Shown: positions 1 through 54,183 of the stretch, piece after piece
How the letters are laid out: every line of letters begins with the position of its first letter
How positions within the stretch are numbered: position 1 is the stretch's first letter
DNA from: an uncultured Nitrospiraceae bacterium
GTDB taxonomy: Bacteria; Nitrospirota; Thermodesulfovibrionia; Thermodesulfovibrionales; Dissulfurispiraceae
Assembly (NCBI GenBank): GCA_903822005.1
Contig: CAIJNL010000004.1
Coordinates: 1-54,183, forward strand
DNA: 54,183 bases
Direction of reading: 5' to 3'
Notes under the pieces: generated by a model
The model's input: only the letters and a program-made list of their open reading frames with translations
Databases searched by the model: none
Told to the model about the DNA's origin: nothing
Program-made: the position numbers and the translations under genes

Positions 1-2
1 AA

Positions 3-155
3 AATGTAACGATGGTCAGGATAAAAAATACGATAGCCCTTGGCGAGATAGAAATATCCGAGAACCTGATACCTCTTGCAAAAGAAAATAAATATCTTGA
101 AGTGGTCGGGACTCCTTATGCATTGCCTTTTGACAAGAACGGGAATCTCTTTTAA
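3..155 (+). CDS. C-terminal end of a truncated gene, possibly LarA/DUF2088-like
   Basis: An open frame enters from the left edge and ends at TAA 153-155, giving about 50 residues that include RIKNTIALGEIEIS and close with PFDKNGNLF. The tail resembles my memory of the C-terminus of nickel-dependent lactate racemase (LarA/DUF2088) family proteins, but only the tail is visible and the match is weak. It lies 84 bases upstream of an aldolase gene on the same strand, so it probably belongs to the same sugar-acid operon, where a racemase or dehydratase would fit. A different family remains possible. Confidence 0.4.
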   Translation, partial: NVTMVRIKNTIALGEIEISENLIPLAKENKYLEVVGTPYALPFDKNGNLF

Positions 156-239
156 CTGATTCTACATGCGTAAAAAAGTTGTTTCTGAAAATTGAAAGTG
201 CCGTAAATTTACCGCGGCTGAACAGGAGGGTATTGAGCT

Positions 240-1121
240 ATGGAATTAAAAGGTGTATATCCGGCAATGGCGACCCCGCTGACCCCGGAAGAAAAGGTAG
301 ACAAACCCGCGATACGCAAACTGGTGCGGTATCTGCTCGATGGCGGAGTGCATGGAATAGTGTTGCTTGGCAGCACAGGTGAATTCCCTGCCATGACCAC
401 TTCAATGAGGCAGGTTATCATTGAAGCGGCATTGGACGAAATAAACGGGAAAGTTCCGGTCATGATTGGCTGCGGAGAACCTGGTACGCAGCGGACTTTA
501 GAACAGGTGAAGGTCGCGATAAAGACAAAAGCTGACGGCCTGCTCGTGGCACTGCCCTATTATTTCCAGTTGGACCAGACAGCAGTGATCAGACACTACC
601 AGATGGTGGCAGATGCATCAACTCTGCCGGTCTGCATGTATAATTTCCCGCAGATGACCAAGATCACCATGACAGCTGACACAGTGGCCAAACTGGCAAC
701 CCACAAAAATATTATCGGAATAAAGGACAGCTCCGGCGATTTTGTGGGCATGCAGCGTTATATCGATGTAACGTCAGGAGAGGATTTTGCCGTTATGTCC
801 GGCAACCCTGCCCTGGGCTTCTCGGCGTACGAACTCGGGGCAAAAGGCGGCATATATGCCGGCTGCAGCCTTTTCCCCAGACAGTGTTCGGACGGTTACA
901 ACGCCTTTGTCATGGGTGACAGGGTTGCTGCGATTTCTATTCAGAAGAAAGTTTCGCTGCTGACGCTGATGTCAGGTTTCGGACCGAACGCTGCGGTAAT
1001 CAAATTCGGTCTGAGCAGAATGGGAATATGCGGCCCGACCGTTTCTGCGCCAATGGGACTGGCAGCAGGACAGGACGACAAAATAGTCTTCTGGATGCGC
1101 AGAGTCGGACTTGAAGTATAA
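240..1121 (+). CDS. DapA/NAL-family class I aldolase (2-keto-3-deoxy sugar-acid type)
   Basis: A 293-residue TIM-barrel aldolase of the dihydrodipicolinate synthase / N-acetylneuraminate lyase family, cytoplasmic. The substrate carboxylate motif GSTGE is at 44-48, the family tyrosine is in MYNFP (Y134) and the Schiff-base lysine is in GIKDSSGD (K162). The length is normal. An AGGAGGG ribosome site precedes the ATG. The neighbours are a glycerate-kinase-like gene and a sugar-acid MFS importer. That context argues for cleavage of a 2-keto-3-deoxy sugar acid to pyruvate plus an aldehyde rather than lysine synthesis. The exact substrate cannot be read from the sequence. Confidence 0.85.
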   Translation: MELKGVYPAMATPLTPEEKVDKPAIRKLVRYLLDGGVHGIVLLGSTGEFPAMTTSMRQVIIEAALDEINGKVPVMIGCGEPGTQRTLEQVKVAIKTKADGLLVALPYYFQLDQTAVIRHYQMVADASTLPVCMYNFPQMTKITMTADTVAKLATHKNIIGIKDSSGDFVGMQRYIDVTSGEDFAVMSGNPALGFSAYELGAKGGIYAGCSLFPRQCSDGYNAFVMGDRVAAISIQKKVSLLTLMSGFGPNAAVIKFGLSRMGICGPTVSAPMGLAAGQDDKIVFWMRRVGLEV

Positions 1122-1247
1122 CAATCGATTCAATCAAGTCTGTAACCTTATCAAATGTTCTGACTGTTTAGCGGCAGGGCATACCACCATGATGGCATTT
1201 GTGGTGCCGGGGAAGTTTATTACGCCTGAATCAAGAGGAGAAGCAAT

Positions 1248-2603
1248 ATGTTAAAGCAGCAAATTCAGGATATTTTTAACAAAGCCATTTTGGCGGCAGA
1301 TCCGTATAAGGCGGTATTGGCGCAAAAAGAGCATATTCTTGCAATTTTCCAGGGCAAGAAGCTTGAACAAATCAACCTTGTCGCCTTCGGAACAGCTGCT
1401 GTACCCATGGCAAGAGCACTGTCGGACAGCCTTGGTCAAATGATCACAAAGGGAATAATAATAACGAAATACGGACATACTGGCCGTAAGTTTCCAGATA
1501 CTGTTTGGGCCTATGAAGCCGGACATCCTGTTCCCGATGATAACGGACTGGAAGCCACGCAAAAGGTCATGAAACTGCTGGATGAAGCAGACAGTTCCAC
1601 GCTGGTAGTATTCCTGATTTCGGGCGGCGGGTCAGCGCTCCTTACTTGTCCATATGAAGGCATAACGCTGCGTGATAAACAGGTGGCGACCGATATGCTG
1701 CTAAAAGCAGGTGCGAATAAACACGAGATAAATACGGTGAGAAAGCATATCTCAGCTGTCAAGGGTGGGCGGCTGGCAGAAATAGCATATCCGGCCAAAA
1801 TAGTGTCACTGATCCTTTCAAATGTTATTGGAGATGCACTGGATGTGATCGCCTCCGGCCCGACATCACCCGATGGCTCGACATATGAACAGTCCCTGAA
1901 TATTATCGATAAATATAATCTGAAGTCAGGCATGCCTTCGCGCATCATCGATCACATGGTAATGGGCATGCGGGGTGATATACCGGAAACTCCCAAAGAA
2001 GGATCTCAGGCCCTGCGTGGTGTCAGAAATGTAATCGTGGGCAACAATATGCTTGCTATCAATGCGGCAAAAAGAGCGGCAGAGGAAGCCGGGTACAGGA
2101 CTATAGTTCTGGCGACCGATCTCAGGGGAGAGGCATCTGCCGTCGCAAAGCAGCTGGCTGCAAGGGCGCGGGAATTCAAAAATAAAATGAATGTGGGAGA
2201 AAAGCTATGCCTTATTTCAGGCGGTGAAATTACAGTAACAAGCAATGGCGACAGTAATAGCGGCCGCAACGCAAAGCTTGCTCTGGTTTTCGGATTGGAG
2301 ATACAGGGGGAATACGGCGTGACTTTCCTGTCGGCCTCAACCGATGGCTATGATGGAGCAACGGATGCCGCAGGTGCCTTTTCAGGCGGACGTATGGTTG
2401 ATATGGCCATACGGATAGGCTTGTACCCAACCGAATACATGAAAAGTAACGATTCCTACACGTTCTTCAAGAAAAGCGACGGCTTGCTCATTACCGGACC
2501 CACCAAAACAGATGTAATGGACATGCAGATAATATCTCTCGAAAAAATGAAGGCTTCAGCACGCGAGACCTTTAAAGTTTATGGCGAAGTAATGGGGGAT
2601 TAA
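1248..2603 (+). CDS. Glycerate 2-kinase-like protein (DUF4147 + MOFRL)
   Basis: A 451-residue cytoplasmic protein of the GckA/TtuD class, which phosphorylates D-glycerate to 2-phosphoglycerate with ATP. The N-terminal DUF4147 half contains SGGGSALL (125-132), TVRKHIS (163-169) and KGGRLA (172-177). The C-terminal MOFRL half contains SGRNAKLAL and STDGYDGATDAAGAF. An AGAGGAGAAG ribosome site precedes the ATG. One oddity: the family motif GKA near residue 47-50, whose lysine I recall as important in the Thermotoga enzyme, reads GTA here. The enzyme may be active on another substrate or be altered. It would feed the product of the adjacent aldolase into glycolysis. Confidence 0.8.
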   Translation: MLKQQIQDIFNKAILAADPYKAVLAQKEHILAIFQGKKLEQINLVAFGTAAVPMARALSDSLGQMITKGIIITKYGHTGRKFPDTVWAYEAGHPVPDDNGLEATQKVMKLLDEADSSTLVVFLISGGGSALLTCPYEGITLRDKQVATDMLLKAGANKHEINTVRKHISAVKGGRLAEIAYPAKIVSLILSNVIGDALDVIASGPTSPDGSTYEQSLNIIDKYNLKSGMPSRIIDHMVMGMRGDIPETPKEGSQALRGVRNVIVGNNMLAINAAKRAAEEAGYRTIVLATDLRGEASAVAKQLAARAREFKNKMNVGEKLCLISGGEITVTSNGDSNSGRNAKLALVFGLEIQGEYGVTFLSASTDGYDGATDAAGAFSGGRMVDMAIRIGLYPTEYMKSNDSYTFFKKSDGLLITGPTKTDVMDMQIISLEKMKASARETFKVYGEVMGD

Positions 2604-2717
2604 GCTTAACGGCCAATTAGCAATTCGGTATGCAAAATGGCGCCATGGTTATGCAGAACTGAATTTAACATACAGCAGGTTGCTGCTGGGAGCAAAATAA
2701 ACAGGAGGAATGGAAAA

Positions 2718-4010
2718 ATGGAAAACGTAATTGAAAAAAAGGTCATGCGGAAGCTTTTTTTCAGGCTTACGCCGTTGCTGATGTTTCTGTATATCATAGC
2801 GTACGTTGACAGGGTCAATGTAGGATTTGCCGCTCTCACCATGAACAAGGACATAGGAATCGATGCCTATACCTATGGATTGGGGGCCGGAATATTTTTC
2901 CTCGGATACTTCATCTTCGAGGTCCCGAGCAACCTGATTCTTGCCAAAGTCGGAGCGCGCAAATGGATCGCGCGTATAATGTTTACCTGGGGTTTGGCAG
3001 CCTCTGCCATGGCCCTGGTACAGGGAAGCACAAGCTTTTTAGCGCTGCGCTTCATACTGGGTGTTGCTGAAGCAGGTTTTTTCCCGGGCGTCATTCTTTA
3101 CCTTACTTTCTGGTTTCCTGCCAGATACCGTGCCAGGATTATTTCACGCTTCATGCTGGCGATTCCTCTTGCCCTTGCCGTAGGAGCGCCGGTTTCAACA
3201 TGGATTATGCAGCTTGACGGAACGCTCGGTTTGACAGGATGGCAGTGGCTCTTCCTGCTTGAGGGACTGCCGGCAGTATTTATGCCGATTGCTATATTGA
3301 CAATGCTGCCTGACAATCCTTCCAAGGCGCCGTGGCTCAGCGAAGATGAAAAGAAGTGGATCGAGCGGGAGCTGGCTACCGATAGAGAAGCGGTTACGGT
3401 AAAAAAGACAGAATCCAGTGCATTGAAAGCTTTTGCCAGTCCAATGCTCTGGGCTTTCTGTTTCATCTATTTAGCAAATGTAGGCACCAATTACGGTATT
3501 TCGATGTTCCTGCCGCAGATCATCAAACAGCAGGGCTTCTCAACCATGCAGACCGGCTTTATAATGTCAATTCCTTATATAGCGGGCTGTATAGGAATGC
3601 TGGCCATCGGTTATTCCTCTGACCTGTTCAAGGAGCGCAAGTGGCACTTGATCGGCAGTCTTATGATTACTGCAGTGGGTCTGGGTGTTGCCGGATGGCT
3701 CGGCAGCACAGTCGGCGCTATTGCGGCTATATGTTTTGGCGCCATCGGCATCATGGGCTGCAAAGGGCCGTTCTGGCCTCTGCCCTCTGCCTATCTGAGC
3801 GGAGCAGGCGCCGCAGCCGGCATTGCCCTTATTAACTCAGTGGGCAATCTTGGCGGTTTTTTCGGCCCTTATATGATCGGCTTGCTGAAACGGGAGACAG
3901 GCACCTTTGAGAGCGGTCTCTATTTTCTTGGGGTCATTGCTTTTGCAGGGGCGCTTCTGACACTTATTGCGGTCAAGGTTGCAAAGAAGGATATTAAACC
4001 TGCTGTTTAA
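2718..4010 (+). CDS. MFS transporter, anion:cation symporter (ACS) family
   Basis: An inner-membrane importer of about 430 residues with about 12 hydrophobic segments and a central charged loop (roughly 195-220). The N-terminal YIIAYVDRVNVGFAAL is typical of the ACS family, which takes up hexuronates, galactonate, glucarate, tartrate and similar acids by proton symport. The frame is open further upstream, but the ATG at 2718 is preferred because ACAGGAGGAATGG lies just before it and the usual short cytoplasmic N-terminus follows. It is the last gene of the aldolase-kinase operon and is followed by a strong terminator, so it probably imports the operon's sugar acid. Confidence 0.85.
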   Translation: MENVIEKKVMRKLFFRLTPLLMFLYIIAYVDRVNVGFAALTMNKDIGIDAYTYGLGAGIFFLGYFIFEVPSNLILAKVGARKWIARIMFTWGLAASAMALVQGSTSFLALRFILGVAEAGFFPGVILYLTFWFPARYRARIISRFMLAIPLALAVGAPVSTWIMQLDGTLGLTGWQWLFLLEGLPAVFMPIAILTMLPDNPSKAPWLSEDEKKWIERELATDREAVTVKKTESSALKAFASPMLWAFCFIYLANVGTNYGISMFLPQIIKQQGFSTMQTGFIMSIPYIAGCIGMLAIGYSSDLFKERKWHLIGSLMITAVGLGVAGWLGSTVGAIAAICFGAIGIMGCKGPFWPLPSAYLSGAGAAAGIALINSVGNLGGFFGPYMIGLLKRETGTFESGLYFLGVIAFAGALLTLIAVKVAKKDIKPAV

Positions 4011-4031
4011 CAAATAGACTATTCATAGAGT

Positions 4032-4067
4032 AAAAAAGATCAGGCGTTTTGTGCCTGATCTTTTTTA
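4032..4067. terminator. Bidirectional intrinsic terminator
   Basis: A perfect stem GATCAGGC (4038-4045) / GCCTGATC (4053-4060) with a 7-base loop, flanked by six A and six T residues. It lies between two convergent genes and would end transcription from both sides. Confidence 0.9.
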
Positions 4068-4086
4068 TATTAGGTTCGGCATCCCG

Positions 4087-5274
4087 TTATTCGAAATCAG
4101 CGAATAATTCTCCGAATTTGATGCCACCGACAACTTTCTGCTTGTATCTTTCTTTCAGTCTGTTCTTTGCTTCCTGCAGGTCGAGTGAGGAGAGGCCGTT
4201 CTTCAGGGCCATGAAGGCCTCTATAAAAGCCGCCAGTTCATCGATCGTCTTAAGAAGCTCGCCGTCCCTTGGATTGAATTCGTCGCTGTTATATTTGGCG
4301 CCGATCTCATCGATGGTTGTGGTAATCTGTTTCCCTTCCACAGTCACGATATCGCTGAACTCGTCTTCTGTGAACATGCGCATTTCGCTGTGCCATTCTT
4401 CCGGTATGAGCCCGTAGACCTCTTTTTCCATCTGCTCTTTCTCGTACTGCTTAAGCAGCTCTTCAAGGCCCTCGATTGAACGCTTTACCGGCGAGATAAT
4501 GTCGCGGGTCAGCACCTCAGGGAAGTCATGAAAGAGGCCCGAGAAAAAATTGTTTATGAGCCTTTTCCTGCAGGCACCGATTTCAAGTGAAAAAAGGTAG
4601 GATAGCATCCCTACGATCAGCATATGCCCGAGCACCGAGGTCTTGGGCACACGGTTTACATGGCTCCATCTGATCTGGAACCTCAGTTCGCCGCAGAGGT
4701 CTATAAAGTCCCTGAATTTGGGATAGAGCACCATCTTCTGCATGCCCCTGAGGTCGTAATATTTTTCCTGTTTTTCCTGGATATCTTTTTTTATCTTCGG
4801 GATTTCGTAGCCGTTCGGATTGGCGCGCTCGATGATATCAAACTCCCATTTGGTCGCGTAGAAGTGCGAAGCGTTCAGGATACGCCTGTTCAGGGTCTCG
4901 TGCTCATCTTCGAAATATGCCCTGAATCTCGCGCAGAATCCGTCTCCGAGCGGGGATATCAAAGGTCTGAGCTGTTCATATACCCATCTGTTGAGCTGGG
5001 CATATCTGACGCGGTCCTCTTTTATCTTGTAAAAGATCTGGGGCTTTAGATCGGTAACCACGAGGCGCTGCAGGAACTCGAACATTCCGCCCTCGATCAC
5101 CTCTATCCAGTCAAAACCTTCAGTATCTTCTTCGCACTTGCCGATCAGATAGGCGATGACCATTTTATGCGCCTGCTTGTCCAGCTCTCGCAGCTCCACC
5201 GGCCGGATCTTGTCGTTCCAGCGCTGCATGTTGGCGGCATCGAATATCTTCAGAAGAAGCGGTTTTCTAAGCAT
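4087..5274 (-). CDS. HD-domain protein, YfbR-like C-terminal half
   Basis: A 395-residue cytoplasmic protein. The C-terminal half carries a metal-dependent phosphohydrolase HD core: H217 in VLGHML, the HD pair at 249-250 in SGLFHDFPEVLTRDI, then SPVK. This layout resembles the 5'-nucleotidase YfbR/HD_3 branch (HD, EV, D, then PVK). The N-terminal 190 residues are charged and not recognised. It starts 13 bases after the metalloprotease gene on the same strand, so the two are probably cotranscribed. The substrate is unknown; a nucleotide is a reasonable guess from the family. Confidence 0.75.
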   Translation of the reverse strand: MLRKPLLLKIFDAANMQRWNDKIRPVELRELDKQAHKMVIAYLIGKCEEDTEGFDWIEVIEGGMFEFLQRLVVTDLKPQIFYKIKEDRVRYAQLNRWVYEQLRPLISPLGDGFCARFRAYFEDEHETLNRRILNASHFYATKWEFDIIERANPNGYEIPKIKKDIQEKQEKYYDLRGMQKMVLYPKFRDFIDLCGELRFQIRWSHVNRVPKTSVLGHMLIVGMLSYLFSLEIGACRKRLINNFFSGLFHDFPEVLTRDIISPVKRSIEGLEELLKQYEKEQMEKEVYGLIPEEWHSEMRMFTEDEFSDIVTVEGKQITTTIDEIGAKYNSDEFNPRDGELLKTIDELAAFIEAFMALKNGLSSLDLQEAKNRLKERYKQKVVGGIKFGELFADFE

Positions 5275-5287
5275 GGCAAATTTAGTT

Positions 5288-6511
5288 CTATTTCCCCCAT
5301 TTTTCGCTGAACTCAGTATAACTCATTTGAAATGCCATAGTGAATGCCTGGTTGAGATCACTGCTCTTAGAGAGCGAGATAAGCATGTCCTTCATCCGGC
5401 CTGGGCCGAATTTCTCCATGAGATAAGATACGGCCGAATGGCTCTGCATATACGCGAGCTGTATCAGCCTCATGTCGCGCTGGCCGAAGGAATTGTCGAG
5501 ATAGTTGAGAGGGATGGATTGTCCGACTCGCTGGGAAGGACCCTTTGAATAATACTCGGCCATGCCCTCATGCACCCAGAGGGGGCAGCTCTTTGCGATC
5601 GAATAAATGAGTGCGTGCACGTATTCATGAAAGAGGACTGTCTTTAACAATGCCTCTTTGCCTTCAGCCCCGCGCACAGGCACCCTTATTTTGCCGTCCT
5701 TTAAATCAAAGTAGCCGCCCGACCAGCCCGGGGCGTGGGTGACGTCCCTGAAGTCCTGGTTGGTATAAAGGATGACTGTAATCGGCTCTGAAGGATAATA
5801 ATCAAGGTCCCTGCCGATCTGGGAATACGCGTCTTCAAGTATGCCTATAACGGTGCGGCTAAGGCCGCCATGCTCGTATCCGTCAAATTGGACCTTGAAA
5901 TGATTTGTACTTTCACTTGCGAAATTACGATGGGCGTTTTTTTCACGCATGAGCCTGGCATGGAAGGAGACCAGCTCATTATCTTTATTGATAGCAAGCG
6001 CCTTTTCAGCGTGCAGAAGGCCCCTGTCAAAGTCATGCTTATAGTAATAGGCGAAAGCGAGATATCTCCTGCAGGCATATTCGTTAGCGCCTGCCTCGAG
6101 GGCCTTTTCAAGATCGGTAATCGCATGAGGATAATCTCCCATTAAAAAAAACGATATGCCGACGCAGAGATGGGCCTTGCTGTTTTTTTCCGCTAGCTGC
6201 CTGCAGAGGTCAGCCGAAGTTTTGTAATCCTTTTTCTGGAAGCTTTCCTGCGCCCTTTTTGCGAGGGCCGAGTTGTCAATTCCGGGAGTAAGGATTTCTT
6301 CAGGGCGAGTTTTTGGCGGTTCAACGGGCGGTAGCTGTTCAACTCCGGGTGCGGAAGGGGCCTCGGGGGGTGCGCTTTGAACGGCAACCTGGTCTGCTTT
6401 CAGGCGAGCTTCATCAGACCGCTTGACCATGTAGAAATGAAAATTGACCGCGACAAGGACGGCAATTAGCAGGTATGCAACAATCCTGAAAACAACTGCC
6501 AGTAGGTGCAT
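5288..6511 (-). CDS. Membrane-anchored TPR protein with gluzincin (peptidase MA-like) domain
   Basis: A 407-residue protein with one N-terminal membrane helix (about 5-27), a proline-rich linker (about 45-72), a TPR-like helical region (about 80-185) and a zinc metallopeptidase domain. HEYVH (295-299) is followed by LWVHEGMAEYYS, whose glutamate at about 315 is the likely third zinc ligand. This matches the peptidase MA family, with the catalytic domain expected outside the membrane. The substrate is unknown. It is the first gene of a two-gene leftward unit with the HD protein and diverges from the cysteine desulfurase gene. Confidence 0.8.
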   Translation of the reverse strand: MHLLAVVFRIVAYLLIAVLVAVNFHFYMVKRSDEARLKADQVAVQSAPPEAPSAPGVEQLPPVEPPKTRPEEILTPGIDNSALAKRAQESFQKKDYKTSADLCRQLAEKNSKAHLCVGISFFLMGDYPHAITDLEKALEAGANEYACRRYLAFAYYYKHDFDRGLLHAEKALAINKDNELVSFHARLMREKNAHRNFASESTNHFKVQFDGYEHGGLSRTVIGILEDAYSQIGRDLDYYPSEPITVILYTNQDFRDVTHAPGWSGGYFDLKDGKIRVPVRGAEGKEALLKTVLFHEYVHALIYSIAKSCPLWVHEGMAEYYSKGPSQRVGQSIPLNYLDNSFGQRDMRLIQLAYMQSHSAVSYLMEKFGPGRMKDMLISLSKSSDLNQAFTMAFQMSYTEFSEKWGK

Positions 6512-6617
6512 AAGATATATTACAACATTTGCTTTGCAGAGAAAAGAAAATTAATTTGAAATAGCTGGTTTCGTATTGTTATTCTGTTTATTACACTTGT
6601 GCTTTGGAGGCCATTAA

Positions 6618-7775
6618 GTGAAGCGCACATACCTTGATTACGCGTCTACAACACCGACCGATCCGGCAGTCGCTGCCGCAATGCAGCCGTACCTGACAGG
6701 TATATTCGGTAATCCCTCAAACGCGCACTCCTTCGGCAAGGAAGCCAGAAAGGCGGTCGAGGCCGCACGCAGGTCTGTGGCTGGTTTGATCGGCGCGAAA
6801 ACGCATGAAATCGTATTTACGAGCGGCGGCACGGAGAGCAACAATACGGCCCTGAAGGGTGTGGCGCACGCGAACAGGAGCAGGGGCAATCATATAATCA
6901 CTTCATCCATAGAGCATCATTCCGTGCTCGGTTCCTGTGAGTTTCTCGAAAGCACAGGGTGCAGTGTCACATATCTTCCAGTTGATCCCGAAGGAATGGT
7001 CGATCCGGAATCGGTCCTTAAGGCCATTACGCCAAAGACCATCCTGGTATCCATAATGCATGCCAATAACGAGATAGGGACAATACAGAACATAGCAGAG
7101 ATCGGCAAGCTGGCCCGCGAGAAGGGCATCACGTTCCACACGGACGCGGTGCAGACTGTCGGCCATATACCAGTAAATGTGGACAGTCTGAATGTTGACA
7201 TGCTGAGCGCTTCAGCACACAAGTTTTACGGGCCAAAGGGTGTCGGCTTCCTCTATATCAGGCTCGGCACCAGGTTCAGCCCTTTTATGCATGGCGGCAT
7301 GCAGGAAAAGAGCAGAAGGGCCTCGACCCTAAATGTCCCGGGCATCGCCGGCATGGGCAAAGCAGCTGAAATTGCGTCTGGGGGGCTTGGGGAAGAGATG
7401 CTTTATGTTACGCTGCTAAGGGACAGGCTGATAAAAGGGATTGGCGACAGCATATCGCGCGCACACTTGAACGGGCATCCGTCACTGCGGCTGCCGGGCA
7501 ATGTCAATTATTCATTTGAGAATGTTGAGGGCGAGCTGCTGCTCCAGCATCTTGATGAAGAGGGGATTGCCTGCTCCTCCGGCTCGGCCTGCAGCGCTGA
7601 CAGCAGTGGTCCTTCGCATGTGCTTACAGCAATCGGACTCTCTTCAGAACTGATTGCCGGATCCCTGCGGATATCGCTCGGGAAATATGTGAAAGAGGAT
7701 GATATCGATTACTTCCTGGAAGTTCTGCCCGAGGCCATAAAAAAGGTCCGCTCGCTGACTGAGGTGATTGAGTAA
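6618..7775 (+). CDS. Cysteine desulfurase (NifS/IscS family)
   Basis: A 385-residue PLP enzyme that moves sulfur from cysteine to an active-site cysteine for Fe-S clusters and thiolated tRNA. It has IEHHS with H100, TDAVQ with D176, the PLP lysine K202 in SASAHKFYG and the persulfide cysteine C325 in SSGSACS. The length is normal. Translation starts at GTG 6618, fixed by GGAGG seven bases upstream. No iscU or iscR follows, so it acts as a stand-alone gene here. It could supply sulfur to MnmA, encoded about 9 kb away, which is inference. Confidence 0.92.
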   Translation: MKRTYLDYASTTPTDPAVAAAMQPYLTGIFGNPSNAHSFGKEARKAVEAARRSVAGLIGAKTHEIVFTSGGTESNNTALKGVAHANRSRGNHIITSSIEHHSVLGSCEFLESTGCSVTYLPVDPEGMVDPESVLKAITPKTILVSIMHANNEIGTIQNIAEIGKLAREKGITFHTDAVQTVGHIPVNVDSLNVDMLSASAHKFYGPKGVGFLYIRLGTRFSPFMHGGMQEKSRRASTLNVPGIAGMGKAAEIASGGLGEEMLYVTLLRDRLIKGIGDSISRAHLNGHPSLRLPGNVNYSFENVEGELLLQHLDEEGIACSSGSACSADSSGPSHVLTAIGLSSELIAGSLRISLGKYVKEDDIDYFLEVLPEAIKKVRSLTEVIE

Positions 7776-7782
7776 GGTTTAA

Positions 7783-9801
7783 TCATATATCAGGGAACCG
7801 TTCCGCAATACTCCTGAACTCCTCATGAATCGCAAGGAACGCATCCGCCATGTCAGGGTCCAGATATTTCCCGCGGTATTCAGCAATGATGGCTACGGCC
7901 TGTTCGTGGGTAAGAGCAGACTTATAAACCCTCCGCGAAATCAGGGCGTCATAAACATCAGCAACGGCCATTAACCTGCCTGGAAAGGGAATGTTGTCGC
8001 CGGAAAGGCCATAAGGGTATCCTTTGCCGTCCCAGTGCTCATGGTGGGATATCGCCATGGCCTTTGCCGTACTGAGAAACGAGGTGTCGAGTCCCTTGCC
8101 GTAAAGCTGCTCCGCGCGCTCAATCGCCTGATAGCCATAGACAGCATGTTTTTTAATCTCGTCATATTCCTCTTCCGTGAGTTTGTGCGGGTTATGCAGA
8201 AGGCTGTCGGGCACGCCGATTTTGCCGATATCATGGAGCGGCGCCGATTTGCTTAACTGCTCGATTTTGGCAGCATCAAGACGGGACGAAAATTTATGAT
8301 TGGAAGAGAGTTTCCGGCAAAGCGACTTGATGTAATTCTGGCAGCGCATCGTATGGTTGCCAGTCTCCCTGTCGCGGGTCTCGATAAGCGATGACAGGCA
8401 CAGGATTGTGAAATCCTGCGTAAGCATAGTCTGTTTGATGCTTTCCCTGATCTCATGCTCTTTGATCCAGTATTTGAACAACATCAGCAGCGACAATATG
8501 CTTGCCATGGCAAGCAGCGGAATAAACGGGGAAACAAAGAATCCGTTGATTGTGAACATCCATTCAGCCCCAAGGCCGATGCAGACAGACAGGACGGCCA
8601 AGACAATGAAACTGCGCCACGCGCCTGACCCTGCAATGAGAAAAGTAAAGATGGTCCCGATCAGCAGCGTAAGGCCTGCCTCAAGCCCACGCATCCAGCC
8701 GGGACGTGAAAGGTAGTCCCGTCTTATGATATTGTCTAACAGCGCTGCATGCACTTCAGTCCCCGGCGTAAGCGCGCCATGGGGCAGCGTGTACAGATCA
8801 CCCAGGCCGCCGGCATTGACCCCGAGAATAACGATTTTGTCTTTCAATTGCTCCATGCCGGTTTTGCCTTCCAATACGTCGGCCGCCGGGATGATGGTGA
8901 AAGAATTATTTTTGGGGAACTTTATGAGCAGATTGCCCTGGGGATCAACCGGAATGGATGCGTCGTCGAGAATCACAGATTCAAGGCCGTAATCCGACAT
9001 TCTTAAGGTCAGATTATCCATTTTCCCGGCGGTCATTATCGCGGCAAGGACCAGGCTCGGGTAATATCCGCCTTTGTATTCAGTCACAAGCGGCACCCTT
9101 CTCAGAATTCCGTCATTGTCGGGCTTGGCATTAATAAATCCGGAGCCGGCGGCCTTTTCGGCCAGTTTGGGCAGGCTGCAGATAATGCCCGAGGCCTCAT
9201 AAAGTTTCCGCAAACTGCTGTCTTCGCCCTCAGACTGCCTGATGATAGATGTCCCGACCGGGCGCGGGTTACAACCCGGGCCAATCTGTTTATTGCCGGT
9301 AAAAGTAAATTTGTAACCAAGGACAAAAGGGCCTTTTGACAAGGTCTTTGCCAGTATCCTGTCGTTGTCCAGGATATGAACAGGCACATCACCCAGTTTG
9401 ATTTCCACATTCAGGTCCCGCTTCAGGTCCCTTTGAAGCACAATCGGCGATGTCCTGTCCTGCTCGGCAAAAAATACATCTATCAATATGCTTGAAGGGC
9501 CCGCATCCCTTATCTTTTCGAGCAGCCGGGCAATGCGGTAGCGGGGCCAGGGCCACTGGCCGTACCGCGAAAGGCTCTCTTCATCAATATAGACTATGAC
9601 CGGAATCTTAGAGACAGTGGCAGGGATGTTGGCGGTCAGCAATGAGTCGTAAATCTTGTTGTTGATGAGCGACAGAAATTTCGGCTCAATGAGCGAGAGC
9701 ACCGAAAAAAAAAGTGCGATCAAAAAGCCGAACAGATAAATCCAGATGCTGCGCGTTTCAAGGTTTTTAACGAAGGCTTTTAACGTGTGGCGTAAGGTCA
9801 T
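7783..9801 (-). CDS. CHASE2 sensor with HD-GYP phosphodiesterase domain
   Basis: About 672 residues. One N-terminal membrane helix leads into a large extracytoplasmic CHASE2 region (about 45-345), then several membrane helices (about 350-435) and a cytoplasmic HD-GYP domain. The HD pair lies at about 523 in PLHDIGKIG, followed by HHEHWDGKGYPYGL (about 586-599). Intact HD-GYP domains hydrolyse cyclic di-GMP, so this is probably a receptor that lowers c-di-GMP in response to a periplasmic signal. An ATG at 9801 directly follows a TTG at 9804 in frame; the ATG is preferred. It is the third gene of the fecR-like / ompA-like operon. Confidence 0.88.
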   Translation of the reverse strand: MTLRHTLKAFVKNLETRSIWIYLFGFLIALFFSVLSLIEPKFLSLINNKIYDSLLTANIPATVSKIPVIVYIDEESLSRYGQWPWPRYRIARLLEKIRDAGPSSILIDVFFAEQDRTSPIVLQRDLKRDLNVEIKLGDVPVHILDNDRILAKTLSKGPFVLGYKFTFTGNKQIGPGCNPRPVGTSIIRQSEGEDSSLRKLYEASGIICSLPKLAEKAAGSGFINAKPDNDGILRRVPLVTEYKGGYYPSLVLAAIMTAGKMDNLTLRMSDYGLESVILDDASIPVDPQGNLLIKFPKNNSFTIIPAADVLEGKTGMEQLKDKIVILGVNAGGLGDLYTLPHGALTPGTEVHAALLDNIIRRDYLSRPGWMRGLEAGLTLLIGTIFTFLIAGSGAWRSFIVLAVLSVCIGLGAEWMFTINGFFVSPFIPLLAMASILSLLMLFKYWIKEHEIRESIKQTMLTQDFTILCLSSLIETRDRETGNHTMRCQNYIKSLCRKLSSNHKFSSRLDAAKIEQLSKSAPLHDIGKIGVPDSLLHNPHKLTEEEYDEIKKHAVYGYQAIERAEQLYGKGLDTSFLSTAKAMAISHHEHWDGKGYPYGLSGDNIPFPGRLMAVADVYDALISRRVYKSALTHEQAVAIIAEYRGKYLDPDMADAFLAIHEEFRSIAERFPDI

Positions 9802-9887
9802 CAAATTTTACCGTCAATCTGTGCAGCATGAATGCATGCCGTTATGGAACAGGCGGTCCGTCATGGCATGTAAAGCAGAGTTACATG

Positions 9888-10493
9888 TTAACGAACAACT
9901 GCTTCTACACGGCGGTTGCGGGGCTCGGCAACATTGTCGGCCGTCCTGATTAACGGATTGTCCTTTCCATGAGAAGTGACTTCAATGATCACGGGATTAA
10001 CCCCGGAGCCTATAAGTATATTTTTTACTGCAACTGCGCGTTCAAGACCGAGTTCATAATTGGCCTTGCTGGTCCCCACAAGGTCTGTATGGCCTATAAT
10101 GGCGACGGCAGCGGGTTTGAAGGTTTTAATCTCGGTCAAAAGCCCGTTCAGTACTATCTTTGATTCGGCAGTCAGGTTGTCGGAGTTGAATTCAAAGTAG
10201 AGCGTGAAATGGATGGGCTTGCGGGGCTGGGCGTCAAGCGCGCGCCCGAATATCTTGCGTATATTTTTCTCGTCTATGGATTTCGGTTCAGACGGCTTTG
10301 TTTCAGCTGAATCGATGCTGCTTGCCTGGTTGGTTTTGTTTATAACCTGAGTGCCGCCTTTGTTCGAAACAGCTACGATGCCTGTCTTGCCGTCCTGATC
10401 AGGCAGAAGAACGACAAGATTTCTCTGAGAGGCGCAGGACACCAGCAGCAGGACGAGCGGCGCGACTAATAATAACCTTTTTAGCGATATCAT
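9888..10493 (-). CDS. OmpA-family lipoprotein
   Basis: A 201-residue lipoprotein. A hydrophobic N-terminus ends in the lipobox LVSC (C20). An unstructured linker of about 70 residues follows, then an OmpA-like peptidoglycan-binding domain with YFEFNSDNL, IGHTDLVG and NYELGLERA. It probably sits in the outer membrane and binds the cell wall. A run of G before the ATG serves as ribosome site. It lies between the FecR-domain gene and the CHASE2 gene, a trio I recall from other diderms. It may link envelope state to the CHASE2 sensor, which is inference. Confidence 0.85.
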   Translation of the reverse strand: MISLKRLLLVAPLVLLLVSCASQRNLVVLLPDQDGKTGIVAVSNKGGTQVINKTNQASSIDSAETKPSEPKSIDEKNIRKIFGRALDAQPRKPIHFTLYFEFNSDNLTAESKIVLNGLLTEIKTFKPAAVAIIGHTDLVGTSKANYELGLERAVAVKNILIGSGVNPVIIEVTSHGKDNPLIRTADNVAEPRNRRVEAVVR

Positions 10494-10539
10494 GTTGTCC
10501 CCCCTTCAAGTCAATTAGCAGTTACGTGTGACGCCGCTG

Positions 10540-11040
10540 TTATTTCGTCCCGGAAGAAGGCGCGGCCTTCTGTTCCACAGGGTCGCTCTGGTCATTTCCC
10601 TCTACCTTGATCGCAAACTTAGTGCCTCGCACTCCTATGCTCGCGACAGGAGTTTCGACCGTAACCGCCTCAGGCGACAGTTTGGCGATTATGCCGGACA
10701 GATATACCAGTGTGCCTTTAAGCATCTTTACGACAATAGAGAGTTTATTCTCGGCTGGTGAAAAGAGGAACTTGCTTATAACAAGCCTGCTGTCGGGGCC
10801 GAGCGATACCAGCGTATCGTCCTTGAACACCACCCCGATGGAACTCTCCGCGCCGGTCCTGAGTATGTCGTTAAGAAAAATGGCCTCTCCAGCAGCCGGG
10901 TTTATGGCCATGTTGTTTCTCAGGATAGAGACCTTGCCGGATATAGTCTTGACGTTTCCTACAGAGTCGTCTGCTGCAAAGGCGGCAGCAGAGATGAAAA
11001 GAGAAAAGAGAACGGTCAATATAAGAGCTTTCAGTTTCAT
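10540..11040 (-). CDS. Secreted FecR-domain protein
   Basis: A protein of about 166 residues with a clean signal peptide (MKLKALILTVLFSLFISAAAFA). A FecR domain follows: VKTISGKVSILRN, then ILRTGAESSIGVVFKDDTLVSLGPDSRLV, ending near SIGVRGTKFAI. Here the FecR domain is a free periplasmic protein, not a sigma regulator with a membrane helix. The frame is open upstream, but the ATG at 11040 gives the signal peptide and follows a G-rich ribosome site. It is first in the fecR / ompA / chase2 operon and has a near-consensus promoter about 100 bases upstream. Confidence 0.82.
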   Translation of the reverse strand: MKLKALILTVLFSLFISAAAFAADDSVGNVKTISGKVSILRNNMAINPAAGEAIFLNDILRTGAESSIGVVFKDDTLVSLGPDSRLVISKFLFSPAENKLSIVVKMLKGTLVYLSGIIAKLSPEAVTVETPVASIGVRGTKFAIKVEGNDQSDPVEQKAAPSSGTK

Positions 11041-11139
11041 GACACCCCCCCCATTTAGCGCCCGGCAAGTCAGCCGATCAGCACCACCCGAAACCCGGAG
11101 CGAATAAAAATGCAATCTTATGTGACCATCAACAATTTA

Positions 11140-11168
11140 ACTATACTTAATGGCGGCGTCAATGTCAA
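11140..11168 (-). promoter_or_regulatory. Sigma-70 promoter of the fecR / ompA / chase2 operon
   Basis: On the minus strand TTGACA (11168-11163) is separated by exactly 17 bases from TATAGT (11145-11140). The predicted start gives a leader of about 90 bases before the FecR-domain gene. A 13-base palindrome, GAACAG-G-CTGTTC read on the minus strand, lies immediately upstream at 11172-11184, overlapping the end of dinB. Confidence 0.75.
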
Positions 11169-11182
11169 ATTGAACAGCCTGT

Positions 11183-12496
11183 TCACACATCGACGTCCAG
11201 CATTGGCAGCCCGAGCCTTTGCCTTTTGTTTTCGCCTTTGAATAGTTCCTGTTTGCGCTGCGGTGTATCGCCGCGTTCTCCCTCATGCTGCGACTGTGTA
11301 TTTGTCTGCAGGCTTGCCGCATGCTGCACAGTGTACTTGCCAAATTTTTCTGATAGCATGTCAACAGCGTCATAAACCTTTGACATTTTCTCTATCTTTG
11401 CGGTGTCGTCAAAGAACGTGTATTGAACCTTTGTCTCGGCTACAAGTCCGGCAAGCACCACGCCCGTCTGGCGGTATAAGGTATTCGGGCGGTAAATATT
11501 CTCGAAGCCCTCCCGCAGGGGACCGAAGAGGTCCGATGGATGGGCGCTTGGGCAGGTGAGTTTCAGTTCAGCCCCGCTGTCAGCAAAATCCTGCCGCCGC
11601 AGGAAAATGACAAGCCTTGTTGCTGCGAGCCCGTAGCGACGTGCCTTGATGCAGGCGTTTTCAAGGTTCCTCGAGAGCTGGGCAAAGACAAAGGACTCTT
11701 CTTTTGATGGAGGAGTGAAGGTCTTGGCCTTGCTTATGGACTGATAGCTGCTCTTTGACTCTTTTATAACAGGATAAATGCTCCTGCCGTTCAGTTCATG
11801 CCAGATCTCGATGTAGGGTTTCGAAAGGTGCTTTGTGACAAACGCCTCGTTCTTCTGAGCAAAGTCGAGGGCCGTGGTTATGCCGAACTTGCGCAGAAAG
11901 GCCGCTGTATTAGGGCCGATGCCCCATACGCTCCCAATTTCCAGGTCTCCGAGATAGCGATGGATCTCTCTGCCGGGTATCATTGTGATGCCGCGCGGTT
12001 TCCTGTGCTTTGAGCCGATCTTCGCGAGTACCTTTGAGAGGCTCACCCCTATGGACACTGTAATGCCTAGCTCTTTCTCGACCGTATCCTGCATCTGCTG
12101 TGCAATCAGGTCGTAAGAGCCGTGGAAGTGTCTTCGAAGGCCGGTAAGGTCCGCAAACGCCTCATCTATTGAGTACTCCTCGACATCGGGCGTAAAGCGC
12201 CTGATGATGCTGAACATGCGCAGGGAGAAGAGGCTGTAGGTTTCGTAGTCGGACGGCAGGATGACAGCATCGGGGCATATCTTCTTTACATCAGAAAGCC
12301 TGACCCCGCGCTTTATGCCCATAGCCTTGGCTTCATAACTGGCCGCGGCCACTATGCCGCGCTCTTTGCCGGTGATCACAGGGCGGCCTTTCAATTCAGG
12401 ATGGATTGCCTGCTCGCAGGATGCAAAAAAGGCGTCGGCGTCCAGATGCAGAATTGCCCGCGGCCATGAGTGGATGGTTATGGGGTCAGAGTTCAT
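11183..12496 (-). CDS. dinB: Y-family translesion DNA polymerase (DinB-like)
   Basis: A 437-residue error-prone polymerase. The catalytic motifs are present: ILHLDADAFFASCEQ near the N-terminus, the Y-family motif SYEAKAMGIKRGV, and EYSIDEAFADLTG, which supplies the second metal-binding acidic pair. Little-finger-domain sequence follows. The C-terminal tail (about 60 residues past LVAETKVQYTFFDD) is charged and may include a clamp-binding end. No Shine-Dalgarno site is visible before the ATG. It lies downstream of lexA in the same direction with a two-gene cassette between them; no LexA box is seen directly upstream of dinB itself. Confidence 0.88.
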   Translation of the reverse strand: MNSDPITIHSWPRAILHLDADAFFASCEQAIHPELKGRPVITGKERGIVAAASYEAKAMGIKRGVRLSDVKKICPDAVILPSDYETYSLFSLRMFSIIRRFTPDVEEYSIDEAFADLTGLRRHFHGSYDLIAQQMQDTVEKELGITVSIGVSLSKVLAKIGSKHRKPRGITMIPGREIHRYLGDLEIGSVWGIGPNTAAFLRKFGITTALDFAQKNEAFVTKHLSKPYIEIWHELNGRSIYPVIKESKSSYQSISKAKTFTPPSKEESFVFAQLSRNLENACIKARRYGLAATRLVIFLRRQDFADSGAELKLTCPSAHPSDLFGPLREGFENIYRPNTLYRQTGVVLAGLVAETKVQYTFFDDTAKIEKMSKVYDAVDMLSEKFGKYTVQHAASLQTNTQSQHEGERGDTPQRKQELFKGENKRQRLGLPMLDVDV

Positions 12497-12546
12497 AAAA
12501 TTAATAGATTGTCTGATTGTAAAATTAGGATGCTAATGTGACCAGA

Positions 12547-13314
12547 TCAGGCGCTTTCAAGTTCTTGGTTAAAATAATGGTGTCCGACAGGCGTCGCATC
12601 CCACGTTCTACCGTCGAGCAAGCGACCATTGTGCTTTTTGGCCCGTTTTTTTCCATCAGCCCCCCAGCCGCCCCACTGTTTGAAAAAGAAGGCAACATTT
12701 TGTTGCTCACATTGAAGTTTTATGTTTAACGCCCATTCCCGTTTCATCGGCCTGGCATTGGGGCCGGACTCTCCGCCTACGATAACCCAGTGAATCCCAT
12801 CCAGATTAATCTTGCCCAAATCCTCCAGCAGAGGTTCCACAGAAATAAAGCGAATAAACGCCGGGACTTGACGAAGCCAATCAAGACGTTGAATGCCGTG
12901 CTTTTTGTCTTCAACGGTCACTCCCATCCATGCATTACGAGGAGGCTGATAGTGTTTAAAAAAATCTGCCATCCGTTCGGCCCTTTTTGTGAGCACCTGA
13001 AAGGTATGCTGCGGTGCCTGCCGGATTACATCAAAAACTTGGCGGATGTAATCGTCAGGGATATTCTCGTGAAATAAATCGCTCATGGAATTAACAAAGT
13101 AAACAGTCGGCTTTGTTCTATTTAGCGGCTCTTCAAGTCGATAAGGCAGTAAGGTAAGCTCGAATCCCTTTTCATAGCCCTTAACTCCCATTGCTTTAAG
13201 CCTTCGCGCCATAACTTCTGCATAGCAATGCGCGCATCCCGCCGAAACCTTACTGCATCCCACTGCCGGGTTCCATGTTTGTTCGGTCCATTCTATAGAT
13301 GTTTGTGTGCTCAT
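12547..13314 (-). CDS. DUF5131 family (phage Gp37/Gp68-like) three-cysteine protein
   Basis: A 255-residue protein beginning SIEWTEQTWNPAVGC. It has three clustered cysteines C20, C27 and C30 (C-x6-C-x2-C followed by YAE), which resemble a radical-SAM cluster-binding motif with altered spacing. Later motifs VYFVNSMSDLFHE, FQVLTKRAERM and WVIVGGESGPNARP are typical of the phage Gp37/Gp68 (DUF5131) family. Members regularly occur beside TcmP, as here: the start overlaps the tcmP stop by ATGA, so translation is probably coupled. Its reaction is unknown. A radical-SAM-like nucleic-acid or nucleotide modification is inference. The pair lies inside the lexA-dinB block. Confidence 0.83.
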   Translation of the reverse strand: MSTQTSIEWTEQTWNPAVGCSKVSAGCAHCYAEVMARRLKAMGVKGYEKGFELTLLPYRLEEPLNRTKPTVYFVNSMSDLFHENIPDDYIRQVFDVIRQAPQHTFQVLTKRAERMADFFKHYQPPRNAWMGVTVEDKKHGIQRLDWLRQVPAFIRFISVEPLLEDLGKINLDGIHWVIVGGESGPNARPMKREWALNIKLQCEQQNVAFFFKQWGGWGADGKKRAKKHNGRLLDGRTWDATPVGHHYFNQELESA

Positions 13315-14489
13315 AGATTTATTTTTATTAACCTTTCACTTTTTTCAAAGTTAACTGCATTAACAGGTCGAGCCCTTTTGGCATCAAGATTCTTTACCTT
13401 ATCATCTTTTTCAAGCTCTTTGAAAGCCTGTTGAAAATCACTTATAAACCAGCCGGTCTCTTCCAGCATATCGGACAATTTTTCTATATCAAATACTGCC
13501 GGTTTGCTTGTTAATTTGTTTAACCAATATCGCTTAACTATGAACAGATCAACATGTCCATCTTTTTCAGGTGCATGATTGTATGCGGTAAAAAGCTCTT
13601 CTTGGCCGCTTTTAGAAATTCGTTTATCCTGCTTTGCCTGTGAGCGGGCCTTCCACTGTACTATATCAAGGCCTTGCGATGCTTCCATAAATTTTACAAT
13701 TCCAAGAGGATGGCGAGTCAGATAAACGAGGTGATAAAGCACGCGATCTTTTGTTGGTTTTAATATCCTTACATATGCAGTTCGTGGAATGCCATCAGTG
13801 GAAGAAACGATTTTCTTTAAATTAATTCTGTAAAGATTAATAAGATGCTCTTCTTTTTCCAGCGCAGTCATGTCATTTGTAATGGGAGTTTGACCAAAAA
13901 CTTCGATCATGTCACCTGTAAATGGTTTCTGGGTATGAGTGCGCAGCAGAAAATCATACATGAAATTTATAAGGAATTCAGAATTGGAACGCTGCAAAAG
14001 AGGCTTGAGAGTAGATGGTTCGACAGCTTCTTTCCAGCCAGTCGGGTCTATAAAGAAAAATGCAAAACTATCTTTGCCGCACCAGTCAAGAATTTGTTGT
14101 CTTAAAGCAATAAACTCTCCGTGCATTGGTTTTACTTCGATCCCTTGTAAATTAATGTCTGTAAGAAAAGATTCCAATTTTTGATATGCTTTTTGATTCT
14201 CCTCAATAAACAGGGCCTTGAATTTGACATTTTTGCCAAGCTGCTTTAACCCTTTTTGGCATTTTTCAATGATCTTTAGAGCAATGACAATTGATGTGTC
14301 CTCAAGGTTCTCGCTTTTTTCCTGCCAAGGTCCTGCAAAACAGTCGACATAACAAATAGTATTGTGATACCGGCCAACAATCATAAACAGACGCTCAAGA
14401 TAGGCTTTGAGTAGGCTGTGTTTGATATATGCTTGTTCTCGTCCCTTATAATGTGCAGGCAGCTTTACGCTTTCGGCATTAACCATCAT
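13311..14489 (-). CDS. tcmP: Three-Cys-motif partner protein TcmP
   Basis: A 392-residue protein of the TcmP family, named for co-occurrence with the DUF5131 three-cysteine protein. Three motifs look like a Rossmann methyltransferase: CYVDCFAGPW (46-55, motif I-like), ALFIEENQKAYQKLE (motif II-like acidic residue) and FAFFFIDPTGW (142-152, motif IV-like DP). A charged, helical C-terminal half with a possible winged-helix segment follows. AGAGGC precedes the ATG. The gene is visibly richer in A and T than lexA and dinB on either side, which suggests acquisition. The methyltransferase activity is inferred; no function is established to my knowledge. Confidence 0.85.
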   Translation of the reverse strand: MMVNAESVKLPAHYKGREQAYIKHSLLKAYLERLFMIVGRYHNTICYVDCFAGPWQEKSENLEDTSIVIALKIIEKCQKGLKQLGKNVKFKALFIEENQKAYQKLESFLTDINLQGIEVKPMHGEFIALRQQILDWCGKDSFAFFFIDPTGWKEAVEPSTLKPLLQRSNSEFLINFMYDFLLRTHTQKPFTGDMIEVFGQTPITNDMTALEKEEHLINLYRINLKKIVSSTDGIPRTAYVRILKPTKDRVLYHLVYLTRHPLGIVKFMEASQGLDIVQWKARSQAKQDKRISKSGQEELFTAYNHAPEKDGHVDLFIVKRYWLNKLTSKPAVFDIEKLSDMLEETGWFISDFQQAFKELEKDDKVKNLDAKRARPVNAVNFEKSERLIKINL

Positions 14490-14504
14490 TTGCCTCTGAT
14501 GAGA

Positions 14505-14542
14505 ATTATATTGGCTGCAACGTTAATAAGTTCTCCATTATA
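14505..14542 (-). promoter_or_regulatory. Possible promoter elements of tcmP-DUF5131
   Basis: Two perfect TATAAT hexamers on the minus strand (14542-14537 and 14510-14505) lie between lexA and tcmP, without convincing -35 boxes. They suggest that the cassette may be transcribed on its own as well as from lexA. Confidence 0.35.
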
Positions 14543-14590
14543 CCTTAAAATGACACTCATATGCGTAAAATAGCATTAGCGAAATGTTTT

Positions 14591-15184
14591 CTATTTATAC
14601 TTCCTTACCACCGCCGTCACTATGCCCGCAATCTTCAATTCATTCTTCGGTTTGATAGGGCTATATTTCGGGTTAGCTGCGACAAGAGTTATGCTTTCGC
14701 CCCGTTTACGCAGGTATTTCATAGTCCATTGTCCGTCCACCTCGGCAATAACTATATCTCCGCTTTTGGCTGTCTGGCCCCTGTCGACGATCACCATATC
14801 GCCCGGCAGTATGCCGGCCTCGGACATCGAATCCCCCGAAACTCTCAGCATGAAGGTTGCGTCAGGGTTATCTATCAGCAGATCGTCGAGTGAAAGGGTG
14901 TCGGCCAGCTCCTCTTCAGCCGGGCTGGGGAAACCGGCCTCTACAGCGCCGAGTATCCTGAGCGGTGCCGTGAGTGCCCTTGGGATCAGCCTGCCCTTGT
15001 CATCCCGTGCTATTATGCGCTGCTGTTCGAGCCTGTCAACGAGTTTAGAGACCGCGTTCTTTGAGCGCAGGCCAGTAATTTCACCAATCTCGGAAAAGCT
15101 TGGCATTCTTCCCTTTTGATGATAAAAGAGAGAGATCTCCCTTATTCTCGACTTTAGTCTGTCTTCATTCATATCTTCGGGCAT
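14591..15184 (-). CDS. lexA: LexA SOS repressor
   Basis: A 197-residue repressor-protease. An N-terminal winged helix (about 10-65) is followed by the self-cleavage site A83-G84 in VEAGFPSPAEEE, the nucleophile S119 in VSGDSMSEAG and the general-base lysine K156 in WTMKYLRKRG. All catalytic residues are present. DNA damage would trigger RecA-stimulated cleavage. The ATG at 15184 lies about 7 bases after the -10 box, so the mRNA may be leaderless. An internal ATG at 15172 (Met5) is the alternative start and has no good ribosome site. A LexA-type box fills its own promoter spacer. Confidence 0.93.
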   Translation of the reverse strand: MPEDMNEDRLKSRIREISLFYHQKGRMPSFSEIGEITGLRSKNAVSKLVDRLEQQRIIARDDKGRLIPRALTAPLRILGAVEAGFPSPAEEELADTLSLDDLLIDNPDATFMLRVSGDSMSEAGILPGDMVIVDRGQTAKSGDIVIAEVDGQWTMKYLRKRGESITLVAANPKYSPIKPKNELKIAGIVTAVVRKYK

Positions 15185-15190
15185 GAGTAT

Positions 15191-15219
15191 AGTATAGGTG
15201 AACTATCGTTCACTGTCAA
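15191..15219 (-). promoter_or_regulatory. lexA promoter with embedded LexA operator
   Basis: On the minus strand TTGACA (15219-15214) and TATACT (15196-15191) are 17 bases apart. The spacer is almost entirely the palindrome GTGAAC-GATA-GTTCAC (15213-15198). GAAC-N4-GTTC is the core of Bacillus-type SOS boxes, so bound LexA would block RNA polymerase directly. This is a textbook autoregulation layout. Confidence 0.88.
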
Positions 15220-15269
15220 GGTCCGAAAAAAGGGCATTCCTTTCCGCAGAGGGACAAGGCAAAGTAGCA

Positions 15270-15298
15270 TTGCTTTTAGTCTGTTATTTTGTTTAAAT
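15270..15298 (+). promoter_or_regulatory. Possible satP promoter
   Basis: TTGCTT (15270-15275), a 17-base spacer and TTAAAT (15293-15298) lie about 70 bases before satP. The match to consensus is moderate. Confidence 0.35.
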
Positions 15299-15365
15299 AC
15301 GTGCGCTTACCAAAACAGCCAAATCCGCAAAATATATTAATAAAAAATTATTCAGGAGGTTCAAG

Positions 15366-15956
15366 ATGGCAGAAGTAAGCAAGGTGGCTGACACAACTGC
15401 CAATCCGGCGCCGCTCGGATTGATGGGCTTTGGTATGACCACGGTACTGCTGAACATTCACAACGCGGGCTTTTACCCGCTCGACACGATGATCCTTGCG
15501 ATGGGTATTTTTTACGGCGGTATTGCACAGATTATCGCGGGGATCATGGAATGGAAAAAAGGAAACACCTTTGCCACAACCGCTTTTATCAGCTATGGTT
15601 CATTCTGGCTCACACTCGTAGCCCTAATACTGATGCACAAGGCCGGCATCGGCATCGAAGGCCCGGTCAAAGAGACCGCTTTTGCAGCTTATCTGGCCAT
15701 GTGGGGTCTGTTTACGCTGGTACTTTTCTTCGGCACTCTTCGCCTTAACAAGGCACTGCAGGTAGTTTTCGGCTCTCTGGTGATTCTGTACGCCCTGCTG
15801 GTTGCCGCTAACATTACCGGCAGCAAAAACATACTTGTTTTTGCCGGATGGGAAGGCATCTTCTGCGGCGCATCTGCTATTTATGCGGGTCTGGCACAGG
15901 TGATGAACGAAGTGTATGGCAAGGTTGTGTGGCCGCTTGGCCCGGTACAGAATTAG
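15366..15956 (+). CDS. satP: Acetate/succinate channel-transporter (GPR1/FUN34/YaaH, SatP)
   Basis: A 196-residue inner-membrane protein with six hydrophobic segments. The family signature NPAPLGL lies at about 13-19 and is followed by [15 protein letters not shown]. Relatives move acetate or succinate across the inner membrane. CAGGAGG sits 8 bases before the ATG. It is a single gene with its own terminator and diverges from lexA. Imported acetate would be activated to acetyl-CoA; an AMP-forming route would release pyrophosphate for the pyrophosphatases encoded further right, which is inference. Confidence 0.9.
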
Positions 15957-15984
15957 GTCGTAAAATACAAGATATAGGTAACCG

Positions 15985-16019
15985 ACAGCCCGGGGCGGAT
16001 CAGCCGCTCCGGGCTGTTT
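15985..16019. terminator. Intrinsic terminator after satP
   Basis: ACAGCCCGG (15985-15993) pairs with CCGGGCTGT (16009-16017), extended inward by GGCGG/CCGCT, followed by TT. It separates satP from the convergent mnmA gene. Confidence 0.8.
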
Positions 16020-16026
16020 ATGTTTA

Positions 16027-17091
16027 TCAAAAAGGCTGTATAACTCCGCCGCCAAGAACAATGTCGCCATCATAAAATACCACGCTCTGTCCCGGCGCAG
16101 GCGCCCATTGCGGCCCGTCAAATTCGACCTCCACTGTATTGTCATCATTCAGCCTGAGCGAGGCGGGTTCATCTTTCATCATTGAGCGCACCTTGACCGT
16201 CGCCCTGATGCAGGATGATGCGGGCTCGACCAGCCAGTTGATATCCCGGACCATAAACTTTTTCATCATCGCCATCTCTGCCGGCCCGATATAAACGTTG
16301 TTAGTCAGCGTGTCTACCCTGACAACATAAACGGGTTTGCCGGTGGCAGGCAGCCTTTTCCTCTGGCCGATGGTGAAAAGGTGGATGCCTGAGTGGCGTG
16401 CAAGCACCTTGCCTGTTTCTATGTCGATAATATCACCCTCTGAAGCGGCAGCTTCTCCGACAGACTTCATGAAATCTATATAGTTGCCCGCCTCAATAAA
16501 ACATATCTCCTGGCTCTCTGGTTTTTTGGCGGAAGCCATATGGAGTGATGCCGCAATCACGCGCACTTCTGTTTTTGTCTTTTCACCAAGAGGGAGTATC
16601 AGGCGGCGGATAATCTCTTTTGGCAGGGAATAGAGCACATACGACTGGTCTTTTTTGGTGTCCGCTCCGCGCATCAGAAGCGGTGTTTCATTATCGATCT
16701 TCGCATAATGTCCGGTGGCTATGAAGCCGAAGCCACGCTCGTCGGATGCCCTGATGAGCGAAGGGAATTTGATATGCCTGTTGCAGAGGATGCAGGGGTT
16801 GGGCGTAAGACCTTTTTTATAGGCTTCGATGAAAGGGCGGATCACCTTTTCAGAGAATTCGTCGCGCATGTCCATGCAGGTATGTTTGACGTCCAGGGCA
16901 TGTGCCGTCTTCATCGCATCCGTTGCGGTTTCAGCGGAGCAGCAGGGGGCCTTGCCCGCAGGGTTTACGCAGCCCTTGTCAAAGAGTATCAGGCTGACAC
17001 CTTCTACCTCAAAGCCCCGCTCCTTAAGCAGATGCGCAGTCAGCGACGAGTCCACCCCCCCGCTCATGCCGACGATGACTTTCTTGTCCAT
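16027..17091 (-). CDS. mnmA: tRNA-specific 2-thiouridylase MnmA
   Basis: A 354-residue enzyme that thiolates U34 of tRNAs for Lys, Glu and Gln. It has the PP-loop SGGVDSS (10-16), a catalytic cysteine in TPNPCILCN (C100, with C103 beside it) and the second catalytic cysteine in SQEICFIE (C197). The length is normal. The insert CVNPAGKAPCCS (41-52) adds extra cysteines near the ATP site. Sulfur would come from a cysteine desulfurase such as the one at 6618-7775. No Shine-Dalgarno site is seen before the ATG. Confidence 0.93.
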   Translation of the reverse strand: MDKKVIVGMSGGVDSSLTAHLLKERGFEVEGVSLILFDKGCVNPAGKAPCCSAETATDAMKTAHALDVKHTCMDMRDEFSEKVIRPFIEAYKKGLTPNPCILCNRHIKFPSLIRASDERGFGFIATGHYAKIDNETPLLMRGADTKKDQSYVLYSLPKEIIRRLILPLGEKTKTEVRVIAASLHMASAKKPESQEICFIEAGNYIDFMKSVGEAAASEGDIIDIETGKVLARHSGIHLFTIGQRKRLPATGKPVYVVRVDTLTNNVYIGPAEMAMMKKFMVRDINWLVEPASSCIRATVKVRSMMKDEPASLRLNDDNTVEVEFDGPQWAPAPGQSVVFYDGDIVLGGGVIQPF

Positions 17092-17211
17092 GTAGCTATT
17101 TTGTCAGAGCGGGTCGGTTTGCGGCAAGTCAACATGGAAGTGCGGGAAGTAAAAATGGCGCGTCGCAAAAGATCATATTTACAATCCCAGTCGAGGTCTA
17201 TCTCTCAACTC

Positions 17212-17250
17212 TTGACATATCTGCATGCTAATCCTTACCATAAAGTAAGG
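17212..17250 (+). promoter_or_regulatory. Toxin-antitoxin promoter with palindromic operator candidate
   Basis: TTGACA (17212-17217) is followed after 18 bases by TACCAT (17236-17241). The perfect inverted repeat CCTTAC-CATAAA-GTAAGG (17233-17250) overlaps the -10 box. Such a palindrome is where an AbrB/VapB-type antitoxin usually binds to repress its own operon. Confidence 0.65.
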
Positions 17251-17277
17251 AAATAATTTAATGAAAGGAATAAGATT

Positions 17278-17523
17278 ATGCCTACATCGATGATAACATC
17301 CAAGGGGCAAACCACCATACCAAAAGAGATAAGAGACTACCTCCATATACAGCCCGGAGACAGGGTGGATTTTGTTGTAGCAGAAGATGGAAGGGTTTCA
17401 CTTGAGCCTACAACCTTAGATATTAAAGAACTGGAGGGTGCGTTACACCGGCCAGGCATGAAAGCAGTTTCAGATGTTGAGATAAAGGCTGCCGTGAGAA
17501 AACGGTTTGGGGTGAGAAAATAA
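17278..17523 (+). CDS. AbrB/MazE-type antitoxin
   Basis: An 81-residue protein with an N-terminal swapped-hairpin (SpoVT-AbrB) DNA-binding domain: SMITSKGQTTIPKEIRDYLHIQPGDRVDFVV. A charged C-terminal tail would wrap the toxin. Its stop codon overlaps the toxin start by one base (TAATG), the usual coupling for type II systems. It is expected to neutralise the PIN toxin and, with it, repress the promoter through the palindrome at 17233-17250. AAAGGAA precedes the ATG. Confidence 0.88.
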   Translation: MPTSMITSKGQTTIPKEIRDYLHIQPGDRVDFVVAEDGRVSLEPTTLDIKELEGALHRPGMKAVSDVEIKAAVRKRFGVRK

Positions 17524-17921
17524 TGACGGGACTTGATACCAATGTGCTTGTCCGTTATTTTGTCAAAGATGACCAACAACAGGCTGAGAAGGCATCTGCT
17601 TGTATCAAAAAGATAGTCTCAGGCGGAGGCAACTGTTTTATCAATCTTATGGTTTTTTGCGAGCTGGTATGGGTCCTTGAATCGGCTTATGGATATGGCA
17701 GGCAGGATATTACAAGTTTGCTTGAAAAGATGCTCGCTACCCGGCAATTTGACATAGAGTCAAAAGATATAGTCAGGCAGGCAGTTCATGATTACAGTCG
17801 AGGCAATGCGGATATGGCTGATTATCTGATCGGAAGGGTGAATAATTCACATGGCTGCGACCGCACGGTCACTTTCGATAAAGCCCTCAGAAACTCCGGT
17901 TTCTTTGATGTTCTGTCCTGA
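17523..17921 (+). CDS. PIN-domain ribonuclease toxin (VapC-like)
   Basis: A 132-residue PIN-domain toxin. The acidic metal site appears complete: D5 in GLDTNVLVRYF, E47 in CELVW, D97 or D100 in NADMADYLIG and D119 in TFDKAL. VapC proteins cleave RNA, often tRNA or rRNA; the target here is unknown. It forms a type II pair with the AbrB-type antitoxin just upstream and is followed by a hairpin terminator. A stand-alone chromosomal module in a gap between housekeeping genes suggests past acquisition. Confidence 0.9.
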   Translation: MTGLDTNVLVRYFVKDDQQQAEKASACIKKIVSGGGNCFINLMVFCELVWVLESAYGYGRQDITSLLEKMLATRQFDIESKDIVRQAVHDYSRGNADMADYLIGRVNNSHGCDRTVTFDKALRNSGFFDVLS

Positions 17922-17938
17922 GATATAAACTGTTAACA

Positions 17939-17981
17939 GGGGCGCATCCATTGTTCTATGAACCGGATACGCCCCCGTTTT
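17939..17981 (+). terminator. Terminator after the toxin gene
   Basis: GGGGCGCATCC (17939-17949) pairs with GGATACGCCCC (17965-17975) with one mismatch, then GTTTT. Confidence 0.7.
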
Positions 17982-18031
17982 ATAAACATCCGGAAGCAAA
18001 GTCAGTCTTGTCCCGCCATCTACTCCCTCTT

Positions 18032-18571
18032 CTATTTCTCGTTGGGATTGAAATAGAACGTCCCGTTTTTCAGGACAAGGCATCCTGTTCCGGCAGGGGC
18101 AAGGGCGATAACCACAGTGGTTGAGGTGGGGTCCTCATATACGGGCACGCCGCCGAGGTCCATATAGAATTTCCAATCCTTGAACGTGGTGTCTCTAAGT
18201 TTGGGGCATGTTTCGGTAAAGAAAAATATCTGTGTGAAGGCCGCATCGCATCCCCCATCAGGTCGCAGGGTTGTTGTAAGCGATGCATACGAATGACCGT
18301 CACTGTAGGGTTTGACCGTAAAGACTGTGGCCGCATGCGTATCCGCCCCTTTTACATTCCATGTATTGAGATAGGCAAAGTCATCGTTTTTGTGCAGGAA
18401 TTTCAGAACGTTTGATGCGTTGCCTGCGCAAGTTGTGAAGCCCTTGCCCTTTAGGGCCTCAATGGCCCTGTAATCTTTTGCTTTCTCCTTTTCAGGTTCC
18501 TGCGCCGGGGCTACTGTGCATAGGGACAATAAAGAGATAGCGGCGACCGTGGTCAAGAGGGACTTTAACAT
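18032..18571 (-). CDS. Secreted protein of unknown function
   Basis: A 179-residue protein with a signal peptide (MLKSLLTTVAAISLLSLCTVAPA). The mature part has four or five cysteines and alternating beta-like stretches (HAATVFTVKPYSDGHSYASLTTTL, VIALAPAGTGCLVLKNG). I do not recognise a family. AGGAGAG lies 6 bases before the ATG. It stands alone, with the toxin-antitoxin pair convergent on one side and the PHP gene divergent on the other. It is probably periplasmic. Confidence 0.72.
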   Translation of the reverse strand: MLKSLLTTVAAISLLSLCTVAPAQEPEKEKAKDYRAIEALKGKGFTTCAGNASNVLKFLHKNDDFAYLNTWNVKGADTHAATVFTVKPYSDGHSYASLTTTLRPDGGCDAAFTQIFFFTETCPKLRDTTFKDWKFYMDLGGVPVYEDPTSTTVVIALAPAGTGCLVLKNGTFYFNPNEK

Positions 18572-18806
18572 GGGTTCTCTCCTTTATTAGGGACGGTTTT
18601 TAATTGAATCGTTTCATGGGCCTTGCGGCCAGGCCGTCAAGCCCATGTCCCTGTAATATTTATATTATAAACAATCTTTCAGGCGGTAGCACTGCTCCTC
18701 CGGCATTTTACCATCTTCTGCACTTAATATGCGCCGAATGTGCATTATGCGTCCCATAGCAGTGAGCTCGCCCGCTTTTTTTCATCAGGAAGCATTCGCT
18801 TTACAT

Positions 18807-18837
18807 TTGTCATTCCTATCCGTTATTCTTTTTAAAT
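18807..18837 (+). promoter_or_regulatory. Possible promoter giving a leaderless PHP mRNA
   Basis: TTGTCA (18807-18812) is followed after 17-19 bases by an A/T-rich -10 region (TTTTAAAT, 18830-18837). The predicted start is within about 3 bases of the ATG at 18844, and no ribosome site is present. The remainder of 18572-18806 holds no gene that I can see. Confidence 0.35.
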
Positions 18838-18843
18838 AATTAT

Positions 18844-19500
18844 ATGATTGACTTGCATACTCACAGCATATTCAGCGATGGAGAACTCATTCCTTCCGAA
18901 CTGGTCCGCCGGGCCGTTGCGAAGGGATACAAAGCTATAGCCATTACAGACCACATTGACCATTCCAATATCGATCTTGTGGTCCCCCGGATATTGAAGG
19001 AACTGCAGATATTGAAGGACTATATGCAGATTACCATGATTGCAGGGGCGGAGATCACTCATGTGCCTCCTGCGCTTATACCGGATCTGGTGAAAGAGGC
19101 GCGCAAGATGGGGGCCCAGATAGTCCTTGTGCATGGCGAGACGATTGTCGAGCCGGTGATGGAAGGTACAAACAGGGCCGCGATCGAGGCCGGAGTTGAC
19201 ATACTCGCCCATCCGGGCCTGATCTCTGAGGACGACCTGCGTTTCGCAAAAGAGAAAGGTATTACCCTTGAAATAACCGCCCGCAAGGGCCATAGCCTTT
19301 CTAACGGACATGTCGCCAGGAATGCCTTGCGTCTCGGCATTCCCCTGACGATCAATACAGACAGTCACGCGCCGTCAGACCTTATAAGCCGGGATTTTGC
19401 CATGAGGGTGCTTCTCGCGGCAGGGATAGATATGGACAAGACAGAGGGGATATTCAATCATTCAAAGAATATTGTCCGGAAAGCAATTGGAGGAAATTAA
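18844..19500 (+). CDS. PHP-domain phosphoesterase, histidinol-phosphatase type
   Basis: A 218-residue cytoplasmic metal-dependent phosphoesterase. It opens with MIDLHTHSIFSDGE, followed by AITDHID, a central GAEITH motif, VLVHGE, DILAHPG and a final TDSHAPSDL. These are the PHP metal ligands in order. The length matches the short PHP group annotated as histidinol-phosphatase-like. No other histidine-pathway gene is near, so the substrate is open. It is 2 bases upstream of the TPR gene and likely cotranscribed with it. Confidence 0.82.
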   Translation: MIDLHTHSIFSDGELIPSELVRRAVAKGYKAIAITDHIDHSNIDLVVPRILKELQILKDYMQITMIAGAEITHVPPALIPDLVKEARKMGAQIVLVHGETIVEPVMEGTNRAAIEAGVDILAHPGLISEDDLRFAKEKGITLEITARKGHSLSNGHVARNALRLGIPLTINTDSHAPSDLISRDFAMRVLLAAGIDMDKTEGIFNHSKNIVRKAIGGN

Positions 19501-19502
19501 TA

Positions 19503-20180
19503 ATGCCTAAAGTTATCAAGAAGCGCAATGTGCAGCATGCCGGTCAGGAAGAGAACCTCAGGGGTACTGTTGATGATATCAGGTCGCGGATAAAAGAGCA
19601 GCAAAAGCTGCTCGTAATTACCCTGGGAGTGTTTCTTTTTGTGCTGATTGCAGGTGGCGGTTATTTCATTTACAGCAAGTCGGCAGGCGAAAAGGCAGAG
19701 GTCTTTCAGCGTGATGCATATCGCGCTTTTTACAGTGATGGGGCCGGACTGCCTTCAGCAAACGGAGAGAATTATAAAAAGGCGCTCGACCTTTTCAGGA
19801 AGTCATATGACGAAAAGAAAAAGGCGGATGTGCTCCTCTATATCGCATACTGCCAGTACGGGCTGGGCAATTATGACGAGGCAATTACGACTCTCAAGGA
19901 CCTTACTGCGAAATTCAGCGACCCTGCTATCGCACCGCTCGCCTATTATAAACTTGCCGAGACCTATCTGAAGAAAGGCGACCAGAATAACGCCGTTGCA
20001 GCCCTTAACAGCATCGTCGGGCTGAAAGGAATTTATCAGGACATGGCCCTTATGCAGCTCGCCAAGATATTCGAATTGCAGGGTAAAGTCGCCGAGTCCA
20101 GGGCCAAATACAGTGAACTGGCCGTAAAGTTTCCGACTTCAGCCCTGGCAGCGGAAGCAAAAGCAAGGGCAGGCCAGTAG
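19503..20180 (+). CDS. Membrane-anchored TPR protein (YfgM-like)
   Basis: A 225-residue protein with a charged N-terminus of about 35 residues, one membrane helix (about 38-58, LLVITLGVFLFVLIAGGGYF) and a TPR domain with repeats such as VLLYIAYCQYGLGNYDEAITTLKD shifted by about 35 residues. The topology matches YfgM-type single-pass proteins that present TPRs to the periplasm as chaperone partners of the translocon. GGAGG (19489-19493), within the end of the PHP gene, serves as ribosome site. Confidence 0.75.
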   Translation: MPKVIKKRNVQHAGQEENLRGTVDDIRSRIKEQQKLLVITLGVFLFVLIAGGGYFIYSKSAGEKAEVFQRDAYRAFYSDGAGLPSANGENYKKALDLFRKSYDEKKKADVLLYIAYCQYGLGNYDEAITTLKDLTAKFSDPAIAPLAYYKLAETYLKKGDQNNAVAALNSIVGLKGIYQDMALMQLAKIFELQGKVAESRAKYSELAVKFPTSALAAEAKARAGQ

Positions 20181-20194
20181 GTCAGACTGCCCTG

Positions 20195-21469
20195 TCAGGC
20201 CTTTGCAGCATGCTTTTTAACTGTCTTTGTGTCGGTATTTTTAACTTTCTTGCTGTGTTTGACCTGTTTTTTCCGGGCGTTCTTTTTGGCCGTCATCCTG
20301 TCGTCTATGTCGGCAAAGTATTTGCCCTGCGGCGGCAGTTTGATTTCATGCCCAGACCTGAGATTATCTATGCTTGTCAGTGAATTCAGTTCGATTATGG
20401 CGCTCACCGGCACCTTTAGCCTGGCAGCAATCTTCTTCATGGTATCGCTCTTTTTTACGACGTATGTATCGTAACTGAAAAGTTTATCATCAGGCACTTT
20501 ATTGAGATTTTCGATAAAAGAGTCGGCTTTCCCGGCAGGAATGCGCAGAGAGTACTCTTCCACATTCGGCGGCGTGCTCCATCTCCGCAGTTCAGGATTG
20601 AGTTCCCTTATATTGTCTACATCAGTTCCGGAGCATTCGGCAATTACATCCAGATCAACCGGCAGATAGATAACCACCTCGTCATACTCAAAGGGCTTAT
20701 GATAGGCGAGATCATCGAAACCGTATTCCTTGGGTGACTTGGCGATCATGGCTGCGGCAATATACTGGGGCACATAATTCTTGGTTTCCTTTCTGATGTG
20801 CTTCGTCCCGAGCAACTCCCAGAAATCTTCTGATTTGGATTTTCTAAGGGCTTTTGCTATCCTGCCCTCGCCCGCATTATAGGCGGCAAGCGCGAGACTC
20901 CATGAGCCGAACATATTGTAGAGGTCATTCAAATATCTGGTGGCTGCTATTGTCGATTTGATGGGATCTTTCCTCTCGTCTTTCCACCAGTCAATTGCCA
21001 GGCCGTAGCGCTTTGCCGTTCCAGAGATGAATTGCCATGGTCCGGCTGCCCGTGCCCTTGAATAGGCCTTGGGGTTAAAGCCGCTTTCAACAATGGGAAG
21101 GAAAACAAGCTCAACGGGCATGTCTCTCTCTTTAAGTATTTCCTGCATTGCTTCCACATAACGGCCTGACCTTTCGAGCCACATGGAGAACCGCGGCTTC
21201 ATCGACTGGGTGAACATTCTGAAACTCGCCTCTATCGCAAGATTTGCCTTGTGGTCATTAGGAGAAACAGAGATCGAAAGGGGCCTGGCTACGCCTCTTT
21301 CCTCCCCTGTTTTAAGCAACCGGGGCGATTCGATGTCAGGCACGAGTTCCGACGCCTTCAGCATTGGATTCTCTGGTCTGGTCTCGGCCAGGGCCATACA
21401 GGGCAGCATGAAGAGCAGAACCAGGGGCAAGGTCACGCAAAGTTTATGGAAAATAGATATTATTCTCAT
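20195..21469 (-). CDS. MltD-like lytic transglycosylase with LysM
   Basis: About 424 residues with a signal peptide (MRIISIFHKL... ending near MALA). A lytic transglycosylase (SLT) domain follows, with the catalytic glutamate in LPIVESGFNPKAYS, then GPWQFI and YNAGEGRI. A LysM domain (YVVKKSDTMKKIAARLKVPVS...) and a basic tail end the protein. It cleaves peptidoglycan glycan strands in the periplasm. The ATG at 21469 is chosen over 21505 because it begins the signal peptide and because a TTGACA box lies around the upstream candidate. It converges on the TPR gene. Confidence 0.87.
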   Translation of the reverse strand: MRIISIFHKLCVTLPLVLLFMLPCMALAETRPENPMLKASELVPDIESPRLLKTGEERGVARPLSISVSPNDHKANLAIEASFRMFTQSMKPRFSMWLERSGRYVEAMQEILKERDMPVELVFLPIVESGFNPKAYSRARAAGPWQFISGTAKRYGLAIDWWKDERKDPIKSTIAATRYLNDLYNMFGSWSLALAAYNAGEGRIAKALRKSKSEDFWELLGTKHIRKETKNYVPQYIAAAMIAKSPKEYGFDDLAYHKPFEYDEVVIYLPVDLDVIAECSGTDVDNIRELNPELRRWSTPPNVEEYSLRIPAGKADSFIENLNKVPDDKLFSYDTYVVKKSDTMKKIAARLKVPVSAIIELNSLTSIDNLRSGHEIKLPPQGKYFADIDDRMTAKKNARKKQVKHSKKVKNTDTKTVKKHAAKA

Positions 21470-21514
21470 CTTTTTATTACAAACGATAGGTACAGGCAAT
21501 GTCAATGTATATTG

Positions 21515-22279
21515 CTAATTGCGGGGAAACGAGAGGTTTTTTTCTATGACTTTTGCATATTTGAGAAAGGTCTGCACCGCATAAAGAACCGCCAGGATAA
21601 AGCCGTGGGCACCGTCCCGGAAACCCTGTCTCAGAAAATACATTTTTATAAATACCAGAAACGGATTGATCAGCAGTTTAAACCCCGGAAACAGGCCCTT
21701 ACTCTGTCTTATCTCTTCTGCCGACAGAGTAGAATATGTCTCCATTTTTTTCATGTAATCACTGATAGTGCGGTATGTATAATGGAGCATAGGGCTGTTC
21801 AGATAGGCTGTTGTGCCGTTGACAATGACCTTTTCATGCACCTCTCGCGGTTCGACGTATGAGAGCTCTTTTCTGAAAAGCCGCAGTGTATAGTCCGGCC
21901 ACCAGCCGCTGTATCTGATCCATCTTCCGAGAAAGAAATTTTTCCTGGGGATGTAGAAGCCGGAATGCAGGGAAGCTGATATCTCCCGCATCATCTCGGC
22001 CTTCAGGCCTGAGGTGACGCGTTCATCAGCGTCCAGGATAAAGACCCACTCGTTTTTCGCATAATCGACCGCCCTCTGTTTCTGCCTCGAAAAACCGGAC
22101 CATTCGTGACGATATACACGGGTTGTGTACTCTCTGCAGATTTCGGCAGTCCGGTCCTCGCTGAAGGAATCGACCACTATAATGTCGTCGAAATCACGGA
22201 CGCTCTCGAGGGCGTCCTTTATGTTGCGCTCCTCATTCCTGGTTATGATTACTACTGATATCGGAATGCCGGCGTTCAA
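21515..22279 (-). CDS. Family 2 glycosyltransferase (LPS-core WaaE/KdtX-like)
   Basis: A 254-residue GT-A enzyme. PISVVIITRNEERNI opens the nucleotide-sugar fold, DDIIVVDSFSEDRT follows, and the metal-binding motif is in VFILDADERVTS. SWWPDYTLRLFRK-like sequence (GWWPDYTLRLFRK) is typical of the WaaE/KdtX branch that glucosylates the LPS inner core. The start is TTG 22279, one base after the moaA stop, with AGGGGGA upstream, so it is probably translated from the moaA mRNA despite the unrelated function. Confidence 0.82.
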   Translation of the reverse strand: MNAGIPISVVIITRNEERNIKDALESVRDFDDIIVVDSFSEDRTAEICREYTTRVYRHEWSGFSRQKQRAVDYAKNEWVFILDADERVTSGLKAEMMREISASLHSGFYIPRKNFFLGRWIRYSGWWPDYTLRLFRKELSYVEPREVHEKVIVNGTTAYLNSPMLHYTYRTISDYMKKMETYSTLSAEEIRQSKGLFPGFKLLINPFLVFIKMYFLRQGFRDGAHGFILAVLYAVQTFLKYAKVIEKNLSFPRN

Positions 22280-22280
22280 T

Positions 22281-23267
22281 CTATCCCCCTATTTTGGACA
22301 TCGGTTTCCTGCTGTGGGAGATCTTTTCTCCCGACAGTTCATGTCTGTCAGGTTTTATCTCGACCCCGAGCCTGAGCAGTCGTTCGATCTCGCTGTCGGC
22401 CGCCCCGCAGCGCAGCGCGGACCTGAGGTCGATCTCGGTCTCTGAAAAGAGGCATGGCCTGAGCTTGCCGTCCGATGTCAGCCGCAGCCTGTTGCAGTAT
22501 GAGCAGAAATGGTGTGTCAGCGGGCTTATAAACCCGATAACCCCCGGTGCACCGGCGAACCTGAAATAGCGGGCAGGACCGTTTCTGCGTATCTTCACGG
22601 CCTCAAGGGGTCCTATTTTTTCGACGCGTTCCTTTATGCTGTCCGTCGGGATATATTTTGCTTCGCTCCAGAAGCGCGTCGCCCCGATAGGCATGTACTC
22701 AATGAATCTTACATGCGTCGGGCCGTTAAGGGTAAGTCTCGCGAAGTCTTCTATCTCGTCATCATTAAGTCCATTGATCGGCACCATGTTAATCTTTACC
22801 GGATTCAACCCCGCCTTTTCGGCGGCCGTTATTCCGGCCAGTGCAGCGTCCAGATCACCACCGCGTGTTATCTCGCGGTAACGGTCTGGTTTCAGCGAAT
22901 CAAGACTTACGTTTACCCTTCCCAGTCCCGCTTCAGCAAGCAGATCAGCCATGCTCCCGAGCATCTGGCCGTTTGTCGTCAGGCTTATGTCCTCGATCCC
23001 ATTTATTTCGGCTATTGACGATATCAGGTGTACCAGGTTTTTTCTGATAAGCGGCTCTCCACCGGTCAGCCTGATTCTGGTCACTCCGATCCCGGCCGCG
23101 ATACGTGCAATCCTGGTTATTTCCTCATAGCTCAATATTGCCGTATGATCGAGTGGCTCGATTCCGGCAGAAGGCATGCAGTAGACGCATCTGAGGTTGC
23201 AGCGGTCAATGACAGAGATTCTGAGATAATCTATGACACGGGAATACTGGTCTCTGATTTCGCCCAT
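22281..23267 (-). CDS. moaA: GTP 3',8-cyclase MoaA (molybdenum cofactor)
   Basis: A 328-residue radical SAM enzyme that starts molybdopterin synthesis from GTP. The N-terminal cluster is in DRCNLRCVYCM (C23, C27, C30). The C-terminal cluster is in FCSYCNRLRLTSDGKLRPC. The protein ends in the conserved Gly-Gly tail (SKIGG). No Shine-Dalgarno site is visible, and a possible promoter (TTGTCA, 23306-23301; CAATAA, 23283-23278) lies so close that the mRNA may be nearly leaderless. No other moa gene is in the window. Confidence 0.95.
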   Translation of the reverse strand: MGEIRDQYSRVIDYLRISVIDRCNLRCVYCMPSAGIEPLDHTAILSYEEITRIARIAAGIGVTRIRLTGGEPLIRKNLVHLISSIAEINGIEDISLTTNGQMLGSMADLLAEAGLGRVNVSLDSLKPDRYREITRGGDLDAALAGITAAEKAGLNPVKINMVPINGLNDDEIEDFARLTLNGPTHVRFIEYMPIGATRFWSEAKYIPTDSIKERVEKIGPLEAVKIRRNGPARYFRFAGAPGVIGFISPLTHHFCSYCNRLRLTSDGKLRPCLFSETEIDLRSALRCGAADSEIERLLRLGVEIKPDRHELSGEKISHSRKPMSKIGG

Positions 23268-23345
23268 AATATAGTTATTATTGCGCTATCAGACGGTGTT
23301 TGACAACCCCCGCTGTTTTTATTCGCTGCTGATGCAGTAATGAAG

Positions 23346-24284
23346 TCAGTTTCTTTTTTTGGATTTAGTGGTCGGCGCCGACTTTGATGTTGATATCTCT
23401 TTGATCTTTTTCTGGGCAAGCGCGGCCTCTTTGGATTTCGGGTACTTTTCTATAAGGGTTTCGAGAATGTCTTTGCCCGCGAGCTTGTTCTTGCTCCCGC
23501 CGAGTTCGATAAAGGCGTACCCCTGCTTGAGCATCGCGCCACGGGTCTTGTCATGGTTGGGATATTTTTTTATGAAGTCTTCATAGGACAGGATGGCGTC
23601 TTCATATTTTTTTTCAGAATAGTACGACTCGCCTATCCAGAAAAAAGAATTGGAAGCGAGGCTCTCCCTGGGATAATCTTTAATGAAACGTTCGAACATC
23701 CTCCTTGCTTCGCTAAACCTTTTTTCCTTGAGGGCGATATGGGCCTCGTCGTAAAGTTTGGCCGCCAGTTCCGGCCCCTTTGCCGTAGGCGCACTGTTAT
23801 CCGCGACTGGTCTGTCGGCAGTGTCAGCAGGAGGTTTCGGGGCTTCGGCCTGCTTGGCCCTGATCTCCTTCAGCTGGCCTTCCAGTGACGTGATCCGTGA
23901 CTTCTGGAGTTCCAACTCGGACATGATGTCCTTCATTGTCTTGTCCTGAAAATACTTGTTCTCGTCGAAGCGGCCCCTTAAGGACTGGAGTTCTTTTGAA
24001 TAGTCGGACGTCTGGGAGAGAATTGTGGACTGGCTTTCCCTTATGGCCACAATGCTGCCTGTCTGCTCTTTCAGCTGGCTGATTTCCCTGTTATTGTTAG
24101 ATACCTGTATCTGCAGCTGCGCCAGGCTGCTTTGGTTGTTGGCAGTTTCTTCGGTAATTACGCAGCCTGCCATGACGAGCATGGACAGGAGCAGGACGGG
24201 AAACAGGAAACGTTGAAGGACCGCACTGAGCGGTAATGACTTTCCGGATGCAATCACCTTTCCTGTCCCCCGTACTTTTTTCAT
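23346..24284 (-). CDS. ybgF: Tol-Pal system protein YbgF/CpoB, lipoprotein form
   Basis: A 312-residue protein. An N-terminal hydrophobic stretch ends in a lipobox (VMAGC), a coiled coil follows (about 50-145), then a proline-rich linker and a C-terminal TPR domain (about 180-300) with YDEAHIALKEKRFSEA and related repeats. YbgF coordinates peptidoglycan synthesis with outer-membrane constriction by the Tol-Pal machine. A lipid anchor is unusual against the soluble E. coli protein. It starts 2 bases after pal. The tail is lysine-rich (KSKKRN). Confidence 0.85.
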   Translation of the reverse strand: MKKVRGTGKVIASGKSLPLSAVLQRFLFPVLLLSMLVMAGCVITEETANNQSSLAQLQIQVSNNNREISQLKEQTGSIVAIRESQSTILSQTSDYSKELQSLRGRFDENKYFQDKTMKDIMSELELQKSRITSLEGQLKEIRAKQAEAPKPPADTADRPVADNSAPTAKGPELAAKLYDEAHIALKEKRFSEARRMFERFIKDYPRESLASNSFFWIGESYYSEKKYEDAILSYEDFIKKYPNHDKTRGAMLKQGYAFIELGGSKNKLAGKDILETLIEKYPKSKEAALAQKKIKEISTSKSAPTTKSKKRN

Positions 24285-24286
24285 GG

Positions 24287-24814
24287 CTACTGGCCCGCCT
24301 CAGGTACTACAAAGTGATCACGCCTGTTTTTGGCCCAGCAGGCTTCCGTGGACTCTGTGCACATCGGCTTTTCTTTTCCGTAGCTGATGGTGCTTACTCG
24401 TGCTGATGCAATGCCGAGTGATACGAGATACTGCTTTGCAGCGCCGGCCCTCTTGTCTCCGAGTGCGAGGTTATATTCCTTTGTCCCTCTTTCGTCGCAG
24501 TTGCCCTCGATTGCAACGCTGACGTTTCTTTTGCCGAGCATGGTCGCCAGGCTTTTCAGCGTTGTTTTGGCCTTGTCGTCGAGATCATACTTGTCATAAG
24601 CGAAATATACGTCCCCGATCTTGGTCTCTATCTCCTTGACTGCTGCTGCTATCTCTGCGGGAGTGGCAGGGGTTGACATTCCGGGCTGCTGGGAAGTGCT
24701 GTCAGTAGCCTGTGAAACCGGCTGCTCGGGCGGAGCTGCTGCCTGCTTCTGAGCGCACCCTATCAGGGCCGCTATCATGAATACTGCTAAGATGACGGTT
24801 ACAAACTTCCTCAT
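24287..24814 (-). CDS. pal: Peptidoglycan-associated lipoprotein Pal
   Basis: A 175-residue outer-membrane lipoprotein with lipobox LIGC (C20), a linker of about 45 residues and an OmpA-like domain containing YFAYDKYDLDD, GNCDERGTKEYN and YGKEKP. It ties the outer membrane to peptidoglycan. AGGAGGT precedes the ATG. It is first in a pal-ybgF unit; tolQRAB are not upstream here, because the next gene is a DsbC-like protein with its own terminator. The rest of the Tol system must be encoded elsewhere. Confidence 0.92.
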   Translation of the reverse strand: MRKFVTVILAVFMIAALIGCAQKQAAAPPEQPVSQATDSTSQQPGMSTPATPAEIAAAVKEIETKIGDVYFAYDKYDLDDKAKTTLKSLATMLGKRNVSVAIEGNCDERGTKEYNLALGDKRAGAAKQYLVSLGIASARVSTISYGKEKPMCTESTEACWAKNRRDHFVVPEAGQ

Positions 24815-24999
24815 TTAATCATACCTCCTGTATAGTTTATTGGTCCGACAACTGCTACTTTACCAGATATGGGCTTTCAATGCAAATTCCAAACAGGGGG
24901 AAAAGAGGTGCAGCCGGTGCAGGGGCCGCACCCGACAGGCCGACTCCATTTCAGGGGACATCGCTCTCTCCCCTGCTTACCTCTCCGATGCATTTTATC

Positions 25000-25028
25000 A
25001 AAAAAACCCGGGACGTAAATGCCCCGGG
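25000..25028 (-). terminator. Terminator after the DsbC-like gene
   Basis: CCCGGG (25023-25028) pairs with CCCGGG (25007-25012), and an A-run at 25001-25006 reads as a U-tract on the minus strand. Confidence 0.75.
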
Positions 25029-25064
25029 CCTGCTCATCAAACAGGTAAACTGTCTGTCAGTTGA

Positions 25065-25838
25065 TTATTTAGTTATCAGCTCGATAAGGGCGTCGGCTTC
25101 AAGTGCTCCCGATGCAATCTTGCCGTCCGAAAGTACGCTGGCAGGCGTGCCGCCTATCCCCAGTTGTGCCGCCAGTTTTATATTGTCGTCCACGGCCGTG
25201 GTTGCACACTCAGCTTTCTCGATCTGCTTCTTTGCGAAATTGTCCTCTAACATCTTCAATGATTTTTTACAGACTATGCTTTTCGCCTTCCAGTATGCGT
25301 CCGGATGCATGGGCAGAGGAAACATCTTGATCAGAAACACTATGTCCTTGCGCTTTTCGAGGACCTTCTTCATCTCTCCATGGAATTTTCCGCAATACGG
25401 GCAATCCGGGTCGGTAAATACGATGACCCGGTATTTGGCTTTTGGATCACCCATTACAAGGGCGTCTTCAAGGGGTATCTTTGAGACATCGACCTTGTTC
25501 AGTTCGTCAAAGCGGTCCTTGGTCAGATTTTTCTTCTCTTTCAAGTCGATGATCGCCCCGCTGAGAAAGGTCTTTTTTGAATAGTCGATATAGACGAGCC
25601 CCTTGCGGTCGCCGGACTGTATCATGACCTCCCAATAACCTTTTACCGGTGCCTGGCCCACATTTAATATTTTGACTTCAGGGATGGCGTCCTTGAGGAT
25701 TACAGCGGCATCGGTTCCATTAAGCATATGGCATTTCGCGCAGTCATGCGCGTCTTTGTCATAAGTTGTCGGCGAAGCTCCGCATGCCTGCGCGAATATA
25801 AATGTCGCTGCAAGCAAAAAGAATATAGTCTTACGCAT
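25065..25838 (-). CDS. DsbC-like thiol isomerase with an N-terminal CxxCH motif
   Basis: A 257-residue exported protein. A signal peptide (about 1-21) is followed by CAKCH (C33, C36, H37), a potential c-type heme site. A DsbC-type dimerisation region follows, then a thioredoxin fold with active site CPYC (C146, C149) in FTDPDCPYCG, MFPLPMHP and the cis-proline motif GGTPA. DsbC enzymes reduce or reshuffle disulfides in the periplasm. The CxxCH could instead be a second thiol pair. A good promoter (TTGCCA-N17-TATTAT) and GGAGGT precede it; it is a single gene. Confidence 0.85.
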   Translation of the reverse strand: MRKTIFFLLAATFIFAQACGASPTTYDKDAHDCAKCHMLNGTDAAVILKDAIPEVKILNVGQAPVKGYWEVMIQSGDRKGLVYIDYSKKTFLSGAIIDLKEKKNLTKDRFDELNKVDVSKIPLEDALVMGDPKAKYRVIVFTDPDCPYCGKFHGEMKKVLEKRKDIVFLIKMFPLPMHPDAYWKAKSIVCKKSLKMLEDNFAKKQIEKAECATTAVDDNIKLAAQLGIGGTPASVLSDGKIASGALEADALIELITK

Positions 25839-25879
25839 TTAATACCTCCGTTTCGATTTCGAACATGTTTATTTGCACA

Positions 25880-25908
25880 ATAATATCATAACATCAAGTC
25901 CGTGGCAA
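25880..25908 (-). promoter_or_regulatory. Promoter of the DsbC-like gene
   Basis: On the minus strand TTGCCA (25908-25903) and TATTAT (25885-25880) are 17 bases apart, about 40 bases before the start codon. Confidence 0.65.
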
Positions 25909-26001
25909 GGATAGCGGGAAGAGCTGGTACGGCAGTTGCGACTGGACATTTTTTGCCGCGCAGTCTGATTGCGGTCCGGCTTCTGATTTTTATTAGTAAT
26001 A

Positions 26002-26031
26002 TTGACATTTATCGGGATTATGTAGTACCAT
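26002..26031 (+). promoter_or_regulatory. Promoter of the arginine decarboxylase - agmatinase unit
   Basis: TTGACA (26002-26007) and TACCAT (26026-26031) are separated by 18 bases, giving a leader of about 55 bases. Confidence 0.55.
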
Positions 26032-26093
26032 ACAGGTCGTTTACTTTATCAAACAGTGACTTATAAAACTGAAATTGCAAGGGGGGATGAAAG

Positions 26094-26639
26094 ATGACGC
26101 CCAAAAAAGTCTTCTTCACTAAAGGTGTTGGGGTGCATAAAGATAAACTGTCATCCTTCGAGGTTGCGCTGAGGAATGCCGGCATTGAGAAATGTAATCT
26201 TGTTTACGTATCAAGCATATTCCCGCCTGAATGCAAGATTCTTTCAAAGTCTGCGGGTCTGAAACTTCTGAGGCCTGGTCAGATTACATATTGTGTAATG
26301 TCCCGAAATGAGACAAGCGAGCCTAACCGTCTTATTTCTGCAGCAGTTGGGTTTGCGATGCCCAAGCGTCTCTCCAAATATGGATACCTTTCTGAACATC
26401 ATGCTTTTGGTGAAAAAGCCGCTATCTCCGGAGAATACGCGGAGGACCTTGCCGCAACAATGCTTGCCACAACGCTCGGTATTCCCTTTGATCCTGATCA
26501 GGCATGGGATGAGCGCAAGCAGGTCTATAAAGCGAGCGGCCATATATTCAAAACTCAAAACATCTGTCAGTCTGCAGAGGGCAATAAAGACGGTCTTTGG
26601 ACCACAGTATTGGCAACGGCAGTCTTTATAATTGACTGA
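26094..26639 (+). CDS. Pyruvoyl-dependent arginine decarboxylase
   Basis: A 181-residue proenzyme that decarboxylates arginine to agmatine. Family members cut themselves between two serines; here the site is S40-S41 in [12 protein letters not shown], and the new N-terminal serine becomes the pyruvoyl cofactor. The C-terminal half has [10 protein letters not shown] and EHHAFGE, typical of the family (PvlArgDC/PdaD, common in archaea and some bacteria). Length is normal. AAGGGGGG precedes the ATG. It is the first step of the spermidine route and is followed directly by agmatinase. Confidence 0.93.
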
Positions 26640-26655
26640 AAGGCCGGCCTCTCCA

Positions 26656-27525
26656 ATGAGTTTCTGCGGTTTGCCCAAAAATAATATTGCATATGCGCAG
26701 GCCGCTGCCATAATCCTTCCGATACCGTTTGATAAAACCAGCACATGGCTTAAAGGCGCTGATAAAGGCCCCGCAGCAATAATCGAGGCGTCAAAATATC
26801 TCGAATTCTACGATATAGAGACCGATAGCGAGGTTTATAAAAAGGGTATCTTTACCGCAGCCCCGGTCCGGGCTTCTTCCTCATCTGTTTTATTAAGAAA
26901 AACTGAAGCTGCAGTCTCCGGTTATCTCAGGGACAATAAGCTGGTGGTCAGCCTTGGAGGAGAGCACTCCGTCTCCATTGGAGCGATCAGGTCTTACGCA
27001 AAGCATTACAGAAATCTGAGTGTATTGCACCTCGATGCCCATGCTGATTCCCGCGACTCATATGAGGGGACCCCTTACAATCATGCCTGCGTTATCGCGC
27101 GCGCGCGGGAATTTACGGAAACTATCGTTTCTGTCGGGATAAGGAGCATGGATGCCTCGGAGCGTGCCAATGTCGACAGGAAGAGGATGTTTTTTGCCCA
27201 TGATATACACGAGTCCGACAAATGGATAAGTAAAGCGGTACGCCGGCTGACTGATAATGTCTATATCACTATCGACCTTGATGTCTTTGATCCGGGCATC
27301 ATGCCTTCAACAGGCACTCCTGAGCCGGGAGGTCTGGGATGGTATCAGGTCATGAAACTGCTGGCCGCTGTTTCCAGGTCAAAACAGATTGTCGGTTTTG
27401 ATGTTGTTGAGTTATGCCCGTCCAGGAACAAGGCCCCTGATTTTCTTGCCGCTAAATTGATATACACACTTTTAAGCTATATCCATGCAAACAAACCGCG
27501 TTCCGCGGGCCGTTCAGGTCCCTGA
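26656..27525 (+). CDS. speB: Agmatinase (ureohydrolase family)
   Basis: About 289 residues. It hydrolyses agmatine to putrescine and urea at a two-manganese site. Metal-binding motifs: GGEHSVSIG, LHLDAHADSRD and ITIDLDVFDPG, then GTPEPGG. The ATG at 26656 is preferred with AAAGG 12 bases upstream; a TTG at 26632 that overlaps the decarboxylase stop is the alternative. Its TGA (27523-27525) abuts the stop of the convergent nspC-like gene with no base between. Confidence 0.92.
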   Translation: MSFCGLPKNNIAYAQAAAIILPIPFDKTSTWLKGADKGPAAIIEASKYLEFYDIETDSEVYKKGIFTAAPVRASSSSVLLRKTEAAVSGYLRDNKLVVSLGGEHSVSIGAIRSYAKHYRNLSVLHLDAHADSRDSYEGTPYNHACVIARAREFTETIVSVGIRSMDASERANVDRKRMFFAHDIHESDKWISKAVRRLTDNVYITIDLDVFDPGIMPSTGTPEPGGLGWYQVMKLLAAVSRSKQIVGFDVVELCPSRNKAPDFLAAKLIYTLLSYIHANKPRSAGRSGP

Positions 27526-28695
27526 TCAAGACAGCCTGTTCCTGTAATCCAAATAGCCAAACTTTTTTACCACGTCTATCTTTCCGCCATTCCTTATCAC
27601 CGCGATGTCCGGGAGGTTTATTCCGTTGAAGGTCGTATTTTTAACAATACTGTAAAGCGCCATATCCGTGAAAACTAGCTTGTAACCCCTTTTCAGCGGC
27701 TTGTCAAAAGAATAATCACCGATGGTGTCACCTGCAAGGCAGCTTGGTCCTGCGAGCCTGTATCTGTATTCCTTTTCATTCTTCGCGCCTGATCCGAGTA
27801 TGTGGGGCCTGTAAGGCATAAGCAGAACATCAGGCATATGAGTTTCCGCAGAGGCGTCCATTATTGCAATCTCGGTCCGGTTCTTAACAATATCCAGTAC
27901 CGACGATATCATTACCCCTGCATTGTATACACTCGCTTCCCCCGGTTCCAGAAATACCTGCACCCCGTATTTATGTTTGAAGGAGTTTATGAGATTAATC
28001 AGCAGCTCTATGTCGTAATCATCCCGGGTTATATGATGACCGCCTCCGAAATTGACCCATTTCAGGCCTTTGATATATTCTCCGTAAAGCCTTTCGAATG
28101 ATTTCAGTATCCTTTTTAGCACATCCGAATTCTGCTGGCACATCGCGTGAAAATGCAGCCCGTCCACAATGCCCTTAAGCTTCGGGAATTCCTTTTTGAA
28201 AATGGAGTGGACTATTCCCAGCCTTGAATGCGGCGCGCAGGGATTGTACATGTCCGTAGAGACCTCGGCATGTCCGGGATTCACCCGCAAACCGATTTCA
28301 ACCTCGCTTTTCTTTACAGTTTTCCCGTATTTCCTGAGCTGATAAAAGGAATTGAATATTATGGAGTCCGAATATTTAACTATCTGATCGATCTCGTCTT
28401 CCCTGTATGCTGCGCTGAAGCTATGGACCTCTTTGCCAAATTCCCTGCGGCCGAGCATCGCCTCATTCAGGCCGCTTGCGCATGTGCCGTCCAGATATTG
28501 GGACATCATCGGAAAGGTCGCGAAAGAGGCATAGGCTTTGAGTGCATGAAACACCTTGCAGCCTGTGCGCTCCTTCACATAGCTGAGGACCTTCATGTTT
28601 TCTTCTATCAGGGATTCGTCCAAAAGATATACAGGAGTCTCAATGGGTCCCTTTGCTATCCTGAGGAACCTTTTGTTGGCCGGCTCAAACTTCAT
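27526..28695 (-). CDS. nspC: Carboxy(nor)spermidine decarboxylase NspC
   Basis: About 389 residues, alanine-racemase-type PLP fold. It decarboxylates carboxyspermidine to spermidine (or the nor-form). Visible motifs: ETPVYLLDESLIEENM, the PLP lysine in VFHALKAYAS, NPGHAEVSTDMYNPCAPHSRLG, WVNFGGGHH and FLEPGEA. The ATG at 28695 overlaps the end of the dehydrogenase gene by 11 bases with AAGG upstream; the in-frame ATG at 28716 is an alternative. With the neighbouring genes it completes spermidine synthesis without S-adenosylmethionine. Confidence 0.92.
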   Translation of the reverse strand: MKFEPANKRFLRIAKGPIETPVYLLDESLIEENMKVLSYVKERTGCKVFHALKAYASFATFPMMSQYLDGTCASGLNEAMLGRREFGKEVHSFSAAYREDEIDQIVKYSDSIIFNSFYQLRKYGKTVKKSEVEIGLRVNPGHAEVSTDMYNPCAPHSRLGIVHSIFKKEFPKLKGIVDGLHFHAMCQQNSDVLKRILKSFERLYGEYIKGLKWVNFGGGHHITRDDYDIELLINLINSFKHKYGVQVFLEPGEASVYNAGVMISSVLDIVKNRTEIAIMDASAETHMPDVLLMPYRPHILGSGAKNEKEYRYRLAGPSCLAGDTIGDYSFDKPLKRGYKLVFTDMALYSIVKNTTFNGINLPDIAVIRNGGKIDVVKKFGYLDYRNRLS

Positions 28696-29923
28696 CCGGC
28701 ATGCCTTCATGTTCAACTATATGCCAGGGGAGCCCGTATTTGTTCAATGCCTCCATGAAACTGTCGGGGTCGAGCTGTTCCATATTATAAACTCCGCTTC
28801 CCTGCCAGGCCCCCGTGAGCATCATCATCGCGCCTATCATTGCGGGAACACCGGTCGTGTACGCAATAGCCTGGGTACCCGTTTCCCTGAAGGCTTCCGC
28901 ATGGTCGCTGACATTGTAAATATACCTGGTAATGATCTTCCCGTCTTTTTTCCCGGTCATTATGTTGCCGATAACGGTCTTTCCCGTATATCCTGTTCCA
29001 AGAGAAGCTGGTTCAGGAAGCAGGGCCTTCAGGAACTTTACCGGTACAATTTTATGCCCTTCATACTCGACCTCGTCTATTCTTGTCATGCCCACGTTCC
29101 TGAGCACCCTCAGGTGGTTAAGGTAATTTTCAGAGAAGGTCATCCAGAATCTTGCCCTCTTCAGTCCTTTGATATTCCTGACAAGCGACTCAAGCTCTTC
29201 GTGGTAGAGAAGATAGCTGTCCTGCGGACCGGCTACCGGATAATCAAAGCTGAAGTGAACGCTGCCCTTCTCAATTATCGCGGGCGTCTCGATCCATTTG
29301 CCGTTTTCCCAGTGTCTTACCACCTGCGCCACTTCCCTGATATTGATCTCTGGGTTGAAGTTTGTGGCAAACGCATGACCATGGCTTCCGGCATTGCAGT
29401 CGAGTATGTCCAGATAATTTATCTCGTCAAATATATGTTTTTGCGCATAGGCTGTAAATATATTGGTTACACCGGGATCGAATCCGGAACCGAGGACCGC
29501 CATGATACCGCGCTGCTTAAACTTCTCCTGATAGGCCCATTGCCAGCTGTATTCAAAGTGGGCCTCATCCAGGGGCTCGTAATTGGCCGTGTCTATGTAG
29601 TGCACGCCTGTTTCCAGGCAGGCATCCATAATATGAAGATCCTGATAGGGCAGGGCAAGGTTAAGCACCAGGTCAGGCTGAAACTGCTTTATCAGCGCGG
29701 CGAGTTCAGGCACGTTATCGGCATCCACCCTGGCTGTCCGGATCTCTTTGCCGTATCGCTGTTTGATCTCTTTGCCGATCGCCTCACACTTTGAGACTGT
29801 CCTGCTCGCAATCATTATTTCCCTGAATACTTCAGGAACCTGGGCGCATTTGTGGGCTGCAACGGTTGCAACACCTCCGGCCCCGATTATCATTATTCTG
29901 CCGCGACTTTTTGTATCATTCAT
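28685..29923 (-). CDS. Carboxy(nor)spermidine dehydrogenase (saccharopine dehydrogenase family)
   Basis: A 412-residue NAD(P)H enzyme. The Rossmann motif is IMIIGAGGVATVAAHK near the N-terminus. YIDTANYEP, GSGFDPGVTNIFTAYA and DCNAGSHGH are typical of the carboxynorspermidine synthase branch rather than lysine-pathway enzymes. It condenses putrescine (or diaminopropane) with aspartate semialdehyde. CGGAGGAGAGG precedes the ATG. It overlaps nspC and lies only 27 bases after pgk, so it probably belongs to the long glycolytic transcript. Confidence 0.92.
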   Translation of the reverse strand: MNDTKSRGRIMIIGAGGVATVAAHKCAQVPEVFREIMIASRTVSKCEAIGKEIKQRYGKEIRTARVDADNVPELAALIKQFQPDLVLNLALPYQDLHIMDACLETGVHYIDTANYEPLDEAHFEYSWQWAYQEKFKQRGIMAVLGSGFDPGVTNIFTAYAQKHIFDEINYLDILDCNAGSHGHAFATNFNPEINIREVAQVVRHWENGKWIETPAIIEKGSVHFSFDYPVAGPQDSYLLYHEELESLVRNIKGLKRARFWMTFSENYLNHLRVLRNVGMTRIDEVEYEGHKIVPVKFLKALLPEPASLGTGYTGKTVIGNIMTGKKDGKIITRYIYNVSDHAEAFRETGTQAIAYTTGVPAMIGAMMMLTGAWQGSGVYNMEQLDPDSFMEALNKYGLPWHIVEHEGMPDEV

Positions 29924-29950
29924 AAACCCTCTCCTCCGGCGGGACTGATG

Positions 29951-31180
29951 TTACTTTATCTTATCGCTTAGTGCTGATATGCCCGGCAGGTCTTTGCCCT
30001 CGAGCAGCAGCAGGGAAGCGCCGCCGCCTGTCGAAATAAAGGTTATGGCGTCGCCCACGCCCGCCTTGTTTACGGCGTAATCGGTATCTCCGCCCCCGAC
30101 GATCGTAAGGGCGTAGGCATCGGATACCGAGTGCGCGATAGCGTATGTACCGCGCGAGAAGGCGTCCAGTTCGAACACACCCATCGGGCCGTTCCAGATA
30201 ATTGTCTTTGCGTTCTGTATCGCCTCCGAGAAGAGTTTGACTGATGCCGGGCCTATGTCGAGTGCGCGCCAGCCTTTGGGAATTTCCTGTGTTGTTACTA
30301 TCTTTGTTTCCGCGCCTGCCTCCATTGTCTGGGCCACGACACAATCTACCGGCAGGTAAAACTTGACGCCATTCTCTCTTAATTTCCTGATGATGTTCCT
30401 GGCCAGGTCTATCATGTCAGGTTCGAGCAGGGAATCTCCGACCTCATAGTCCATTGCCTTAAGGAAGGTAAAGGCCATGCCGCCGCCGACGATTACCTTG
30501 TCCACCCTGGTAGCCAGATGTTCCAGAACGCCTATTTTCCCCGAAACCTTTGATCCGCCGAGTATGGCCACAAAAGGCCGTATGGGGTTTTCGACAACAC
30601 CCTTCAGATACTCGATCTCCTTTTTCATCAGGTAACCTGCCGCAGAGGGCAGGAACTTTGTGATGCCGACAGTCGAGGCATGCGTCCTGTGGGCGGTGCC
30701 AAAGGCGTCATTTACATAGTAGTCGGCAAGTTTTGATAGCGATTTTGCAAAGGCCTCTTCGTTCTTCTCTTCTTCGGCGTGGAAGCGCAGATTTTCGAGG
30801 AGCAGCACATCGCCATCCTTCATCTTGGCTACGGCGTTTTCGACCTGCGGGCCGACGCAGTCCGGCATAAAGATAACTTCCTTGTTAAGTCTTGCGGCAA
30901 GGCGCTTTGCGACCGGCGCCAAACTGTATCTGGGGTCGACCTTACCTTTCGGCCTGCCGAGATGCGACGCGAGTATGACCTTCGCGCCTTCGTCTATGGC
31001 GTAGTTTATGGTAGGCATTGCAGACCTGATCCTTCGGTCGTCTGTAATGACCATGTTGTTGTCGAGCGGCACATTAAAATCCACCCTTATAAAGACCCGT
31101 TTGCCCTTTATAGGCAGGTCTTCTATGGTCATCTTGCCGAGTATGTCTTCCACACCGGGAATTTCAGTCCTTCGGGCCAC
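29951..31180 (-). CDS. pgk: Phosphoglycerate kinase
   Basis: A 409-residue glycolytic enzyme interconverting 1,3-bisphosphoglycerate and 3-phosphoglycerate with ATP. Motifs: RVFIRVDFNVPL, ASHLGRPKG, LLENLRFH, AFGTAHR, LGGSKVSGKIGV, WNGPMGVFE and IVGGGDTDYAV. The GTG at 31180 starts 2 bases after the gap stop with GGGGAAG upstream. The ATG at 31132 (MTIEDLPIKGKRV) would give the more usual 393 residues and cannot be excluded. It is third in the DUF1015-gap-pgk order. Confidence 0.95.
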   Translation of the reverse strand: MARRTEIPGVEDILGKMTIEDLPIKGKRVFIRVDFNVPLDNNMVITDDRRIRSAMPTINYAIDEGAKVILASHLGRPKGKVDPRYSLAPVAKRLAARLNKEVIFMPDCVGPQVENAVAKMKDGDVLLLENLRFHAEEEKNEEAFAKSLSKLADYYVNDAFGTAHRTHASTVGITKFLPSAAGYLMKKEIEYLKGVVENPIRPFVAILGGSKVSGKIGVLEHLATRVDKVIVGGGMAFTFLKAMDYEVGDSLLEPDMIDLARNIIRKLRENGVKFYLPVDCVVAQTMEAGAETKIVTTQEIPKGWRALDIGPASVKLFSEAIQNAKTIIWNGPMGVFELDAFSRGTYAIAHSVSDAYALTIVGGGDTDYAVNKAGVGDAITFISTGGGASLLLLEGKDLPGISALSDKIK

Positions 31181-31182
31181 GT

Positions 31183-33451
<2,269 letters not shown>

Positions 33452-33511
33452 GGCGTAAGATTCCTTTATTGTTGATTCGTTAATAAGCTATTGCGTCCAA
33501 AGGAAAAATTA

Positions 33512-33540
33512 TTGTATCATGCGTAGGATTTAAATTCAAA
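33512..33540 (-). promoter_or_regulatory. Promoter of the DUF1015-gap-pgk operon
   Basis: On the minus strand TTGAAT (33540-33535) and TACAAT (33517-33512) are separated by 17 bases, about 60 bases before the DUF1015 start. Confidence 0.6.
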
Positions 33541-33661
33541 CTGCAAGTCGCACTTGTGCTGGCCCGGGACATTGTTTCCATTAAACACATAAATCGTCAA
33601 TATAAAATCATTATAATAGAATCAATGGCGATCAGCTAGTGAGGGAGGCAGCAGTTTGACA

Positions 33662-33817
33662 ATGGGCGAGAAACAGTTGTGCATTATCTGCGCCTGGCGG
33701 CAGACCTGCCAGAAACAATTTTTGATGAAGGCCGGGCAGAAGTGCCCCGATTACTGCAGGGACCTGACTCTAAGACAGGAGAAAGCCCCCGATGAGGATG
33801 GCAAGCGGAGTCCATAA
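33662..33817 (+). CDS. Small cysteine-rich protein (51 residues)
   Basis: An ATG at 33662 opens a 51-codon frame ending at TAA 33815-33817. The product has five cysteines: LCIICAWRQTC, then KCPDYCRD, with a charged tail (EKAPDEDGKRSP). The C-x2-C-x5-C and C-x3-C spacing suggests a small metal- or cluster-binding protein. GAGGGAGG lies about 13 bases upstream, somewhat far. I do not know a named family. It lies alone between divergent neighbours; coding is likely but not certain. Confidence 0.55.
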   Translation: MGEKQLCIICAWRQTCQKQFLMKAGQKCPDYCRDLTLRQEKAPDEDGKRSP

Positions 33818-33968
33818 CATGCAGTGGACGACAAACGGAATGAGTATTCAGGGAAACAAGCAGAAATGAGGTGTATAAAGGGGATATGCAGTTGGCCTGT
33901 ATGAGGCTGTTTTGTACGAACCAGCAAAAGGTGTTGTTTTTACTGAGGCGACACGAAGGAGAAAGAGA

Positions 33969-34394
33969 ATGAAAATCAGATTTGCTTTAATTAGTTTGGC
34001 AGCGGCATTTGCGGTATTTATCTGCGGTACATTTTCAGCCATAAGTGCGGAAGATATTAAAAACCCGACACTTAAGGACTTGCAGGGTCACTGGCAGGGG
34101 ACCTTGCGTGTGGACAAAGCAATGGTTTCTTCCGGAACCAGGACTGTCCAGATGTCATTCTCAGGCACCAAAGTTACCTATTCTTCAGAAACAGTCAGCT
34201 ATGTTGCCAAAGCAGCGATTAATGGAGAAGAAATAAATATTACCGTCGCCTCCGGCAAAAGATCGGATACCTGCAAGCTTAGTAAAGAAGCAAATACCAT
34301 GATCCTTAATTGCAAGTGGGACATGGCGGCTAACCCTCAAAAGAACGTTAGCAAGGCGTCTTCCGGCACTATGCGCCTTGAAAAAGACAAATAA
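33969..34394 (+). CDS. Small secreted protein, lipocalin-like beta pattern
   Basis: A 141-residue protein with a signal peptide (MKIRFALISLAAAFAVFICGTFSAISA). The mature part, LKDLQGHWQGTLRV followed by alternating beta-like strands and two cysteines (SDTCKL, ILNCKW), resembles small extracellular beta-barrel proteins. No family is recognised. The ATG at 33969 follows AAGGAG; the frame is open further upstream but that part lacks a ribosome site and would mask the signal peptide. Confidence 0.7.
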   Translation: MKIRFALISLAAAFAVFICGTFSAISAEDIKNPTLKDLQGHWQGTLRVDKAMVSSGTRTVQMSFSGTKVTYSSETVSYVAKAAINGEEINITVASGKRSDTCKLSKEANTMILNCKWDMAANPQKNVSKASSGTMRLEKDK

Positions 34395-34448
34395 GGACCG
34401 GCAGCCCGGTCAGCCGAAACAAAAATGAAAATATGGGAGAAGCAGGCA

Positions 34449-36179
34449 TTATGCCTGCTTTCGCCCAAAAGGCTTCAGGCGTTTCAGTAACTGGTCCACT
34501 TCAAGCGTGTTGAGGACATCTTTTTTTTCGAGCCAGCCGCGCCTGGCGATTGATACCCCGTAATTCATAAAATTGAATTGTGCTGTAACATGCACATCGG
34601 TGCTTATGGCAACGGGCACGCCCATCTCTTTTGCCCTTTTGACGTATGCGTCGCTCAAATCCAGGCGAAGCGGATGGGCATTGATCTCGATCGCGGTCCC
34701 TGTCTGTCTTGCCGCCTTTAATACTGCATCCATGTCCACCTCGTATGCTTCACGCTCACCGAGCAGCCTCCCTGTCGGATGCGCGATGATACTGACAAAA
34801 GGGTTCTTCATTGCTGCCACAATGCGTGACGTTATCTGTTCCCGAGTCTGCCTGAAACCTGAATGTATTGATGCCACTACAATATCGAGCATCCCGAGGG
34901 CATCGTCAGGCAGATCGAGAGAGCCGTCACTCTTTATATCGACCTCAGTGCCGTGAAGAATCCTGAAGTTTTTGATTTTTTTGTTCAGGGCATCGATCTC
35001 TTTCTTCTGGTCCATCAGCCTTTCGACTGTCAGGCCATGCGCGACGCCAAGACTCTGGGTGTGATCGGTCAGCGCGAAATAGCCATAGCCATGATTTCTG
35101 GCTGCTTCGACAAGCTGTTCAAAGGTATGGCTGCCGTCGCTCCATTTTGAATGCACATGAAGGTCGCCCCTGATGTCCTCAAGTGCGACAAGCTGCGGCA
35201 GTCTGCCTTCCATCGCAGCCTCAATCTCGCCGCGGTCTTCGCGCATTTCAGGCGGAACATACTGCAGCCCGAGTATCCTGTACGCGTCCTCTTCATTTTC
35301 GCCGCCAAGCTTTTTGTTGTCCCTGACCCTGAATATCCCGTATTCGTTTATGGAGAGCCCTTTTTTCACAGCCATCTCGCGCAGCCTCACATTGTGCTCC
35401 TTGCTTCCGGTGAAGTAAGCGAGGGCGGCCCCGTAGGATTCTGGACCGACTATGCGCAGGTCGACCTGCAGGCCTTCCGTGAGAATGACGCTCGATCTGG
35501 TAGGCCCATGCATAAGCACATCCCTGACATGCGGAAGGCTGATGAAGGCCTGCATGGCAGCTTCTGGGTCGTCGGACATCGCGAGTATATCGATGTCCTT
35601 TACAGTATCTTTCCATCTGCGGATACTGCCAGCGATATCGATCTTTTTGATACGCGTTTTTTTCGTGAATTGTTCGACAATGTCCTGTGCCAGGGGAAGG
35701 ACCCTGCCCAGCGGTTGGCGTTCCATGCCGCGTTTCAGCATTGCGATCCCCTTCAGTATGTTCTCCTCTGTCTTTGCCTTGATGCCCGGCAGGCCGGCAA
35801 GCTTATGTTCAGCCGCGAGTTTTTCAAGTTCCTCAATGCTCTTTATGTGGAGTTTGTCATAAAGAAGCATGGCGGTCCTTGGGCCGAGTCCGGGAATAGT
35901 CTCAAGTGTAAGGACTATCTGAGGTATGTCTTTTTTCAGTTCCTCATGCGCAGCCATCTTTCCGGTACTTACATACTCGATGATCTTCGCGGCGAGGTCT
36001 TTACCGATGCCCGGCACTTTTATCAGCTCCTCTTCCGGCAGGTCTTCTATATTGCCGGCCATCCCCTCAACATTTTGAGCGGCCCTTCGGTAGGCCCTTA
36101 TGCGGAACCGGTTATCGTTCCTGATTTCGAGAAGGTCTGCGATCTCGTTGAATATATCTGCTATTTTCCGGTTCTTCAT
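34449..36179 (-). CDS. polX: Family X DNA polymerase with PHP nuclease domain
   Basis: A 576-residue repair protein. The N-terminal 8-kDa-like and helix-hairpin-helix part contains LIKVPGIGKDLAAKI and LETIPGLGPRTA. The polymerase domain has the nucleotidyltransferase motif GSIRRWKDTVKDIDIL with the DxD aspartates, and a further QVDLR. The C-terminal PHP domain has DLHVHSKWSDG, LTDHTQ, HGTEVDI, IIAHP and STDVH, so both active sites look intact. It probably fills gaps in base-excision repair and trims 3' ends. AGAAAGGA precedes the ATG. It diverges from the sigma-factor gene. Confidence 0.93.
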   Translation of the reverse strand: MKNRKIADIFNEIADLLEIRNDNRFRIRAYRRAAQNVEGMAGNIEDLPEEELIKVPGIGKDLAAKIIEYVSTGKMAAHEELKKDIPQIVLTLETIPGLGPRTAMLLYDKLHIKSIEELEKLAAEHKLAGLPGIKAKTEENILKGIAMLKRGMERQPLGRVLPLAQDIVEQFTKKTRIKKIDIAGSIRRWKDTVKDIDILAMSDDPEAAMQAFISLPHVRDVLMHGPTRSSVILTEGLQVDLRIVGPESYGAALAYFTGSKEHNVRLREMAVKKGLSINEYGIFRVRDNKKLGGENEEDAYRILGLQYVPPEMREDRGEIEAAMEGRLPQLVALEDIRGDLHVHSKWSDGSHTFEQLVEAARNHGYGYFALTDHTQSLGVAHGLTVERLMDQKKEIDALNKKIKNFRILHGTEVDIKSDGSLDLPDDALGMLDIVVASIHSGFRQTREQITSRIVAAMKNPFVSIIAHPTGRLLGEREAYEVDMDAVLKAARQTGTAIEINAHPLRLDLSDAYVKRAKEMGVPVAISTDVHVTAQFNFMNYGVSIARRGWLEKKDVLNTLEVDQLLKRLKPFGRKQA

Positions 36180-36230
36180 GGCGTGTCCTTTCTTCCTCTT
36201 TTTCCCCTCTTCCGATATTATACAAAGGTA

Positions 36231-36258
36231 TTGAAATCAGGCATATAATAGGTATAGA
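36231..36258 (+). promoter_or_regulatory. Possible promoter of the ECF sigma operon
   Basis: TTGAAA (36231-36236), 16 bases, TATAGA (36253-36258). A TATAAT on the opposite strand nearby (36225-36220) may serve divergent polX. No separate ECF-type promoter was identified. Confidence 0.4.
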
Positions 36259-36299
36259 ATTCGCGTAAGACAGTACAGGCAATATTTGAGGGAACTAAT

Positions 36300-36920
36300 T
36301 TGGCACAGGCAATGTCTAAACTATCAGAGAATGCAGAAACAGGCTTCATGGATGAGGACAGGGAACTCGTCCTGCGCAGCCAAAAAGGGGATGATGATGC
36401 CTTTGAGCAGCTTGTGCTCAGGCACCAGAAAAAGATGGTAAACATTGCCTTCAGAATAACAGGGACGTATGAAGATGCGTGCGATGTTGCGCAGGACGCC
36501 TTTGTCTCGGCCTATAAGGAGATACAGCGGTTCGAGTGCAAATCGCGCTTTTCGACCTGGCTGTATACCATTACGGTAAACCTGTCGAAGAACCGTCTCA
36601 AGCAGATTATTACTGCAAGGAACAGGCACGAGGTCTCGATACATGCGGAAGAGGGGGCCATCAGCATCGATCCTCCGTCAGCAGACCCAAACGCGCTCGA
36701 GATGCTCGAAAAGCGTGATATCAAAAAGGGCGTGCAGGACTGCATAGCAAAACTTGAGGAAGACTTCAGGGTAGTTGTTGTACTCAGGGACATTCAGGGC
36801 TTTGCATATAACGAGATTGGTGCCATGCTTAAAGTGGCAGAGGGCACGGTCAAGTCGCGCCTTTTCAGGGCGAGAGAGATGCTAAAGAAATGTCTGAAGG
36901 GAAGGTTTGGAGAACTATGA
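36300..36920 (+). CDS. ECF-type RNA polymerase sigma factor (RpoE-like)
   Basis: A 206-residue sigma-70 family group 4 factor. Region 2: ELVLRSQKGDDDAFEQLV, then DACDVAQDAFVSAYKEI and RFSTWLYTITVNLSKNRLK. Region 4: FRVVVVLRDIQGFAYNEIGAMLKVAEGTVKSRLFRAREML. The TTG at 36300 follows GAGGGA at a 6-base spacing; ATGs at 36312 and 36348 are weaker options. The stop overlaps the anti-sigma start by ATGA. It probably directs an envelope-related regulon that may include the VIT-vWA gene downstream. Confidence 0.9.
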   Translation: MAQAMSKLSENAETGFMDEDRELVLRSQKGDDDAFEQLVLRHQKKMVNIAFRITGTYEDACDVAQDAFVSAYKEIQRFECKSRFSTWLYTITVNLSKNRLKQIITARNRHEVSIHAEEGAISIDPPSADPNALEMLEKRDIKKGVQDCIAKLEEDFRVVVVLRDIQGFAYNEIGAMLKVAEGTVKSRLFRAREMLKKCLKGRFGEL

Positions 36921-38035
36921 AGGGCTGCTCAAATATCCGCGAACAGCTTTCCGCTTACATTGACGGCAAACTTTCAGCCGAAGAGGTGAAGCTCGTTGAA
37001 GGGCATCTTGCTGAATGCCCGCAATGCTCTGCCGCGCTTTCAGATATCAAAAAAGTAGTCGCGCACCTGCAGGGGCTAGAGCAGGTGGAGCCTCCTGCCT
37101 GGTTCACCCAGAAGGTCATGGCCAGGGTGCGTAGCACGGAGCGTGCTTCTGAGCGCAAAGGCCTGCTTAATTGGTTCTTCCGGCCGCTTTATGTAACTGC
37201 GCCGATTGGCGCCCTGGCAACCGCGCTGCTGGCAGTAACTACCTACTTTATATTCCAGGGCGTTATTGGTGATATGCCGACTGAGCGGGCGGTGCGTGAC
37301 TCTGAAATACCGCAGCAGATTGCCGTGCCTGAGAAAGCGCCGGAGCAGAAGCGCGCGCCTCAAAAACCGCAAAGGGCAGCCGAGGGTGTAACAAAGGAAG
37401 AGACAGTCGGAACGTATACGAAGGCTTATGAGCCGGCGATAAGGGCTGAAATGTCCGCGCAGAAATCGAGAGGGGATGCCGGGACAGGACCGGGGGACAG
37501 CTATGCTCCAGCTCCAAGGACGAAGTATCATGTTGCAGGGCCTGCTTATGCTCCAGCACCTGCACCCGAAATGAAGGTTGGCGTTGCCGCAGCTCCTGCC
37601 ACATCCGCAAGGGAATCGGAATACAGGGCGTCAGGCAATGTTACCAAGGCCAAACACGCCATGGCTCCCGGGGTATCCCGGTCACAATCTTATGACAAGG
37701 CTGCGGTAATGCGTGATGAAGACACTTACGCGACCTCAAAAAAGTACAAGCCCATGATGGTTGAAAAGGCGCCGGTCTCGTTTCATATTGCGGCTGATGA
37801 TACCGCGGCAGCGGGAAAAGTAGTTGTTGCGGCAGCCAATGAATATCATGGCAGCAATATTAAGACTGATATCATCGGAGACAAGACTATTGTACGCGCT
37901 GAGCTGAGCGTGTCATGGCTGCCCATGTTTTTTGAGAAGATCAAAAAGGCGGGAGTGGTGCAGGAAAAGATGGCGCCCATGTTCGCGGATGTAAGCAGCG
38001 TTCAGATTACGGTCGAGATAATCGGGTCAAAGTAG
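36917..38035 (+). CDS. Membrane anti-sigma factor with zf-HC2 domain
   Basis: About 372 residues. The N-terminal ZAS zinc finger has C4 and H30-x3-C34-x2-C37 (VEGHLAECPQC) and would bind the sigma factor. One membrane helix lies at about 95-115 (APIGALATALLAVTTYFIF). A long periplasmic part follows, rich in Ala, Pro and Lys, with repeated YAPAP segments, then a folded C-terminal domain (about 285-372, ending VQITVEIIGSK). The ATG at 36917 overlaps the sigma stop and follows TTTGGAG. Release of the sigma factor could follow periplasmic signals or proteolysis. Confidence 0.85.
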   Translation: MKGCSNIREQLSAYIDGKLSAEEVKLVEGHLAECPQCSAALSDIKKVVAHLQGLEQVEPPAWFTQKVMARVRSTERASERKGLLNWFFRPLYVTAPIGALATALLAVTTYFIFQGVIGDMPTERAVRDSEIPQQIAVPEKAPEQKRAPQKPQRAAEGVTKEETVGTYTKAYEPAIRAEMSAQKSRGDAGTGPGDSYAPAPRTKYHVAGPAYAPAPAPEMKVGVAAAPATSARESEYRASGNVTKAKHAMAPGVSRSQSYDKAAVMRDEDTYATSKKYKPMMVEKAPVSFHIAADDTAAAGKVVVAAANEYHGSNIKTDIIGDKTIVRAELSVSWLPMFFEKIKKAGVVQEKMAPMFADVSSVQITVEIIGSK

Positions 38036-38044
38036 GTACAAAGG

Positions 38045-38515
38045 TTAACTGGGCTGAATGCCTTGAGCGTCTTTTCCCGGCCATGCCTCGCCAACGGCCA
38101 GCCGGATCTTATCCGCAAGCTGAGTTCTTATCATGAAGGGCACATCTGGCACCTTCGCAAATCTGAAACTGGTCATCCTGAAGAAGAAAAATTTCTGTTC
38201 TGTTATTGTTATGTCCGACCACGGAATAAACAGGGGCGGATGTCCAATGCGGAACATCCATAGTACAGCTAAATAGATGCCTTTCCGGCTGGCCGTGATA
38301 TTCAGACAATTGCGATACGCAAAACCCAGACGGGTAGAGCCGCTCTGCCAGGACCATTTGGTCCCTTCTATCTTTTCTTCGGCCCGGTATGCCTTGCCAA
38401 GCGCCTGCCAGCCTCCGACCACTGACAAAAGAAGACAGACAAAAATCCACATTCCCAAAAAGAATGAAATAAATATGAGCGGTAACACTTCCGGGCTTAT
38501 TGAATTAAATATCAT
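38045..38515 (-). CDS. Small membrane protein of unknown function
   Basis: A 156-residue protein with one or two hydrophobic segments (about 8-36, and a weaker one around 80-90) and a basic, aromatic-rich cytoplasmic-looking part: FIPWSDITITEQKFFFFRMTSFRF. No family is recognised; the pattern resembles small membrane proteins with a PH-like fold, which is a guess. It converges with the anti-sigma gene, 9 bases apart. Confidence 0.6.
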   Translation of the reverse strand: MIFNSISPEVLPLIFISFFLGMWIFVCLLLSVVGGWQALGKAYRAEEKIEGTKWSWQSGSTRLGFAYRNCLNITASRKGIYLAVLWMFRIGHPPLFIPWSDITITEQKFFFFRMTSFRFAKVPDVPFMIRTQLADKIRLAVGEAWPGKDAQGIQPS

Positions 38516-38689
38516 TCTCCTTTTCCACTCCTTGGTTGCTCACGATTGAACGGTCGCCGCCCATATTCTTTCAAAGACTCTCGGTAACTGTCAAGGCAAT
38601 GGTACGCTTTACTATTCCCAGCAATGAGGCGATAATTGAGAGGATTAAAAAATAAGGAGCCAAGCGGTAATGCCACTCTCATTAAACTA

Positions 38690-38718
38690 TTACCCCCTCT
38701 TATCTCAAGAGGGGGTAA
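38690..38718. repeat. REP-like palindrome, copy 1
   Basis: TTACCCCCTCTT (38690-38701) pairs perfectly with AAGAGGGGGTAA (38707-38718) around a 5-base loop. Its 23-base core, read on the minus strand, matches copy 2 at 22 of 23 positions. Confidence 0.75.
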
Positions 38719-38770
38719 AAACCGATGCGAAACTCTGATTATATAAAGCATTTCCTCTCTTTTATCGGTC

Positions 38771-38793
38771 CCCCCTCTTAAGATAAGAGGGGG
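38771..38793. repeat. REP-like palindrome, copy 2 (inverted)
   Basis: CCCCCTCTTA (38771-38780) pairs with TAAGAGGGGG (38784-38793) around AGA. It is an inverted near-copy of the first palindrome, 52 bases away. A CAGGGGGAGTTATG tail follows, typical of dispersed repeat ends in metagenomic genomes as far as I recall. Confidence 0.75.
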
Positions 38794-38907
38794 CAGGGGG
38801 AGTTATGAAGCCTTTGAGCGCGCAAATCATTTCCTCAATCCCCGGGGAACTTTTTCATGGTATGAACTGTCCAATAATCAGAAGTCGAATAATCAGGGGG
38901 TTTTATC

Positions 38908-41280
38908 ATGGCACGTTTTTTTAAAATAACAGCTGTTTTTGGGATTTTACTGCTTCTTGTTGCTCTGGGGGCAGAGGCAAAGCAGATGATTGCGGACAAA
39001 AAGGACGACAAGACCCTGTCGCCCTACTTCTTTGTCAAAAGCGATGACCCTTCAGTTGACCAGCTACCGCTGAAATCGACCTCGGCGGAGGTAAACATAT
39101 CGGGCGTCATTGCTGATGTCAGGGTCACCCAGGTATACAAGAACGAGGGCAAGCGTCCCATTGAGGCCATCTATGTATTCCCTGCCTCAACCCGCGCCGC
39201 GGTATACGGCATGAAGATGACCATAGGCACGCGTACCATTGTCGCAAAGATAAACAAGCGCGAAGAGGCCAGGAAGGAATACGAAAAGGCAAAGCAGGAG
39301 GGCAAGAGCGCCTCGCTGCTTGAGCAGCAGCGGCCGAACGTGTTTCAGATGAATGTGGCGAACATCATGCCCGGAGACAACATCAAGGTCGAGCTCAGCT
39401 ATACCGAACTCCTTGTTCCTGAAGACAAGGTTTATGATTTTGTTTATCCGACGGTGGTCGGCCCGCGTTATTCAAATCAGCCTGCTGCAACAGCTCCGCA
39501 GCAGGACAAGTGGGTAGAAAACCCGTTCACGCATTCGGGTGAAGCCCCGGCATATGCGTTCGACATTACAGTAAATCTGGCAGCAGGGCTTCCGGTAAAG
39601 GATATTCACTGCACCTCTCATAAAGTGAATGTGGCCTTTGACGGTCCGACTACCGCTGCCATAAAGCTTGATGCTTCCGAGAAGAGCGGCGGCAACAGGG
39701 ACTACATACTCAAATACAGGCTCGACGGCGACAAGATCGAATCAGGCCTGCTCCTCTACAAGGGAGACAAGGAGAATTTCTTTCTGCTTATGATGCAGCC
39801 GCCAAAACGGGTGGAGCTTTCAGAGATCCCGCCGAGGGAATATATCTTTATCGTGGATGTTTCTGGATCGATGTACGGTTTTCCGCTCGAACTCTCCAAA
39901 AAACTGCTTAGAGACTTGATCGGCAATCTCAGGCCCACGGACATGTTCAACTTGATACTCTTTTCGGGCGGTTCAAAGGTGATGTCCGAAAAGTCTGTTC
40001 CGGCGATCAAAGAGAACATAGATAACGCGCTTTATGTAATCGACAAGCAGAAGGGCGGGGGCGGCACAGAACTTCTGCCTGCAGTAAAGCGGGCGCTCGC
40101 AATGCCGCGCACTAAGGGTTTCTCACGGAGTGTTATCATTGCGACTGACGGCCTCGTAACTGTCGAGACAGAGATATTCGATCTGATCCGCAAGAACCTT
40201 GGTGACGCGAATATGTTTACCTTCGGCATAGGATCGAGTGTGAACAGGTATATCCTCGAGGGCATGGCGCGCGCGGGCATGGGCGAGCCGTTCGTTATAA
40301 CCACAGAGGCCGAGGCAGCAGTGCAGGGAGAGAAGTTCCGCAAGATCGTGCAGACCCCTGTGCTCACAGGCATCAAACTGAATTTCGGAAAGTTTGAGGC
40401 ATACGATGTAGAGCCGATAAGTATACCCGATATTATGGCTGACCGTCCTGTGATCGTATTCGGCAAGTGGCGCGGCAGTCCAAAGGGTATTATAATCCTA
40501 AAGGGCAAGGCAGGCAACAGAGATTACACGGAAAGTATAAATGTTGCAAAGGTCAAAACCGTTGAAACAAATTCGGCGCTCAGATATCTCTGGGCCCGCC
40601 ACAGGATAACAATGCTTTCGGATTACAGCTTCCTGAAGCAGGACGACAAGAAAGAGAAGAGGGTCGAAGAGGTGACTCAGCTCGGCCTGAAGTATAACCT
40701 GCTGACAGCTTACACATCATTTGTAGCGATTGATTCCGAGGTCCGCAATAAAGAAGGAGATTCCGCGACAGTAAAACAGCCGCTGCCAATGCCGCAGGGC
40801 GTGTCGGATTATGCGGTGGGATCATATCACGCGGCCCCTTTTGTATCAGGAGGGGTAAGGTACAAGGCGAGCAGGCCGGTTGCGGATGCGCGCAAGGGAT
40901 CTGCCGGATACGCGCCCAGTGAGCCAAGGGAAGACTTGGCTGCCGCGCCTGAGACAAAACCGGCTGATATTTCGAGGCAGCCCCGGGTAGTGATCGAAAA
41001 GATAGAGGTTTCGGACAGCTCAACAAAAGGAACTATTTCAAAGACCGCATTTGGACATATACCCGAGCTGCAAAACTGTAATGCCGCCGGCCTGCGCGGC
41101 AAGATGACAGTAAAGGTCACAATCACTCCTGAAGGCAAGGTAAAGAGCGCTGTCGTAACTTCAGACGCAATAAAGAACGCTGCCCTTAAGAAATGCGTTA
41201 CTGACGCGATCCTGAAATGGTTGTTCACAGCACTGCAGACCGGCACTGATACAACAGCAAGATTAACGCTGGTCTTCTAG
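38908..41280 (+). CDS. VIT-vWA protein with TonB/AgmX-like C-terminal domain
   Basis: A 790-residue exported protein. Signal peptide 1-24; VIT domain about 50-180 (VRVTQVYKNEGKRPIEAIYVFP); von Willebrand A domain about 310-475 with a complete metal site: DVSGS (317-321), T387 and D414 (IATDG). A linker of low complexity (about 640-700) follows. The last 85 residues (MTVKVTITPEGKVKSAVVTSD, then LKKCVTDAILKWLF) resemble the TonB/AgmX C-terminal fold. It is probably an envelope adhesion or assembly protein. It lies downstream of the ECF sigma / anti-sigma pair, a frequent partnership for VIT-vWA genes, but a 390-base gap and an opposing gene separate them. Confidence 0.88.
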   Translation: MARFFKITAVFGILLLLVALGAEAKQMIADKKDDKTLSPYFFVKSDDPSVDQLPLKSTSAEVNISGVIADVRVTQVYKNEGKRPIEAIYVFPASTRAAVYGMKMTIGTRTIVAKINKREEARKEYEKAKQEGKSASLLEQQRPNVFQMNVANIMPGDNIKVELSYTELLVPEDKVYDFVYPTVVGPRYSNQPAATAPQQDKWVENPFTHSGEAPAYAFDITVNLAAGLPVKDIHCTSHKVNVAFDGPTTAAIKLDASEKSGGNRDYILKYRLDGDKIESGLLLYKGDKENFFLLMMQPPKRVELSEIPPREYIFIVDVSGSMYGFPLELSKKLLRDLIGNLRPTDMFNLILFSGGSKVMSEKSVPAIKENIDNALYVIDKQKGGGGTELLPAVKRALAMPRTKGFSRSVIIATDGLVTVETEIFDLIRKNLGDANMFTFGIGSSVNRYILEGMARAGMGEPFVITTEAEAAVQGEKFRKIVQTPVLTGIKLNFGKFEAYDVEPISIPDIMADRPVIVFGKWRGSPKGIIILKGKAGNRDYTESINVAKVKTVETNSALRYLWARHRITMLSDYSFLKQDDKKEKRVEEVTQLGLKYNLLTAYTSFVAIDSEVRNKEGDSATVKQPLPMPQGVSDYAVGSYHAAPFVSGGVRYKASRPVADARKGSAGYAPSEPREDLAAAPETKPADISRQPRVVIEKIEVSDSSTKGTISKTAFGHIPELQNCNAAGLRGKMTVKVTITPEGKVKSAVVTSDAIKNAALKKCVTDAILKWLFTALQTGTDTTARLTLVF

Positions 41281-41300
41281 GAACCTTCACGCATATGACT

Positions 41301-41336
41301 CATGAAAAGGCCCTGCTTAGGCAGGGCCTTTTCATG
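41301..41336. terminator. Long perfect hairpin terminator
   Basis: CATGAAAAGGCCCTGC (41301-41316) and GCAGGGCCTTTTCATG (41321-41336) form a perfect 16-base stem with loop TTAG, 20 bases after the VIT-vWA stop. Confidence 0.85.
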
Positions 41337-41484
41337 TCCTGCCTGTGGTATACTGATGCGAATAAAACCACACAGGCAAAATTACAGACATGATGTCATC
41401 GTGATTAGCGCAAGGCCTTGCCTGCGCTGAATGCGGTCCATACCGGATTGAGATGACACTTATACTGCTGGAGGATAAAAAACA

Positions 41485-41820
41485 ATGACGGACAGGATCT
41501 GGAGCATGAAGAAAGTCGCGGCCCTGACAATATTCATTTTTGTATTCGCTGTCAGCTCTATGGCGGGCGCGGTAGTAATGAACGGCAAAGAGGTGAAGCA
41601 GCATGTTGGTAATATTGTGTCTCACAATGACAGGACCGGCGAGGTCGTTATCAAGACCGACAGCTCGACAGGCCACTGGAAGGTAAGCCATCGGACAGCG
41701 GTATTTTTCGGGAAGGACCGGTTGTCACTTTCCGATATCTGGGGCAAGACAAAAAAAGTAAGGGCCCATGTTTCCCAGGATGGAGAGATCCAGAGGATAA
41801 CAGTCCTGGAGTGGAAATAG
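41485..41820 (+). CDS. Small exported protein of unknown function
   Basis: A 111-residue protein with a signal peptide (KKVAALTIFIFVFAVSSMAGA). The mature part of about 80 residues is beta-rich (VGNIVSHNDRTGEVVIKTD, VRAHVSQDGEIQRITVLEW), with an OB- or SH3-like strand pattern. No family is recognised. GGAGG lies 10 bases before the ATG at 41485; an internal ATG at 41506 is the alternative. Confidence 0.65.
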   Translation: MTDRIWSMKKVAALTIFIFVFAVSSMAGAVVMNGKEVKQHVGNIVSHNDRTGEVVIKTDSSTGHWKVSHRTAVFFGKDRLSLSDIWGKTKKVRAHVSQDGEIQRITVLEWK

Positions 41821-41912
41821 CATTTATTCCGCAAGACTGCTGTCTTTTATGACGCCTGAAGTCGTATATCAGCGCCCGGGCAAAGCAATCAGTTAAAAAG
41901 CCGCATGGGCGT

Positions 41913-41943
41913 TTGACAATGAAGTCCGGGTATTTGTTATATT
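41913..41943 (+). promoter_or_regulatory. Ferredoxin promoter
   Basis: TTGACA (41913-41918) and TATATT (41938-41943) with a 19-base spacer (18 if read as TTATAT). Confidence 0.6.
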
Positions 41944-41997
41944 AAAAAGTTACGGATAAACCTATTCGTGCAAGATAATATACAAGGAGGGAACAAC

Positions 41998-42183
41998 ATG
42001 TATTCTGTTAAGGTTGATGTTAACAAGTGTAATGGTTGCGAAGAGTGTGTAAACACCTGTCCGACTTCCGTATTCGCAATGGAGAACGGCAAGAGCGACC
42101 CTTACCAGGCCAGCGAGTGTGTCGGTTGCCAGAGCTGCATCGGCGTATGCCCGACTGAAGCGATCACTGTTACTGAAGAGTAA
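41998..42183 (+). CDS. 2[4Fe-4S] ferredoxin
   Basis: A 61-residue ferredoxin with two complete cluster motifs, CNGCEECVNTCP and CVGCQSCIGVCP, and little else. It is a low-potential electron carrier of anaerobic metabolism. AAGGAGGG precedes the ATG at 41998; an in-frame ATG 30 bases upstream lacks a ribosome site. It has its own promoter and terminator, so it is a single-gene unit. Partners are not encoded next to it. Confidence 0.92.
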   Translation: MYSVKVDVNKCNGCEECVNTCPTSVFAMENGKSDPYQASECVGCQSCIGVCPTEAITVTEE

Positions 42184-42204
42184 TAAACAGGAAAATTTCG
42201 AAAC

Positions 42205-42236
42205 AAAAAGGAGCGCCGCTGCGGCGCTCCTTTTTT
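42205..42236. terminator. Terminator after the ferredoxin gene
   Basis: GGAGCGCC (42210-42217) pairs with GGCGCTCC (42223-42230), flanked by A and T runs. It works for the ferredoxin gene and possibly also for the convergent TusA-like gene. Confidence 0.88.
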
Positions 42237-42261
42237 AATGTTTTTTTAGCGACATCCCGCG

Positions 42262-42507
42262 TCAGGTCTTTTTAATGAATAACTCCCACCTGTCGGCAAG
42301 TTTAACGGCATCAAAGGTATAACCCATCTTTTCCGCATAGCGCGGTATGCTGTCTTCAGCGGATTCGGGCGCGTCGCAGAGTATCTTCAGCACCTGCCCG
42401 TTTTCTGCCTGGTCCATTTTTTTCTTTGTCATATATAGCGGGAACGGCAGCGCCTTTCCGCGAACATCCAGAGTCTCGAACGGGGCCTGGTCTTTCAGGT
42501 CAGCCAT
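42262..42507 (-). CDS. TusA/SirA-like protein lacking the catalytic cysteine
   Basis: An 81-residue protein with the TusA-type fold pattern: FETLDVRGKALPFPLYMTKKKM, then GQVLKILCDAPES and YAEKMGYTF. The family motif L-D-x-x-G-x-x-C-P-x-P reads LDVRGKALPFP here, with leucine in place of the sulfur-carrying cysteine. A single cysteine remains further on (KILCDAP). It is therefore not a standard sulfur carrier; it may bind partners or be a divergent relative. It lies convergent to the ferredoxin gene and divergent from rdgB. Confidence 0.78.
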   Translation of the reverse strand: MADLKDQAPFETLDVRGKALPFPLYMTKKKMDQAENGQVLKILCDAPESAEDSIPRYAEKMGYTFDAVKLADRWELFIKKT

Positions 42508-42678
42508 GCATACCTCCGTAAATCAACCTCTCTTATTCTAACATCTTTTTTGCGCCAATTTCCGCTGGCACGACAATCAGGACAGGATTTATTCTCCCGC
42601 TCGAAATACGCTTTAATAACAGCGTAAAAAAACGCTTGACTTATTTTTGAAACTTATGATTTGGTTGATTAAAAAACC

Positions 42679-42708
42679 TTGCAAATTGGTCTGACAACTG
42701 CTTACAAT
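42679..42708 (+). promoter_or_regulatory. Promoter of rdgB
   Basis: TTGCAA (42679-42684), 18 bases, TACAAT (42703-42708). The predicted start at about 42715 leaves a leader of only about 10 bases, without a ribosome site. Confidence 0.5.
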
Positions 42709-42724
42709 GTATTTTAAAATGCTA

Positions 42725-43318
42725 ATGAAAATTGTTATTGCAACCAGAAACAGGAAAAAAGTGGAGGAGTTCAGGCGAATCCTCGATGGCACGTGTGTGG
42801 CGATCCAGACCCTCGAAGATTTTCCGGATTGCCCGGAAGTGGATGAGGACAGGGACACCTTTGAGGGCAACGCCATAAAAAAGGCGGTTGCAGTTTCGGA
42901 GTACACGGGAATGGCCGCGGTTTCCGATGACTCTGGCATCGAGGTGTATGCGCTCGACGGTGCGCCGGGAGTGAAGTCGGCCAGATACGCCGGCGACGGG
43001 GCTTCCGACCGGTCCAACCTGGATAAATTGCTTGCTGAAATGAAAGGCCTGCCGCAGGCGGACAGGGGAGGGCGCTTTGTTTGTGTGCTCGCACTCGCTT
43101 TTCCCGGAGGCAGGGTAGAGACCTTTGAAGGTATTGTAGAGGGAGATGTCTCTGAAGGACCGGTTGGCAAAGGCGGTTTCGGTTATGATCCGGTATTCCG
43201 TCCCAAAGGATTCGACAGGACATTCGGTGAGATGAACGCGGCAGAGAAGGATGCCCTTAGCCATCGCAGGATAGCTCTCGACAAGATGAGCAGATACCTG
43301 AAGAGTGGCGTAGTATAG
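42725..43318 (+). CDS. rdgB: XTP/dITP diphosphatase (RdgB/HAM1)
   Basis: A 197-residue nucleotide-pool cleaner that hydrolyses dITP, XTP and ITP to monophosphates and pyrophosphate. Motifs: KIVIATRNRKKVEEFRRIL, VAVSDDSGIEVYALDGAPGVKSARYAG, FGYDPVF and LSHRRIALDKM. The ATG at 42725 (MKIVIATRN) fits the family; an in-frame ATG at 42707 would sit in the -10 box. It lies 50 bases before adk. The pyrophosphate it makes is the substrate of enzymes encoded downstream. Confidence 0.94.
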   Translation: MKIVIATRNRKKVEEFRRILDGTCVAIQTLEDFPDCPEVDEDRDTFEGNAIKKAVAVSEYTGMAAVSDDSGIEVYALDGAPGVKSARYAGDGASDRSNLDKLLAEMKGLPQADRGGRFVCVLALAFPGGRVETFEGIVEGDVSEGPVGKGGFGYDPVFRPKGFDRTFGEMNAAEKDALSHRRIALDKMSRYLKSGVV

Positions 43319-43368
43319 GCGCAACTAAAATTGACTATTGTTATTGACTATAAGCCGGAGGTTTTTTT

Positions 43369-44016
43369 ATGAGGATTGTTCTTCTTGGCGCGCCGGGTGC
43401 AGGCAAAGGCACCCAGGCCAAAAAACTGATCGAAAAATACGGTATCCCGCAGATTTCGACGGGAGATTTGCTGCGTGCCGCTATAGCTGAAGGCACCGCC
43501 CTCGGTATTGAGGCAAAGGCGTACATGCACAAGGGCGAACTTGTGCCTGATGAAGTAGTCCTGGGCATGGTGCAGGAAAGGCTTAAGCAGGAAGACTGCA
43601 AAAAAGGTTTTATACTTGACGGCTTTCCGAGGAACACGGCCCAGGCAGAGGCTCTTGACAGGCTGCTCCTTGAGTTGGGCATGCCGCTCGGCGCTGTATT
43701 GAGCGTGGATGTGCCGTTCGAAATACTGATGAAAAGACTTACGGGCAGGCGCACCTGCAGGGGTTGCGGCCAGATGTACAATGTATTTTTTTCCCCTTCG
43801 GCAGTGGACAATACCTGCGATAAATGCGGCTCAGGGCTTTACCAGCGTGATGACGACACGGAAGAGACGATCAGCAAGAGGCTTGAAGTCTATAAAATAA
43901 AGACTGCCCCGTTGATGGATTATTTCAGGACAAAGGGTATTTTGAAGCGGGTGAGCGGGGACGGAAGTATAGATGAAATATTCAGCCGTGTCAAGGCAGC
44001 CATGGACCTGGAATAA
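43369..44016 (+). CDS. adk: Adenylate kinase with zinc-binding lid
   Basis: A 215-residue cytoplasmic enzyme converting AMP plus ATP to two ADP. P-loop GAPGAGKGT (7-15), STGDLLR, DGFPRN and a lid with four cysteines (CRGCGQMY and CDKCG), the zinc type common in Gram-positive and many anaerobic bacteria. Length is normal. GGAGG precedes the ATG. AMP recycling fits the neighbouring pyrophosphate genes. Confidence 0.96.
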   Translation: MRIVLLGAPGAGKGTQAKKLIEKYGIPQISTGDLLRAAIAEGTALGIEAKAYMHKGELVPDEVVLGMVQERLKQEDCKKGFILDGFPRNTAQAEALDRLLLELGMPLGAVLSVDVPFEILMKRLTGRRTCRGCGQMYNVFFSPSAVDNTCDKCGSGLYQRDDDTEETISKRLEVYKIKTAPLMDYFRTKGILKRVSGDGSIDEIFSRVKAAMDLE

Positions 44017-44043
44017 ACGTTGTAAAAACAGAGGAAAAAAGAC

Positions 44044-44072
44044 TTGCAAACATGGGCTCTGTTGCCTATAAT
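44044..44072 (+). promoter_or_regulatory. Promoter of hppA
   Basis: TTGCAA (44044-44049), exactly 17 bases, TATAAT (44067-44072). The leader is about 60 bases; AAAAGGAG lies before the ATG. Confidence 0.8.
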
Positions 44073-44138
44073 ATATACCCCTACTAAGTATAAAAGACAT
44101 TTGTTAATAGTTGATATAATTTAAAAAGGAGAAACAAA

Positions 44139-46181
44139 ATGAGTGCAAGTCCAATTCTGGTTCTTGCCCTTGCGGCAGGAGGCTGCGGTGTGCTTTACGC
44201 CATAGTCAACGCGTACTGGGTAATGAGACAGCCTGACGGGTCAGACCGCATGCAGGCCATTTCGGAGGCGATCAAAGAGGGCGCGGCTGCGTTCCTCAAA
44301 CGAGAGTATACTACTGTTGCAATGGTGGCGGTGGTAGTAACGGCAGTATTGGCATATTTCCTTGGAGTATGGACTGCTTTAGGTTTCACCAATGGGGTGG
44401 TAGGTTCCGCTCTTGCAGGCTACATAGGCATGCTGGTCACTGTGCGGGCCAATGTGCGGACTACAGAGGCTGCAAAAAAAGGTCTCGCCGAGGCACTGAA
44501 GGTGTCGTTCCGGGGCGGCTCTGTTACCGGGCTTATGGTGGTTGGTCTTGGATTGCTCGGCGTGGCAGGCTTTTATATTGTTGCAAAGCAGTATGCTGGT
44601 GAAGAGACATTCCATGCGCTTATAGGTCTCGGCTTTGGCTGTTCGTTGATGAGTGTGTTCGCCCGTATTGCAGGAGGCATATACACAAAGGCTGCCGACG
44701 TCGGCGCAGACCTGGTAGGTAAGCTCGAGGCGGGAATTCCGGAAGATGATCCGAGAAATCCTGCGGTTATAGCCGATAATGTCGGAGATAATGTAGGCGA
44801 TTGCGCGGGCATGGCAGCGGACCTTTACGAAACCTATACCGTTACAATTGTTGCCGCGATGCTGCTGGCAAAGACTGTCTTTGGTTCGACCAGCCTCTGG
44901 GTAGAATTCCCGCTGCTGATCGGGGCGATCTCGATAATAGCCTCTGTTATCGGAGCTTACTGCGTAAGGCTCGGGAAAAAACAGTACATAATGGGCGCTC
45001 TGTACAAGGGGCTCGCTGTTTCGGGTATACTTGCGGCAATAGCGTTTTACTTTGCCTCACAATGGTTCCTTGGTATGCCCGGAGTTGAACAGAAATTTAC
45101 CGCATTGGGTGTATTCGCCATAGCGGTGATCGGGCTTGTGCTTACAGGCCTCATTGTCGTCATTACCGAATATTTCACATCAACAAGCTTTAACCCTGTC
45201 AAGCATATTGCAAAGGCGAGCCAGACGGGCCATGCAACCAACATCATTGCCGGTCTTGCTGTCAGCATGAAGTCGACGGCACTTCCGGTCTTCTGTATCT
45301 GCGCTGCCATTTACGGCGCATATGCCCTCGGCGGAGGTTTCCGCGGGGACCTGAGCAGCGGTCTTTTCGCGATAGCCCTGTCAGCCGTTGCAATGCTTTC
45401 CATGACCGGCATTATTGTGGCAATTGACTCATACGGACCTATTACGGACAATGCCGGCGGCATAGCCGAGATGGCTGAACTTCCTGCGAGTGTCAGGGAA
45501 GTAACGGACCCGCTCGACGCAGTCGGCAACACGACCAAGGCAGTCACAAAGGGTTATGCCATCGGGTCAGCGGGGCTGGCAGCCCTTGTCCTTTTTGCGG
45601 AATACTCACGCTCTTTCAGCAGCGTGCTGACATTCGATCTCTCAAATCCGAATGTAATAGTGGGACTCTTTCTCGGAGGTATGCTTCCGTACTACTTTGA
45701 CGCGCTCCTGATGGAAGCGGTCGGATTTGCAGCCGGCGGCGTGGTTGAGGAGGTCAGGAGGCAGTTCAGGGAGATCCCCGGAATCATGGAAGGCACTGCA
45801 AAGCCGCAGTACGGCACCTGCGTGGATATTGTCACAAAAGGCGCTATAAGGCAGATGATGTTTCCTGCCCTGATACCTGTGGTGGCCCCGATCCTTGTAG
45901 GTTTCATTCTCGGCAGGGAGGCACTCGGAGGACTCCTGATCGGCAGTATTGTTACCGGGCTCTTTCTTGCCATTTCCATGACAAGCGGAGGCGGAGCATG
46001 GGACAACGCCAAGAAATATATAGAGGACGGTAATTATGGCGGCAAGGGTTCTGAGGCACACAAGGCTTCAGTTACCGGAGACACGGTCGGCGATCCTTAC
46101 AAGGACACAGCCGGACCTGCCATCAACCCGATGATCAAGGTCGTCAATATCGTGGCCCTGCTGATCGTTCCGTTGCTGTAA
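44139..46181 (+). CDS. hppA: Membrane H+-pyrophosphatase, K+-independent type
   Basis: A 680-residue integral membrane pump with about 16 helices that couples pyrophosphate hydrolysis to proton export. The substrate site is in [19 protein letters not shown] followed by [34 protein letters not shown] carries lysine where K+-dependent pumps have alanine, so the K+-independent, proton-pumping class is expected. C-terminal [19 protein letters not shown] is complete. It has a strong promoter and terminator. It converges with a soluble pyrophosphatase gene. Confidence 0.95.
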
Positions 46182-46196
46182 CAACGTATATCAACC

Positions 46197-46231
46197 GGCC
46201 GGCAGGTTTGTAATCCTGCCGGCCTTTTTTT
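46197..46231. terminator. Terminator after hppA
   Basis: GGCCGGCAGG (46197-46206) pairs with CCTGCCGGCC (46215-46224), followed by seven T. Confidence 0.9.
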
Positions 46232-46262
46232 AATCAATTTAAGAGTTCAGGCGCTGGCAGCA

Positions 46263-47909
46263 CTATCCCGAACGGCGCTCATTTCTGGCTGCTTCTATCA
46301 AACGGGGCAATAGCTGCTTTTTGCGCGACATGGTTCCGGGCAGATATACTACCCCCTCCTTTACCTCATCACCGAAGGCCAGGCGCAGCAAGCCAATCGC
46401 TTTGCCTGCATAGAAAAGGTGGGTAGATTCGGTCATTATGTCCGTGGCCATGAGGGCCGCCATATCGTAACCGGCCCGTACGCGCATGGCTTCGAGAGCG
46501 TCTATAATCATGTCGCGTGCGATAGCCAGTGTCTCAGCTACATTCATGGCAAAGGTCTGGCTTATTGCTATGCTGTATTCGCCAATCTGAAACTCCTTGA
46601 GATCGCCCGCTATCAGATCATTTACAGGGAGGTCGCCCGAAACAGAACCGGCCTTTAATACATCCATGCCGAACTGTTCCAGATCGAGACCGGCAATGGC
46701 CGCAAGCCTGTCCGCTGTCTGCCTGTCCGCTGGTGTTGTTGTCGGCGATTTGAACAGCAGGGTGTCCGAGATGACAGCAGCCAATAATAGTCCGGCGATG
46801 TCAGACGGTATGTCTACATTGCGGTGCCAGTGCAAATTGGCCACGATGGTGGCTGTCGAACCAACCGGTTCGTGACGTATGAAGATTGGTTCGCTGGTTT
46901 CAAGGCCGCCAAGGCGGTGATGGTCGACTATTTCGACTATCTGAACTTCTTCTATGCCGTCAGCGGCCTGGGAACGCTCATTATGGTCGACCAGTATGAC
47001 TTTATCGCGCGCGGGCACAATCAGGCTGTCACGGCTGATCATACCCACCAGTTTACCCTGGTCCACCACAGGGTAGTTGCGATAGTTGGTCCGGCTGATG
47101 ATGTTTCTTATATCGCTGATCAGATCGGCTGGTTTGAAAATGACCATATTTTTCTGCATGACCATGCGTACGGGAATGCTCTGGGTGATTAACCGTGCGC
47201 ATGTATAGGTGTCGTAAGGGGCTTTAATTATTACAACGTCATGAGCGTCTGCAGCCTTAAGGACCTCTGGTGCAACATCGGCGTTGCCGGTCACTATCAT
47301 GCAGTCGATTCCGCAGGCGATGCATGTCAATTGGGCATTGGTGCGGTCACCGACCAGAACTATGTCGCCTTTCCCGATTAACTGTTGGGCCGTTTGCGGG
47401 CGGGCGGCAATAATCCATACCCGGCCGGCAACAAGGCGGCTTGTGTCCGTTCCATGCAGCAGTTCACCATCAACGACCCGCAGGATGGAGTCGAAGTCGA
47501 CCCCGGCCTCCCGCAAGTCGGGCATTGCGAGTTCATCGAAATAGCGTTTGGCCAGATCGCCCAGAGATACCATGCCGACCAGGATGTTGTTTTCATCAAC
47601 GACCGGCGCTGATTTGATCTTGAATTGTTTTATTATCGTTCCCAATTCGCGAAGCGTATGCCCCGGGAAGACTGAGACCGCGGTTGGAGTCATGATATCT
47701 TCGGCACGAGGGTAGAGATCGGAAATCAGGACCGGCGCTTCCACCCCAAAGAAATCGAGCACATATTTGGTCTCTGCGTTCAGTTTTCCGGCCCGGGCCG
47801 CTACCGCAGATTCGCCAAGGGCCTGTTTCAGGTGCGCGTAACCGATGGCGGAGCATACAGAGTCGGTGTCGGGGCTGCGATGACCAAGTATATAAAGAGG
47901 CTTTGGCAT
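46263..47909 (-). CDS. Family II inorganic pyrophosphatase with CBS and DRTGG domains
   Basis: A 548-residue manganese-dependent pyrophosphatase of the DHH family. N-terminal metal motifs: YILGHRSPDTDSVCSAIGY. CBS, DRTGG and CBS segments are inserted at about 70-300 (IMTPTAVSVFPGHTLRELG; later NYPVVDQGKLVGMISRDSLI). The DHH part resumes with ILVDHNERSQ and EIVDHHRLGG, and the DHHA2 domain has SDTLLFKSPTTT and the arginine/lysine-rich end SRKKQLLPRL. CBS domains of this family bind adenine nucleotides (AMP or ADP inhibit), so activity probably follows energy charge. GGAAGGAG precedes the ATG. Confidence 0.92.
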   Translation of the reverse strand: MPKPLYILGHRSPDTDSVCSAIGYAHLKQALGESAVAARAGKLNAETKYVLDFFGVEAPVLISDLYPRAEDIMTPTAVSVFPGHTLRELGTIIKQFKIKSAPVVDENNILVGMVSLGDLAKRYFDELAMPDLREAGVDFDSILRVVDGELLHGTDTSRLVAGRVWIIAARPQTAQQLIGKGDIVLVGDRTNAQLTCIACGIDCMIVTGNADVAPEVLKAADAHDVVIIKAPYDTYTCARLITQSIPVRMVMQKNMVIFKPADLISDIRNIISRTNYRNYPVVDQGKLVGMISRDSLIVPARDKVILVDHNERSQAADGIEEVQIVEIVDHHRLGGLETSEPIFIRHEPVGSTATIVANLHWHRNVDIPSDIAGLLLAAVISDTLLFKSPTTTPADRQTADRLAAIAGLDLEQFGMDVLKAGSVSGDLPVNDLIAGDLKEFQIGEYSIAISQTFAMNVAETLAIARDMIIDALEAMRVRAGYDMAALMATDIMTESTHLFYAGKAIGLLRLAFGDEVKEGVVYLPGTMSRKKQLLPRLIEAARNERRSG

Positions 47910-48099
47910 TGGACTCCTTCCGGATATATTAATATTAATAACTTATTGTAACCATTATAACAAAGAAAAATTACGGGAATCCTGGGCCGGCTGATATTGA
48001 GGATTATACCTGTTGCAAAGTGCGCGATCATGGGAATAAAATATCTAAGAGAATATTATCACGGATGAATATTCCGCTGAAAGATGGAGGGGGGGAACT

Positions 48100-48579
48100 G
48101 TGGCAACCGAAGAGAAAAAATATGAGGGAATCGGCGGCTGGCTTATACTGGTTGGAGTCGGCCTTACTTTTTCTCTTATAAGGTCAGTCTATTTTATATT
48201 CACGACCTATCCGCCATTTTTTACTAACGGGATACTTAAGGCGCTGATAACTCCTGACAGCGGCACATATAATCTGTCTCTGGCTATATTTGTCATAGGC
48301 GAGCTTGTTGCGAATGTCGGGCTTATGCTTTCATCCTCTTATCTTGTTTTTCTCTTTATGAAACGGCGCGTGCAGTTCCCTGCATGGTTCATCGGGGTAA
48401 TGGCCGCCAATCTTGTTTTCATTGTCCTGGACCCTTCCATACTCAAATTAATCAGGCCTGAATACCCGGTATTTGAAGAAGCTGTGCTTGTGAGTATCGG
48501 AAGAAATGCGGCAGTCTGTCTTATCTGGATACCATATATGCTCAGGTCGGAAAGAGTTAAGGCCACCTTTATCTATTGA
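48100..48579 (+). CDS. DUF2569 family membrane protein
   Basis: A 159-residue inner-membrane protein with four hydrophobic segments. The N-terminal YEGIGGWLILVGVGL and C-terminal IWIPYMLRSERVKATF match the DUF2569 pattern; function is unknown. Start codon is GTG 48100, fixed by GGAGGGGGG upstream and by the MATEEKKYEGIGGW beginning. It precedes the GT39 gene by about 120 bases and may or may not be cotranscribed. Confidence 0.8.
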   Translation: MATEEKKYEGIGGWLILVGVGLTFSLIRSVYFIFTTYPPFFTNGILKALITPDSGTYNLSLAIFVIGELVANVGLMLSSSYLVFLFMKRRVQFPAWFIGVMAANLVFIVLDPSILKLIRPEYPVFEEAVLVSIGRNAAVCLIWIPYMLRSERVKATFIY

Positions 48580-48702
48580 TTTGGCCGGCAGTACATCAAT
48601 CTGACGGTTAGTGCCGCCGGAGAGACCATGATCCATTTTTGAATAATCCATTCCCAGCCCGTTATAATAACGCGATCATTTTCTGAGAGAGAAAAGGGGT
48701 TT

Positions 48703-50244
48703 ATGGCAAAGATAAACAGAAACGTTTTATTGCTGCTGTTCGCCGCGGTGCTGCTGATAGCCATGTTCAGACTTGGCGCTGTGACTCTCTTCGACGTGGA
48801 TGAGGCGGTCTTTTCGACAGCGACAAAAGAGATGGTCGAAAGCGGTGACTGGATCACGCCCACCTATAACGGCGACATCCGGTATGACAAGCCGATTTTC
48901 TTTTACTGGCTCATGGCCCTTTCGTACAAGGCATTCGGCATCAATGAATTCGGCGCCCGTTTCCCGTCGGCAGTGGCCGGTTTCCTGCTGGCGCTGTCTC
49001 TCTTCTTTTTTGTAGGGCGTACCTGCAACGAAACCAGGGCTTTTCACGCGGTCATTGCGATCTCTCTGAGCGCCTATTTCCTGGTATACTCGCGCTCCGC
49101 TGTGACCGATATGGTAATGAGCCTGTTCATCACGCTTTCGCTCTTTTCTTTCTATCTGTCAGTCAGCCAAAGCAGGCGTTTCATATATGGCTTCTATTTT
49201 TTTTCCGCCCTTGCTTTTTTAACCAAAGGGCTAATAGGCATAGTCTTTCCGTTCGGCATAGCTGCCCTCTACCTGCTGATCAGCGGAGGGTTCAGGGAGC
49301 TTGTGAAGATTTTCGATCTGAAGGCCGCGCTGCTTTTTCTTGTTGTATCGGTCCCCTGGTATGCTGCGCAATTCGCGATCAACGGCGACGATTTCTTTCA
49401 GCAGTTTTTCATGAAGCATCATTTCAAAAGGTATACGGATGTCATCTCAGGCCATAAAGGCCCGTTTTATTACTACATTATCACTCTCGCCATCGGCATA
49501 TCGCCCTGGATTGTGTTCCTGCCCTCAGGTATCATGAAGGCTGTCAAAGAGAGGGCAGGTCTGTCGCTGTTCTCGATTATCTGGTTTGGTGCTGTCTTTA
49601 TTTTCTTCTCCTTTTCTACCACCAAACTGCCAAACTATATTCTATCGGCCCTGCCGCCGGTCGCCATACTCATAGCAGCCGGCATGTCGGATATGAGGGT
49701 CCGCCCGCAAAGGGCGGCCTGGCTTGTTATTGCTGCAGGAGCGCTTCTGGCAGCCATAGGTGTGCTGTTTCTGCCCCCAATCCTCGTTAATAACGACATC
49801 ACCGAGACCGACTGGACGATGTGGGTGGCAGGCATACTAGTCATGATGTCCGGAGTTGGGTTTTATTCGGTGCGCCTCTCTAAACCACTCTATACTCCAT
49901 TGGCATGCGTAATGTTTATTTTGCTCACTGTTCTCCTTACCTCGGCGCTTCCGATTGCTAATCAGCACATGCAGGGTGCTCTTTACAGGTTCAGCGTTTA
50001 TGCCAGGGAAACGGCCCAGCGCGATGAAAAGATAATCTCTTACGGCATCAATAATCCGAGCATTGTGTTTTATTCTGATCACAAGGTCGCGAATATAAGG
50101 GGACGTGACTCGCTGATGACTCATGTAAAAGAGAAAAAAGACAGGATAGCAATTGCGCGGCCGCGGGATGAAGATGTGATGAAAGAGGCTGGGTTCACGC
50201 TGCTGAAAAAGGAAGGCGGCTATGCGCTTTTCGAAAGAGATTAA
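48703..50244 (+). CDS. GT39-family membrane glycosyltransferase (ArnT-like)
   Basis: A 513-residue multipass protein (about 11-12 helices) of the dolichyl-phosphate-mannose / ArnT class. The catalytic loop has LFDVDEAVFSTATKEMVESG, with the acidic residues near 28-30, and YDKPIFFYWL. Such enzymes transfer a sugar from a polyprenyl-phosphate donor to lipid A or other acceptors on the periplasmic side. AGAGAAAAGGGG precedes the ATG. The PAP2 gene overlaps its end by 23 bases. Confidence 0.85.
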   Translation: MAKINRNVLLLLFAAVLLIAMFRLGAVTLFDVDEAVFSTATKEMVESGDWITPTYNGDIRYDKPIFFYWLMALSYKAFGINEFGARFPSAVAGFLLALSLFFFVGRTCNETRAFHAVIAISLSAYFLVYSRSAVTDMVMSLFITLSLFSFYLSVSQSRRFIYGFYFFSALAFLTKGLIGIVFPFGIAALYLLISGGFRELVKIFDLKAALLFLVVSVPWYAAQFAINGDDFFQQFFMKHHFKRYTDVISGHKGPFYYYIITLAIGISPWIVFLPSGIMKAVKERAGLSLFSIIWFGAVFIFFSFSTTKLPNYILSALPPVAILIAAGMSDMRVRPQRAAWLVIAAGALLAAIGVLFLPPILVNNDITETDWTMWVAGILVMMSGVGFYSVRLSKPLYTPLACVMFILLTVLLTSALPIANQHMQGALYRFSVYARETAQRDEKIISYGINNPSIVFYSDHKVANIRGRDSLMTHVKEKKDRIAIARPRDEDVMKEAGFTLLKKEGGYALFERD

Positions 50245-50866
50245 ATACTATCTCCTGTTCCTCGCCGCCATACTGCCGGTTTTTCTAATCGACCAGAGTG
50301 TGACACTCTGGTTCAGGGAGTTCCGCAACGCTAACCCTGATATCACGCAAATACTGAAATATATCGACCGGGCGGCATATTATGCGGCCCACGGCACGCC
50401 GCTGATCGGCGGAGCCCTGCTGATCTATCTTTTCGGCAGATATTACGACCGGCAATGGACCATGCAGTTTGGCAGGACGCTGCTCATCGGCTTTATCAGC
50501 GCCGGGGTATCAGTTCAGGTCATCAAGCACATTCTAGGCAGGGCGAGGCCACGGATAACAGATCAGCTGCTTTTTATCGGCCCTGCGTTCAGGGGCAGCT
50601 ATGACTCTTTTCCGTCGGGCCACGCGGCCATGGCCTTTTGCCTTGCGTACATATGCTCAGGTTATTTTCCGCGCTATCGGGCGCTTTTCTATCTGTATGG
50701 CCTGTTTGTATGTTTTGGCAGGGTAGACAGCGCCTCTCATTTCCCGGCTGACGTGCTCGGAGGTGCGTTGCTCGGCGTCATAGTGGCCCGTATAATTGAA
50801 AAGAGATTCGGGATGCAAGGCACAGAGAAACCGGCCTTTAGAAGAAAGACTGAACATGCTGAATAA
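50222..50866 (+). CDS. PAP2-family membrane phosphatase
   Basis: A 214-residue inner-membrane phosphatase. The three active-site motifs are KHILGRARPR, SYDSFPSGHAAM and GRVDSASHFPADVLGG, with the catalytic histidines in the second and third. Relatives dephosphorylate undecaprenyl pyrophosphate or lipid A. Its start overlaps the GT39 gene, so translation is coupled; it probably recycles the lipid carrier or trims the acceptor of that enzyme. The NlpC/P60 gene begins inside its last codons. Confidence 0.9.
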   Translation: MRFSKEIKYYLLFLAAILPVFLIDQSVTLWFREFRNANPDITQILKYIDRAAYYAAHGTPLIGGALLIYLFGRYYDRQWTMQFGRTLLIGFISAGVSVQVIKHILGRARPRITDQLLFIGPAFRGSYDSFPSGHAAMAFCLAYICSGYFPRYRALFYLYGLFVCFGRVDSASHFPADVLGGALLGVIVARIIEKRFGMQGTEKPAFRRKTEHAE

Positions 50867-52247
50867 AAGGCTCGCAATCTGCATAATCTTTCTGCTGGTA
50901 CTTAGCTCCGGTTGTATAGCAAAAGAAAAACTCTATTACAGCGCTTCGTTCTCCCTTTCCGAAACTGCAAGGGAAATGAGAAGCCCCGGATTCTGGACAA
51001 GCCGCCATCTCTTTGCCGACAGGCTGCTCATGGATCAATCTCAAATCAGGTCCTTCAATCAGCATATCCAGAATGATTTAAAACTTAACCGGGATATTGC
51101 CGCGCTGGGCAAAACGTTTCCTGGTGAAGAAGTCGTAAACGGTATTAAAGCATCTTTAGCTTCATTCAGCAGCCGTAATTATTACCTTGCTTCATCAGTG
51201 CCTGCCGACACGGCATTCCTGATGGAGATCGAAAGAAATATGGGGCTGGACAATGTCCCGTCAAAGATCGAAATTAAATACGGATTGACCAATGGTTATG
51301 CTGACCAGCGGATATTGCCGGTCAAAGAAGGGTTGTACGAGGACCAGGGAGATACAAATTTTGATGAACTCCAGAACAGCTCGCTTGACCTCGGAACACC
51401 GCTGGCGGTCCTGCATGAAAGCGGCGACGGAAAGTGGCTTTATGTTCTCGGGCCCTCGAGCGACGGCTGGGTCGAGAAAAAAAGGGTTTCCATGATCAGC
51501 CTCCTGGAGTTGAAAAAATATCTCGATCAGGAGAATATTGTCGTCGTCATAAGTGCAAAGGCAGATATATTTCTGGATCCAAGGTTGACTGTCTATCACG
51601 ATTTAGTCGGGATGGGCGCAAGGTTTCCGCGTGGGCCGACCAAAGGCACCGGGGCCGCAGAAATAATTATTCCGTATCAAAAGGCAGACGGTAACTTCTC
51701 ACTTAAGAAGGCATATGTGAAGAAAGAGTCTGTCAGTTCAGGCCATCTGGCATATACACCGCGCAATATAATCGACCAGGCATTCAGGCTTCTCAATGCG
51801 CCCTATTCATGGGGCGGCGCACAGGGCGAGCAGGACTGCTCAGGCTTCATAAAGCAGGTCTTTTCTACGGTCGGAATAAATCTGCCGCGCAATTCCCTGG
51901 CACAGGCCGCAGTCGGAGTACCGCTTGGCAAATTTGAAAAAGGGTCCGCGGATGAAGAGAAGATAAAAATATTGTCAGGGAATGCCGCTGGCGGAGCAAC
52001 ATTAATATACATGGATGGTCACATCATGCTTTTCCTCGGTATGCATGAAGGCAAGCCATACGTCATTCATGACATATGGGGTTACCGACAGAATGGGGCA
52101 AAAGGTGGTGAAGCGCTTATTATAGGCCGTGTGGCAGTGACCGGGCTGGACCTTGGAAAAGGTTCCAGCCGCGGATCGCTGCTTGAGAGGATAATTTCAA
52201 TAGTGAGCGTCAGCGCTTCTCCGCCGGTTGAAAGCCTGCGGCCTTAA
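50856..52247 (+). CDS. NlpC/P60 lipoprotein with SH3 domains
   Basis: About 463 residues. Lipobox LSSGC (C20). A helical N-terminal domain (about 30-130), bacterial SH3 domains (about 155-315, with GDGKWLYVLGPSSDGWVEKKRV) and a C-terminal NlpC/P60 peptidase domain: catalytic cysteine in GEQDCSGFIKQ, histidine in MDGHIMLFLG, and a later His-Asp in VIHDIWGY. It cleaves peptidoglycan stem peptides in the periplasm. The ATG at 50856 is preferred because it begins the lipoprotein signal; an earlier in-frame ATG (50796) lies inside the PAP2 gene. Confidence 0.88.
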   Translation: MLNKRLAICIIFLLVLSSGCIAKEKLYYSASFSLSETAREMRSPGFWTSRHLFADRLLMDQSQIRSFNQHIQNDLKLNRDIAALGKTFPGEEVVNGIKASLASFSSRNYYLASSVPADTAFLMEIERNMGLDNVPSKIEIKYGLTNGYADQRILPVKEGLYEDQGDTNFDELQNSSLDLGTPLAVLHESGDGKWLYVLGPSSDGWVEKKRVSMISLLELKKYLDQENIVVVISAKADIFLDPRLTVYHDLVGMGARFPRGPTKGTGAAEIIIPYQKADGNFSLKKAYVKKESVSSGHLAYTPRNIIDQAFRLLNAPYSWGGAQGEQDCSGFIKQVFSTVGINLPRNSLAQAAVGVPLGKFEKGSADEEKIKILSGNAAGGATLIYMDGHIMLFLGMHEGKPYVIHDIWGYRQNGAKGGEALIIGRVAVTGLDLGKGSSRGSLLERIISIVSVSASPPVESLRP

Positions 52248-53001
52248 ATGCCGCACGTCCCTCCGGAGAATCGAGAAAAATAATAAAGGCTTTAGCTGCA
52301 TCGGGCGACTTGCCTGTTTTGAGTACCACTGCTGCGTAAGGAATCTCGCTCTGAATGCCCTTTGGCAGCGGGCCGACCAGTTCTGCTCCGGGAACTGCCA
52401 CGATCTCGCTCGACTGTACTACCACGATCTCAACTTTCCCATTCGCCACGAGGCGGACAGCATCCTCGCCCACAGCGGTCAACGTGCTTTTCTTCTGCAC
52501 CTGTTCTGCGATGCCTAGACGCGGCAGCACTACCTTCTCGAAATAGGTGCCTGATGTCCCGCCTTTGGCCGGATCTGCATAAGTGATCGACTTTGCAGCA
52601 AGGAGAGTGGCCCTGAGTTCTTCCTGAGTTCCTATTTTCGGTCTGAGCGTTCCGGCCCTGATACCGACACCGACGCCGACACTGCCCACTTCAAGCCTTG
52701 AGCCGGGCATGATAATTCCCGTTTTTTCGAGTTCGGACATCCCCTTGGACGGGAGAACGGTAATGTCGGCAGGGGCGCCGGCCGCTATCTGTTTCTGAAT
52801 ACCGCCGCCTGTGCCGAACGTGAACTTGAAGGTATGGCCGGTCTGGCGTTCAAACGCAGCAGCAGCGCCCTGAACTGCTGACCTGACGCCACCAGGAGCG
52901 TAAACGCTTAATTCAGCAGCAGCTGCCCACATTGCAAAGCATAAGAAGGCAGCTGCCAAAACAAACACTCTGCCAAGAGATTTTACGGTCGTCATGCCCA
53001 T
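52210..53001 (-). CDS. Periplasmic solute-binding protein, ModA-like
   Basis: About 263 residues with a signal peptide ending near AMWAAAA. The mature part, ELSVYAPGGVRSAVQGAAAAFERQTGHTFKFTFGTGGGIQKQIAAGAPADITVLPS, resembles the molybdate-binding ModA class II periplasmic fold; later DPAKGGTSGTYFE and a C-terminal helix. No permease or ATPase gene follows, so it is an orphan or serves a partner elsewhere. The ATG at 53001 follows GGAGGAAG. Its last codons overlap the end of the convergent NlpC gene by 38 bases. Substrate is not determined. Confidence 0.8.
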   Translation of the reverse strand: MGMTTVKSLGRVFVLAAAFLCFAMWAAAAELSVYAPGGVRSAVQGAAAAFERQTGHTFKFTFGTGGGIQKQIAAGAPADITVLPSKGMSELEKTGIIMPGSRLEVGSVGVGVGIRAGTLRPKIGTQEELRATLLAAKSITYADPAKGGTSGTYFEKVVLPRLGIAEQVQKKSTLTAVGEDAVRLVANGKVEIVVVQSSEIVAVPGAELVGPLPKGIQSEIPYAAVVLKTGKSPDAAKAFIIFLDSPEGRAAFKAAGFQPAEKR

Positions 53002-53056
53002 CTTTCTTCCTCCAGCAAGTAATGTTATCTGCGGTTTCATAAATGCAGTTCAACCC

Positions 53057-53902
53057 TCAACGATTGACCCGCAGCAGGCCGACTCCGAGCATGGTGCACA
53101 TGGTGGCAAGCACTTTCATTGGATCGAGCCGCTCCTTTAGCACAACTACGCCAAGCAGCAGAGCAAATATGATGCTTGTCTCGCGCAGGGCAGTCACCAG
53201 GGCGATAGGCGCTACCGTAAATGCCCATGTAACAATCGCGTACGCAAAAAAGGAGGCCCCGCCCCCGAAAAGGGCAAGGCGCCAGTTATGACAGATCACT
53301 TTTATTACAATACCGGGCCGCATGGACCGCATGATGACGGCAAACACTATGCCATTTATGGCGGAGAGCCAGCCGTAGAACCCGAGGGCAGTGCCTGCTT
53401 CACGCGCCCCCAGCCCGTCTACCAGCGAATAGGACGCGATGAATCCGCCCGTAATTATTGCCAGCAGGGCAGCCTGCCCGTTGCGGAGCCCGTCACTGCG
53501 GCGTACCAGGGCCAGGCTCATGATGCCCGTACCGATAGTTATTACCGCGGTCAGTTCGATCCAGGAGAGGTTAGCGCCAAGAAGAAATACAGAAACACCT
53601 GCAACAATAAGGGGCGCGACTCCGCGTGCGAGCGGATAGACCTGGCTCAGGTCTCCAACGCGATATGAGGCCAGCAGGAACAGTTGATAACCCACATGCA
53701 GCATCACGCCCGCGAGCAGATATGGCAGAGATTCAACACTGGGCAAAGGAGCATATAGAAGAGCTGCCACGGCAAAAGGGGTATGCCCCAGCACCACGGC
53801 ACTCATGCTGAGGTGTTTGTCATCCCTGCTCTTGACCAGAAAATTCCATGAAGCATGCAACAGAGCCGCGAACAGGACGAAAATCATAACGGTAGGAGAC
53901 AT
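53057..53902 (-). CDS. EamA/DMT-family transporter
   Basis: A 281-residue inner-membrane protein with ten hydrophobic segments in two halves of five, the EamA layout: ASWNFLVKSRDD in the first half and VTALRETSIIFALLLGVVVLKERLDPMKVLATMCTMLGV in the second. Members export or import small metabolites; the substrate is unknown. It lies about 55 bases upstream of the solute-binding protein gene on the same strand and is probably cotranscribed with it. Confidence 0.85.
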   Translation of the reverse strand: MSPTVMIFVLFAALLHASWNFLVKSRDDKHLSMSAVVLGHTPFAVAALLYAPLPSVESLPYLLAGVMLHVGYQLFLLASYRVGDLSQVYPLARGVAPLIVAGVSVFLLGANLSWIELTAVITIGTGIMSLALVRRSDGLRNGQAALLAIITGGFIASYSLVDGLGAREAGTALGFYGWLSAINGIVFAVIMRSMRPGIVIKVICHNWRLALFGGGASFFAYAIVTWAFTVAPIALVTALRETSIIFALLLGVVVLKERLDPMKVLATMCTMLGVGLLRVNR

Positions 53903-54050
53903 AAAAAGGCCTGCCTTTCTTATTTATGAAGTTGATCCAGTCTGAATCCGTCAATCTTCTAATATAGCATTGACCGGGTTTATGATCAACACTGTATGCG
54001 AAAACAGAAGCTATTATTGACCTCTTATTATCCGTCTCTTTCCTGTTACG

Positions 54051-54093
54051 GCAATATGATAATGTCCTCTTATAGCAATATAGAAATGTCCTC
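54051..54093. repeat. Two direct 19-base repeats near an IS end
   Basis: GCAATAT-N4-ATGTCCTC occurs at 54051-54069 and again at 54075-54093, a 24-base period. It lies 40 bases before the presumed transposase start and may be transposase-binding repeats at the end of an insertion sequence. Confidence 0.5.
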
Positions 54094-54132
54094 ATAAGAT
54101 GCTATTATGCCTCTTTTTTGGAAGGGGGCGAG

Positions 54133-54183
54133 ATGGCGGAAGAGGACAGGATCTTTATGAGCGCAAGAGAGATCAAGAGGCTG
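54133..54183 (+). CDS. Start of a probable ISNCY-like transposase (truncated by the edge)
   Basis: The ATG at 54133 follows AAGGGGG and opens MAEEDRIFMSAREIKRL, running off the right edge. The MSxxExxRL start is like the helix-turn-helix N-terminus of ISNCY-type transposases. Only 17 codons are visible, so the identity is tentative. Confidence 0.5.
   Translation, partial: MAEEDRIFMSAREIKRL

Follow-up and report, generated by a model that had tools for sequence, protein, structure and literature searches.

Horizontally acquired tcmP-DUF5131 genes between lexA and dinB in an uncultured Nitrospiraceae bacterium: a candidate SOS-inducible anti-phage module

Introduction

The closest described counterparts of the locus reported here are PDC-M30 and PDC-M41 of PADLOC. 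PDC systems are putative phage-defence candidates, proposed by 'guilt-by-embedding'; a panel of 100 P. aeruginosa strains included 32 with PDC-M30, of which 68.8% were phage-resistant (PMC10855318). In S. meliloti, a table of co-regulated genes arranged by putative transcriptional unit places a TcmP gene (SMa2243) beside that of the Hna phage-defence helicase (SMa2245; PMC12445080). The window analysed here, a stretch of 54,183 nucleotides from an uncultured Nitrospiraceae bacterium (contig CAIJNL010000004.1 of assembly GCA_903822005.1), contains adjacent tcmP and DUF5131 genes which match the A and B models of these systems: DUF5131 matches PDC-M30B and PDC-M41B at 373 and 366 bits, and TcmP matches the A models weakly, at 53 and 24 bits. 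The PDC entries are candidates, however, and the TcmP of the window is distant from their A models. DUF5131 also matches TIGR04471 (radical SAM mobile pair protein A; 96.6 bits, E 1e-27), although far under the 355-bit cut-off of that model.

A preliminary description of this DNA had put the pair forward as an undescribed system, which in the strict sense it is not, since both genes are already PADLOC candidates. As they are already listed as such, the new part lies in their wiring to LexA and UmuD, and in the slot that they occupy. To our knowledge, placement with lexA and dinB is not part of the definition of PDC-M30 or PDC-M41. The open-licence literature yielded no paper on this arrangement under DUF5131, Gp37/Gp68 or TcmP, with or without SOS or LexA. 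The operon itself resembles SOS-regulated lexA-dinB and umuDC operons in having a LexA-type operator in its promoter and a gene for a Y-family polymerase; it differs in the enzymatic cargo added between repressor and polymerase, which varies among genomes.

Results

Layout of the locus

Four genes run leftward on the minus strand, and both coordinates and HMM matches agree with the order initially described: lexA (14591-15184; TIGR00498, 129 bits, cut-off 111), tcmP (13311-14489, 392 aa; TIGR04474, 115.7 bits, cut-off 53), the DUF5131 gene (12547-13314, 255 aa; PF07505, phage Gp37/Gp68 family, 361 bits, cut-off 28.9) and dinB, which encodes a Y-family polymerase with IMS and IMS_C domains (11183-12496). 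The PF07505 match spans the full model (positions 1-243 of 243). The tcmP stop and DUF5131 start share an ATGA at 13311-13314, as had also been noted; this four-base overlap recurs, from coordinates, in about 20 other loci, and translational coupling of the two genes is likely on the sequence. To the left of the pair, as transcribed, a 101-bp AT-rich spacer separates the lexA stop from the tcmP start (14490-14590), and to the right a 50-bp spacer separates the DUF5131 stop from the dinB start (12497-12546). The lexA gene is the sole LexA-type gene found in the genome (one match), and by eye its product shows an A-G cleavage site together with Ser and Lys regions. Roughly 2 kb from lexA, outside the lexA-dinB interval, a rightward AbrB-type antitoxin gene is followed by a PIN-domain toxin gene (17278-17921; identified by eye from translations).

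The lexA promoter, TTGACA-17-TATACT (15191-15219, minus strand), agrees with the consensus at 11 of 12 positions, and enclosed in its spacer is the LexA-type operator GTGAACTATCGTTCAC (15198-15213), a perfect palindrome (GTGAAC-TATC-GTTCAC) whose position ahead of lexA is shared by relatives. Nine aligned loci show no variation in TTGACAG, GAAC, GTTC and TATA-T upstream of lexA, and almost every locus with the lexA type of the window has a GAACN4GTTC box in front of that gene; genome-wide, TGAACN4GTTCA occurs at four places, and only the one at lexA is clearly in a promoter. Inspection of the 101-bp spacer between lexA and tcmP revealed neither a leftward promoter-like site nor a terminator-like site, and read-through from the LexA-controlled lexA promoter is consequently the simplest model of expression. 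It is likely that this promoter drives the whole operon, and from the promoter anatomy we strongly infer that LexA represses the operon and that DNA damage would induce tcmP and DUF5131 together with dinB. Since the pair lies between two DNA-damage-response genes, it is probably switched on by DNA damage, and the damage-linked expression first proposed for it therefore appears likely.

Composition and codon use

Base composition was compared with that of 111 open reading frames of at least 250 aa from the same genome (mean GC 0.511). That the middle genes are richer in A and T than their neighbours, as the preliminary description held, is strongly borne out for tcmP, which lies 6.0 standard deviations below the mean (GC 0.381, z -6.0; GC3 0.339, z -5.6), and only moderately for DUF5131 (GC 0.480, z -1.4; GC3 0.475, z -2.5). 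By codon index, both genes fall below all 111 background frames, while lexA and dinB are typical of them; the codon use of tcmP and DUF5131 is foreign, not native. The two are also unlike each other in composition, such that one common origin is not required.

A recurrent cargo slot between lexA and dinB

In a same-genus genome (G001), lexA and dinB are separated by 97 bp, and the genome lacks DUF5131; the spacer between lexA and tcmP in the window measures 101 bp, versus 97 bp for this empty site. Across 149 genomes of the order, in which lexA-dinB pairs were counted from coordinate tables, 39 pairs lie on one contig, with a gap of 3-436 bp in 32 and of 2.1-6.4 kb in the remaining seven. An eighth filled slot belongs to G118, whose contig ends after lexA...DUF5131. 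DUF5131 is present in five of these eight filled slots, namely those of the window's genome (G000), G046 (5.5 kb), G111 (6.4 kb), G132 (2.5 kb) and G118, and is missing from those of G034, G104 and G144. The five slot copies are also the five highest-scoring PF07505 matches among the 149 genomes (353-361 bits), and every DUF5131 scoring 335 bits or less lies outside the slot. Two further DUF5131 slots were found in the named loci UBA6898 and UBA6905 (L050, L052). The lexA-dinB junction is thus a recurrent cargo slot, and the insertion of tcmP-DUF5131 suggested by the preliminary description stands: the site is empty in the congener and in 32 of 39 loci of the order, most relatives lacking the pair at this place.

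All recognizable slot cargo is co-directional with lexA and dinB. Beside DUF5131 the slot holds, in G046, an AbrB-PIN pair (by eye) and a type ISP restriction protein; in G111, DUF5615, a BRO-N protein (PDC-S13, 398 bits) and a helicase; in G118, an AbrB-like gene, a truncated TcmP of which only the C-terminal ~145 residues remain, and GmrSD_N; and in G132, a nucleotidyltransferase and a different, short TcmP. The slots without DUF5131 contain an AbrB-like gene and a type IIG restriction-methylation protein (G034), an AbrB-PIN pair (G104, by eye), or a Ser/Thr kinase-TPR protein resembling PD-T4-6/Mad6 with an AbiEii/DUF6036 nucleotidyltransferase, a RelE-like gene and a transposase (G144; the last two by eye). 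AbrB-PIN pairs, like that near lexA in the window, are therefore found within the slot of relatives also. In four related slots (L145 at 7502, L149 at 4172, L050 at 2624 and L052 at 8688), the nucleotidyltransferase cargo gene, or what remains of it, has a further GAACN4GTTC palindrome across its start codon, which could be either an operator or a coding coincidence. The G046 bin contains two lexA-dinB operons (L129, L130), which are mutual nearest relatives; one is empty, with a 28-bp gap, and the other carries the 5.5 kb cargo. The lexA type of the window is itself patchy, with a close copy in only 46 of the 149 genomes. The lexA-dinB operon may therefore serve this group as an accessory module for mutagenesis and not as its core SOS regulator.

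Evolution of the pair and its slot

The slot DUF5131s form a monophyletic group (SH-aLRT 95), nested among deltaproteobacterial DUF5131s, whereas the flanking lexA and dinB genes follow the species. In the LexA and DinB trees the window groups with its empty congener (support 96 and 100, respectively), just as the filled copy of G046 does with its empty copy (81 and 98); on the starred branches of these trees alone, the slot must have changed state at least four times. A single DUF5131 clade amid species-like lexA and dinB implies that the same DUF5131 lineage was gained at, or lost from, the same junction repeatedly. Movement of lexA-tcmP-DUF5131-dinB as a single block was considered and rejected, as these trees pair the window with the empty congener, and the filled G046 operon with its own empty copy.

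In L051 (G132), the 3' end of lexA occurs twice: the second copy, 80% identical, lies just before TcmP and after the nucleotidyltransferase gene (9057-9118), and is likely a scar of slot-to-slot recombination with another locus of this kind. Up to that scar L050 and L051 share 95.6% identity, and only one of the two has TcmP; together with the retention of DUF5131 in slots that lack TcmP, this difference suggests that TcmP is exchangeable or dispensable while DUF5131 stays. TcmP was not found at E 1e-8 in the whole genomes of G046 or G111 (97% and 100% complete). The dN/dS among slot copies of DUF5131 is 0.03-0.11, and 0.074 between G046 and G111; as DUF5131 is under purifying selection in these TcmP-less genomes, a strictly two-component model is incomplete. 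Across 20 loci with an abutting pair, DUF5131 is the more conserved of the two proteins in 99.5% of pairwise comparisons (median 73%, against 55% for TcmP).

Predicted structures of DUF5131 and TcmP

The C-x6-C-x2-C motif first seen in DUF5131 corresponds to C20/C27/C30, and is invariant in an alignment of 42 sequences; the canonical radical-SAM motif, which binds a 4Fe-4S cluster, is, by contrast, C-x3-C-x2-C. The AF2 model (pLDDT 85.7) predicts a radical-SAM barrel, in keeping with the radical-SAM-like assignment made earlier. Its structural alignment is headed by spore photoproduct lyase (Z 13.2 over 188 residues, 2.9 A), followed by viperin (Z 11.9) and RlmN (Z 11.3); the best 27 matches are all radical-SAM enzymes (Z 13.2 to 9.4), and the absence of any family from such match lists, here or for methyltransferases, does not exclude it. 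Foldseek alone gave a best E of 0.015, also to spore photoproduct lyase. With the lyase SplB, its closest solved fold, DUF5131 shares the predicted radical-SAM barrel and a Cys triad placed early in the aligned region; unlike DUF5131, SplB has the canonical spacing, and no sequence-level similarity between the two was found. Viperin, an antiviral radical-SAM enzyme that turns CTP into ddhCTP and has prokaryotic counterparts, represents the second-best fold family; the likeness is by fold alone, as no sequence similarity was found, and DUF5131 differs in having TcmP as a partner gene. Single-sequence and profile comparisons of DUF5131 and TcmP with the PDB gave only chance-level matches, with no radical-SAM hit for the DUF5131 profile.

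The TcmP model (pLDDT 92) is predicted to comprise a class-I methyltransferase fold (residues ~11-287) and a C-terminal winged helix (~315-371), the latter also suggested by PF22560 (GMT-wHTH), which is weak in the window and scores 33-54 bits in relatives. RlmJ, the 23S rRNA A2030 N6-methyltransferase, is the top structural match (Z 15.1 over 208 residues, 3.6 A), ahead of Trm1 and others. The CFAGP, FIEEN and FIDPTG stretches on which the methyltransferase-like reading had been based are present, and correspond to conserved positions of motifs I, II and IV: the aligned TcmPs keep motif I (DxFxGP/G) and an acidic motif II, as does RlmJ, and the RlmJ-like predicted fold upholds that reading. 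Motif IV, however, is DPTG in the window and DP[TK]GW, DQYGY or DPF among aligned TcmPs, never DPPY; the catalytic (D/N/S)PP(Y/F/W) of RlmJ and N6-adenine methyltransferases occurs in none of them. TcmP further differs from RlmJ in its added winged helix, and is only 12-13% identical to it. Given this motif IV, TcmP is probably either a SAM binder that acts on a substrate other than N6-adenine, or a targeting protein.

The pair in other genomes

Beyond the slot, the pair has genes of restriction and other defence systems beside it. In Deltaproteobacteria and allied MAGs, those downstream include type III restriction-modification genes (725 and 720 bits) with a YhcG-type PDC-S02, a type I methyltransferase (891 bits), SIR2 (a weak ThsA match), an MTES_1575 helicase-nuclease, and a UvrD-type helicase with DUF2290 and PDC-M57. 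A non-slot DUF5131 of another member of the Nitrospirota (G071) adjoins a PDC-S73 protein (543 bits). Mobile carriage is also evident: the temperate Gordonia phage Angelique (L171, gp42-gp43) has mutually convergent DUF5131 and TcmP genes between its integrase and immunity repressor; on Pseudomonas-type plasmids the pair adjoins an integrase gene near mer genes, or a Tn3-family transposase; and on a Rhizobium plasmid it lies near an Eco57I-type methylase. These neighbours, together with the slot cargo, lend support to the defence link that was initially proposed.

Among the 80 nearest relatives, which are the nearest loci and not a random sample, 27, in Beta- and Gammaproteobacteria and so independent of Nitrospirota, have an autoproteolytic-type gene, either LexA-like (~212 aa) or UmuD-like (~196 aa), immediately before DUF5131 and in its orientation. 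Two UmuD-like neighbours tested score 128 and 132 bits, over the UmuD cut-off of 110, and two LexA-like neighbours score 83 and 95 bits, below the LexA cut-off of 111. A palindrome stands just upstream of several such genes, for example TGATTTCGTCACGAAATCA (UmuD-like) and TTAATGTACGTTCGTACATTAA (LexA-like). The neighbour kinds fall in separate groups of the DUF5131 tree. In Burkholderiales operons (L085, L087, L092, L098-L100, L102, L110, L111, L117, L119, L122, L125, L127), DUF5131 and one or two TcmPs take the place of umuC behind the UmuD-like gene, several having TGATTTCGTCACGAAATCA, as a perfect palindrome or near copy, just upstream; in L117, UmuD-UmuC-type genes stand beside DUF5131. 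Such neighbours do not characterize the family throughout: no LexA neighbour was found at deltaproteobacterial DUF5131 copies, or at the 19 further loci inspected from a phylum-wide sample. Genes of ~200 aa upstream of TcmP in Deltaproteobacteria and others were considered as LexA and rejected for the three tested, which are TetR, HARE-HTH and YqaJ; likewise, GAACN4GTTC within deltaproteobacterial TcmP genes was rejected as an operator, since by inspection it lies ~25 codons into the gene, in a conserved ERLF stretch, and such occurrences were taken to be coding coincidences.

Discussion

The tcmP-DUF5131 genes are a horizontally acquired two-gene module in a lexA-dinB operon. We give the highest probability, a little under one half (about 0.48), to the reading that they form a mobile, SOS-inducible anti-phage or anti-mobile-element module which modifies nucleic acid. 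DNA damage inflicted by phage infection or by restriction would trip LexA, its RecA-stimulated cleavage would induce the pair along with dinB, and the dose of the module would rise. TcmP, with its RlmJ-like fold and winged helix, may bind the nucleic-acid target as the faster-evolving, exchangeable specificity part, and the conserved DUF5131, of the spore-photoproduct-lyase and viperin type, may perform radical chemistry on a base or nucleotide. We hold this division of labour between target binder and radical catalyst less firmly than the defence function as a whole. Three observations count against SOS-controlled defence by such a pair: selection keeps DUF5131 in G046 and G111, where TcmP was not found; most DUF5131s outside three groups have no LexA or UmuD neighbour; and the nearest fold of the DUF5131 model is that of a DNA-repair enzyme.

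The latter fold, and neighbours that include translesion, LexA and UmuD genes, make a repair or tolerance module the main rival. DUF5131 would then reverse or process a DNA lesion by radical chemistry, in the way of spore photoproduct lyase, and TcmP would recognize the lesion or DNA, both being SOS-induced beside a translesion polymerase and carried by mobile elements in the manner of umuDC/rulAB-type genes. The operon with lexA and dinB, the LexA-like, UmuD-like and UmuD-UmuC-type neighbours in other bacteria, and the retention of DUF5131 without TcmP are all in its favour. We nonetheless consider it rather unlikely: in other loci the genes alongside belong to restriction, SIR2 and further kinds of defence, the slot itself also accepts toxin-antitoxin, kinase and restriction-modification genes, none of them for repair, and no homology to the lyase is detectable by sequence profile. 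Modification of RNA under stress, in which TcmP and the somewhat RlmN-like DUF5131 would alter host or phage rRNA or tRNA as a translation switch or shut-off, is suggested by the rank of RlmJ and Trm1 among the TcmP folds and by that of RlmN among the DUF5131 matches; we regard it as improbable, given that a common fold does not establish a substrate, that TcmP never has the DPPY of N6-adenine enzymes, and that the distribution of the pair is mobile and patchy. Marginally less credible again is a passive slot, at which insertions are merely tolerated and the SOS link has no functional meaning for the cargo. The variety of unrelated cargo in one slot would fit such tolerance, as would the window's AbrB-PIN-like pair, which is close to lexA yet not in the slot; the passive reading sits poorly with the shared direction of every recognizable cargo gene and lexA, with a slot that takes defence and toxin-antitoxin genes in particular, and with the LexA-like or UmuD-like genes that other DUF5131 clades have of their own.

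Returning to the anti-phage reading, a broader and more doubtful proposition, to which we lend only tentative credence, is that DUF5131 represents a new class of radical-SAM enzyme that acts on nucleic acid and is induced by the SOS response. Separate recruitments would have placed it behind LexA, LexA-like and UmuD-like autoproteolytic proteins, interchangeable TcmPs would serve as its targeting subunits, and the lexA-dinB junction would be a general docking site at which defence genes come under the control of damage. Both DUF5131 and TcmP occur widely on plasmids, in phages and on chromosomes, and have hitherto been a computational defence candidate only. Their recurrent siting behind autoproteolytic SOS proteins offers a concrete, testable handle, both for induction by damage and for the nucleic-acid target. 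If the lexA-dinB junction truly docks defence genes, then the SOS response would be tied to phage defence directly and heritably.
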